Below are positions 1 to 64,000 of a DNA stretch of 64,000 bases, piece by piece. Source of the stretch: an uncultured Clostridia bacterium (GTDB taxonomy: Bacteria > Bacillota > Clostridia > Oscillospirales > Acutalibacteraceae). A program made the position numbers and the translations under genes. The notes below the pieces were generated by a model, which saw nothing but the letters and a program-made list of their open reading frames with translations, ran no database searches and was not told where the DNA came from. The stretch's first letter is position 1. Each line of letters begins with the position of its first letter. The stretch is from the NCBI GenBank assembly GCA_947628175.1, contig CANQZA010000002.1:16033-80032 (forward strand). The letters are read 5' to 3'.

Positions 1-2
1 TT

Positions 3-1373
3 GATATGGGCTTTTCAAGCTCATATGTTAAATTTTATTCCAAATATAAAAGCCTTAATCAATTTGACAAGATAAACAGCTTTAATTCGCTGTATTTTAC
101 TGTTTTCTCTGCCATTGCTGCTATTTCTGCGGCTATAGGTTTGTTTTTGACATTTAATCTCCGGCTCGTATTTGATGAAGGTCTCACAAACAGTGAATAT
201 TCAAAAGCGCGGATTATGATGCTTGCCATGACGGTGTCAATGGCACTTGGTTTTATTACAACGATATTCGGCAGCTATATTTCGGTACATCAAAAATTTA
301 TATTTACCAAATCGTTCGGACTGGCTAATACAATCGCAACCTTTATTGTGGATATAATTGTATTATACCTCGGTTTCGGTGCCGTGGGAATTGTGTTTGC
401 AACATTAATTCTGGGCACAATTCACAAATGCATTAATATATTTTATTCTTATAAAAAGCTTCATTTTAAATTTGATTTTAAACATATCGAAAAAGAGCTT
501 TTCAGGCAGGTTTTCTCCTTTTCCGGACTCATCGCAATTAATATGATTGTGGATAAGGTAAACAGCGGCATAGACAGTGTTTTGCTCGGCCGCTTCTGCG
601 GAACTGCGGCTGTTGCCGTATATGCAATCGGCGCAAGTATCAACAGCCAGTTTACTTCTTTTTCAACTGCCATATCGGGAATATTCACCCCGCATATACA
701 CAGCCTTGTAAATGCATATGAAATGGATTCCAAAGAGCAGAGATCTGCGCTTACGGCTCTTTTCATCAAGGTCGGTCGCGTCCAATATCTTCTTCTGGCT
801 CTTATTGCTTCGGGCTTCGTTTTCTTCGGTCAAAAATTCATTTACTTTTGGGCGGGCGAGGGATACGAAAAATCCTACTATGTTGCTCTTCTTCTTATCA
901 TTCCGGCAATTGTTCCCCTGATTCAGAATGTCGGAATTGAAATTCAAAGAGCAGAAAACAGGCATCATTACCGCTCGTATATTTACGGTGCTATGGCGAT
1001 TATAAATCTCATAGTCAGTATTTTCCTTTGCCAGATCTGGGAAGGTATAGGCTGTGCCGCAGGTACCGCCTTTGCGCTCATTACCGCTAACGGAATTATC
1101 ATGAATATTGTCTATCACAAAAAAATCAATATTGACATTATACAGTTCTGGAAAAATATTCTCAGACAGACGCTCGGTATGATTCTTCCGTTTATATGCG
1201 GTACGCTCATAATGAAGTTTGCCAAAATTAATTCAATATTTGAACTGGTATTCTATATCATCGTTTATACTGCCGTTTACTGTGTTTGCGTTTGGTTTAT
1301 GTCCGCAAACAATTATGAAAAAAGCCTGATCACAGATTTTCTGAAAAAGTTTTCAAAAAAACGAATACATTGA
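3..1373 (+). CDS. Polysaccharide/oligosaccharide flippase (MATE/Wzx-like), 5' end cut by window edge
   Basis: Multi-TM protein with flippase-like motifs (GFSSSYVKFYSKYK; GYEKSYYVALLLIIPAIVPLIQNVGIEIQRAENRHHYRS); the frame is open to the window start. Confidence 0.85.
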   Translation, partial: DMGFSSSYVKFYSKYKSLNQFDKINSFNSLYFTVFSAIAAISAAIGLFLTFNLRLVFDEGLTNSEYSKARIMMLAMTVSMALGFITTIFGSYISVHQKFIFTKSFGLANTIATFIVDIIVLYLGFGAVGIVFATLILGTIHKCINIFYSYKKLHFKFDFKHIEKELFRQVFSFSGLIAINMIVDKVNSGIDSVLLGRFCGTAAVAVYAIGASINSQFTSFSTAISGIFTPHIHSLVNAYEMDSKEQRSALTALFIKVGRVQYLLLALIASGFVFFGQKFIYFWAGEGYEKSYYVALLLIIPAIVPLIQNVGIEIQRAENRHHYRSYIYGAMAIINLIVSIFLCQIWEGIGCAAGTAFALITANGIIMNIVYHKKINIDIIQFWKNILRQTLGMILPFICGTLIMKFAKINSIFELVFYIIVYTAVYCVCVWFMSANNYEKSLITDFLKKFSKKRIH

Positions 1374-1470
1374 TTCTACGCGGCTTTTCCTACTTTATAA
1401 AACAACAATACCCTTTTACAGTATGACATTATTATAAACCCACTTAATACCACAAAGAACGGGAGAAAAT

Positions 1471-2418
1471 ATGGAATATCCAAAAATCAGTGTTATTGTA
1501 CCGATTTACAATGTGGAAAAATACCTGGACAAATGTATTGAAAGCATTGTAAATCAAACCTACCAAAATCTTGAAATCCTGCTTGTTGACGACGGCTCAC
1601 CCGACAACTGCCCCCGCATTTGCGACAAATGGGCAAAACGAGACAGCCGCATCAGAGTAATTCACAAAAAAAACGGCGGTGTTTCGACTTCGCGCAATGC
1701 CGGCCTTGATGCCGCAACCGGCGATTATATCGGTTTTGTTGACGGAGACGATATTATATCGCCTGATATGTATCAGACGCTTTATACAACACTTATTAAA
1801 AATAATGTTCAGATAAGCTTTTGTTCCTTTTGCTCCCTTGACGAAAACTTTAATAAAAGAAATGTCGGGCGTCTGTTTTCTCCGACCCCTAAAGTTTATT
1901 CTTCTGATGATATTCTTAAAGAAATTTTTGTCTCTATAGATTGTCATTTAGTATCCCTTTGCAATAAACTGTTTCAAAAACAGCTTTTTGACGGTCTTCG
2001 TTTTCCGGAGGGAAGAGTGTTTGAGGATTGGACGCTGGCTCCGATTATATACTCTAAAGCCGAAAAGCTATACTTTGTTCCGAAAAAATACTATTGCTAT
2101 ATTATACACCAAGGAAGTATTGTGCGCACCAAAACCATAAAACGATATTATGACTGTGTGCTTGCCGACTATGATCATTATAAGTATTTTAACCATCAGT
2201 CCATAACAGATTATAATGATAAAATCGTTTTTATCATCTGGGCTGATTTCAGAAAAATGTGTAAAACATACAGACCGTCAAGAACAAACAGACAGATGCT
2301 TAACGACGCATACAAAAAGTGCTGTGAAGTAAGAAAAAGCAAAAAGGGCGCGTTATTTTATCATTTTCCAAATACAATAAGAATTCTTGCCGATATTAAA
2401 AACAGAATTGAAAAATAG
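1471..2418 (+). CDS. Family 2 glycosyltransferase
   Basis: N-terminus ISVIVPIYNVEKYLDKCIESIVNQTYQNLEILLVDDGSPDNCP and GDYIGFVDGDD are classic GT-A family 2 motifs. Confidence 0.92.
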   Translation: MEYPKISVIVPIYNVEKYLDKCIESIVNQTYQNLEILLVDDGSPDNCPRICDKWAKRDSRIRVIHKKNGGVSTSRNAGLDAATGDYIGFVDGDDIISPDMYQTLYTTLIKNNVQISFCSFCSLDENFNKRNVGRLFSPTPKVYSSDDILKEIFVSIDCHLVSLCNKLFQKQLFDGLRFPEGRVFEDWTLAPIIYSKAEKLYFVPKKYYCYIIHQGSIVRTKTIKRYYDCVLADYDHYKYFNHQSITDYNDKIVFIIWADFRKMCKTYRPSRTNRQMLNDAYKKCCEVRKSKKGALFYHFPNTIRILADIKNRIEK

Positions 2419-2446
2419 AACTTGACGCTTAGAGAGGTTAACTGAA

Positions 2447-3208
2447 ATGAAATTATCAACAATACTGAAAAAGGGAAAAAACAAAATAAAAAGAATTTGT
2501 GAGAAAAAATACATAAATTTAAAATACGGAAGCGAAATAAAGAATTATAAAGATAAATTTAAAGGTAAGCGCTGCTTTATCATAGGAAACGGTCCGAGTC
2601 TTACTACTGATGATCTTGAAAAAATAAAGGATGAGTACACCTTTGCCTCTCATTTTATTTATAAAATTTTTGACAAAACCTCATGGCGCCCCACTTTTTA
2701 TTGTGTTGAAGATTATAATTTTTTAATACAGAATATTGATAAAGTTAAAACCCTCTCTCCGGAATATGAACACGGCTTCTTTTCAGGGAATATTTATAAA
2801 TCTCTCCCCGCTGATTTTCTTAAAAATAAAAAAAACAGCTTCTGGTATGTTGCCATGTTCAACTGGGAAAGCAATCCGTCTTTTTCATTTGATATAAGCG
2901 ATTATATTGCAGAAGGCATGACTGTTACATATTGCAATATACAGCTTGCCGTCTATATGGGTTTCAGCGAAATTTATCTTTTAGGAATAGACCATTTTTA
3001 TGAACCGCATAACAGCTACAGTGAATTTATAGGAAAAGACAGCACGGTATACAATGCGCCAAGGCTTGACAAATCCACTCTTGCTTACCGTAAGGCCGCA
3101 AAGGTTTGCAAAGAAAAGGGTATAAAAATTTATAACGCGACCAGAGGCGGCCACCTTGAAGAATTTGAAAGAATTGATTTTGACAGCATTGCGCAGAAAG
3201 GTGAATGA
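2447..3208 (+). CDS. DUF115 / MptE-like (PF01973-type) protein, copy 1
   Basis: CFIIGNGPSL...WRPTFYCVEDYN...YLLGIDHFY...KIYNATRGGHLEEFERIDFDS matches the capsule-associated DUF115 family. Confidence 0.82.
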   Translation: MKLSTILKKGKNKIKRICEKKYINLKYGSEIKNYKDKFKGKRCFIIGNGPSLTTDDLEKIKDEYTFASHFIYKIFDKTSWRPTFYCVEDYNFLIQNIDKVKTLSPEYEHGFFSGNIYKSLPADFLKNKKNSFWYVAMFNWESNPSFSFDISDYIAEGMTVTYCNIQLAVYMGFSEIYLLGIDHFYEPHNSYSEFIGKDSTVYNAPRLDKSTLAYRKAAKVCKEKGIKIYNATRGGHLEEFERIDFDSIAQKGE

Positions 3209-3209
3209 A

Positions 3210-4118
3210 GTGGAATTATCAACAATACTGAAAAAGGGAAAAAACAAAATAAAAAGAATTTGTGAGAAAAAATACATAAATTTAAAATACGGAAGCGAAA
3301 TAAAGAATTATAAAGATAAATTTAAAGGTAAGCGCTGCTTTATCATAGGAAACGGTCCGAGTCTTACTACTGATGACCTTGAAAAAATAAAGGATGAATC
3401 CTCTTTTGCGGCAAATTTAATTTATAAAAGTTTTGATAAAACCTCATGGCGTCCCACTTTTTATTGCGTTGAAGATTATAATGTATTGGAAAAAAACATT
3501 GACGAAATAAAAAAACTCTCGCCGGAATATGAACACGGCTTCTTTTCAGGGAATATTTATAAATCTCTCCCGTCCGATTTTCTTAAAAATAAAAAAAACA
3601 GCTTCTGGTATGTCGCCATGTTCAACTGGGAAAGCAATCCGTCTTTTTCATTTGATATAAGCGATTATATTGCGGAAGGCATGACTGTTACATATTGCAA
3701 TATACAGCTTGCCGTCTATATGGGTTTCAGCGAAATTTATCTTTTGGGAATAGACCATTTTTATGAACCGCTCAACAGCTACAGTGAAATAATCGGAGCT
3801 GCCAATGAAGTTTACAATGTTCCGCGGCTTGACAAATCCACTCTTGCTTACCGTAAGGCCGCAAAGGTTTGCAAAGAAAAGGGTATAAAAATTTATAACG
3901 CGACCAGAGGCGGCCACCTTGAAGAATTCGAGAGAGTTGATTTTGACTCCTTATTCGCTGATAATAGTACACCCCCCCCCCGCAGAAATAATTTAATTGC
4001 GGCATATTGCATACATGCCTGTTTTTACAAAAACCGCAGCACAAAAATGATGGCTCTGTCTGCGGCGGTAAACTTCAAAAATTTAATGATGCTGATTTCC
4101 GTTCATTGTTTGATTTGA
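3210..4118 (+). CDS. DUF115 / MptE-like protein, copy 2, ending in a poly-C-encoded PPP and a ~45-aa non-DUF115 tail
   Basis: GTG start at 3210 (VELSTILKKG), almost identical to copy 1 over the N-terminal ~60 aa; the frame runs through C10 at 3972-3981 and ends at TGA 4116-4118. Confidence 0.78.
   Translation: MELSTILKKGKNKIKRICEKKYINLKYGSEIKNYKDKFKGKRCFIIGNGPSLTTDDLEKIKDESSFAANLIYKSFDKTSWRPTFYCVEDYNVLEKNIDEIKKLSPEYEHGFFSGNIYKSLPSDFLKNKKNSFWYVAMFNWESNPSFSFDISDYIAEGMTVTYCNIQLAVYMGFSEIYLLGIDHFYEPLNSYSEIIGAANEVYNVPRLDKSTLAYRKAAKVCKEKGIKIYNATRGGHLEEFERVDFDSLFADNSTPPPRRNNLIAAYCIHACFYKNRSTKMMALSAAVNFKNLMMLISVHCLI
3972..3981 (+). repeat. Homopolymeric C10 tract at the 3' end of DUF115 copy 2
   Basis: agtaca-CCCCCCCCCC-gcagaaataatt read directly from the sequence. 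Confidence 0.97.
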
Positions 4119-4200
4119 ATAGACATTCAGATGACAAACACGAAACAAAAGCACCTAACAATGAAAGGAAATTCATGATGAAAATTATTGGAGTAATTCC
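3972..4200 (+). repeat. Direct repeat unit A: poly-C + linker + RBS + start of kdsB-like gene
   Basis: gcagaaataatttaattgcggcatattgcatac...gaaaggaaattcatgatgaaaattattggagtaattcc recurs at 4965-5183 with about 11 substitutions. Confidence 0.93.
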
Positions 4201-5101
4201 GGCACGACAGGAATCATCCCGATTCCCGGGAAAACCGCTTGCCGATATATGCGGAAAGCCAATGGTATGGTGGGTATATATGCAGGCAGCTCAAGTTGAA
4301 GAATTTGATGAGGTAATTGTCGCCACTGATGATGAAAATATTTTTAATGTATGTAAATCTTTAGGCATAAATGTTTTGATGACATCAAAACATCATCCCA
4401 CAGGTACTGACAGAACTGTCGAGGTTTCTGAAAAAATCAAGGGCGATTTATATATTGTTGTTATGGGTGATGAGCCTTTGATTTCACCTGACAACATTCG
4501 GGCTATGCTATATGCAATGCTTTCTGATAAAAAGTATGATGCGGGTATGCTTTGCACAAAATTTAAAAACGGTGTTGATGTAATTAACACATCCACAATA
4601 AAGTTAGCCGTAAACAATCAGTCCGAGCTGATTTATATGTCACGGCTTCCCATTCCGTTTCCTAAATCCTCATTAAACTACAATCATTATAAAAATGTAG
4701 GCGTTTATGCGTATACAAAAAATACACTTAATTTTTTCAGGAATACTGCACGCGGTAAGCTTGAAGAAATAGAGGATATGGAAATGCTCCGTATGCTTGA
4801 ACACCATAAATTGGTTAAAGTGGTCGAAGTAACTACGGAATCCATGTCTATTGACACACCAAAAGACCTTGCGCGTATACGCGTAATTGCCGCTGATAAA
4901 ATAAAAAGGCGCGAACTTCCGCCTGCATTCATTTCAAAAATAAGTGCAGTTACAACCCCCCCCCGCAGAAATAATTTAATTGCGGCATATTGCATACACC
5001 CCTGTTTTTACAAAAACCGCAGCACAAAAATGATGGCCTTGTCTGCGGCAGTATACTTTAAAAATTTAATGATGCTGATTTCCGTTCATTGTTTGATTTG
5101 A
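4175..5101 (+). CDS. KdsB-like CMP-sugar (3-deoxy-ulosonate) cytidylyltransferase, copy 1, with poly-C-encoded tail
   Basis: MKIIGVIPARQESSRFPGKPLADICGKPM...VATDDENIF...HPTGTDR...GDEPLI is the KdsB / CTP_transf_3 signature; the 3' end reads through C9 at 4956-4964. Confidence 0.85.
   Translation: MMKIIGVIPARQESSRFPGKPLADICGKPMVWWVYMQAAQVEEFDEVIVATDDENIFNVCKSLGINVLMTSKHHPTGTDRTVEVSEKIKGDLYIVVMGDEPLISPDNIRAMLYAMLSDKKYDAGMLCTKFKNGVDVINTSTIKLAVNNQSELIYMSRLPIPFPKSSLNYNHYKNVGVYAYTKNTLNFFRNTARGKLEEIEDMEMLRMLEHHKLVKVVEVTTESMSIDTPKDLARIRVIAADKIKRRELPPAFISKISAVTTPPRRNNLIAAYCIHPCFYKNRSTKMMALSAAVYFKNLMMLISVHCLI
4956..4964 (+). repeat. Homopolymeric C9 tract at the 3' end of kdsB-like copy 1
   Basis: gcagttacaa-CCCCCCCCC-gcagaaataatt. 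Confidence 0.97.
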
Positions 5102-5183
5102 ATAGACATCCAGATGACAAACACGAAACAAAAATACTTAACAATGAAAGGAAATTCATGATGAAAATTATTGGAGTAATTCC
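4956..5183 (+). repeat. Direct repeat unit B: poly-C + linker + RBS + start of kdsB-like copy 2
   Basis: Second copy of repeat unit A, offset by 983 bp. Confidence 0.93.
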
Positions 5184-5910
5184 TGCTCGATATAAGTCAA
5201 GCAGATTTGAAGGAAAGCCGCTGGCCGACATAAACGGAAAACCCATGATTTATTGGGTATACAGTCAATGCAAAAAAGTCGAAGATTTTGATGCGGTATA
5301 TGTCGCCACCGATGATCATAAAATATTTGATACTTGCAAAGCTCTGAATATGGATGTCATAATGACATCCCCGACGCACCCTACCGGAACGGACAGAATT
5401 GGCGAGGTTGCAAAAAAAATTCCTGCAGATTTATATGTTAATATTCAGGGTGACGAACCGCTGATAGAACCTGAAACCATCCGGCAGGCAATCCTGCCTT
5501 TTTATGAAAATCCTGATTTGAAGGTCTCAAATCTTATGACAAGGATTGAAAATCCTGTCGATGTTGTTAATTTTACCGTTCCGAAGGTTATTGTAAATAA
5601 AAATAACACAGGCATTTATCTTACAAGGTCAACAGCACCGTATCCAAAGGGAAAAATTGAGTATAATTATTACAAACAGGTCTGTGTTTACGGAATGAAA
5701 CCCGACGCTCTTGAATTTTTCTGTGATTACGGAAAGAAATACGGAAAAGCACGCATTGAAGCCATAGAGGATATTGAAATTCTGCGTTTCATAGAAAACG
5801 GTTATAAGGTTCAATATGTGGAGGTAAACAGTGAAACAATAGCTGTCGATACCAAAAATGATTTAAAGCGTGTTAATGAATATGTTATTAAAAATAATAT
5901 CCAGATTTAA
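5158..5910 (+). CDS. KdsB-like CMP-sugar (3-deoxy-ulosonate) cytidylyltransferase, copy 2
   Basis: MKIIGVIPARYKSSRFEGKPLADINGKPMIYWVYSQ...VATDDHKIF...HPTGTDRIGEV...NIQGDEPLIEPETI; KdsB family motifs. Confidence 0.88.
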   Translation: MMKIIGVIPARYKSSRFEGKPLADINGKPMIYWVYSQCKKVEDFDAVYVATDDHKIFDTCKALNMDVIMTSPTHPTGTDRIGEVAKKIPADLYVNIQGDEPLIEPETIRQAILPFYENPDLKVSNLMTRIENPVDVVNFTVPKVIVNKNNTGIYLTRSTAPYPKGKIEYNYYKQVCVYGMKPDALEFFCDYGKKYGKARIEAIEDIEILRFIENGYKVQYVEVNSETIAVDTKNDLKRVNEYVIKNNIQI

Positions 5911-5922
5911 ACGGAGCTTGCT

Positions 5923-6693
5923 ATGAATAATTCTTTAAAAAAAATCCGTGATGCATTGGATGCAGGCAAATGTATTTACGGTCCTTTTATGAAAACAAAT
6001 GATCCGATGTTTGTTGAGGCAGCAGGACTGGCAGGGTTTGACTTTGTAATACTTGATACAGAGCACGGTCCTGTTTCATTTGAAAGTCAGCAAAATAACA
6101 TTCGTGCTGCCGAAGCAAGACAAACTGTACCTATTATTCGCCTGAAAGATCATAATGAAAACACAATCGGACAGGCTCTTGATATTGGCGCATACGGTAT
6201 TCAGGTTCCGCAGATTACAACTGCACAGGAAGCAAAAGATGTAGTTAAATTTGCAAAATTTTATCCTTACGGAAGCAGAGGAGTCTGCCGTTTTGTACGG
6301 GCCGCCGATTATTCCGCCATGGACAGATATAAATATTTTGAGAGTTCAAAGGATATTCTGATTATCCTTCAATTGGAAGGCGTTGACGCTTTAAAAAATC
6401 TGAATGAAATTATTGAAGTTGACGGTGTGGATATTCTCTTTATCGGGCCTTATGACCTTTCCCAGTCTCTTGGAATTCCCGGTCAGATAAACAACCCCGT
6501 TGTCGTTGAGTCAATGTGTAAAATTGTATCCAAAGCAAAGGCTAAAAATAAGGTTATAGGCGTATTTGTTGATACGCTTGAGGATTTAAGTATGTGGCGG
6601 GATATGGGTATTCAGTATTTAAGCTATTCCGTTGATATCGGCATTTTTATGGACGCCTGCAAAAATCTTATTGATACATTTAAAGCGGAGTGA
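5923..6693 (+). CDS. HpcH/HpaI-family class II aldolase (2-keto-3-deoxy acid aldolase)
   Basis: GPFMKTNDPMFVEAAGLAGFDFVILDTEHGPVSFES...IPIIRLKDH-like...GAYGIQVPQITTAQEA...LFIGPYDLSQSLGIPGQ: HpcH_HpaI (PF03328) motifs. Confidence 0.9.
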   Translation: MNNSLKKIRDALDAGKCIYGPFMKTNDPMFVEAAGLAGFDFVILDTEHGPVSFESQQNNIRAAEARQTVPIIRLKDHNENTIGQALDIGAYGIQVPQITTAQEAKDVVKFAKFYPYGSRGVCRFVRAADYSAMDRYKYFESSKDILIILQLEGVDALKNLNEIIEVDGVDILFIGPYDLSQSLGIPGQINNPVVVESMCKIVSKAKAKNKVIGVFVDTLEDLSMWRDMGIQYLSYSVDIGIFMDACKNLIDTFKAE

Positions 6694-6722
6694 CAGTTGC
6701 ATAATCGGAGGAATCTTATAAT

Positions 6723-7802
6723 ATGGTTATTACATTTTTTATTCTCTTTCTGCTATGTTTGTATAACATTAAGTTTTCATTAGCAGACAACATCAGATTA
6801 ACAGATAACAATATAGTTACAACCCCCCCCCGCACGAATTATCTATCAATTGACAGGACGAATTCCATTAAAGGTATTTTTATTTTATTAATCTTTATAA
6901 GCCATGCCCAAAAATATATAGAGCTTAATGATTCAATTATGAACACACTTTATTACAAATTAAACGGATTTGTGATAGGTCAGTCTGTAGTGGCTATGTT
7001 TTTATTCTACTCCGGATACGGTGTGATGTTTTCCATTTGCAAAAAGGGTGACGCTTATATAAAATCAATTCCGTCCAAAAGAGTGCTTAAAGTCCTTTTA
7101 CATTTTGACATCGCAATACTTTTGTACTTGATATTGCAGTTGGTTTTGGGAAAGCATTTTTCAATATCAAAAATTTTACTTTCCTTTACTGCATGGGAAA
7201 CGATAGGCAACAGCAACTGGTATATTTTTTCAATCCTGATTCTTTATTTAATTACATATTTTTCTTTCATGCTTTTCAAAAACAACAAAACCATCGCTTT
7301 ATCCATGACTTTTGTTCTGACCGTTGTGATGATACTGGTTTTGCGTCAATTCAAGGAAATATGGTGGTACGATACGGTCATCATTTATCCTATCGGAATG
7401 ACATATTATTTTGTTCGTGATAAGCTCGAACGGCTGTTTGACAAAAAACCGTGGGTTTATTGGCTGAGTCTGTTTGCCTTGTGCGTTTTATTTATTTTAT
7501 CTCTGCTGAAAAAAAGCAATTTTTTTGTTCTTGAGCTTAATCATATTCTTTTTACCTTTATTGTTCTTTTTGTAACGATGAAAGTTCAGATTCACAACAA
7601 AATTCTTTGCTTTTTCGGCAAAAATCTTTTTTCCGTATATATACTTCAACAACTTCCCATGATTGCTTTTTCTTACCTGGGCGTTAATAATTATCCGGCG
7701 CTGTTTCTCCTTCTCTGCCTCGCGACTACTGTGCTGATAAGTTTTCCTTTTAATTTTATTTTATCAAGGCTTGACAAGGCAGTTTTTTATAATAAAAAAT
7801 GA
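6723..7802 (+). CDS. Acyltransferase 3 family membrane protein with in-frame poly-C tract near the N-terminus
   Basis: RTNSIKGIFILLIFISHAQKY...FLFYSGYGVMFS and multiple TM segments typical of acyltransferase 3; C9 lies at codons ~34-37. Confidence 0.82.
   Translation: MVITFFILFLLCLYNIKFSLADNIRLTDNNIVTTPPRTNYLSIDRTNSIKGIFILLIFISHAQKYIELNDSIMNTLYYKLNGFVIGQSVVAMFLFYSGYGVMFSICKKGDAYIKSIPSKRVLKVLLHFDIAILLYLILQLVLGKHFSISKILLSFTAWETIGNSNWYIFSILILYLITYFSFMLFKNNKTIALSMTFVLTVVMILVLRQFKEIWWYDTVIIYPIGMTYYFVRDKLERLFDKKPWVYWLSLFALCVLFILSLLKKSNFFVLELNHILFTFIVLFVTMKVQIHNKILCFFGKNLFSVYILQQLPMIAFSYLGVNNYPALFLLLCLATTVLISFPFNFILSRLDKAVFYNKK
6823..6831 (+). repeat. Homopolymeric C9 tract inside the acyltransferase CDS
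   Basis: atagttacaa-CCCCCCCCC-gcacgaattatc. Confidence 0.97.
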
Positions 7803-7849
7803 TCTTAATCCTTTAAAAACACAAGTATTGTTTGGAGAAAGGAAACCAT

Positions 7850-17003: not shown

Positions 17004-18368
17004 TTATTTTCCAACGCAGAAGCGGCTGAAAATATGATTTACAACCTCCTCGGTTGCCTTTTTCCCTGTAAGAGACAAAAGCTCGTCAACCGCACTGTCA
17101 ATCATAACATTTAATGCGTCATAGGTCACACCGAGATTCAGACCGTCAAGAGCCTGTTCAACGCAGCTTCGTGCATTCAACACGCAAAGCTTCTGCCGCT
17201 TGTTTGCAAGCATAGGCTGTGCGGAATCATACTTGTCCGTGCCCATCATTTCTCTTACGGCATGTTCAAGCTCCCCGAGCCCCTGCGTATTTTTTGCTGA
17301 TAGATATACTGTTTTTTCAAAACTGCGCTCTATTTGTTCGGTATCTATTACGCTTTTCAGATCCGTTTTGTTTATAACGGCAACCGCTCTTTTGCCCCTA
17401 CAGCTTTCCATCAGTCTGAAATCGTCTTCGCAAAGCTCGGCCGAGCTGTCAAAAACGGCAAGAATAAGCTCGGCTTCGTCAATTTTCCGCATGGCTCTTT
17501 CTATTCCGATTGCCTCAACGACATCCTTGCTGCTGCGAAGTCCCGCCGTGTCCGACAGATGAAGAAGCATATCGCCCAGACGAACCGTTTCCTCCACAAT
17601 ATCGCGCGTTGTGCCCTCAATATGAGTAACAATACTTTTTTCCCTGCCCGCAAGCATATTCATAAGAGTAGATTTGCCTGCGTTGGGTCTGCCCGCGATA
17701 ACCGTGTCAACCCCCTGTGTCATCACCGCTCCGTTTTCATAATTATCAAGCAGAGCCGTGAGGGAGGAGCGGGCGGTTTCAAGCGTCTGCCTCAGTGTAT
17801 CCTCGCTCAAATCGGGAATTTCCTCATCAGGGTAGTCCACCCATGCCGCCATTGAGGCGCTGCATTCGATAAGACTGTCAAGAATTTGTGAAATTTTATT
17901 GCTGAGTGCCCCTTGCAGAAGATTATAGGACGCTCTTGCCGCCTCCTGCCCCTGCGCCGAAATAAGGGCGGCCACGCCTTCCGCCTGTGCAAGGTCGATT
18001 TTACCGTTTAAAAACGCTCTTTTCGTAAATTCGCCTGCTTGGGCAGGGACAGCGCCCGCCTCAAAAACAGCCTCAAGCGTTTTTTCAACAATATAAATTC
18101 CGCCGTGAACACAAAGTTCCACAACATTTTCGCCCGTATAGCTTTTCGGCGCGCGGTAAACAAGGGCAACCGCATTATCAAAGCATTCTCCGCCGCCGGA
18201 TACGGTCCCGTATTTTGCCGTATAGCCGCTCAGCTTTTCAAGCGGCGTTTTATCCATGGCCGTAAAAACTCTGCCGGCAACCGTAATTGCATCGTCGCCG
18301 CTGAGTCTGATTATTCCGATACCCGAAACGCAGTTGCCCGTAGCAACTGCCGCGATAGTAGCCGACAT
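17004..18368 (-). CDS. mnmE: tRNA modification GTPase MnmE/TrmE
   Basis: GIGIIRLSG...GRPNAGKSTLMNMLAGREKSIVTHIEGTTRDIVEE; C-terminal FCVGK (CIGK-type). Confidence 0.97.
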   Translation of the reverse strand: MSATIAAVATGNCVSGIGIIRLSGDDAITVAGRVFTAMDKTPLEKLSGYTAKYGTVSGGGECFDNAVALVYRAPKSYTGENVVELCVHGGIYIVEKTLEAVFEAGAVPAQAGEFTKRAFLNGKIDLAQAEGVAALISAQGQEAARASYNLLQGALSNKISQILDSLIECSASMAAWVDYPDEEIPDLSEDTLRQTLETARSSLTALLDNYENGAVMTQGVDTVIAGRPNAGKSTLMNMLAGREKSIVTHIEGTTRDIVEETVRLGDMLLHLSDTAGLRSSKDVVEAIGIERAMRKIDEAELILAVFDSSAELCEDDFRLMESCRGKRAVAVINKTDLKSVIDTEQIERSFEKTVYLSAKNTQGLGELEHAVREMMGTDKYDSAQPMLANKRQKLCVLNARSCVEQALDGLNLGVTYDALNVMIDSAVDELLSLTGKKATEEVVNHIFSRFCVGK

Positions 18369-18449
18369 AAGTCTCTCCCTTACTGAAAAACGCTTTTATT
18401 TTTATTTACATAATTATGAAAGGCGGATATAAATCCGCCTTTACCTGAT

Positions 18450-19391
18450 TTATAAGTCCTTTTTGACCTCAATCTTTCCGAACTTTGGCACATCTGCCCT
18501 GTCCACTCTTTTTTCACGGTTGGGGTCAGGTGTCTGAACGGACGATCTGCCGAACGATTTTCTTCCCGCACCGCGTGAATATGACGGGCGTCTTACTCCT
18601 CCCTCAGGCTCAATAACAACCTTTCTCTCGGTTCCGCTTCCAACGGACCGGGAGGTTACACCCTCAACTGTCTGCACTGCCGTATGAATAATTCTTCTTT
18701 CATACGGATTCATCGGCTCAAATGTATATCTTCTGCCTGATCTTGCAACAAAGCCGGCATTTTTAACCGCAAGAGATTTAAGTGTTTCCTCTCTCTTCTC
18801 ACGGTAGTTACCGACATTGAGCGTAACTCGTACATATTTATTTGTTGTATTTTTAATTGCAAGTCCTGTGAGATACTGTAACGCGTCAAGTGTTTCACCG
18901 CGGCGTCCGATTATAATTCCGTAATCCTCACAGCTTACCTCCATCTCAACAACTCCGTCAACAACCTTTGCCGTTACATCGGCATCGCCGACCCTGAAGC
19001 TGTCAATCATCGTTTTGAGATATTTGCACGCATAGTCCAGATCGACATCTGCCTGCGTGATTTTTTCCTCCTGAGGCCGGTTTGCGGGTTCCTCCTTAAC
19101 CGGAGGTGCTGCTCTGTGCGCCTTCTCCTCGGTTTTAGGCGAAACGCTCTTCACAGTGCTCTTTTTCGGAGCTTCCTTTTTCGGCTGATGCGGCTTTTTT
19201 TCCCTTTTACCGTCATCATAGCTTGCCTTAACACGGGCATCTGCGCCGCCGAAAAGCCCTAAAATCTTTTTTTTCGGCATAGAAACAATCTCAATCTTAA
19301 CATCAGCAGTAAGCGGAGCGTTAAGACCCGCTTTAGCAGAAAGGGTTGCTTCCTCTATTGTTCTGCCGGTACCGACAAATTCCTTTATCAT
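18450..19391 (-). CDS. jag: RNA-binding protein Jag/KhpB (Jag-N, KH, R3H)
   Basis: MIKEFVGTGRTIEEATLSAKAGL...GIIIGRRGETLDALQYLTGLA...R3H-like EPMNPYERRIIHTAVQ. Confidence 0.93.
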   Translation of the reverse strand: MIKEFVGTGRTIEEATLSAKAGLNAPLTADVKIEIVSMPKKKILGLFGGADARVKASYDDGKREKKPHQPKKEAPKKSTVKSVSPKTEEKAHRAAPPVKEEPANRPQEEKITQADVDLDYACKYLKTMIDSFRVGDADVTAKVVDGVVEMEVSCEDYGIIIGRRGETLDALQYLTGLAIKNTTNKYVRVTLNVGNYREKREETLKSLAVKNAGFVARSGRRYTFEPMNPYERRIIHTAVQTVEGVTSRSVGSGTERKVVIEPEGGVRRPSYSRGAGRKSFGRSSVQTPDPNREKRVDRADVPKFGKIEVKKDL

Positions 19392-19475
19392 AAATTTCCA
19401 TTGCCTTTCCGCCCACAAATATATACAGAATTTCCACCTCCGTCTGTGGGCATACGGTTATGAGATGGAAATTTA
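19391..19475 (-). other. Nested inverted repeats in the jag 5' leader
   Basis: TAAATTTCCAT (19391-19401) pairs with ATGGAAATTTA (19465-19475); inside it GCCCACA (19411-19417) pairs with TGTGGGC (19445-19451). Confidence 0.7.
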
Positions 19476-19534
19476 GGTATCCTGCGCAACGCAGGCTGTC
19501 TTTCTATTGCTGCGTCATTGCAATTATCCGACAA

Positions 19535-20512
19535 TTATTTTATTTTTTTTATATTCTCTTCCCTTGAACGGCGCTCAATCGTGTTTTCAACCATAAGCCT
19601 TGCCTGTGTTTTTCTGGGCGGGAATTTCCAGAATATAAATAGCTGCTGCAAAATCGCAACGAGATTTGAGATAATCCAATAAAAGCCTACCGCGGCCGTT
19701 ACTTTGAAGGAGATGTAAAAAGAGAAAAACGGCATCATTAACATCATCATCATCATTGAACCCATCTGCTGGCTTGCCGCGGGATTATTCTTTTTCTGTA
19801 TAAGGGTTGAAACAAGGCTTGAACCGAGCGATGTAACAAGGCACAGGATAGGTATTATAACAATAATTCCGTCCTTCCAGTGCGGAATTGCCGTCATATC
19901 AATGCCGAAAAGGGTCATTCCCTCACGGTATGAGGCAATCTGTATATTCATCCGCTCTGTAAATAAATCGGGAAATTTCGCAGTAAGCGTATCCCTGAAA
20001 GAATCAAAATTTTCAAGAATACCAAGCTGAAGGTAATTCCCTTTATATCCGAGTTCCTTTACAACCTCTGCAATTTCATTTGCGTGGTCATTAAAACCGC
20101 TCATTCCCAAAACATAGGAGAGGGGATAATAAATAATTCCGATAATTCCCATAAGAAAAACCATCTGGAAAAGCATTGGTCCGCAGCCCATTTGCATGGG
20201 ATTGTGTCCCTCCCGCGCATAGAGCTCCTGCATCTCCTGATTTAACTTGTTGCGATCCCTGGGATCGGGATATTTTTTCTGTATTTTTTGAATTTTTGGC
20301 TGAAGCCTTGTTGTCTTTGCCATTGTTTTCTGCTGCTTAATATTTATAGGAAGCAGCAAAAGCCTTGTGACGACGGTAAAAATAATGATTGCCAAAAAAT
20401 ATTCGTTTGAGAGCACTCCCAAAAGCAGGCTCATACATTTACCGAAAAGCCAGTACAACGGCTTCAAAAAACCCATACCGCCCGATGCTGCGGCGAGTAA
20501 GATACTATTCAT
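19535..20512 (-). CDS. yidC: Membrane protein insertase YidC/SpoIIIJ
   Basis: Multi-TM; FTVVTRLLLLPINIKQQKTMAKTTRLQPKIQKIQKKY; canonical neighbours yidD and jag. Confidence 0.95.
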   Translation of the reverse strand: MNSILLAAASGGMGFLKPLYWLFGKCMSLLLGVLSNEYFLAIIIFTVVTRLLLLPINIKQQKTMAKTTRLQPKIQKIQKKYPDPRDRNKLNQEMQELYAREGHNPMQMGCGPMLFQMVFLMGIIGIIYYPLSYVLGMSGFNDHANEIAEVVKELGYKGNYLQLGILENFDSFRDTLTAKFPDLFTERMNIQIASYREGMTLFGIDMTAIPHWKDGIIVIIPILCLVTSLGSSLVSTLIQKKNNPAASQQMGSMMMMMLMMPFFSFYISFKVTAAVGFYWIISNLVAILQQLFIFWKFPPRKTQARLMVENTIERRSREENIKKIK

Positions 20513-20760
20513 TCATTGTCCTCTTCCGTTTTCTTTGGGGGAACAGGATCCCAGCCGCCCTTAAAAAAAGGATTGCACCTTAAAATACGCCCCGCCGCAA
20601 GCAGACAGCCCTTAAAAATTCCGTGAATTTCAATTGCTTCAACCGCATACTGAGAACAGGTGGGTGTATAGCGGCAGCTTCCGTGAGAAAATCTCGGACT
20701 GATTGTAAGCTGATAGGTTCTGATTAAAAAAATCAGCGCTTTTTTAATATACTTTCTCAA
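20509..20760 (-). CDS. yidD: Membrane protein insertion efficiency factor YidD
   Basis: LIRTYQLTISPRFSHGSCRYTPTCSQYAVEAIEIHGIFKGCLLAAGRILRCNPFFKGGWDPVP. Confidence 0.96.
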   Translation of the reverse strand: MRKYIKKALIFLIRTYQLTISPRFSHGSCRYTPTCSQYAVEAIEIHGIFKGCLLAAGRILRCNPFFKGGWDPVPPKKTEEDNE

Positions 20761-21089
20761 TCGAGTACTCCCATTTCCGTAAGCTGAGCCTCCATCTGGT
20801 CTCTGACTACCTGCATCTTTACGCAGGCGGTTCTGCTCCTTGCGACAAAAACAATATCCCAGTCACCGCTGAGTCTCGGCTCAAGCTCAAAAAACGCAGC
20901 CCTGATAACTCTTTTGGCGCGGTTGCGTCTGACTGCCCCTCCGATTTTTTTGCTGCCGGTAATGCCGATGCGCGTATTGCCGCGTCTGCTTTTAATCACA
21001 TAACTGACAAGATAGGCGCCTGCACGGCTCTCGCCCCTGTAATACAGGCGGCGGAAATCCTTATTTTCTTTTAAGGCTTTGCTTTTCAC
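20757..21089 (-). CDS. rnpA: Ribonuclease P protein component
   Basis: KENKDFRRLYYRGES...GGAVRRNRAKRVIRAAF; position between rpmH and yidD. Confidence 0.94.
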   Translation of the reverse strand: MKSKALKENKDFRRLYYRGESRAGAYLVSYVIKSRRGNTRIGITGSKKIGGAVRRNRAKRVIRAAFFELEPRLSGDWDIVFVARSRTACVKMQVVRDQMEAQLTEMGVLD

Positions 21090-21110
21090 CTAATCACTCC
21101 CAATCGGTAA

Positions 21111-21245
21111 TTAGTAAGAAAGCTTCTTTCTTCCCTTTGCACGGCGGCGTGCAAGTACTTTTCTTCCGTTTCTTGTTGACATTCTTTTTCTGAAGCCGTG
21201 CTCCTTTTGGGCATGTCTCTTCTTAGGCTGGAAAGTTCTTTTCAT
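21111..21245 (-). CDS. rpmH: 50S ribosomal protein L34 (44 aa, absent from ORF track)
   Basis: Minus-strand translation [44 protein letters not shown]. Confidence 0.98.
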
Positions 21246-21492
21246 TTTCTTCACTCCATTCAAAAGACTAAACTTGTCTTAATCTTTATATTCTCTGCAC
21301 GGCATAGTGCAGGCATTTGCGTATAGGAATACAACTCCGCAATATCGGGAAATATTATATATTAAAGGGACAAGACTTGTCAACAAAAAAATCAATAATC
21401 TTGTATTTATTCATTATATGTATTATAATAATACCATATATTGTGCCACATTATTTTGTGACAACAATGCCATTCTTTTTAAGGAGCTAACT

Positions 21493-22200
21493 ATGCTGGG
21501 AATAATCGGTGCGATGGAAGTCGAGATAGACGAAATCAAAAAGAAAATCAAAAACAAAACAACCTCATCCATAGCAGGCGTCGATTTCGTGTGCGGATTT
21601 ATGGAAAATGTTATGGTCTGCGCGGCAAAATGCTCGCCGGGCAAGGTGAACGCCGCCTTGTGCGCACAGGCTATGATAGACAATTTTGACATTGATAAAA
21701 TCATAAACATCGGCGTGGGCTGCTCGCTGAACAGCTATGTTGCGGTAAAAAATGTTGTAATCGCCACAGATGTGTGCGAGTATGATATTGACATCACGGC
21801 ACTCGGGGAGCCGAGAGGGTACATAAACGGACTTAATACAATCAAGGTCAAGGCTGACGAACAGCTTTCCGAGCAGCTTGCAAGAACCGCAATACAATCA
21901 GGTGAAAAAATCCATCGCGGCACTGTTGCAAGCGGTGATACCTTTATTGCCGACGCGGCACTCAAACAAATGCTCTCCGACGAGTTCGGCGCAATCTGCG
22001 GTGAAATGGAGGGCGGCGCAATAGGGCATACCTGCGCGGCAAACGGCATTCCGTTTGCGGTGCTCCGTTCAATAAGCGACGGAGGCGACGAAAAATCGTC
22101 CATAGATTATCCCACATTCAAAAAAATTGCCGCAGAAACCTCTACGGCAATCCTAATCGAATATATAAAATCAGAGCAAAAGCAGTTTTCCTTATTCTAA
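21493..22200 (+). CDS. mtnN: 5'-methylthioadenosine/S-adenosylhomocysteine nucleosidase
   Basis: MLGIIGAMEVEIDEIKKKI...ASGDTFIAD...GEMEGGAIGHTCAANGIPFAVLRSISDGGDE. Confidence 0.92.
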   Translation: MLGIIGAMEVEIDEIKKKIKNKTTSSIAGVDFVCGFMENVMVCAAKCSPGKVNAALCAQAMIDNFDIDKIINIGVGCSLNSYVAVKNVVIATDVCEYDIDITALGEPRGYINGLNTIKVKADEQLSEQLARTAIQSGEKIHRGTVASGDTFIADAALKQMLSDEFGAICGEMEGGAIGHTCAANGIPFAVLRSISDGGDEKSSIDYPTFKKIAAETSTAILIEYIKSEQKQFSLF

Positions 22201-22818
22201 AAGCGTATTGATAATATGTTCCTCGGCGCTTTCAATAATGGTGTGTAAAGCAGTCCTTTCACTTAAATCAGTACCTGTTCTTGATTTATCCTCAATAAAA
22301 ACAAAGCGTGCGTCCTCAACGGCAAGCGCAGCCGAGGCAAGCTCTCTTCCAAGGGAATAGTCAATCTTGAACATTTCTTTGGGAAGAATTCCCGCCTTTG
22401 CCATTGTTATTGCCCCGCGGTAGAGGCAAAGCGTGTAATAATCATATATATATTTTACGGCACTGTCGTTGCTTGTACTTGAAATCATCTTAAGCAAAAG
22501 CTCTGTCGCTTTACCGAGGGTTACTATCGAATTTTCACTGTCCGCGCTTGCAATACAGGAGAGATTTACACCGTTTCTGTTTTCGCTCACGCCGAGCAGG
22601 TAATCCGTGGTAACACCATAATATTCTCCGCATTTAATAACAAAATCAAGTCCGCATTCTCTTATACCCTTTTCATAATGGCTCAAAAGGGCCTGTGATA
22701 TACCCAGATCCGCCGCCGCTTTTTTCTGGCTTATTCCTCTCTCCTTGCGCAGCTGCGACAGCTTTTTAGAAAATTTTGACGATTTTACCTGCTTTGTTAT
22801 TTCCTTTTCATCTTTCAT
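22192..22818 (-). CDS. XRE-family helix-turn-helix regulator
   Basis: FSKKLSQLRKERGISQKKAAADLGISQALLSHYEKGIRECGLDFVIKCGEYYGVTTDYLLG. Confidence 0.92.
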   Translation of the reverse strand: MKDEKEITKQVKSSKFSKKLSQLRKERGISQKKAAADLGISQALLSHYEKGIRECGLDFVIKCGEYYGVTTDYLLGVSENRNGVNLSCIASADSENSIVTLGKATELLLKMISSTSNDSAVKYIYDYYTLCLYRGAITMAKAGILPKEMFKIDYSLGRELASAALAVEDARFVFIEDKSRTGTDLSERTALHTIIESAEEHIINTLLE

Positions 22819-22937
22819 CCTTACACGACCTTAAAAATATTACAAATTGTATTATACCACCATATTACTATTTGTAAAGTTGCAATCTGAATTTGTTAAT
22901 TAATTGTAATATTTTGCGCTTAAAAGGAGTTTTTTAT

Positions 22938-23573
22938 ATGAAAACCTATACAATTTATCTTTTTCGCCACGGGATAACCCAAGGCAACTTAAACGCACAG
23001 TATATTGGTCATACAGACCTTCCACTCACTACAGATAGTATATCACAACTGAAAGCCATCAGCGAAAGGGAGGGTTATCCGCAGGTTAACGCCGTTTTTT
23101 CGTCCCCGCTTAAAAGATGTGCCGACTCGGCAAAAATTATGTTTGATAACAAAAATGTAATCATTATTGATGATTTTATTGAATATAATTTCGGCGAATT
23201 TGAGGGAATGCGCTTTGATGATTTAAAGGACAATGATGATTTCAAAAACTGGATGAACGGTGATATTCATGCAAAGCCTCCCTTCGGCGAGAGTAATGCC
23301 GAATTTGCCCAACGGATATGCTCTGCTTTTGAAAAGGTAATAAACGGCTGTCTTAAAACGGGTACGGATAAAATCGCCATCGTTGGTCATGCCGGAGCGA
23401 TTATGACGATACTTGCGTGCTACGGTATACCTGAAGCGCCTATGGCGCACTGGCAGATGGATCCCGGCTACGGCTATGTGCTGAAACTGACGCCGTCTCT
23501 TTGGATGAGGGCAAATAAAATAGAGGTTGTCGATACTGCTCCGACTCCCCTTGAAAAGATAAGAAAGAAATAA
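22938..23573 (+). CDS. Histidine phosphatase / phosphoglycerate mutase family
   Basis: TIYLFRHGITQGNLNAQYIGHTDLPLT...FSSPLKRCADSAKI...IVGHAGAIM. Confidence 0.9.
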   Translation: MKTYTIYLFRHGITQGNLNAQYIGHTDLPLTTDSISQLKAISEREGYPQVNAVFSSPLKRCADSAKIMFDNKNVIIIDDFIEYNFGEFEGMRFDDLKDNDDFKNWMNGDIHAKPPFGESNAEFAQRICSAFEKVINGCLKTGTDKIAIVGHAGAIMTILACYGIPEAPMAHWQMDPGYGYVLKLTPSLWMRANKIEVVDTAPTPLEKIRKK

Positions 23574-23630
23574 TTTGTATAGGCCGTGCCTTTTAATCCT
23601 TCAGCATGGTCAGCTCTTTTTAGAACAATC

Positions 23631-23664
23631 CGAGCACCCCTGAAACAGTTGTTTCAGGGGTGCT
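23631..23664. terminator. Bidirectional intrinsic terminator
   Basis: gagcacccctgaaacagttgtttcaggggtgctc perfect hairpin between convergent genes. Confidence 0.85.
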
Positions 23665-23677
23665 CGTCCATTCAAGC

Positions 23678-25288
23678 TCAATAATCTATCTGGAGATATT
23701 GTGCTCTGTTTTCATTGAGATTAATATTTGATTTTCCGTAAATCTCATTCTGAAGCTCGCAGGCGTCCTTGGGGAAATCAACCTTCCATATCCAATTTTT
23801 CGGAGCTACGGCAAATTTGCTTCCGCCGGACGCGTTTTCGGTATTCGGAACAGTATTTGTCACCGTTTTAAAATTAAGCCAGCCGTCTTTCATCGCCGTG
23901 TTTGCGATAGAAACAATTTCTTTTTTGGAATATCCTGTAACAACATAGCCGATCATACTGTTTACGGTCTTGACGGTATCTATCTTTCCCGCACCCTTCA
24001 TCTTTTTAAAGAGTTCAAGAAGCACTGCCTTCTGCCTGTCGGCACGGGCGTTATCGGAGTCGATATATCTTATACGGCAATATGCAAGAGCCTGCTTTCC
24101 GTTTAGCTTGACACGCTGATATTCGCCGTTTTCGCCCGGCACCGCATCCGGGAGTGTTGCCTTTGCATATCTTTTGGGATGATTGTTGACCTCTCTTACC
24201 TCAGCCGGCGTAATGGGAATTTCTATTCCGCCCTGTGTGTCTATGATTTTAGGAAAGCTTGCGAAATTTACAATAACATAATTGTCAATGGAAATCTTAA
24301 AATATCTCTCAACCGTGTTGATATATGTTTTTATGCCTCCGTTTGCGGCGGATTCATTGATTTTTCCGTACATTCCGTTGCCGTCAACCTCGTAATAAAC
24401 ATACATATCGCGAAGCACCGAGGTCATGGTGAGCTGCTTCGTGTCAATATTAACGCTTACAATAATTGCCGAATCGGCTCTTGACGCATTGGATATTTTT
24501 TCCTCCCTTGTATCCTGGCCAATCAGAAGTACATTGAGGATGTGGGTAGAGCTTACAGGGTCGCCGTTGAGATACCACTGCTTGAGATATTCCTTATATC
24601 CCGTTATTTCGTCTGCCGAAACCTCATTAATAGCGGGAAAATCCTCCTGCAAAAAGTCCATGCCGTTGTAATAGGTAACCTTTTCGTAATCCTCGCCGTC
24701 CTGCGTAACCTTGTTGAGCGCATCGTTGGCATAGAGAATACCGAAAACGACTGCCGCGATAATAAGAAAAACGAGAATGACGATTGCCGTAATGGTTACT
24801 TTACCTTTTTTTGTTTTAAAAAAGTTTTCTTTTACCGGCTCTTCCTCATACGCATACTTCTCTTCAAACAAATCCTCTCTGTCCGCAAGAGAAAGGAGGT
24901 CTACCATTCCGTCGTCCTCTTCCCGGCTTTGTGAATTGCTTTCGCCGCCGGATGCCTTTTCTTCATTAGGAGACACTTCTTTCCGGGTAGACTCTTCCTC
25001 CTCAATCAAGATGCCGTTTTCCTGTCTTGCAGTATTGCCGGCATCACTTTCGCCGTCCTCTTCCCGGCTTTCCTGCGCAGCCGACGGTTCATCAATCGGA
25101 ATTTGTATAACAACTTCTTCATCTGAAGTCTCTTTTTTGTCTGTACCCAGATTGAAAATCTCTTTTTTAGACGCATGTTCCGCGTGGGTGTCTGAAGATT
25201 CGGGCGCGTTTTGCTTTTCCTCTCTTCTTTTTTTTACCTCAGAGAGTATATCGTCTATATTATAAGACTCCTTCTCCATTGGATTCAC
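23678..25288 (-). CDS. LytR-CpsA-Psr (LCP) family cell-wall polymer attachment protein
   Basis: ILNVLLIGQDTREEKISNASRADSAIIVSVNIDTKQLTMTSVLRDMYVY...LNGKQALAYCRIRYIDSDNARADRQK; acidic cytoplasmic N-terminus plus one TM. Confidence 0.95.
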   Translation of the reverse strand: MNPMEKESYNIDDILSEVKKRREEKQNAPESSDTHAEHASKKEIFNLGTDKKETSDEEVVIQIPIDEPSAAQESREEDGESDAGNTARQENGILIEEEESTRKEVSPNEEKASGGESNSQSREEDDGMVDLLSLADREDLFEEKYAYEEEPVKENFFKTKKGKVTITAIVILVFLIIAAVVFGILYANDALNKVTQDGEDYEKVTYYNGMDFLQEDFPAINEVSADEITGYKEYLKQWYLNGDPVSSTHILNVLLIGQDTREEKISNASRADSAIIVSVNIDTKQLTMTSVLRDMYVYYEVDGNGMYGKINESAANGGIKTYINTVERYFKISIDNYVIVNFASFPKIIDTQGGIEIPITPAEVREVNNHPKRYAKATLPDAVPGENGEYQRVKLNGKQALAYCRIRYIDSDNARADRQKAVLLELFKKMKGAGKIDTVKTVNSMIGYVVTGYSKKEIVSIANTAMKDGWLNFKTVTNTVPNTENASGGSKFAVAPKNWIWKVDFPKDACELQNEIYGKSNINLNENRAQYLQIDY

Positions 25289-25380
25289 TCCTCTTTACCA
25301 TAGCTTTTGACATTATATATCAAATATAAAGTAAATTCCATAAATAAAATGTAAAAAATATATTTTTTAGGAATCAACAG

Positions 25381-27894
25381 TCAAAATAAGCTGTTTTCTG
25401 TCATCGGGCCGTTCTCCGCTTCTGTATCAGATTCTTCCTCCGAAGCGTCTTCCTCTTCCTCAATTCTGTCCACAACAGAGAGTGTTGCGAGCCGCTCTCC
25501 CTCGCTGACTTTCATAACCTTAACACCTTTTGAAGGTCTGAGGAAAGTGGAAATCTGGTCGGCGGGCGTACGGATAATAATTCCGTCCGAGGAAATCATA
25601 ATGACATCATTATGATCACATACAGGCGCAATCATTGCAACCTTTCCGTACTGTGAAGTTCTGTAGTTTATCAGTCCCTTTCCTGCCCTCGACTGAATTC
25701 TGTAATCGGAAAACAGGCTCTTTCTTCCGTATCCGGTTTCCGAGACGGTAAGCAGAGAATATCCCTCTCTCTCAACGGCAAAGCCGACAACATAGTCGCC
25801 CTCGCCAAGCGTTATCGCCTTGACGCCTCTTGCCGTTCTGCCGATCAGGCGTGCGTCGGATTCCCTGAAGCAGATGCTCATACCCTCGTGCGTCGCAACG
25901 ATAAGGTTTCTCTGACCGTCGGTAATGTCAACCCAGGAAAGCTCGTCGTCCTCATCAAGATTGATTGCGATAATTCCCGTTTTTCGTATATGGTCGTATT
26001 CGCTCAGCGCGGTTCTCTTGATAATGCCGTTTCTTGTTACCATACAGAGATAGGTCCTGTCCTCCTCGTGCGGAACCTTTACCATGGCGCTTATCTGCTC
26101 GCCGTTTTCAAGCGGAAGAATGTTTACAACATTCATTCCTCTGCTTGTCCTTGAGGATTCGGGAATTTCATATCCCTTGAGTCTGAACACCTTTCCCATA
26201 TTGGTAAAAAGAAGTATTCTGTCGTGCGTCGAGCAGGCAAACATGGTTTTTGCCATATCCTCCTCGCGGCGCGACATACCCGATATTCCGCGGCCTCCGC
26301 GGTTCTGCGCCTTATAGGTATCCACTGTCTGGCGCTTCATATATCCCTTTTCGGTAAGCGTGAGTATACATTCCTCAACAGGAATGAGATCCTCGTCGTC
26401 AACATCTCCGCTGTAGGCGCATATCTGCGTTCTGCGCGCGTCGCCGAATTTGTCGCCGATTGCTCTTGCCTCTGTCTTTATTATGTCATAAATTCTCTGC
26501 TCATGTGAGAGAATATCGAGAAAATCATTTATTTTTTCATGAAGCTCATTGAGTTCATTGAGTATTTTTTCTATTTCAAGTCCGGCAAGCTGGCCGATAC
26601 GGTAAGCAACAATGGCGCTTGCCTGAGGATCGTCAAATCCGTATTTATCCATAATGAGTTGCTTTGCGTCCGCCTGGGAGCCTTTACAGGAACGGATTGA
26701 GGCGATAATCTCGTCAACCATATCAATTGCTTTCGCAAGTCCCTCTAAAATATGAGCCCTTTCCTGCGCTTTTTTGAGGTCAAAGCTCGTTCTTCTTGTA
26801 ACAATATCTTTCTGGAAAGCAATATATTTTTCAAGAATTTCCTTTAGCGTCAGTACTTTCGGTACACCGTCATCAAGCACAAGCATTATCGCGCCGAAAG
26901 TCACCTGCATATCGGTCATTTTATAAAGGTTGTTGAGCACAACCTGCGCGTTTGCGTCTCTCTTGACAATGATTTCGATATGCATACCCCTGCGGTCGGA
27001 GTAATCCTGAACATCGGCTATGCCCTCAAGACGCTTTTCTTTTACAAGCTCCGCAATTCTTGATATGAGCCTTGCCTTATTCACCCCGTAAGGGATTTCC
27101 GTAACGACGATTTTAAATCTGTCGCCCTTTGTTTCAATAATTTCAGCCTTTGCTCTTACATAGATTTTTCCTCTGCCGGTCTCATATGCTTCGCGTATTC
27201 CTTTTGTTCCCATTATAATTCCGGCAGTCGGGAAATCAGGACCTTTTATGTACTGCATAAGCTCATCAAGCTGCGCGTCGGGATGATCAATAAGGCAGCA
27301 CATTCCCTCAATAACCTCTCTCATATTATGCGGAGGTATGTTTGTCGCCATACCTACGGCGATACCCGATGAGCCGTTAACAAGAAGGTTGGGAAAGCGT
27401 GCGGGGAGAACTTGCGGTTCTTTCGTCGTATCGTCAAAATTCGGCGACCAGTCAACCGTTTCCTTTTTTATGTCCTCAAGCATTTTCAGAGAGATTTTGC
27501 TCATTCTGCTTTCCGTGTAACGGTACGCGGCAGGCGGATCTCCGTCTATCGATCCGAAATTGCCGTGGCCGTCAACAAGCGGATGTCTCATGGAAAATGC
27601 CTGCGCAAGCCTTACCATTGCGTCATATACAGACGCGTCTCCGTGCGGATGGTAATGACCGAGCACATCGCCGACTGTTGTGGCGCATTTTCTGTACGGC
27701 CGGTCGGGATAAAGACTGTTTTCATACATGGCATACAATATTCTTCTGTGTACGGGTTTGAGTCCGTCTCTGACATCGGGAAGAGCACGGCTTACAATAA
27801 CGGTCATGGAATAATCCAGAAAGTCTTTTCTGATTTCCGTACTGATTTCTACATCTACGATTTTTTGATTATCATAGCGTATTTCTTCGTTCAT
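25381..27894 (-). CDS. gyrA: DNA gyrase subunit A
   Basis: [32 protein letters not shown]...[19 protein letters not shown]. Confidence 0.98.
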
Positions 27895-27950
27895 TCGTAT
27901 ATCTCCTTGCTGTAAAGTCTGTTTTCGGCCTGCTGTTTAAACGGCTTTCT

Positions 27951-29963
<2,013 letters not shown>

Positions 29964-30197
29964 TTATTGAATTCTTTTAAGCAATGTCGCCGTGTTCAGC
30001 GGACAGATATAGATTTTATCCCTGCACACTACAAAACTTTTAGGAAGCTCATAGTTTACATAAACAACTTTTTTCTTTTTTTCGGCATTTGAAAGATACG
30101 CTCTCGTGACCTTACTGACCGTTGAGGTATCCATATCAAAAATACCGATAATTTCACCGCTTTTTACCGCGGTATTGCCCCCTATATAAAGATACAT
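29964..30197 (-). CDS. remB: DUF370 / RemB-like extracellular matrix regulator
   Basis: MYLYIGGNTAVKSGEIIGIFDMDTSTVSKVTRAYLS; position between recF and gyrB. Confidence 0.88.
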   Translation of the reverse strand: MYLYIGGNTAVKSGEIIGIFDMDTSTVSKVTRAYLSNAEKKKKVVYVNYELPKSFVVCRDKIYICPLNTATLLKRIQ

Positions 30198-30320
30198 TTA
30201 CGCACACAGCCTTTCCGGCTGCAACAGCTCCTTAAAAAGCATTAACATCTCATCGCAGCCTGATGCAGTGTTAACGGCGTTCACATCTGTCTTTGCAAGA
30301 TGTTTTGAGGACAAAGTCAT
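30198..30320 (-). CDS. Candidate 40-aa small ORF, TAAATG-linked to remB
   Basis: Minus-strand ATG to TAA: MTLSSKHLAKTDVNAVNTASGCDEMLMLFKELLQPERLCA*; fills the recF-remB gap; no clear SD. Confidence 0.4.
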   Translation of the reverse strand: MTLSSKHLAKTDVNAVNTASGCDEMLMLFKELLQPERLCA

Positions 30321-30333
30321 AATATTGTGAAAA

Positions 30334-31425
30334 TCACATCAACAGTCCTCCGTTTTGAATGTGAAAGGTTTTTCCTTTTTTTAACCTCAGTATTGTGTCG
30401 GCGTCACAGCAGGTTATAAAAACCTGCCGGTCTTTTATATGATTTAAAATATAATCCTGTCTGATTCCGTCAAGTTCGCTCATAACATCATCAAGCAGCG
30501 CAAGGGGTTCATCCCCTGTCATCTTTTTAAGAAGGGCCGCCTCTGCAAGTTTAAGGGCAAGAACGCAGGAACGCTGTTGCCCCTGGGACGCAAAGCTCCT
30601 CGCGCTTTTTGAGTTGATAAGAATTTCTATATCATCTCTGTGCGGACCGGCTGATGTCGTCTTGTTCATACTGTCCATATGCCTGTTTTTTTCAAGAATT
30701 CGCATCAGTTCATTTTCTGTCTGCGCGGTACTTAAACCCCGGCAGTCAAAATTTCCTCTTATGGCAATATCAAATTTTTCATTTCCGTGTGAAATTCCGT
30801 CAAAAATTTCCTGTGCAAACGGCAGAAGCGCCTCAATATATTTTTGTCTCTGATATATGATTTTTGCGCCGCTTGCCGCAAGACTTGTATCCCACACCTC
30901 AAGCATATCGGCAACGGAGGGATTGAAACTTATATCTCTGAGCAGTGCATTTCTCTGCACAAGGCATTTTTTATATTCCTTTAAAACATTTCTGTATCCC
31001 GATTTCAGTTGGCAGAGCGCCGAGTCAATAAACTTTCTCCTTTGCGACGGACCGTCTTTAATCATTGAGAGATGAACCGGTGAGAAAATAACGGCTTTCA
31101 GCTCATCGCCGAGAACGGAGGCGGATTTCTTTTTTATTCCGTTGAGCAACGCTGTCCGCCCGGAATCTATTATCAGTTGCGCATTCTGGCATCTGTTTTT
31201 ATTTTCAAATGCAATATCGAGCTTTGCCTGTTCAAAGCCGAACTGTACAAGCTCGCTGTCCTTTACACCTCTGAAGCTTTTGCTGCCTGTAAAAAGATAT
31301 ACAGCCTCAATCAAATTTGTTTTCCCCTGCGCATTTTCGCCGTAAATGATATTCATATTTTCAAAATTCAGGCTGAGATTTTCGATATTTCTGAAATGTT
31401 CTAAATGTATTGAATTAATTTTCAT
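30334..31425 (-). CDS. recF: DNA replication and repair protein RecF
   Basis: IHLEHFRNIENLSLNFENMNIIYGENAQGKTNLIEAVYLF...SMNKTTSAGPHRDD...ASQGQQRSCVLALKLAEA. Confidence 0.97.
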   Translation of the reverse strand: MKINSIHLEHFRNIENLSLNFENMNIIYGENAQGKTNLIEAVYLFTGSKSFRGVKDSELVQFGFEQAKLDIAFENKNRCQNAQLIIDSGRTALLNGIKKKSASVLGDELKAVIFSPVHLSMIKDGPSQRRKFIDSALCQLKSGYRNVLKEYKKCLVQRNALLRDISFNPSVADMLEVWDTSLAASGAKIIYQRQKYIEALLPFAQEIFDGISHGNEKFDIAIRGNFDCRGLSTAQTENELMRILEKNRHMDSMNKTTSAGPHRDDIEILINSKSARSFASQGQQRSCVLALKLAEAALLKKMTGDEPLALLDDVMSELDGIRQDYILNHIKDRQVFITCCDADTILRLKKGKTFHIQNGGLLM

Positions 31426-31663
31426 TTTTTATATGATAATCCACACCGAAGACGGAAACGGTATCCTTGTTTCTTATTTTTTTACCTCTTGCGGTGCAGA
31501 TTTCACCGTTTACTTTTATCTTTGCGTCTTGAATCAATGCTTTTGCATGACCGCCGGTCTGCGCAATACCTTTAAATTTCAAAAAAGCGTCAAGACGAAT
31601 AAATTCTGTTTTAATTGTGACTGTCTCACTTTTTCTTTTTGCCGGTATTACTTTAATTTTCAT
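31415..31663 (-). CDS. yaaA: S4-domain RNA-binding protein (YaaA/YbcJ-like)
   Basis: IRLDAFLKFKGIAQTGGHAKALIQDAKIKVNGEICTARGKKIRNKDTV between dnaN and recF. Confidence 0.92.
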   Translation of the reverse strand: MKIKVIPAKRKSETVTIKTEFIRLDAFLKFKGIAQTGGHAKALIQDAKIKVNGEICTARGKKIRNKDTVSVFGVDYHIKNEN

Positions 31664-32765
31664 TTTTCAGCCTCATGGGAAGAACTAAAAACAGAAAATT
31701 ATCACCGTTTACAGGCAGAACTTTTGTCGGACTTACCGCTCCGTTGAGCTCAATTTTTACCTGATCCGTATCCGCTGCGCGCAAAGCGTCAAGAACAAAC
31801 TTGGAATTAAAGCCAATCTCAACTCTGTCCCCGCTTACATTTGCGTGGGTATAATCCACAACTCTTCCCAGCGCCGAAACGGTGGAAACTCGCATCTCAT
31901 CATTATCAAACAGACATCTGATCGGATTTTTCTTGTCATTTTCAATAACAGGCAGTGTTCTTTCTATACATTCCACGGCATCCTGTGTATTAATAAGCAC
32001 AATTGTTGACGAGGTTTTCGGAACAGCGGCATTGTAATCCAAAAAATCACCGTCAAGCAAACGGCTTATAATGCTGTAATTGTCAATATCAAAAACAATA
32101 TGCCTTTTTCCTACGCTTATGGAAATATCATTTTCATTATCCGAGCCTATAAATTTAACAAGCTCTCTCACTGTCTTTTTAGGAACAATAAAGCTGATAT
32201 CCTCTCCGTCATATTTAACAGTCTCCGTTCTTATTGCAAGTCTGTAACCGTCAACACCTATAAGCCTGAGCTGATTTTGTGTTATTTCAAATTTAAGACC
32301 TGTATGAACAGGCTTTGCCGATTCATTATCAGCAACTGCAAACAGCGTCTGTGCAACCATTTCCTGTAAAATCTTTTTGTTTAAAAAAAGAGGATATCCT
32401 CCCGAAACGGAGGGAAGCTCGGGATAATCGTCCGCGTCAATTCCGGTAATGTTGTACTGTGAAGCACCGCTTATAATGGAAACAGATGTGTTGCTTATAT
32501 CAAAAGTAACATTCCCGTCGGGAAGTTTTCTTATGATATCGCTTATAACCTTTGCATTGATTACAATAGCACCCGGCTCTGTCACCTTTGCTTGAAGCGT
32601 CGTATTGATTCCCATTTCAAAATCATAACCGGTAAGGCTCAGTGTATCTGAACCGCACTCAATGAGAATACCCTCTATTGTGGGAATCGTAACCTTTGTG
32701 CTGACTGCTCTCATTACATTTGAGCAGGCGTCGCTCAGTTCTTTTGTATTACATGTAAATTTCAT
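31653..32765 (-). CDS. dnaN: DNA polymerase III beta clamp
   Basis: MKFTCNTKELSDACSNVMRAVSTKVTIPTIEGILIECG...; C-terminus LPMRL. Confidence 0.97.
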   Translation of the reverse strand: MKFTCNTKELSDACSNVMRAVSTKVTIPTIEGILIECGSDTLSLTGYDFEMGINTTLQAKVTEPGAIVINAKVISDIIRKLPDGNVTFDISNTSVSIISGASQYNITGIDADDYPELPSVSGGYPLFLNKKILQEMVAQTLFAVADNESAKPVHTGLKFEITQNQLRLIGVDGYRLAIRTETVKYDGEDISFIVPKKTVRELVKFIGSDNENDISISVGKRHIVFDIDNYSIISRLLDGDFLDYNAAVPKTSSTIVLINTQDAVECIERTLPVIENDKKNPIRCLFDNDEMRVSTVSALGRVVDYTHANVSGDRVEIGFNSKFVLDALRAADTDQVKIELNGAVSPTKVLPVNGDNFLFLVLPMRLKNEN

Positions 32766-32985
32766 AAACCGAATCCTCCGTCTTTCTATATAATCAGCTT
32801 TTTAGTATTAGTATTATAGACTGCGGAAATTGCTGAAAAATCATAAAACCAAACTAAATAAGCCAAAAAATGATAAAACTTTTACATGGTCTGATTGTGT
32901 AAAAAATGTGTATATTGATGAAAAAAAATTTTTTTAACAACGGATGTTAAAAATTTTCTGCGGAAAAAGAAAAAAGTGTGGAAAA

Positions 32986-34335
32986 TTACTGGTTATTTTT
33001 TACATTACTTATAATGTCATTTACCTGTCTTGAAAGCTTTGTGTTTTTTTCAATTTCCTCTTCTATCTGATTTATGTTGTACATAACGGTGGAGTGATGT
33101 TTTCCAAATTCCTCTCCTATATCCTCATAGCTCATATTTGTGACCTTTCTCACAATATAAAAGGTTATTTTTCTCGCGTGGGATATATTTGCCTTTTGGA
33201 GCTTACTGTAAATATCCTCAACAGATATACCGGTTGTACGGCTTACTTCCTCTACAATCCTCTGAATGGTGACGGGAAGAGGCTGTGTATCCTCCATAAC
33301 AACCTTTACAACACTCTGCGCGAGCGCTATTGTCGGGGTGTGGTCATTTATATCGCACAGCGCGTAGAGTTTTTTTGTAACGCCTTCAAGCTGTCTGATA
33401 TTTGATTTGATTTTTTCGGCAATATAGCCTACAACCTGATCGGATATTTCAAAATTAAGGAGAAGAGCTTTTCTTTTTATAATTTCACATCTTGTTTCAT
33501 ATTCGGGAGTCTGAATATCCGCAAGAAGTCCGTCCTCAAATCTTGATTTAAGCCTGTCGGTAAGAGATTGAATTTCTTTCGGCGGTCTGTCTGATGTAAG
33601 AACAACCTGCATACCGTTGTCAACAAGAGAATCAAAAGTGTGAAAAAATTCTTCCTCCGTTGATGTTTTGCCGGCTATAAACTGAATATCATCTATTAAA
33701 AATACATCTATATTTGTTCTGTATTTTTTATGAAAATCATCAATGGTTTTATTTTGAAGCGCCTGATAGAATTCATTGGCAAATTCCTCCGCCTTTATAT
33801 ATTTGATATTCATATCGGGACAGTTCTTTTTTATCTCGTGGCATATTGCGTTAAGAAGGTGCGTTTTGCCCAGACCGGAATTGCCGTAAATAAAAAGGGG
33901 ATTGTAATTTTTAAATGTTGTGCCGTATGATTTTTTTTCTCCGGGGTCTGTCGCAACAGCCCTTGCGGCGGCATAGGCAAATCTGTTGCTCGGACCGACA
34001 ATAAAGTTTTCAAAAGTGAACTGTTCGTTTTTGTAATCCTCAAGATGCTTGTCCTGCGTCACCGTACTTGAATGTGAAGAATTCGGTTCTTCTTTGCAGA
34101 TATAATTGATTTCAACCTTAAAACCCATGACGCTTTCAAACGCTTCTTCAATCAGATGACTGTACTGCGGCATAACAACATCCCTGTACATCTTACCCGG
34201 AAAACAAAGCGTAACGCGCGGAACCTCAAAACTAACAAAGTCGATTGTATTTATCCACAGATTATAGGCCGTTTCATTTACTCTCTGCCTGCAATAATTT
34301 AAAACCTGAAGCCATATATCCCTGAAAGATTCCAT
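32986..34335 (-). CDS. dnaA: Chromosomal replication initiator DnaA
   Basis: YTFENFIVGPSNRFAYAAARAVA-type; PLFIYGNSGLGKTHLLNAI; C-terminal EDIGEEFGKHHSTVMYNI. Confidence 0.98.
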   Translation of the reverse strand: MESFRDIWLQVLNYCRQRVNETAYNLWINTIDFVSFEVPRVTLCFPGKMYRDVVMPQYSHLIEEAFESVMGFKVEINYICKEEPNSSHSSTVTQDKHLEDYKNEQFTFENFIVGPSNRFAYAAARAVATDPGEKKSYGTTFKNYNPLFIYGNSGLGKTHLLNAICHEIKKNCPDMNIKYIKAEEFANEFYQALQNKTIDDFHKKYRTNIDVFLIDDIQFIAGKTSTEEEFFHTFDSLVDNGMQVVLTSDRPPKEIQSLTDRLKSRFEDGLLADIQTPEYETRCEIIKRKALLLNFEISDQVVGYIAEKIKSNIRQLEGVTKKLYALCDINDHTPTIALAQSVVKVVMEDTQPLPVTIQRIVEEVSRTTGISVEDIYSKLQKANISHARKITFYIVRKVTNMSYEDIGEEFGKHHSTVMYNINQIEEEIEKNTKLSRQVNDIISNVKNNQ

Positions 34336-34571
34336 TCTATTCCTCCATACACGAATTGTTATATCACCGTAAAAGTATGTAATAATCCATTTTTTGTATA
34401 TTATATCAGTATTTTATTATTTAATCAATAGTAAATATATATTTTTAAGTAATATAATTGATATAATATATATATATATTGTAGCTATTAATATTAACAC
34501 AATATTAAATATTCATTGGCACTTGTAAAAAAAAAAGTTATAAGGTATAATATTTTAAAGGAGAGTGCGGT
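34336..34571. other. Candidate oriC segment: AT-rich intergenic region upstream of dnaA
   Basis: Very AT-rich (aatataattgatataatatatatatatattg...), located at the switch from leftward to rightward genes; DnaA-box-like 9-mers lie nearby at 34251-34259, 32977-32985 and 32896-32904. Confidence 0.55.
34523..34551 (+). promoter_or_regulatory. Probable sigma-A promoter for the LCP-like/fol region
   Basis: TTGTAA (34523-34528), 17-bp spacer, TATAAT (34546-34551). Confidence 0.6.
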
Positions 34572-35489
34572 ATGAGAATTTTCAAAAACAGAGGAGATAT
34601 TTTTTTCTCAAAGACCGACAGGGAAAAATCAGCAGAGCAGAAATTTCTTCTGGGCGCACTTGCTTTTATTATTTTATTTACGGCAGTTTTTGTGCTGGCG
34701 CTGGGAATAAAATACAATTTTAACATAAAAGAGTTTTTTGCGCCTGATGAGCCTGTGACGCAGTTAACAGAGCAGGAAGAATATATGCCCGCGCAGGTGC
34801 AGGGCAAGGATAATTTTGCGGTATTTGTGAAAGATGAAAAAAAACTTCTTTTTGCTGTTCTTGTTCAGGTGGATATGGATAATATATCCTACAAAGTGTC
34901 CGCCCTTAAAGCGGATACCTTGTGCAATAAAAAAAATCTTAACGAAATGATTACGGCATCAACACCCGAAAATGCAAAAACGGGCATTGAAAAACTGCTT
35001 AATGTAAAATTTGATTATTATCTTTCAATGGAATACAGCAATTTTTGTGAATTTTATGATATGCTCGGTGCGACAAACTATCCCGTTATTTCCGATATTA
35101 AGTTTAAGGATAACGATTCCGTGTCGCCTTACAGTCTCAAACTTAAAGCAGGAGAACAAAAAATAAGCGGCAAGGAGGCCGTTGCGCTTATAAGGTATTA
35201 TCTTGATGAAAAAAAGAATACCTCCGCTGCCAACGATTTTATTTTAAGCGGGCTTTTGCAACAGATAAACAAGGATAATGTTGAAAACGCAGAGGAGCTC
35301 TTTCAGTATTTTGTGATGAATGCACAGACCAATATTACAGTGAGAGACTTTTCTCTTGCACAGGGAAATCTCTCTGTTTTATCAGATGAGAGAACGGCTG
35401 CAAGCGTATACAGCGCCGACGCGCAGTATGATAACACATCCCTGAAAAAGGAAAGCATGCAGAGCATAAAAAGCTATTTTTCAAAATAA
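34572..35489 (+). CDS. Divergent LCP-like membrane-anchored protein
   Basis: Single N-terminal TM; GIEKLLNVKFDYYLSMEYSNFCEFYDMLGATNYPV...KISGKEAVALIRYY resembles the LCP fold but lacks the conserved Arg/Asp-rich core. Confidence 0.6.
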   Translation: MRIFKNRGDIFFSKTDREKSAEQKFLLGALAFIILFTAVFVLALGIKYNFNIKEFFAPDEPVTQLTEQEEYMPAQVQGKDNFAVFVKDEKKLLFAVLVQVDMDNISYKVSALKADTLCNKKNLNEMITASTPENAKTGIEKLLNVKFDYYLSMEYSNFCEFYDMLGATNYPVISDIKFKDNDSVSPYSLKLKAGEQKISGKEAVALIRYYLDEKKNTSAANDFILSGLLQQINKDNVENAEELFQYFVMNAQTNITVRDFSLAQGNLSVLSDERTAASVYSADAQYDNTSLKKESMQSIKSYFSK

Positions 35490-35514
35490 CATACAGTAAG
35501 GTCATCAAAAAAAT

Positions 35515-36072
35515 ATGGATAAGGAAAAAATTGTTAAGGCGGTAAGAGAAATTCTTATTGCGGTCGGCGAAAATCCGGACAGAGAAGGACTGAGAGAAAC
35601 CCCATTACGAGTTGCCAATATGTATGAGGAAATTTTTGCGGGTCTCAGCGAGGATCCGAAAAAGCATCTCAAATTTTTTGATGAAGCGTCAAATGACGAA
35701 ATGGTCATTGTGCGGGATATTCCGTTTTCGTCAATGTGCGAGCATCATCTTCTGCCTTTTGCCGGTAAGGCGCATATAGCCTATATTCCGAGTGACAACA
35801 AAATAATCGGACTTTCAAAGCTGGCAAGAATCGTTGATAATTTCGCAAAAAAACCGCAGGTGCAGGAAAGACTCACACATGATATAGCCGATTTTCTTAA
35901 TGACAATCTGAAACCAAAAGGCGTTGCCGTTATCATGGAAGCGGAGCATATGTGTATGAGCATGAGAGGCGCCAAAGCAGCAGGTTCAAAAACGCAGACC
36001 TCGGCGCTCAGAGGCAGTATGAAAAAGGATCCGAGAAGCAGAGCCGAAGTTCTTGCCTTGCTGAACAAATAG
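35515..36072 (+). CDS. folE: GTP cyclohydrolase I
   Basis: [27 protein letters not shown]...[18 protein letters not shown]. Confidence 0.97.
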
Positions 36073-36081
36073 GATAACGGT

Positions 36082-36888
36082 ATGATATGGAACTGCAGGA
36101 ATAAAAAACTGGAATACGGCGGAAAAATTCTGATTATGGGCATTGTTAATGTAACGCCGGATTCGTTTTCTGACGGGGGAGAAACTTTTTCTCCGTCAGA
36201 TGCCGTCGAACATGCGCTGAGGCTTGAGCGCGACGGCGCGGATATTATTGATATAGGGGCGCAGTCCACAAGACCGGGTCATATACCGATAAGGGATGAG
36301 CAGGAGTGGAAAAGGCTGGAGCCTGTTCTGAAAAAACTGGAAGGCAGGCTGTCTGTTGCACTTTCTGTTGACACATACAATCCTCTTGTTGCCCACAGAG
36401 CGCTTGAGAGAGGCGCAGACATCATTAATGATGTAAGCGGTGTACTTTCTCATAAAATGGCTGAAATTGTCAAAACAACGGGCTGTGGCTGGATTATAAC
36501 GCACAACGGCGCTGGTTCAACAGACGATGTAAGGGCTTTTTTTGAAAAATCCGCTGCTGCGTGTAAAAAATACGGGATCGACAAAACACAGTTGTGTTTT
36601 GATATGGGTATAGGCTTCGGCAAAAATTATGAACAGAATATGGAACTTATTGCCAATGTTTCATCCTATAAACCCGACGGATTTCCGTTGCTTCTGGGTG
36701 TATCACGAAAAAGAGTGATAGGCCAAGGCAGCGGTCAGGATAACCCAAAGGAAAGGATTTACGGCAATATAGCGGCAGATACTGCTGCTGTTTTGGGCGG
36801 CGCGGATATTATCCGCGTGCACGATATAAAAAATGAAAAACAGGGTATTTTAATGGCCCAGAGAATGAAAGGATTTGTGAGATTATGA
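36082..36888 (+). CDS. folP: Dihydropteroate synthase
   Basis: [16 protein letters not shown]...[13 protein letters not shown]...[10 protein letters not shown]. Confidence 0.97.
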
Positions 36889-37208
36889 TTTGTTCAACCA
36901 CACCAACATTGGAAAACGGAATCATTACCGAGTACAAGGGCATTGTTACCGGCGAGGTCGTTTCGGGCGTGAATTTTGTCAAGGATTTCGGCGCATCCAT
37001 ACGCAATATTGTGGGCGGCCGCTCGAGCGGATATGAGGAAGAGCTTATCAGGGCAAGGGAAGACGCTCTTGCAGAGATGCAGGCACGCGCCTCAAAAATC
37101 GGCGCAAACGCGGTTGTTGGCGTTGATATTGACTATGAAGTGCTCGGTCAGGGGAATATGCTCATGGTTTCCGCGACGGGAACAGCAGTTGTTGTAAGGG
37201 ATAAATAA
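36885..37208 (+). CDS. YbjQ/DUF74 family protein
   Basis: [70 protein letters not shown]. Confidence 0.92.
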
Positions 37209-37215
37209 TTATCAT

Positions 37216-37248
37216 AAAAAACTGCCCCGACGAATCAGGGCGGTTTTT
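37216..37248 (+). terminator. Intrinsic terminator
   Basis: aaaaaactgccccgacgaatcagggcggttttttg. Confidence 0.7.
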
Positions 37249-37266
37249 TGAATTATAAGGTAAAAA

Positions 37267-37626
37267 ATGGATAAAATTTTAATCAGAGATTTGAAATTAT
37301 TTGCGTTTCACGGTGTTAATCCGGAGGAAAAGCAAAACGGGCAGAACTTTGTTTTTGACTTAGATTTATATGTAAATATCACAAAAGCATGTTACTCCGA
37401 CGACTTAAATGATACTGTCAGTTATGCAAAAGTAATAAAAACCGTCAAAAAAGCTTTTACCGAAAACAGGTATGATTTGCTTGAAAAAGCGGCTCAGGTT
37501 ACGGCAGACGCGATTTTGGAAGAATATCCTGATGTATTTCAGGCTGACATTACTTTAAAAAAACCCGAAGCTCCGATTAAGGCGGATTTCGGATATGTCG
37601 GTGTTTTTATTTCAAGAAAAAGGTAA
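37267..37626 (+). CDS. folB: Dihydroneopterin aldolase
   Basis: MDKILIRDLKLFAFHGVNPEEKQNGQNFVFDLDLYVN. Confidence 0.94.
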   Translation: MDKILIRDLKLFAFHGVNPEEKQNGQNFVFDLDLYVNITKACYSDDLNDTVSYAKVIKTVKKAFTENRYDLLEKAAQVTADAILEEYPDVFQADITLKKPEAPIKADFGYVGVFISRKR

Positions 37627-37633
37627 AAATATA

Positions 37634-38122
37634 ATGCAGTTTGTTATAAGTATAGGAACGAATCTGGGTGACCGTCTTGAAAATCTGAAGAAAAGTATTG
37701 ACGCATTGAACTACATACCCTATACCGATGTTACAAAAGTCTCCTGCGTCTATGAAACGGAGCCCGTCGGATATCGCAGGCAGAGCAATTTTTATAACAT
37801 ATGTATATTGGTTAAATCAGTACTTGAGCCAAACGAGATGCTCGGCGCGTGTTTGGGCATTGAGGGCGCAATGGGAAGAAAGAGAACGCTCAGATACGGG
37901 CCGAGAATTATTGATCTCGATATAATATTTGCGGAGGATTTTAAAATATCGTCTAAAAATCTTGTGCTCCCTCATCCGAGGTTCAGGGAACGGCGTTTTG
38001 TGCTTGAGCCGTTGCTTGATCTTTTTGAGGATGGTATGGCTTACGGCACCGATATTAAAAAACTACTCGATAGTGTGGATCATCAGGGTATTAAAAAAAC
38101 AGAATTCAAAATTGAATTATAA
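37634..38122 (+). CDS. folK: 2-amino-4-hydroxy-6-hydroxymethyldihydropteridine pyrophosphokinase
   Basis: SIGTNLGDRLENLKKSIDAL...GRKRTLRYGPRIIDLDIIF. Confidence 0.95.
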   Translation: MQFVISIGTNLGDRLENLKKSIDALNYIPYTDVTKVSCVYETEPVGYRRQSNFYNICILVKSVLEPNEMLGACLGIEGAMGRKRTLRYGPRIIDLDIIFAEDFKISSKNLVLPHPRFRERRFVLEPLLDLFEDGMAYGTDIKKLLDSVDHQGIKKTEFKIEL

Positions 38123-38144
38123 TTCGTTTGTTAAAAAAAATAAA

Positions 38145-38189
38145 AACTTCCCCTTATGGCATATTGTGCCCTATGGGGAAGTTTTTTGC
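38145..38189. terminator. Intrinsic terminator hairpin
   Basis: aaaacttccccttatggcatattgtgccctatggggaagttttttg. Confidence 0.7.
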
Positions 38190-38368
38190 TACATCATGGA
38201 TGCAACCATATCGACAAAGCCGGCAACCTTATCCGCTGTTTTTTTCATAGATTTTTTTGCGATGTCCGAGGTGCTGCACTTTGTGCTGGACGCAATTGCG
38301 GCGGCAGAGCATACTGCAAACGCGGCGCCCATTGTTTTTAAAATGTTTTGTTTTGTTTTACTTTTCAT
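38189..38368 (-). CDS. Small protein, 59 aa (absent from ORF track)
   Basis: Minus strand: gaggagaa SD then MKSKTKQNILKTMGAAFAVCSAAAIASSTKCSTSDIAKKSMKKTADKVAGFVDMVASMM*. Confidence 0.65.
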   Translation of the reverse strand: MKSKTKQNILKTMGAAFAVCSAAAIASSTKCSTSDIAKKSMKKTADKVAGFVDMVASMM

Positions 38369-38527
38369 AACAAATTCTCCTCCCGCACTGACCGTGCAAT
38401 ATTATTATTGTCCGAAAGGAAAAGAATAAAATGATGAAAATTTGTTATTAAAAAATATTATTTCCAAAAAAATTGAAAAAATAATTTAAAATTTTAAGCG
38501 TTCAAAAATCAGCTTTTATGTATAAAA

Positions 38528-39469
38528 TTAATCGTTTGCGTGACCTGCTGCGCCGAAAACGGTATCAATCTTATGCGCAACAACCTCTTCAATAAGTTCT
38601 CTTGCGGGTGTGAGATATTGACGCGGATCGAAATGAGTCGGATTTTCGGTAAGGTGCTTTCTCAAAGCGGCTGTCATCGCAATTCTGATATCGGAGTCAA
38701 CATTGATTTTGCATACCGCCATTGAAGCTGCCTTACGCAGCATCTCCTCGGGAATGCCGATTGCGTCAGGCATCTGACCGCCGAACTCGTTAATCATTTT
38801 GATGTGCTCCTGATTAACGGAGGATGCACCGTGAAGAACAATAGGGAATCCGGGGAGTTTCTTTTCAACCTCTTCAAGAATATCAAAGCGAAGCTGCGGC
38901 TTCTGACCGGGCTTGAATTTATAAGCACCGTGGCTTGTGCCGATTGCGATTGCAAGCGAGTCACAGCCTGTTCTTGTAACGAAATCGTAAACCTCCTCAG
39001 GTCTTGTATAGGAAGCGTTTTCTGCCTCAACCTGAACATCGTCCTCAACTCCGGCAAGCGTTCCGAGCTCGCCCTCAACAACACAGCCGTGCGCGTGCGC
39101 GTATTCAACAACCTTTTTTGTGAGAGCAATGTTCTCCTCATACGGCAGAGAGGAACCGTCAATCATAACAGATGTGAAACCGCCGTCAATGCAGGATTTG
39201 CAGGTTTCAAAATCTGGACCATGGTCAAGATGAAGGGCGATCGGAAGACCGGTTTCTTCGGCGGCTGCTTTAACCATTGCAACAAGATAATCGTGTGACG
39301 CATATTTTCTTGCGCCGGCGGAGCACTGAAGAATAACAGGCGCGTTTAACTTTTTTGCAGCGCGTGTGATGCCCTGAACAATCTCCATATTATTTACATT
39401 GAAAGCGCCTATTGCGTAGCCGCCCTCGTATGCTTTTTTAAACATTTGCGTAGTGGTAACTAATGGCAT
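38528..39469 (-). CDS. fba: Class II fructose-bisphosphate aldolase
   Basis: MPLVTTTQMFKKAYEGGYAIGAFNVNNMEIVQGI...ALHLDHGPDFETCKSCIDGGFTSVMIDGS. Confidence 0.95.
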   Translation of the reverse strand: MPLVTTTQMFKKAYEGGYAIGAFNVNNMEIVQGITRAAKKLNAPVILQCSAGARKYASHDYLVAMVKAAAEETGLPIALHLDHGPDFETCKSCIDGGFTSVMIDGSSLPYEENIALTKKVVEYAHAHGCVVEGELGTLAGVEDDVQVEAENASYTRPEEVYDFVTRTGCDSLAIAIGTSHGAYKFKPGQKPQLRFDILEEVEKKLPGFPIVLHGASSVNQEHIKMINEFGGQMPDAIGIPEEMLRKAASMAVCKINVDSDIRIAMTAALRKHLTENPTHFDPRQYLTPARELIEEVVAHKIDTVFGAAGHAND

Positions 39470-39552
39470 AACTGATTCTCCTAACAATTAAATTCCGAGT
39501 CTGCCCGACTCGTCCGAAATATTATACAACAAATGACATAAAATATCAAGAA

Positions 39553-40491
39553 TCATATATCTTTTTTATATTCAATGATGTCTTTCGCAATATAAATAGG
39601 CCGTTTTTTCGTTTCAATATAATTTTTTGCAAGGTATTCTCCGATTATCCCGACGGTGAAAAGCTGTACCCCGCCGAAAAACACAAGCAGTATGGCAAGC
39701 TGTGTAAAGCCGTCTACATTTATATGACTTGTGAGCTTTCTGATCAGCGTGATAACCGCATAAACGATACTCATAATAGTGGCGACAGAGCCTATGTAGG
39801 TGGCAATTTTAAGCGGAACCGTTGAAAAGGCTATGATTCCGTCCGACGCGTATTTTAACAGCTTTATAAAATTAAAACTGCTCCTGCCGTTCTGCCTCTC
39901 CTTCGCCACATAGGGTATATATTGTGTATTGAAGCCCACCCAACTGAATATTCCTTTTGAAAAGCGGTGATATTCGCCGAGAGAGAGAATGGCGTCTCTC
40001 ACATTTTTTCGAAAGGTGCGAAAGTCCGACGCGCCGCTTTTGAACGATATTTCAGTCATTTTATCGGCAAGCTTATAAAATGCGTCCTTGCAGGCGACGG
40101 TCAGCTTGTTTTCATGTCTGTTTTCCTGATAGGCGCACACGCAGTCGGTATCGGGATTTTCGTCAAGAATTTGCACCATCTGCTTAACCGTTGCGGGGTC
40201 CTGCTGCAAATCGGTGTCGATTATACATAAAAGCTCGCCCTCGGCATGCTCAAGTCCCGCGTACATTGCCGACTCCTTGCCGAAATTCCTTGAAAAATTG
40301 ATAATTTTCATATTTACTTCGCCAAGGTCCTTGAGTTTTTTTAATCTTTTAAAGGTATCGTCCTTGCTTCCGTCATTAATAAAAACAATTTCGTACATAT
40401 CCGTGTCGGGAAAAACGCTTTTTACCGAGTCCAGAAACGGACCTACATTATCTGCTTCATTATAGCAGGGACAGATAAATGACAATTTCAT
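39553..40491 (-). CDS. Family 2 glycosyltransferase, undecaprenyl/dolichol-phosphate-sugar synthase type (GtrB/YkoT-like)
   Basis: LSFICPCYNEADNVGPFLDSV...INFSRNFGKESAMYAGLEHAEGE...IDTDLQQDP...two C-terminal TMs. Confidence 0.93.
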   Translation of the reverse strand: MKLSFICPCYNEADNVGPFLDSVKSVFPDTDMYEIVFINDGSKDDTFKRLKKLKDLGEVNMKIINFSRNFGKESAMYAGLEHAEGELLCIIDTDLQQDPATVKQMVQILDENPDTDCVCAYQENRHENKLTVACKDAFYKLADKMTEISFKSGASDFRTFRKNVRDAILSLGEYHRFSKGIFSWVGFNTQYIPYVAKERQNGRSSFNFIKLLKYASDGIIAFSTVPLKIATYIGSVATIMSIVYAVITLIRKLTSHINVDGFTQLAILLVFFGGVQLFTVGIIGEYLAKNYIETKKRPIYIAKDIIEYKKDI

Positions 40492-40575
40492 GTTTTCACA
40501 TCCTTTGTCGGAATATTTTAGATGATTATGAAGAAATTGTCAATCAAACAGCCCAATGTTTACTTATTTTTTACA

Positions 40576-41169
40576 TTATGATTGTTTTCCCTTGAGCAGC
40601 GGAGAAAGAGGTTTATAAATCATCATTGACACAAGAGCGCATAGCAGCGCCTTGGCAAAGGTAAACGGAACATTGAAGAGGAGCAGCGCCTGAAAAATAT
40701 TTTCAACAGAAGGCAATATTGCCTGATACATATTGAGCACCGCCGTCTCGGGAAAACCGAGAACGGAATAGTAAAGCGGATAAATCACAAAGAAGTTGAG
40801 CGGAAGACTTACAACGGCCATTACGGCGGCGCCTGCAAAGCCCGCGGCAACGGCTCTTTTTTTTGTTTTGTTTTTTTTGTAGAGAAAACCTGCTGTGGCG
40901 GCAAAGCACGCACCCAGAACAAAATTTGAAAGTTCGCCCACAAAGCCGCTCTGGCTTACAGCCATATGAATAAGGTTTTTAAGCAGCGCGATGATTACGC
41001 CCGTTGCCGGACCGTAGGCAAACGCGCCGATAAGCTCGGGCAAATCCGAAAAATCAAGCTTTATAAAGCTGGGTATAATCGGAATGGAAAACTCGATGTA
41101 CTGAAGCACTACCGCAACAGCGGTGAGCATTGCGGTTCCCGTGAGAACCCTTACTTTTTTATTTTTCAT
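40576..41169 (-). CDS. ribU: Riboflavin ECF transporter S component
   Basis: TAMLTAVAVVLQYIEFSIPIIPSFIKLDFSDLPELIGAFAYGPATGVIIALLKNLIH, preceded by an FMN riboswitch. Confidence 0.94.
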   Translation of the reverse strand: MKNKKVRVLTGTAMLTAVAVVLQYIEFSIPIIPSFIKLDFSDLPELIGAFAYGPATGVIIALLKNLIHMAVSQSGFVGELSNFVLGACFAATAGFLYKKNKTKKRAVAAGFAGAAVMAVVSLPLNFFVIYPLYYSVLGFPETAVLNMYQAILPSVENIFQALLLFNVPFTFAKALLCALVSMMIYKPLSPLLKGKQS

Positions 41170-41197
41170 TTTTTCTCCTTTTTTGGGCAAAAGAGAT

Positions 41198-41220
41198 GCC
41201 CCGACACATTGTATCGGGGC
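41198..41220 (-). terminator. Attenuator/terminator-type hairpin of the FMN riboswitch
   Basis: gccccgacacattgtatcggggc hairpin between the aptamer and ribU. Confidence 0.6.
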
Positions 41221-41239
41221 TTAAATGTTTGACCGCGGG

Positions 41240-41372
41240 CATAATCCTGTGCCCTTACATTTTCTCTCATCCGGACTTTAACCGTTGGTATCGGAGTTTC
41301 ACCGATTCGGCCGCTAAAGCGGTTCGCGGACTGTACCGCCAGTGGGGAATTTCGCCCCGCCCTGAAAATATA
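41240..41372 (-). ncRNA. FMN riboswitch (RFN element)
   Basis: Minus strand GGGCGGGGCGAAATTCCCCACTGGCGGTACAGTCCGCGAACCGC...GAATCGGTGAAACTCCGATACCAACGGTTAAAGTCCGGATGAGAGAAAATG. Confidence 0.96.
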
Positions 41373-41439
41373 TTTTGTACTACTATTATATTATGTGGAT
41401 ATATTTTGTCAACTGTTTTTTAAAGAATTATCGCTTTTT

Positions 41440-42159
41440 TCAGTCCATATTGCCGGTGAGCAGCATTATTGCGGTCAGCGCGGCGACGGGAGCTGTCTGT
41501 GTTCGCAGGATTCTTTTTCCGAGCGTTGCCTGAACCGCGCCTGATGAAAGGACCGTTTCAACCTCATTCTTTTCAAATCCGCCCTCCGGGCCGATATAAA
41601 CCGAGACAGAGCGGACCTCCGGATAAATTATATTTTTAAGTCCTGCGCCTCCGCCCTCGTAAAAAAGAATTTTAAGCTCGCTGCTGTCCCCGCGCACTGC
41701 TTTTTCAAAATTCAGAAAAGGGCAGATTTCGGGTATGATGCCTCTGCCGCTCTGCTGTGCGGATTCAAGCGCGATTTTCTGGTATCTCAGCAATTTTTTT
41801 GCCATCGATTTTTCGTCGGGGCGGCTTACACAGCGGTTTGTCAAAACAGGTACGATTTTTGTTATTCCGAGCTCGGTGCATTTTTGCACAATATCCTCCA
41901 TTTTATCTCCCTTGGGCACAGCCTGATAAAGCGTTACGGCAACAGTGGGCTCTGCGTGATCCGCCTGTCTGTAACACACGGAAAGCTCGACGGTGTCAGG
42001 TGTTACGCGCTCTATCATACAGCCGTAATTTTCACCGTTGTGGGCGAGGGTGAGCATATCGCCCTTTTTCATTCTGAGCGATTTTGCAATATGGCGTGAC
42101 GGCTCACCGGTCAATATTACTTTTTCCTGCGGTGTAAAATCAACAAACAGCTTTTTCAT
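41440..42159 (-). CDS. rsmE: 16S rRNA (uracil1498-N3)-methyltransferase
   Basis: HIAKSLRMKKGDMLTLAHNG...YQAVPKGDKMEDIVQKCTELGITKIVPVLTNRCV...YIGPEGGFEKNEVE. Confidence 0.94.
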   Translation of the reverse strand: MKKLFVDFTPQEKVILTGEPSRHIAKSLRMKKGDMLTLAHNGENYGCMIERVTPDTVELSVCYRQADHAEPTVAVTLYQAVPKGDKMEDIVQKCTELGITKIVPVLTNRCVSRPDEKSMAKKLLRYQKIALESAQQSGRGIIPEICPFLNFEKAVRGDSSELKILFYEGGGAGLKNIIYPEVRSVSVYIGPEGGFEKNEVETVLSSGAVQATLGKRILRTQTAPVAALTAIMLLTGNMD

Positions 42160-42232
42160 ATTAATTACCATAGCCTTTCCGAACGCAAACAGTAAATTAA
42201 AAATTATTATACGCTTTTGAGTCTGCCTCAAA

Positions 42233-43051
42233 TCAGAGATTGTTTCTCGCCCAATGAAAAAGATACTGCTGGGCAATTCCGCTGATTCCGTCAAAACACG
42301 CGGGCAGACCGTCTGGGTAATGCGCCATAACCCTTTTCATCCAAACATCGACAGGAAAGGCGTCGTAAAATCCGAAACCGAAAAGAAGCGCGCAGTCCGC
42401 AACCTTAGTACCCACTCCGTAAATTTTTAAAAGCTCTTTTCTCGCCTCGTCAAGAGAGAGAATCTTTATTTTGTCCAGGTCAATCTCTCCCGACGCGACC
42501 GCCTTTGAAAGGCGCGCAAGATATTTTGCCCTGTAGCCTGTTCCCAGCGCCTCAAAGTCGGAAATACTAAGGCTGCACAGGCGTTTTGCGTCGGGGAAGG
42601 AGTAAAAGCCGTTTTCAAGCGCTTCACCGTAGGTTTGACAAAGTTTTTTAATAATGCCTTTTATCCTTTTAATGTTGTTTTGCTGGCTTATGACAAAGGA
42701 GCACAGCGCCTCCCAGCTATTCTGATTCAAAATTCTTATGCCGTAGTATTCATCGACCGTAGCGGACAAAAGGGCGTCGCTTTTAAGTCTGGCACAGATT
42801 TCTTCATAATCCCTGTCAAGGTCAAAATAACGGCGCCAGATCGTTTCAAAATTTTCTTTGGTGGTATTTTTAAGAATAAATCTGCCCTCTTCATTCTTTA
42901 TATTCAGAAAAACGCCGTCTGCGGCACCGCTCCAGCTTCCGTCCGGCTGTTTTTCCCACCGGAATGCCTGTCCGCAGTCGAGTGTTAAATCAAGGTTAAG
43001 GCACTTTACATCGTCAAGGATGATATCGTTGCCGGTAAAATTAATTTTCAT
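42233..43051 (-). CDS. ogg: 8-oxoguanine DNA glycosylase (OGG1/AlkA-like)
   Basis: LNLDLTLDCGQAFRWEKQPDGSW...SQQNNIKRIKGIIKKLCQTYG...GVGTKVADCALLFGFGFYDAFPVDVWMKRVM (HhH-GPD). Confidence 0.92.
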   Translation of the reverse strand: MKINFTGNDIILDDVKCLNLDLTLDCGQAFRWEKQPDGSWSGAADGVFLNIKNEEGRFILKNTTKENFETIWRRYFDLDRDYEEICARLKSDALLSATVDEYYGIRILNQNSWEALCSFVISQQNNIKRIKGIIKKLCQTYGEALENGFYSFPDAKRLCSLSISDFEALGTGYRAKYLARLSKAVASGEIDLDKIKILSLDEARKELLKIYGVGTKVADCALLFGFGFYDAFPVDVWMKRVMAHYPDGLPACFDGISGIAQQYLFHWARNNL

Positions 43052-43274
43052 AATACAAATCCTGTTAAAAAAGTTACTTTGAGTATAACATTTATTTGTC
43101 AAGAGGGAAAGATAAAAATAGCATTTTAACCAAAAAAATATTACAAATTTGGGTTTTTCAAAATTGTTGAAAACTATGTGTAAATTTATGAAAATTTGAA
43201 AAAAGTGACTAATTTTTAATTTTCAACAGTACAAAATCGTTGTTTTAAAGGCGTTTTAAGCGATATTTTCAACA

Positions 43275-43372
43275 TTTTCCACATAGTTTTCCACAATGGG
43301 AATTTTTTCAGCCAATATACTTTTTGTTATAGAAAAAGCTTGTCAAGAAAAATTTTATCAATATTTTCCACA
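43275..43372 (+). promoter_or_regulatory. Cluster of three DnaA-box-like 9-mers (TTTTCCACA)
   Basis: TTTTCCACA at 43275-43283, 43287-43295 and 43364-43372 in a ~400-bp AT-rich intergenic region. Confidence 0.6.
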
Positions 43373-43455
43373 AAATCTGACAAAAAAATTTTAGTATAAT
43401 ATGCGGGCTTTGTTCCTACACTAATTGTATAAATTTGAAAGGGAAATTTGTGCAG

Positions 43456-43725
43456 ATGATTAAAGGTGTGAATAAACAGATTTTAGAAGTGACCAATACG
43501 GATAATCCTTATTTTGAAAAAATTATTTTTTTCGTCAAGCCCGAATATAAAAACGAGGATACGAAAAAGCTTCAAAAAGAGGCCGAGAGCCTTGCCGCTA
43601 CGGCTCAGAAGCCGCCGAAGGTTAAAATGAGCAAACGGCAGATCATTCGGTTGCTGCTCAATTCCATGCTGTTTACGCTTGCGGGATGCGCACTGACCTT
43701 TCTTATAAATATGTTATTAAAATAA
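43456..43725 (+). CDS. Small single-TM protein of unknown function
   Basis: MIKGVNKQILEVTNTDNPYFEKIIFFVKPEYKNED...C-terminal TM; next to sleB. Confidence 0.75.
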   Translation: MIKGVNKQILEVTNTDNPYFEKIIFFVKPEYKNEDTKKLQKEAESLAATAQKPPKVKMSKRQIIRLLLNSMLFTLAGCALTFLINMLLK

Positions 43726-43738
43726 AGGAATGGTGATT

Positions 43739-44449
43739 ATGACTGTTTACAAGGCGTTCAGAAATTTTATAGCCGCTGTGATTGTTGTTTCGATTCTCCT
43801 GGGCGGAGCGGCCGCAGGCGCAGTATGCTACAAAGCCTTTTTCGGCGAACAGAGCACCTATGCGCTTTCAAAGCTGGGCTCAACAGGAGACGAGGTAAGG
43901 TCTATACAAAAAAAGCTGTCCCAGCTCGGATATTACAAGGGCTCGGTTGACGGAATTTACGGCAGTGCCACGAAATCGGCAGTTACCGCCTTTCAGCGCA
44001 ACTGCGGTATAACGGCAGACGGTATCTGCGGAAAGCAGACACTGCTCTATCTGGGGCTTGGAGGCGGCAGCGGTTCTTCCGCGAACACACAGTATTCAAG
44101 CTCTGATGTAGAGCTTCTTGCAAAAGTAATAAGCGCCGAAGCAAGGGGCGAGTCATATGAGGGGCAGGTTGCCGTAGGCGCGGTAATTCTCAACAGAGTC
44201 AAGCACCCGTCCTTTCCTGATTCCATCAGCGGTGTTGTTTATCAAAACGGTGCATTTTCGTGCGTCAATGACTCAAACTGGTATGCGGCCGTTACGGATT
44301 CCGCAAAAAGAGCGGCGGTTGACGCGATTAACGGCTGGGATCCGTCGGGCGGAGCAATATACTATTTTAACGCAAAAAAGACAAACGACGCATTTATGCA
44401 TTCCCGCCCCGTTGTGAGAACGATCGGCGACCATAAATTCTGCGTATAG
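43739..44449 (+). CDS. sleB: Spore cortex-lytic enzyme SleB-like (PG_binding_1 + Hydrolase_2)
   Basis: GDEVRSIQKKLSQLGYYKGSVDGIYGSATKSAVTAFQRNCGITADGICGKQT...LAKVISAEARGESYEGQVAVGAVILNRVKHPSFP. Confidence 0.9.
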   Translation: MTVYKAFRNFIAAVIVVSILLGGAAAGAVCYKAFFGEQSTYALSKLGSTGDEVRSIQKKLSQLGYYKGSVDGIYGSATKSAVTAFQRNCGITADGICGKQTLLYLGLGGGSGSSANTQYSSSDVELLAKVISAEARGESYEGQVAVGAVILNRVKHPSFPDSISGVVYQNGAFSCVNDSNWYAAVTDSAKRAAVDAINGWDPSGGAIYYFNAKKTNDAFMHSRPVVRTIGDHKFCV

Positions 44450-44555
44450 CTTTCTGAATTAGTTATGCAGAAAAGGGGCTGTCTGAGCTGTTATTGCAAC
44501 GCAGGCAGTCCCTTGTACCGTCTATATGAGATACGCTGTCAGGCTTTTTCGTTTT

Positions 44556-46532
44556 TTAAAGCACCGGCGGCTGTTTTTTTATTATCATTGTTCTGAGTGA
44601 ATTTGCAATGGCAATCAGGCATACGCCTACATCTCCGAAAACAGCAAGCCACATGGCGTTTTCATCAAAAACGCCTGCCGCACAGCCTATGATTATGAGT
44701 ATTTTAACGATGAGAGAAAAGGCAATGTTTTCACGGACAATGCGGACTGTTTTTTGGGCGATTTTTCTGCCGAGCGGAATTTTTGAAAGCGAGTCGCCCA
44801 TTATAACCATATCCGACGCCTCAATCGCAATATCCGAGCCGGCCGCGCCCATTGCAATTCCCAGATCCGCCGCCGCGAGAACGGGAGCGTCGTTAATTCC
44901 ATCGCCTGTGTAAAGGACGGTTGAGCCGTTTCTTTTAAGCTCCTTTACTTTTTCCACCTTTTCTTCGGGCATAAGCCTTGAATAGACGGTGTGAATTCCC
45001 GCCTTTGCGGCGATATCTCTTGCGATAGGCGCCTTGTCACCCGTTAGCATAACGGTTTTTGTTATTCCCGCGTCACGCATAGCCGCAATGGCGCGGCGGC
45101 TGTCCTCCTTTATTATATCGGCAAAGACGATGTCGCCCAAAAACTCCGATTCGCTGCAACAGTACACGGCTGTTCCGATTGCCTGCGTTTCCGTGAATGC
45201 AACGCCTGCCTCTTTCATCATTTTCTCGTTGCCGACAAAATATTTTTTGCCGTCAACAACTGCCGAAACGCCCATCCCCGCATAGTTTTTCGCGTCCTCT
45301 ATAACACATTCGTCCGCATATTGCCCGAAAGCAAGGCAAATGGATTTTGCGAGCGGATGGTTGGAATACCTTTCACACGCGGCTATAATTTTAAGAAGCT
45401 CCCTGTGCTGATTGTCATGGCAGCGGCAGTTAAAGCATTCGCATTTTACATATTCAAATTTACCGCTTGTTATTGTTCCGGTTTTGTCAAATACGCCCGT
45501 ATCGACTTTTGCAAGCACCTCAAGATAATTGCCGCCCTTGACGAGTATGCCCTCCTTGGAGCAGGCGCCGATACCGCCGAAAAAGCCGAGCGGAATGGAA
45601 ATTACAAGCGCACACGGGCAGGAGACAACAAGCGCCGAAAGTCCTCTGTATATCCATTCACTCCAGCTCTGATTAAAGAAAAGCGGGGGAATCAGAACAA
45701 TACAGAGCGCGGCAAGACATACAATGGGTGTATATATTTTTGCAAATCGTGTTATGAATTTTTCCGTATGACTCTTTTTTTCCTGTGTATCCTCAAGCAA
45801 ATCAAGTATTTTTGCAACCGTTGAGTCCTTGTATTCTTTGATCGCGCGTATCTTCAGAGCACCGTCCGTATTGACACAGCCCGCGAGAATCTTATCTCCC
45901 ACACCCTTTGAAAGGGGGATGGATTCTCCGGTCAGAGCTTTCATATCAATCTGTGCCGAGCCTTCGATTATTTCGCCGTCAAGGTCTATCCTGTCGCCCG
46001 GTCTTGCTATGATGACTTCCCCGGCTTTGACCTCCTCCGGATTTAAAACAATCTCCTGATTATTTCGCACAACCGTGACCTGCGAGGGCTTGAGCTCCAG
46101 CATATCCTTTATGGATTTTCTGCTCCTTGCGACAGCGAGTCCCTGCAAAAATTCGCCTATTGTATAAAGCAGCATAACGGCGCAGCCTTCGGAGTATTCC
46201 CTGATTGCAAAGGCGCCGATCGACGCAATGCTCATTAAAAAGTTTTCGTTAAAGATGTTGCCTTTTATAACACCCTCGACAGCCTCCCGGACCACCTCAA
46301 AGCCGACGATAAGATATGAAATAAGGTAGCATATCAGGTAAACAAATTCAGGCAGCTTTGTACATTCGCTTATTATGTATCCCGCGGCAAAAAAAGCTCC
46401 TCCGGCCGCGATTTTAAAAATAAATTCTTTTTTATTGATGTTTTCGTGGTTATGACCGCAGCCGCAGTCCGATCCGTGATGCTCATGCGCACAGCAGTCG
46501 TCATGGCAGTGCTCGTGATGATGTTCTGACAT
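44556..46532 (-). CDS. Heavy-metal-translocating P1B-type ATPase (Zn/Cd type) with His/Cys-rich N-terminus
   Basis: MSEHHHEHCHDDCCAHEHHGSDCGCGHNH...SCPCALVISIPLGFFGG...FDKTGTIT...GDGINDAPVLAAADLGIAMG. Confidence 0.95.
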   Translation of the reverse strand: MSEHHHEHCHDDCCAHEHHGSDCGCGHNHENINKKEFIFKIAAGGAFFAAGYIISECTKLPEFVYLICYLISYLIVGFEVVREAVEGVIKGNIFNENFLMSIASIGAFAIREYSEGCAVMLLYTIGEFLQGLAVARSRKSIKDMLELKPSQVTVVRNNQEIVLNPEEVKAGEVIIARPGDRIDLDGEIIEGSAQIDMKALTGESIPLSKGVGDKILAGCVNTDGALKIRAIKEYKDSTVAKILDLLEDTQEKKSHTEKFITRFAKIYTPIVCLAALCIVLIPPLFFNQSWSEWIYRGLSALVVSCPCALVISIPLGFFGGIGACSKEGILVKGGNYLEVLAKVDTGVFDKTGTITSGKFEYVKCECFNCRCHDNQHRELLKIIAACERYSNHPLAKSICLAFGQYADECVIEDAKNYAGMGVSAVVDGKKYFVGNEKMMKEAGVAFTETQAIGTAVYCCSESEFLGDIVFADIIKEDSRRAIAAMRDAGITKTVMLTGDKAPIARDIAAKAGIHTVYSRLMPEEKVEKVKELKRNGSTVLYTGDGINDAPVLAAADLGIAMGAAGSDIAIEASDMVIMGDSLSKIPLGRKIAQKTVRIVRENIAFSLIVKILIIIGCAAGVFDENAMWLAVFGDVGVCLIAIANSLRTMIIKKQPPVL

Positions 46533-46534
46533 AA

Positions 46535-46831
46535 TTATTCCTCCACATGTTCTGTTGCACAGTTAATAATGGTTTTTACATGGTCGTCCGCAAGGGAATA
46601 GATCATGCTTTTCCCCTCACGCCTGTATTTAATAAGATGATTTTGCTTTAATATTCTGAGCTGATGTGATATTGCCGTTTGTGACATCTGAAGCATCTGC
46701 GCAATTTCGCTCACGCAAAACTCACCGTCAAACATGGCAACCAGTATCCGTATTCGTGTTGAGTCGGAGAAAACCTTAAACAAATCAGCCAAATCATAAA
46801 CAAGTTCGTCGTCGATATTTTCACAGTCCAT
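46535..46831 (-). CDS. ArsR/SmtB-family metalloregulator
   Basis: DLADLFKVFSDSTRIRILVAMFDGEFCVSEIAQMLQMSQTAISHQLRILKQNHLIKYRREGKSMIYSLAD. Confidence 0.94.
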   Translation of the reverse strand: MDCENIDDELVYDLADLFKVFSDSTRIRILVAMFDGEFCVSEIAQMLQMSQTAISHQLRILKQNHLIKYRREGKSMIYSLADDHVKTIINCATEHVEE

Positions 46832-46844
46832 ATATGTACCTCCT

Positions 46845-46870
46845 CTCATATGAACAAGTGTTCATATGAG
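46845..46870. promoter_or_regulatory. Perfect 12-2-12 palindrome, probable ArsR/SmtB operator
   Basis: CTCATATGAACA-AG-TGTTCATATGAG immediately upstream of the arsR-like start. Confidence 0.85.
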
Positions 46871-46879
46871 CATTATATG

Positions 46880-47551
46880 CTATTTTTCAAATAATGTCAA
46901 GCTGTTATTTGCATCTACTGTCGCGAGGAGTATATTTTCAATTTTTTTATTCTGTGCTTTGACCTGTTTTTCAAGCTCCTTTTTTGTCATACCGGCATTT
47001 TTAAGGTCGTTTTCCATAATTTTTCCGTCGATAATAACATTTATGCAAAGCCCCTCTCTCACGGGCGCAAAGTTAAAATCCTTGGGATTGAGCTGTCTTT
47101 TGAGCGGCATCGGCTGAAAGCTGATTTTGCCCGTGTTTTCCATAATGGCGTAATCAATGTCGCCGATATTGAAATATCCGTTTATTCTCGCGCTGGCAAG
47201 CAAATCGTCAATATCTATTCTTGCTTTTTTGATATTGTCCTTTATGATTTTGCCCTTTTCTATTAATATTATAGGTCTGCCGGAGATAAACTTTCGCGCC
47301 TTGATGCTTTTTTGTGAGAGGAGAGACAGCGACAGCCCGATTATGCCGTAAATGAGCATTGCGGTGATACCCTTCCACCACTCTATGTCAATATTTGTTG
47401 ACATTTCCGCTGCGACCGAGCCTATTGTTATTCCTACAACATAATCAAAAAAGCTCAATTCGCTTATCTGCCTGTACCCTATAATTTTTGTTATTGCGAA
47501 CAAAACGACAACCGAAGCGAGAGACAATAATACAATATATAAAAATTCCAT
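46880..47551 (-). CDS. DUF421 (YetF/YcaP-like) membrane protein
   Basis: TKIIGYRQISELSFFDYVVGITIGSVAAEMSTN...RPIILIEKGKIIKDNIKKARIDIDDLLASARINGYFNIGDIDYAIMENTGKISF. Confidence 0.92.
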   Translation of the reverse strand: MEFLYIVLLSLASVVVLFAITKIIGYRQISELSFFDYVVGITIGSVAAEMSTNIDIEWWKGITAMLIYGIIGLSLSLLSQKSIKARKFISGRPIILIEKGKIIKDNIKKARIDIDDLLASARINGYFNIGDIDYAIMENTGKISFQPMPLKRQLNPKDFNFAPVREGLCINVIIDGKIMENDLKNAGMTKKELEKQVKAQNKKIENILLATVDANNSLTLFEK

Positions 47552-47640
47552 AAAATCACCTTGCATTATTTTAGGCAGATTTTATGGAATTATGTATTAA
47601 AAAAGAAGAACATGAATTTATGCGCTTTTTTAAGAAAATG

Positions 47641-49227
47641 TTATTCGGTCGGGGAATAGCCGCTGTCGAGCGACTGAATAACCTTTACCGATTCGTCAAT
47701 AATATTTTGGTATTGTGTTTCGTTTTTGCCCGAAAGGTAGGTTATCTGATATTGCGAGGCGTCAAACGATGTATCCTCGTCGTTGAGAAACATCGGGACC
47801 TGATAACCCTTCCGGCTGAACTGTGACTGATAAACATATTCATCATCTATATAATAATCCCTGTAGCCGTAGTTATACTCCATTCTGGCATTATATACCG
47901 AATCAAATCCTTCACCCTTCATACGGTAAATTCTTGAGGAAGCGGTATATGCGTACTGCGTTTCATATGAATAGGTGTTGACGCAGATCTGTATATTTTT
48001 TGTATTTTTTTTGAGCATTACAAAATTGGCGTCGGTATTGTCCATGAGAGAGGAAACGGAATTTTTGGAGAAGATTTTTTTTGCGACGGTGCCGTTCCAG
48101 TTATATACCTCCATACAGTAAACGGGCTCCTCGACAATATAAAATTCACCGCTGTAGGAATTCGTACGGCTTTGGCGCATTTTTCTTCTGTACACAAGAA
48201 ACAGCTCCTCGTTGCCGTCGCCATTGAAGTCCGTCAGCGAAACAAGCGCGAGACCGTCTATGTATGATGCGCCGTCCTCGGTGACAATCTTTGCCCTGCC
48301 GTATTTCTGGTTTCGGCTTTCAACAATTTCATAATACGCTTCGGCCTTGAGCTGTGCATCCGTTTTTCTGCTTTCAAGCTCTGCAAGGGACTGAATTGAA
48401 AAGCTGTCGATATTTTGTGTGACCGTTTCCGTAATCACCTCAGCCTTTGATTTTCTGAGTACGGACAGCCGTATTGTTTCAAAATCCGAAGCGTTTATCT
48501 TATCGTCAATATAGTATATGTCGTCTTTATAATCATATTTGCAGTCGGAATCCCTTTTGAATTTGTTTCCCCTGAGCGCAAACAGCTCTGTTTTTTCGGG
48601 CGTATCCGGTTTTGATTTACATATATAGTATTTGCTGTTTTTATGATAAAAGCCTACCCACGCTCCGTCTTTTTCGTTTTTTGTGGAGTTTGCCTTGTCG
48701 CTGTAGAACTTAACAAATTTCTTTTTGTGATAGCCCCACACTTCAAGATAGTAAACATTTTTTTCGTTATAGCATATCATAAGCTCGTCTGAGCCGTCGT
48801 TGTCAAAATCCATCTGCCTTGCGTAGCAGAGCCCTGTCAGGCGGGCGGTATTTTCGCCGTATTTTTTCGCATCAAGGCTCTCCCACTTGACCGTGCCGAG
48901 TTTAACCATATAATCGGTGCATACCGTGCCCGCGTCCTTGCAGAATTGATCGTTTTTTTCATTCTGTGCATTGATCGCGTGCATAAAAATAAGAACAAAC
49001 AACAATACAAATATTAAAAACAGCACAAAGGCAAGCAGTTTAAGCAACCGTCTTTTGATGTCGGGAAGTCCGTGCAGCCTTTCAGCCAGTTCTCCGCTCA
49101 TAACATAATGAACCGCAGTGCCTATAAAATCGGCAATTTCGCGAAAATCTATATCAGGCAGTGAAAAACGGCACTTTTTGCGAATATCCTCCTGGGGGTC
49201 ATCATCAAAATAATTATACCTTTTCAC
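47641..49227 (-). CDS. Membrane-anchored protein of unknown function with VCBS/FG-GAP-like segments
   Basis: One TM; repeated DFDNDGSDELMICYN and DFNGDGNEELFLVYR Ca-binding-like motifs. Confidence 0.7.
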   Translation of the reverse strand: MKRYNYFDDDPQEDIRKKCRFSLPDIDFREIADFIGTAVHYVMSGELAERLHGLPDIKRRLLKLLAFVLFLIFVLLFVLIFMHAINAQNEKNDQFCKDAGTVCTDYMVKLGTVKWESLDAKKYGENTARLTGLCYARQMDFDNDGSDELMICYNEKNVYYLEVWGYHKKKFVKFYSDKANSTKNEKDGAWVGFYHKNSKYYICKSKPDTPEKTELFALRGNKFKRDSDCKYDYKDDIYYIDDKINASDFETIRLSVLRKSKAEVITETVTQNIDSFSIQSLAELESRKTDAQLKAEAYYEIVESRNQKYGRAKIVTEDGASYIDGLALVSLTDFNGDGNEELFLVYRRKMRQSRTNSYSGEFYIVEEPVYCMEVYNWNGTVAKKIFSKNSVSSLMDNTDANFVMLKKNTKNIQICVNTYSYETQYAYTASSRIYRMKGEGFDSVYNARMEYNYGYRDYYIDDEYVYQSQFSRKGYQVPMFLNDEDTSFDASQYQITYLSGKNETQYQNIIDESVKVIQSLDSGYSPTE

Positions 49228-49350
49228 CTTTTCACCGCCTTTTCGGTATTGTTATGAAGCAATTTTAACATATAATGCGCATATTGGCAATAAGCAATAA
49301 ATTATATGTCCGCGCCTTCGCGATAAGCACCCGTACCGTGATAAAAAATA

Positions 49351-49374
49351 AAACCGGCTCAAAAAGCCGGCTTG
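49351..49374 (-). terminator. Terminator downstream of tRNA-Gly
   Basis: aaccggctcaaaaagccggctt hairpin, with a T-rich run on the minus strand. Confidence 0.7.
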
Positions 49375-49450
49375 TGGAGCGGATGACGAGGCTCGAACTC
49401 GCTACCTCAACCTTGGCAAGGTTGCGCTCTACCGGGTGAGCTACATCCGC
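49375..49450 (-). tRNA. tRNA-Gly (anticodon GCC), CCA encoded
   Basis: Minus strand GCGGATGTAGCTCACCCGGTAGAGCGCAACCTTGCCAAGGTTGAGGTAGCGAGTTCGAGCCTCGTCATCCGCTCCA; 76-nt cloverleaf. Confidence 0.96.
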
Positions 49451-49608
49451 AAATGCAAGAATAATTATACATACGGCAACTTTTTTTGTCAAGAGATTTA
49501 CAAGAGATTTATTTTAAAAAATTCCTGTTTACAGAATTAAATATTTTTGATACAATTAAATTCCACACGAAAAATAAGTAAATTTGTAAAAAGGGGGCGT
49601 GCCGGCGT

Positions 49609-50607
49609 ATGGATTACAGAATTTCACCGTTTTGCGATATCTGGAACGACGGCATATTCAATGTGCCGAATATTCTGGTTGACAGATACATAAAGCTGGC
49701 AAGCGAATACCAGCTCAAAGCATTGCTGTTGGTTTTAAGAAACGGCGGGCAGTCCTCCTCATCCTACATAGCAAAGGCACTTGGTCAGACGGTGCGTGAT
49801 GTCGAAGCTCTTATGGAATTCTGGACAGACGAGGGCGTTTTGTCATCAGGCGACGCGCAGTCCGACCATTCTGTGACCGAGCAGAAAAAGGAGCATATCG
49901 GCAAGCCTGAGGAGAAACGGGAAACAAAAGAGATGCTCTCGCCCACGCGTCTTTCTCCGAAGGATATCGTCACTCTGTCACGAGAGGACGAAAGGATACA
50001 GTTTTTGCTCTGTGAGGCGCAGAAGGTACTTGGCAGAACCATAAGCCACGCCGAGCAGGAAATGCTTGTGAATATGGTCGGCTATTACGGGCTGAAAGTT
50101 GAGATTATACTTATGATTCTCGAATTTTACCGCTCTGAAAGAGAAAAGGGAAGGTCTATCGGAATATCGTATGTAAACGCGATGGCAAAAAATTGGTCAG
50201 ATGAGGGAATAGAAACGATTGACGAGGCGGAGGAAAAGCTTGAATCAATAGCCAGAAGCAATCGCCTGTGGAATGAAATCGTTTCAATAACCGGTATCCG
50301 CCACAGGCGCCCCACCGCGAAGCAGAGGGAAATGGTTGAGGCATGGTTCTGCGATTTTGATATAACAATGATTACGCTTGCCGCCGATATAATGAAAGAG
50401 AATACATCCGAACCAAAGCTTACCTATATGAACACCGTTTTAAAAAAATGGAAGAAAAAGGGAATCACCTCTCCGCTTGAGGTCAAACGCGAGCAGGAGG
50501 AATTCGCGAAGCAGAAAGAGGATAAAAAGGAAAGCAGGCTTAAGGGCACGCCCTCGTATGATCTTGAGGAAATCAAACGAGCCGCAATGCATAACACCGA
50601 AATTTAA
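49609..50607 (+). CDS. dnaD: DnaD-domain replication protein
   Basis: FNVPNILVDRYIKLASEYQLKALLLVLRN... with two DnaD-like C-terminal segments (GYYGLKVEIILMILEFYRSEREKGRSIGISYVNAMAKNWSDEGI). Confidence 0.87.
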   Translation: MDYRISPFCDIWNDGIFNVPNILVDRYIKLASEYQLKALLLVLRNGGQSSSSYIAKALGQTVRDVEALMEFWTDEGVLSSGDAQSDHSVTEQKKEHIGKPEEKRETKEMLSPTRLSPKDIVTLSREDERIQFLLCEAQKVLGRTISHAEQEMLVNMVGYYGLKVEIILMILEFYRSEREKGRSIGISYVNAMAKNWSDEGIETIDEAEEKLESIARSNRLWNEIVSITGIRHRRPTAKQREMVEAWFCDFDITMITLAADIMKENTSEPKLTYMNTVLKKWKKKGITSPLEVKREQEEFAKQKEDKKESRLKGTPSYDLEEIKRAAMHNTEI

Positions 50608-50621
50608 AAGGAGGCGCAGAG

Positions 50622-51593
50622 ATGTCGTATTCACAGGCTGTTTACCGGCGCGCGCAGGAAATACTTGAGCGCCGCAGGGAAAAGGCGTCGCTGCAGGCGC
50701 AGGAAAGATTTGACGAAATAGAAAAAAAACTGCCTGAGCTTGAAGAAATCAGACAGAAGCTTTCACGCACGGGGCTTGAAATATCAAAGGTATTTCTTTA
50801 CGGCGGTGATAAACAGGAAAGAATGGACGCTCTTATGCAGAAAAATCTTGAACTGCAGGAGCGGAAAAAGAAGATATTAACGCAAAACGGCTATGATGAG
50901 GACGCACTCTCCGTTCAGTATATCTGCCCTGTTTGCGGGGATACAGGCTTTGTAAAAAACAGGTTATGCCGCTGCCACAGGGAGCTTTTAAAAGATATTG
51001 AAAGAGAAAACATAGCAAAAATTGCACCCATTGACGCGTGTACTTTTGAAAATTTCAATGTTGATTACTATCCGCGGGAGGCTCTTGAAAACGGCGTTTC
51101 ACCGAGGGAGAAGGCAAAAAAAATCAAAGATAGCTGCCGCAGGTATGCGTCCAATTTTGCCGTCGGCTCGCCTAATCTTTTGCTGATGGGCGGCACGGGG
51201 CTCGGTAAAACACATCTTTCGCTTGCCATTGCAAATACCGTAATCAATAAGGGATACAGCGTTATTTACGGCACGGCTCAGAATATACTGAATGATTTGC
51301 AAAACGAAAATTTCGGCAGAACGGACAATATAAGATATTATGAAAGAGCCGTTTTAAACTGCGACCTGCTGATTATTGACGATTTGGGCACCGAATTTAA
51401 AAATTCGTATTCCGTTGCCTGCCTTTATAATATTATAAATTCACGCCTTTGCGCCAGACTTTCCACAATTATTTCAACCAATTTCAGCTTTGATGAGATT
51501 GATGAAAAATACGACCAGCGCATCACTTCACGCATAACGGGAGAGTACAGCACCCTTGTTCTTGAGGGCAGGGATATAAGATATATGAAATAA
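50622..51593 (+). CDS. dnaC: DnaC/DnaI-like helicase loader ATPase
   Basis: CPVCGDTGFVKNRLCRCH zinc site; LLLMGGTGLGKTHLSLAIANTVINKGYSVIYGTAQNI...DLLIIDDLGTEF. Confidence 0.92.
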   Translation: MSYSQAVYRRAQEILERRREKASLQAQERFDEIEKKLPELEEIRQKLSRTGLEISKVFLYGGDKQERMDALMQKNLELQERKKKILTQNGYDEDALSVQYICPVCGDTGFVKNRLCRCHRELLKDIERENIAKIAPIDACTFENFNVDYYPREALENGVSPREKAKKIKDSCRRYASNFAVGSPNLLLMGGTGLGKTHLSLAIANTVINKGYSVIYGTAQNILNDLQNENFGRTDNIRYYERAVLNCDLLIIDDLGTEFKNSYSVACLYNIINSRLCARLSTIISTNFSFDEIDEKYDQRITSRITGEYSTLVLEGRDIRYMK

Positions 51594-51606
51594 TCTGTCT
51601 ATGATG

Positions 51607-51645
51607 AAAAAAGACTGTCTTGGTTTTTTCCAAGACAGCTTTTTG
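51607..51645. terminator. Terminator between convergent dnaC and S1 genes
   Basis: aaaaaagactgtcttggttttttccaagacagctttttgc. Confidence 0.75.
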
Positions 51646-51650
51646 CTTTT

Positions 51651-52565
51651 TTATTGTCTGAAGTCTGTGAATATTTCCTTGCTGCTCTCCTCAGGCGAAT
51701 AGCGCCAGAAATCAATATGACTGTCATTAATAAAATATGTAAGTGGCTGCGGCTGCGCGATTTCATTGAAGGTTTCGACAATGACGAGCTTGATTTTCAT
51801 TTTTGACGGAATGACCGATTTCACATAAACGGCAACCTGCTGTCCCACAAAAAGATTATCCTGCGGTTCGGCAAGACCCGCAAGGTTCGGCATAAGCTCC
51901 ACGAAAACGCCGTACTCCTCAATGCTTCTCACAACACCCGTTACCGTTTCTCCGGGTGAAAAGTATGATGCGTTTTCCTCCCAGCTTCCAAGCAGCTCTT
52001 TGAGCGAGAAGGTCATTTTCTCGGGTTCCTTTTTGCGCAGTACAACCTTTATGTTTTGCCCCTCGCAAAGGCGCTCGGCGGGGTGGACGATCCTCGATAC
52101 CGAAAGCATATCAATAGGGATAAGAGCGTTTATTCCCGCGCCTATGTCAATAAACGCGCCGAATTTTTCAAGGTGCGTGACACGAGCGTCAATTATATCG
52201 CCCTCGGTGAGTTTGCTCAAATATTCGTCAATACACCTTTGCTGAACGGCGCGGCGTGAGAGTATGGCAATCGTGTTGCCGTAAATGTCGCGTTCAAGGC
52301 CTGTTATACTGAAGCACACCTGTTTATTAACCTTTGATATGAGCGCAATATCTCTTACCTTACCCTCCTCTATCCCGACTGCGCCTTCCGTGCGGGGAAT
52401 GAATCCCCTTGCCGCACCGAGGTCAAGATGAAGATTGTGGTCCCTGTCGCACAGCAGAACACGCGCCTCACAGATTTCATTATTTATCATTGCATTTTTC
52501 ATTTCTTCCACGGAGTCGAAGCTTGCCGAAAGCTGCGAATTTTTCCCCTCCGGATAAAAGTTCAT
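51651..52565 (-). CDS. S1-domain RNA-binding protein
   Basis: EGDIIDARVTHLEKFGAFIDIGAGINALIPIDMLS and GETVTGVVRSIEEYGVFVELMPNLAGLAE: two S1 repeats. Confidence 0.88.
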   Translation of the reverse strand: MNFYPEGKNSQLSASFDSVEEMKNAMINNEICEARVLLCDRDHNLHLDLGAARGFIPRTEGAVGIEEGKVRDIALISKVNKQVCFSITGLERDIYGNTIAILSRRAVQQRCIDEYLSKLTEGDIIDARVTHLEKFGAFIDIGAGINALIPIDMLSVSRIVHPAERLCEGQNIKVVLRKKEPEKMTFSLKELLGSWEENASYFSPGETVTGVVRSIEEYGVFVELMPNLAGLAEPQDNLFVGQQVAVYVKSVIPSKMKIKLVIVETFNEIAQPQPLTYFINDSHIDFWRYSPEESSKEIFTDFRQ

Positions 52566-52640
52566 ATACCATCACTCGTTTCAATTCTTGTAGTTAAATA
52601 TATGTGTAAAAAATGCGCATAATTCATAAAACGGTTTGTA

Positions 52641-52669
52641 TTGTAAAAAAATAACAGTAGTGCTATAAT
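52641..52669 (+). promoter_or_regulatory. Probable sigma-A promoter upstream of DUF951-prfA
   Basis: TTGTAA (52641-52646), 17 bp, TATAAT (52664-52669). Confidence 0.6.
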
Positions 52670-52740
52670 AAGTAAAACCAATCAGCAAAAGAAATACACG
52701 CTTTTTGTTTTGCCAAAATGCAGACGGAGGAATGGTGAAT

Positions 52741-52932
52741 ATGCAGCTCAGGCTCGGTGATATATTGATTATGAAAAAACCGCATCCGTGCGGCTCTAAG
52801 GAATTTGAGCTTACAAGGCTCGGCGTGGATTATAAGCTAAAGTGCTGCGGCTGCGGCAGAGAGGTAATGATTCCCCGTATAAAAGCAGAGAAAAATATCA
52901 AGGCAGTTAAAGGTGAAGTCAATGACAGATAA
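52741..52932 (+). CDS. DUF951 family protein
   Basis: [46 protein letters not shown]. Confidence 0.9.
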
Positions 52933-53998
52933 GCTTATAGAGGTAGAAAAAAGATTTGAGGAGGTCAGTGCGCTTGTATGCGACCCCGATATTGTCTCCG
53001 ACCAGGAAAAATACACAAAATTGATGAAAGAGCTCAAGCATCTCACTCCCGTTGTTGAAAAATTCAGGGAGTATAAAAAAGCGCAGGAGAACTTTGAAGA
53101 GGCAAAGGCAATGCTCGGCGAAGGCTCAATGGACAGTGATTTTGCCGAAATGGTAAAAGAGGAGCTTGAGCAGAGCAGACAGGATATTGACCGTATATCC
53201 GAGGAGCTTAAAATTTTGCTTTTGCCGCGTGATCCCAACGATGACAGAAATGTTATTATAGAAATCCGCGGCGGTGCGGGCGGGGAAGAAAGCGCTCTTT
53301 TTGCGGGCGTCCTTTTTCGTATGTATTCAATGTATGCAGAGACAAAGGGATATAAGACCGAGATTATAAACGCGAACGAAACGGGACTCGGCGGATATAA
53401 GGAAATCAGTTTTTCCGTAGAGGGGGACGGCGCGTATTCAAGATTCAAGTTTGAGTCGGGCGTTCACCGCGTCCAGCGTGTCCCGGAAACGGAAAGTCAG
53501 GGCAGAATACACACCTCCACGACGACTGTTGCCGTTCTTCCCGAGGCGGAAGAGGTGGATTTTGAAATCAATCCAAAGGATTTGCAGATAGATACTTTCC
53601 GTTCCTCGGGCGCGGGCGGGCAGCATATCAACAAGACTTCGTCCGCAATCCGTATCACACATATTCCGACGGGTACGGTTGTCGAATGTCAGGATGAACG
53701 CTCCCAGCATAAGAATAAGGAAAAGGCGCTTAAGGTTTTGCGCTCGCGCCTTTATGAAGAAGAAAAGGCAAAGCACGACGCACAGATTGCGGGCGAAAGA
53801 AAATCACAGGTCGGCACAGGCGACAGAAGTGAGAGAATCAGAACATATAATTATCCGCAGGGCAGAGTTTCGGACCACCGAATCGGTCTTACACTTTATA
53901 AGCTTGAGCAGTTTTTAAACGGAGATCTTGACGAGATGATTGATGCCTTGATTACTGCGGACACAGCGGAAAAGCTCAAGGCGCAGGGTGAAGCATAA
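52922..53998 (+). CDS. prfA: Peptide chain release factor 1
   Basis: [46 protein letters not shown]1-type. Confidence 0.97.
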
Positions 53999-54021
53999 AA
54001 AAGACAGACGGAACAAGTATA

Positions 54022-55590
54022 ATGAATACGAAGATTTTATCTACAGATGAATATGATATTGCTCTTGCGGGTGAAATAATCAGAAACGGCGGACTCGTTG
54101 CGTTTCCGACGGAAACGGTATACGGTCTCGGAGCAAACGCGCTTGACGATCATGCGGTAAAAAAAATTTATGCCGCAAAGGGCAGACCGAGCGACAATCC
54201 GCTGATTGTTCATATCAGTAAAAAGGAGGATATTGTCCCCCTGGTTAAGGAAATTACGCCGAAGGCACAGGCGCTTATTGACGCGTTTTTTCCTTCTCCG
54301 CTCACAATCATTCTGCCCAAAAGCGGCATTATAGGCAATACGGTCAGCGGCGGGCTTGATACGGTGGCAGTGCGTATGCCCGAAAATGAGATCGCGAGAA
54401 AGCTTATTCAGGCGGCGGGCTGTCCCATTGCGGCGCCGAGCGCAAACACCTCCGGCCTGCCCTCGCCGACGAAGGCAAAGTATGTTATTGACGATATGAA
54501 CGGCAGGATTGATGCCGTAATTGACGGCGGGGACTGCAAATTCGGCGTGGAGTCAACCGTTATAACCCTTGTGCCTGACACGCCGGTCATTTTAAGACCC
54601 GGCGCCGTAACACAGGAGATGATAGAAGCGGTTATAGGCAGGGTCAGTATTGACAAGGCGGTTTTGGAGGGAATGAAAAATGATGAAACCGCTGCTTCCC
54701 CCGGTATGAAATATAAGCATTATTCGCCAAAGACAAAAGTGGTTATTGTAAATGCAGATAAGGGAGAATATGAAAATTTTGTAAATGCAAGGAAAAATGC
54801 CGCCGCTCTCTGCTACGAGGGTGACAATGTGACAATTAAAAAGGTGACATACGGCAGGGAGGAGGACGCTCTGTCCCAGGCAAGAGAGCTTTTTGACGCG
54901 CTCAGGAGGCTGGACGAAATCGGTGTCGGCAAGGTTTATGCCAGAATACCGCAGACAAACGGTGTGGGAATGGCTGTGTATAACCGCCTTATCCGTGCTG
55001 CCGCTTTTAATGTTATTGATTTGAAAAAACCGTTTACCATCGGTCTTACAGGGCAGACAGGCGCGGGAAAAGGCTTTGTGTGCCGTTATTTCAGGGAACT
55101 CGGTTTTACCGTTATTGACAGTGACGCCGTTGTAAAATATATATATGCGCAAAACGCTGAACTTCTACGGCGTCTTTGCGACGAATTCGGGCAGGATATT
55201 ATTGAAAAGGGTGTTCTTGACAGGAAAAGGCTCGCCGAAATTGTTTTTAACGATAGTGTAAAGCTGAAAAAGCTCAATTCCATTGTTCACCCTGCCGTGA
55301 TGGAGGAGTGTAAAAAAAGAGCACACGGACTCTGTGTTCTGGACGCGCCGCAGCTTTTTGAGGCGGGTGCGCAAAGAGACTGCTATAAAATAATATCCGT
55401 TACAGCGCCTACCGGACTGAGAATGCAGCGTATCATTGAGCGTGACGGTATTACTGCCGACATGGCAATGAGCAGGATAAACGCACAGCTTTCGGAGGAA
55501 TTTTATACAGACCATTCCGATTTTGTCATTAAAAATGACGGCTCGGATATAAAAATACAAATTGACAGAATATTGGAGGAAATATTATGA
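54022..55590 (+). CDS. Fused L-threonylcarbamoyladenylate synthase (TsaC/Sua5/YwlC) + dephospho-CoA kinase (CoaE)
   Basis: N-terminal AFPTETVYGLGANALDDHAVKKIYAAKGRPSDNPLIVHI; C-terminal FTIGLTGQTGAGKGFVCRYFRELGFTVIDSDAVVKYIY in the same uninterrupted frame. Confidence 0.92.
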   Translation: MNTKILSTDEYDIALAGEIIRNGGLVAFPTETVYGLGANALDDHAVKKIYAAKGRPSDNPLIVHISKKEDIVPLVKEITPKAQALIDAFFPSPLTIILPKSGIIGNTVSGGLDTVAVRMPENEIARKLIQAAGCPIAAPSANTSGLPSPTKAKYVIDDMNGRIDAVIDGGDCKFGVESTVITLVPDTPVILRPGAVTQEMIEAVIGRVSIDKAVLEGMKNDETAASPGMKYKHYSPKTKVVIVNADKGEYENFVNARKNAAALCYEGDNVTIKKVTYGREEDALSQARELFDALRRLDEIGVGKVYARIPQTNGVGMAVYNRLIRAAAFNVIDLKKPFTIGLTGQTGAGKGFVCRYFRELGFTVIDSDAVVKYIYAQNAELLRRLCDEFGQDIIEKGVLDRKRLAEIVFNDSVKLKKLNSIVHPAVMEECKKRAHGLCVLDAPQLFEAGAQRDCYKIISVTAPTGLRMQRIIERDGITADMAMSRINAQLSEEFYTDHSDFVIKNDGSDIKIQIDRILEEIL

Positions 55591-56993
55591 GTGAAAAAAC
55601 AAGGGCGCAGGAGCTCAGGGAGCTTTTGTTCAACAAAAAGGAAAACGGCGTCGATTTTATGAGCGACGACGAGATTGCGAGATGCGACAAATTCTGTGAG
55701 GGGTATAAAAAATTCCTTTTTGAAAATAAGACAGAGAGAGAATTTGCAAAATCGGCGGAGGAGCTTGCTGTCAAAAACGGCTTTGAGCCGTTTGACGAAT
55801 TTGCCCGAGAGCTTAAACCGGGCGCAAAGGTCTACAAAATGAACAGGAACAAGGCAATTATCCTCTGTGTAAAGGGCAAAAAAAGTGTAAAAGAGGGCGT
55901 AAGAATAAGCGCCGCACACATTGATTCGCCGAGAATTGATTTAAAGCAGTGCCCTGTTTATGAAGATTCAGGGCTCGGATTTTTTAAAACGCACTATTAT
56001 GGGGGAATAAAAAAATATCAGTGGACTGCAATACCGCTTTCTCTTCATGGCAGAATATGCAAAAATGACGGTTCTTATATTGATGTAAAGCTCGGCGAGG
56101 AGCCGAACGAGCCTAAGTTTTGCATTACGGATATACTCCCTCACCTCGGCGCTGAGCAGATGGCGAGAAAGGCAAGCGAAATCGTAAAGGGAGAGGAACT
56201 CAATGTGGTTATCGGCTCAAGACCGTTCAGGGACGATAAGGAGAGCGAAAAAATAAAGCTCAATCTTCTCAATATTCTTTATGAAAAATACGGCATTGTC
56301 GAACGGGATTTTCTTTCGGCCGAGCTTGAACTTGTACCTGCCTTTTCGGTTGACGATATCGGCTTTGACAGAAGTCTTATAGGCGGCTACGGCCACGACG
56401 ACCGTGTCTGCTCATATCCTGCAATGCAGGCGATTTTTGATATGGATACCGTGCCTGAGTACACGGCCGTTACAGTCCTTACGGACAAGGAAGAAACAGG
56501 CTCGGACGGCAACACGGGGCTCAATTCAAGCTATCTTAAATATTTTATTGCGGATTTGGCAAGGCTTGAGGGGCTTGAGGGCAGAGATGTTCTGCGCCAT
56601 TCAAAGTGTCTTTCCGCAGATGTGAATGCGGCGTTTGATCCGACATGGCCGTCACAATTTGAGAAAAACAACGCCTCCTTTATCAATCACGGAGTTGTTG
56701 TAACAAAATTCACAGGCTCAAGGGGCAAGGCCGGAACAAGCGACGCATCGGCCGAATATGTCAGCTTCGTTAAAAACCTTATGGAATCAAACGGCGTTTT
56801 GTGGCAGAGCGGTGAACTCGGCAAGGTTGACGGCGGAGGCGGAGGCACCGTCGCAATGTATATAGCAAACCTGGATGTTGATGTTATTGATGTGGGCGTC
56901 CCTGTTTTGTCAATGCACTCGCCGTATGAAATTGTAAGCAAAATCGACACCTATATGGCATATAAGGCATTTTTAACATTTTTTACCAAGTAA
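55587..56993 (+). CDS. M18-family aminopeptidase
   Basis: ISAAHIDSPRIDLKQCPVYEDSGLGFFKTHYYGGIKKYQW...GYGHDDRVCSYPAMQAI...TDKEETGSDGNTG. Confidence 0.93.
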   Translation: MSEKTRAQELRELLFNKKENGVDFMSDDEIARCDKFCEGYKKFLFENKTEREFAKSAEELAVKNGFEPFDEFARELKPGAKVYKMNRNKAIILCVKGKKSVKEGVRISAAHIDSPRIDLKQCPVYEDSGLGFFKTHYYGGIKKYQWTAIPLSLHGRICKNDGSYIDVKLGEEPNEPKFCITDILPHLGAEQMARKASEIVKGEELNVVIGSRPFRDDKESEKIKLNLLNILYEKYGIVERDFLSAELELVPAFSVDDIGFDRSLIGGYGHDDRVCSYPAMQAIFDMDTVPEYTAVTVLTDKEETGSDGNTGLNSSYLKYFIADLARLEGLEGRDVLRHSKCLSADVNAAFDPTWPSQFEKNNASFINHGVVVTKFTGSRGKAGTSDASAEYVSFVKNLMESNGVLWQSGELGKVDGGGGGTVAMYIANLDVDVIDVGVPVLSMHSPYEIVSKIDTYMAYKAFLTFFTK

Positions 56994-57059
56994 AAATATA
57001 ATGTAATAGACCTGTCTGCCTCACCGCGTATAATCGGGGCTTTCACAGAAGGTGGTATT

Positions 57060-57854
57060 ATGAAAAAAATCCTTATAATAGGAACAGGCGGTACGATTGC
57101 GTCAAAAAAAGGGGATAGAATCAGCCTTGATTCGCCGTTGAAAATCCTTGATTATGTAAGCTGCAAAAATGTGAAATTCGACTGTGTTTCACCTTTTTGT
57201 GTCTTTTCCGAAAATATTGATTTTGATAACTGGCAGAGGCTTATAAACTGTCTTGAAGATGTTGATTTTGACAGGTATGACGGTGTTATCATTCTCCACG
57301 GGTCAGATACGCTTGCGTATACGGGCGCGCTTTTGGCAAATCTTTTTTATGACAAAACAATCGTTCTTGTGGCGTCCGATAAACCTGTTGAGCAGAGCGG
57401 CTCAAATGCCGCACCTAATTTTGAGCGGGCGGTTGAGTTTATTTCGGAGGGCGTCAGGGGTGTTTATATAAGCTTTGACAGGCTCTACCGCGCAATCCGA
57501 ACAACAAGCGCCGATGAAAATGACGAGTTTTACGCTGTCGGCAAGGGCACGGGCTTTATAAAAAATCCCGTTTTTACGCCAAAAAATATTCTGGTAATAA
57601 AGCCGTATATCAATATTGACTATAAGAATTACAACCTGGACGGTGTTGACGCGGTTTTGCACACGATGTATCATTCCGCTACCGCACCCGAGAGCGTAAG
57701 AGCGTTTGAGGAAAAATGCAAAGCAAGGAACATACCGTTTTACTTTGTGACGGCAAAGAGCCGTGCCGATTATGAAACGGCCCGTGATTTTGAAAATATA
57801 ATTTTTAATTCCACCGTTGAAAACGCTTATGCAAGATTGTTGTTGACAAAATAA
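57060..57854 (+). CDS. L-asparaginase (type I-like)
   Basis: KKILIIGTGGTIASKK...DGVIILHGSDTLAYTGALLANLF. Confidence 0.93.
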   Translation: MKKILIIGTGGTIASKKGDRISLDSPLKILDYVSCKNVKFDCVSPFCVFSENIDFDNWQRLINCLEDVDFDRYDGVIILHGSDTLAYTGALLANLFYDKTIVLVASDKPVEQSGSNAAPNFERAVEFISEGVRGVYISFDRLYRAIRTTSADENDEFYAVGKGTGFIKNPVFTPKNILVIKPYINIDYKNYNLDGVDAVLHTMYHSATAPESVRAFEEKCKARNIPFYFVTAKSRADYETARDFENIIFNSTVENAYARLLLTK

Positions 57855-57892
57855 AAGGAAAGTGCTAAAATAAATAAAAATTGAATCCAAAC

Positions 57893-58160
57893 CGTTGAGG
57901 CGGAGATAAAAATAAGATACGAGCTTACAGAGAGCCCTGTTGCTGGAAATGGGCAGTAAACGGCTTATTAAATGGACCGCTGAGGGTACGGTGAAAGGCA
58001 CGATAACCGCCGAGTATCCCGTAACGCGATGGCCTGCGTAAGTGGCCGGAGATATGATGGTATCTTGCAAAGAGTACGGCTTGTGCCGTAAAACAGGGTG
58101 GCACCGCGGAATGAAATTTCGTCCCTGGCAGTATTTTTATACTGCCGGGGATTTTTTTAC
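57893..58160 (+). ncRNA. T-box riboswitch leader, predicted tryptophan (TGG specifier), with terminator
   Basis: Stem I-like agagagccctgttgctggaaatgggc; AAA-TGG-ACC...TGAG specifier context; T-box aGGGTGGCACCGCGG; terminator cgtccctggcagtatttttatactgccggggattttttt. Confidence 0.95.
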
Positions 58161-58191
58161 CCTTTTTGACAGATACGGAAAGGAAACAGCT

Positions 58192-59658
58192 ATGAAAATA
58201 AAACCAACGCTTGACGAAGTGATAAAAAATTATCTTTCCTACAAAACAGTGCCGATAAGCATTGAAATGCCGGCTCAGGTGACGCCGATACAAGTGCTCA
58301 AAAAGCTCAAAAAAATAAGCTCCCACTGCTATATGCTTGAGTCTGTTGAGGATACAAACGAAACGGGGCGCTACACTTTTCTCGGCTTTGATCCCAAGGC
58401 GGAGGTGAGCTGTAAAAACGGCAATGTTACGGTTATCGACGAGTATGCCGTTAAAAGCTACAGGGATAATCCTAAAAAATATATTCGGGAAATTCTTGAC
58501 AACCACAAGAGCCCGAGGCTTGATTTTCTGCCGACCTTTACGGGCGGACTTGTTGGCTATTTCGGATATGATTATATTAAATACAGTGAGCCGTCGCTCC
58601 GGCTCGACGCCGAGGATGACGGCAGCTTTAAAGATGTTGACCTTATGCTTTTTGACAAGGTTATCGCCTTTGACAACAGGGAAAATAAAATTATTCTCAT
58701 ATGCAATATGCAGACGGATAATGCAGACGCAAATTACGCCGCAGCCGTAAAAGAGCTTGAGATAATGAAAGAGGTAATAGAAAACGGTGAATGTGCCCGA
58801 CCGCCGGCGCCTGTTCTCAAATCCGAATTCGAGCCCCTTTTTGACGCGAAGCAGTACGCCGCAATGGTGGAAAAGGCAAAGCGGTATATACGGGAGGGAG
58901 ATATTTTTCAGGTTGTTCTCTCAAATAGATTAGAGGCAAAAATGAGCGGTTCTCTTTTCGGCGCGTATGAGGTTTTAAGAAAGCTCAATCCGTCTCCCTA
59001 TATGTTTTACTTCTCATCAGATGATATTGAAATTGCGGGTGCGTCGCCTGAAACGCTTGTTAAGCTGGACAACAAAAAGCTTTATACCTATCCCCTTGCG
59101 GGCACAAGACCGAGAGGAAAAACCAAGCAGGAGGACGATGCGCTTGAGGCAGGACTTTTAAAAGACCCCAAAGAGCTGTCAGAGCACAATATGCTTGTGG
59201 ATCTTGGAAGAAACGATCTGGGAAAAATCAGTAAATTCGGTACAGTCAGGGTGGAAAAATACCATCAGATACTCAGATTCAGTCATGTTATGCATATCGG
59301 CTCAACGGTTACGGGAGAAATCAGAGAGGACAAAACAGCGCTTGACGCGGTTGACGCTGTTCTTCCGGCAGGCACTCTTTCGGGCGCACCGAAAATAAGA
59401 GCAATGGAGATTATTAACGAGCTTGAGAACAATAAGCGCGGAATTTACGGCGGAGCAATAGGCTATATTGATCTTACGGGAAATCTTGATACCTGCATTG
59501 CGATACGAATTGCATTTAAGAAAAAGGGCAGAGTGTATGTCCGTTCAGGAGCGGGAATCGTTGCTGACAGCGTTCCCGAAAAGGAGCATCAGGAATGTAT
59601 AAACAAGGCAAGGGCTGTTATTAAGGCGCTTGAAATCAGTCAGGGGGGCTCGGTATGA
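58192..59658 (+). CDS. trpE: Anthranilate synthase component I
   Basis: GDIFQVVLSNRLEAKMSG...PSPYMFYFSSDDIEIAGASPETLVKL...LPAGTLSGAPKIRAMEII. Confidence 0.97.
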   Translation: MKIKPTLDEVIKNYLSYKTVPISIEMPAQVTPIQVLKKLKKISSHCYMLESVEDTNETGRYTFLGFDPKAEVSCKNGNVTVIDEYAVKSYRDNPKKYIREILDNHKSPRLDFLPTFTGGLVGYFGYDYIKYSEPSLRLDAEDDGSFKDVDLMLFDKVIAFDNRENKIILICNMQTDNADANYAAAVKELEIMKEVIENGECARPPAPVLKSEFEPLFDAKQYAAMVEKAKRYIREGDIFQVVLSNRLEAKMSGSLFGAYEVLRKLNPSPYMFYFSSDDIEIAGASPETLVKLDNKKLYTYPLAGTRPRGKTKQEDDALEAGLLKDPKELSEHNMLVDLGRNDLGKISKFGTVRVEKYHQILRFSHVMHIGSTVTGEIREDKTALDAVDAVLPAGTLSGAPKIRAMEIINELENNKRGIYGGAIGYIDLTGNLDTCIAIRIAFKKKGRVYVRSGAGIVADSVPEKEHQECINKARAVIKALEISQGGSV

Positions 59659-60221
59659 TTTTGCTTATTGATAACTACGATTCGTTTTCCTATAATCTCT
59701 ATCAGCTCATCGGTTCCGTGAATCCCGACATCATGGTTATAAGAAATGACACCATGACTGTTGATGAGATAAAGCGCCTCGCGCCCGATCACATTGTGCT
59801 TTCACCCGGACCGGGCAGGCCCGAGGATGCGGGAGTATGTATAGATGTGGCAAGACAGCTCGGCACATCCTCTAAAATTTTGGGTGTTTGTCTCGGTCAC
59901 CAGTCTATATGCAGTGCGTTCGGCGCCACGGTAGGCTATGCGAAGGAGCTTATGCACGGAAGACAGAGCATTTGCGCCGTTGATAACAGCGACCGGCTTT
60001 TTAAAGGGCTAAACAGCCGTATCAAGGTTGCCCGCTATCATTCCCTTGCGGCGGTTGGGGATACAATACCCGATTGTCTTGCGGTGACGGCAAAAACAGA
60101 TGACGGCGAGATTATGGCCGTCAGGCACAGGGAATTTCCCGTTTACGGAGTACAGTTTCACCCCGAGTCTATCATGACTCCCGATGGAATGACTATAATC
60201 AAAAACTTTTTGGAGGAATGA
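59655..60221 (+). CDS. trpG: Anthranilate synthase component II (glutamine amidotransferase)
   Basis: ILLIDNYDSFSYNLYQLIG...LSPGPGRPEDAGV...ILGVCLGHQSI...GVQFHPESIMT. Confidence 0.96.
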   Translation: MILLIDNYDSFSYNLYQLIGSVNPDIMVIRNDTMTVDEIKRLAPDHIVLSPGPGRPEDAGVCIDVARQLGTSSKILGVCLGHQSICSAFGATVGYAKELMHGRQSICAVDNSDRLFKGLNSRIKVARYHSLAAVGDTIPDCLAVTAKTDDGEIMAVRHREFPVYGVQFHPESIMTPDGMTIIKNFLEE

Positions 60222-60224
60222 ATT

Positions 60225-64000: not shown

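Follow-up and report, generated by a model that had tools for sequence, protein, structure and literature searches.

A poly-C tract in a predicted acyltransferase gene of an uncultured gut Clostridia bacterium, a candidate phase-variation switch among a genome-wide set of C/G tracts

Translational phase variation of surface-glycan genes at simple sequence repeats is a feature of the phasomes of Campylobacter jejuni, Helicobacter and Neisseria (PMC6321876, PMC11868660). The genome described here resembles them in having long intragenic poly-C/G tracts at many loci, in the truncation of the product at out-of-frame lengths, and in the surface-glycan enzymes concerned. It differs in the host, which belongs to a Gram-positive lineage of gut Clostridia, and in the directional flanks of the tracts. 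O-acetylation is phase-variable through oafA in non-typeable Haemophilus influenzae (Wills 2023, as cited in PMC11868660), and NeuO of Escherichia coli K1 is a phase-variable polysialate O-acetyltransferase (PMC3046976). As with oafA and NeuO, the gene at the tract is a predicted glycan acyl- or acetyltransferase; unlike this gene, which is of the Acyl_transf_3 family, NeuO is a hexapeptide enzyme and is borne by a prophage. The repeat units of Haemophilus oafA and E. coli NeuO are longer than one base. C-terminal phase variation, resulting from tracts near gene 3' ends, has been described in Helicobacter canadensis (PMC2823697). Two tracts of the present locus, at 3972 and 4956, are similarly placed and would alter the C-terminus, but the genes concerned are two unrelated ones that end in almost identical tails of 45 residues, a product of tandem duplication. 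Slippage switches sortase pili ON and OFF in Bifidobacterium breve (PMC9187656), a Gram-positive gut commensal in which, as predicted here, replication slippage does the switching; the switched genes are pilus genes rather than glycan enzymes, and the phylum is another one.

Poly-C/G tracts over 2 bases were mostly under-represented in a survey of 99 genomes (PMC2831843), and a 2025 review regards as an open question whether multi-locus phase variation is confined to pathogens. Searches of the open-licence literature turned up no account of poly-C phasomes from these gut Clostridia. The mechanism is already known, and is little described in this lineage; sets of a dozen tracts are well known in some pathogens and little described in gut commensals.

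The tract studied is a run of nine C residues located in a 64-kb window (the whole stretch of DNA analysed, 64,000 nucleotides, bases 16033-80032 of contig C2), inside a glycan locus whose features are collected in Table 1.

Table 1. Features of the glycan locus and of the acyltransferase gene (window positions)
Feature	Position	Strand	Remarks
Polysaccharide flippase-like gene	6..1373	+	PF13440/PF01943
Glycosyltransferase family 2 (GT2) gene	1471..2418	+	PF00535
MptE-like gene, second tandem copy	3210..4118	+	PF01973
C10 tract, 3' end of second MptE-like gene	3972..3981	+	as assembled leads to a 45-48 residue tail
Cytidylyltransferase 1	4175..5101	+	PF02348
C9 tract, 3' end of cytidylyltransferase 1	4956..4964	+	as assembled leads to a near-identical tail
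Cytidylyltransferase 2	5161..5910	+	PF02348; paralogue without tract
HpcH/HpaI aldolase	5923..6693	+	PF03328; adjoins acyltransferase upstream
Acyltransferase gene, 359 aa	6723..7802	+	PF01757 Acyl_transf_3; profile match E 8.8e-14, residues 48-342
N-terminal membrane helix region, residues 1-22	6723..6788	+	AlphaFold2 model and alignment
Linker, residues 23-35	6789..6827	+	AlphaFold2 model and alignment
C9 tract, predicted switch	6823..6831	+	codons 34-37, ACC CCC CCC CGC = T P P R; in frame as assembled
Invariant His61 codon	6903..6905	+	alignment of 40 sequences; lost in both OFF frames
Core-2/I-branching type glycosyltransferase	7850..8710	+	PF02485; adjoins acyltransferase downstream
CDP-glycerol glycerophosphotransferase	8804..10144	-	PF04464

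The acyltransferase matches PF01757 with 51.7 bits, against a curated cut-off of 31, and its ATG is preceded by a GGAGG at about 11 nt. Two hallmarks of the family, a conserved, membrane-embedded His in the first part of the domain and a membrane fold of several helices, are recognized in the alignment (His61) and in the model. The AlphaFold2 model, computed on the alignment, is confident (mean pLDDT 90.2) and all-helical; pLDDT drops below 50 in the linker only, at the end of which, from residue 34 on, the tract codons are found. This linker, which joins the N-terminal helix to the domain, is longer than in 39 homologues, all of which have no tract. No significant match was found for the protein in a fold search against solved structures. 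Named relatives come chiefly from gut and faecal Clostridia assemblies. From its family and neighbour genes, the enzyme is presumed to O-acylate a surface polymer. The latter is likely of the capsule or teichoic-acid type, as suggested by the flippase, the GT2, the two cytidylyltransferases, the aldolase, the branching-type transferase and the glycerophosphotransferase, the last of which marks a locus of this kind.

Tract lengths from 5 to 14 were translated in silico. The full enzyme is encoded at C6, C9 and C12 only; all other lengths give a stub of 42-57 residues without catalytic domain, as translation stops within the linker or shortly past it, and little is retained beyond the N-terminal helix and the linker. 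The C10 allele reads CCG CAC GAA TTA TCT ATC AAT and then a stop, giving a product of 43 aa; the product of the C8 allele is 55 aa long. The first-pass annotation had placed the tract exactly here, within an open frame of 359 aa, and had predicted that one C more or one C fewer would bring an early stop and remove the catalytic membrane domain. All this is borne out by the translations, His61 being absent in both OFF frames. The same annotation had named an internal start past the tract as what would speak against a switch. ATG, GTG or TTG codons are not found in frame between the tract and His61, the earliest being codon 73, which lies past G51, F53 and His61, the three residues invariant in the 40 aligned sequences; bypass by internal initiation was accordingly rejected. 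Other upstream frames were scanned at +1 or -1 base, and no ORF was found to run into the acyltransferase domain.

Tracts of this length are not expected by chance. Four C9 matches, at three sites (3972-3981, 4956-4964, 6823-6831), are present in the window against 0.07 expected, and the probability that T-P-P-R be spelled with C9 is 0.0018, given the codon usage of this genome. The genome surveyed measures 2.24 Mb in 121 contigs and is 98% complete. Searches with flanked patterns, by which runs were counted genome-wide, detected 7 C/G runs of length 7, a single run of length 8, and 8, 3 and 1 runs of lengths 9, 10 and 11, respectively. The 12 runs of at least 9 bases compare with about 0.1 runs of 9 expected genome-wide, an estimate that follows from the roughly 8-fold drop of shorter C/G runs per added base. 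In 418 kb of fetched sequence, runs of 3, 4, 5 and 6 bases number 4171, 624, 76 and 9, runs of 7 or 8 are missing, and 12 are of 9 or more; no C/G run longer than 6 was found in twelve background stretches of 20 kb. A second length mode like that of C/G was not seen for A/T runs. Such a bimodal distribution of C/G run lengths marks tracts whose length is maintained. Window expectation, genome-wide counts and codon-usage probability led us to reject the hypothesis that the C9 is a chance run. Lack of mismatch repair was also rejected as the cause of the long tracts, since mutS and mutL are both intact.

The twelve tracts are found in two LicD genes, the MptE-like (3972) and cytidylyltransferase (4956) genes, the Acyl_transf_3 gene at 6823 and three more genes of this family on contigs C38, C55 and C93, and in genes for a YfhO membrane protein (contig C22), an MBOAT protein (C50), a hexapeptide transferase (C90) and a small DNA methyltransferase (C6). 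Surface-glycan or membrane-protein genes hold eleven of them, internally or at their ends, and five are clustered inside 13 kb of contig C2. Five are close to gene 3' ends, where a frameshift alters or drops a tail and spares the enzyme, which counts against the reading as ON/OFF switches. Ten Acyl_transf_3 genes were identified by family search, and the presence in four of a tract of at least 9 bases has a binomial probability of about 3e-7; the sole exact 8-base C/G run of the genome, a C8, resides in a fifth gene of the family, on contig C104. The G9 of the methyltransferase gene (L148:9971-9979) is located in a phage-like region, has reversed flanks and may not belong to the set.

Frames at the tracts vary from gene to gene. 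At the tract, the frame is open in the acyltransferase at 6723-7802 and in the MBOAT gene. It is lost there in the YfhO gene (contig C22) and in three acyltransferases (contigs C38, C93 and C104), in which the rest of the domain is open in another frame. The acyltransferase on contig C55 is open at the tract and broken further downstream. In the contig C104 gene (L285, tract at locus position 1909), the C8 splits the acyltransferase into two halves, both intact, in different frames. Mixed ON and OFF states with intact downstream frames are the pattern to be expected if the genes form a phase-variable set, and not if they are in decay.

About 100 homologues, 34-49% identical to the acyltransferase, have no tract in the linker. 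The exception is a Lachnospiraceae homologue from mouse gut (L129, MGBC collection, 39% identity), which carries a G10 (L129:4985-4994) in the equivalent linker, and whose acyltransferase domain is out of frame, hence OFF, in the assembly. As relatives are devoid of it, the tract was not inherited along with the gene family, and the L129 tract is an independent gain. The nearest orthologues, about 48% identical, are too distant for a comparison of tract lengths. In the congener G047, a different Acyl_transf_3 gene features a G11 at codon 11, in frame. Tracts of the congeners G021, G047 and G126 are found in Acyl_transf_3, MBOAT, LicD, GT2, cytidylyltransferase and aldolase genes, and in G021 and G126 also in ATP-grasp sugar-transfer genes. 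A close homologue of the aldolase at 5923-6693 has a G14 at its 3' end in G047 (L213); like loci therefore bear tracts in differing genes across species. In G176, C/G tracts are located within the signal-peptide-like N-termini of secreted-looking proteins (L267, L273), which looks like a natural position from which to turn surface proteins ON and OFF.

One may suppose that the C9 plays no switching role, its codons merely happening to form a run in a linker that tolerates it, and that the gene is constitutively on. Disorder and variable length of the linker, and intact mismatch repair, would fit. This is improbable in view of the gap in run lengths at 7-8 and the excess at 9-11, the concentration of tracts in acyltransferase genes, the sibling genes assembled OFF, and the independent tract in L129.

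We regard the C9 instead as a contingency locus for slipped-strand translational phase variation of the acyltransferase, currently ON and one of a genome-wide set, and assign to this reading a probability of about 85%. Slipped-strand mispairing at replication would add C residues to the tract or delete them, and the resulting frameshifts would be reversible; C6, C9 and C12 would keep the acyltransferase ON, and other lengths would leave a one-helix stub lacking the acyltransferase domain. With some 12 tracts switching surface-glycan genes individually, many glycan combinations could coexist in a clonal population. The tract presumably slips at a useful rate. With mutS and mutL both intact, the tract may slip less often than it would in species deficient in mismatch repair, and its rate may be modest. 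The benefit of switching would presumably be evasion of phage or host recognition. A phase-variable switch in the ON state was what the first-pass annotation had proposed, and the genome-wide tracts of 9-11 bases in like gene classes, several OFF with intact downstream frames, lend support to it. The annotation had noted the tract singly; the site stands, and the set around it had no place in that finding. This genome has the appearance of a dozen-locus phasome, in a lineage of gut Clostridia that is uncultured; comparable sets occur in several congeners and in less closely related Clostridia. If this is real, the surface-glycan types of common gut Clostridia would shift by slippage inside one strain, and phage susceptibility, antibody binding and strain typing would all be affected. 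A dozen-locus set with flanks that are directional throughout the class is more interesting than a single C9 switch.

The flanks fit the motif TA-C9+-GCRAAATTT, which is directional and the same whichever strand codes (examples are 6815-6845, L176, L205-L213 and L019-L038); its core is TA-C9-GC. Among 45 tracts from the genus, A precedes the C-run in 91%, G follows it in 84%, and C comes second after it in 62%, against 23%, 31% and 17%, respectively, for the C4-6 runs of this genome; T is enriched at +7 and +8. Polarity is not a codon effect, as it is seen with either C or G on the coding strand, and within this genome only the methyltransferase tract departs from it. In 81 congeneric genomes ACCCCCCCCCG occurs 28 times and its reversal, of equal composition, 4 times; for 392 genomes of the class the totals, summed by hand, are about 113 and 22, and for genomes having at least three tracts 93 and 5. 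That any C9 would be so flanked is not supported by IMG/VR viral contigs, in which TAC9GCG and its reversal were found 55 and 41 times. In a Campylobacter phage only two tracts of 8 or more bases were found, too few for a verdict on polarity, and neither has A..G flanks.

At 6823 the tract is inside an ORF and does not separate a -35 from a -10 box. Promoter-like spacers, recognized in 9 of 74 other tracts examined, account for part of the polarity, and were discarded as its general cause because only these nine fit. In G479, poly-G runs are found between TTGACA and TATAAT (TTGACA-G9-TATAAT) in spacers of 15-18 bases (L236, L237, L241, L243), and are likely phase-variable promoters of another Clostridia family. 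Contigs C7 and C16 of G479, and C172 and C195 of G004, have one of their ends only a few bases away from a C9; length heterogeneity or poly-G sequencing dropout could be the cause.

Flanks that are directional independently of the coding strand, their prevalence over the reversal in genus and class, and the G479 spacers could also mean that tract and flanks act first of all at the level of DNA, be it as a binding site, as a promoter spacer or as a seeded sequence, frame switching being secondary. The majority of the tracts in this genome are however intragenic, the simple promoter-spacer pattern is limited to the nine cases mentioned and no factor is known, which makes this highly improbable. 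Least probable of all is a rheostat, in which transcriptional or ribosomal slippage would yield some full-length enzyme from out-of-frame alleles and no clean ON/OFF states, as the homopolymer at which transcriptional slippage rescues frameshifted alleles in Buchnera (discussed in PMC2831843) is poly(A), and three sibling genes were assembled with the OFF allele, which points to stable genetic states. Rather unlikely, in our opinion, is that the tracts owe their seeding or upkeep to a sequence-specific process reading A-[C9]-GC flanks, and not to ordinary slippage at random runs; such a process might consist in a dedicated factor, in a copy mechanism or in a context that strongly favours slippage. 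If true, a lineage-wide hypermutable-tract system of this sort would be novel for gut Clostridia. How such tracts arise can be approached through their directional flanks.

The 3972 and 4956 tracts are a case apart. The tails that follow them are identical at 43 of 45 residues (96%), in spite of the different genes to which they are appended. Both tract lengths select one and the same tail frame from differing upstream frames, and one C more or fewer at either site ends the protein within 7 codons. A search for the tail across the fetched loci retrieved only the two window copies. The two tracts might constitute a C-terminal sequence switch. Adjacent tandem duplications involve the MptE-like genes (2443-3505), 91% identical over 300 nt, and the cytidylyltransferase genes (3968-5250), 89% identical over 300 nt around the start. 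Beside the glycan locus, at 10191-16968, genes named from their translations as serS, two parB-like, parA-like, rsmG and mnmG are found, an arrangement usual close to the replication origin.
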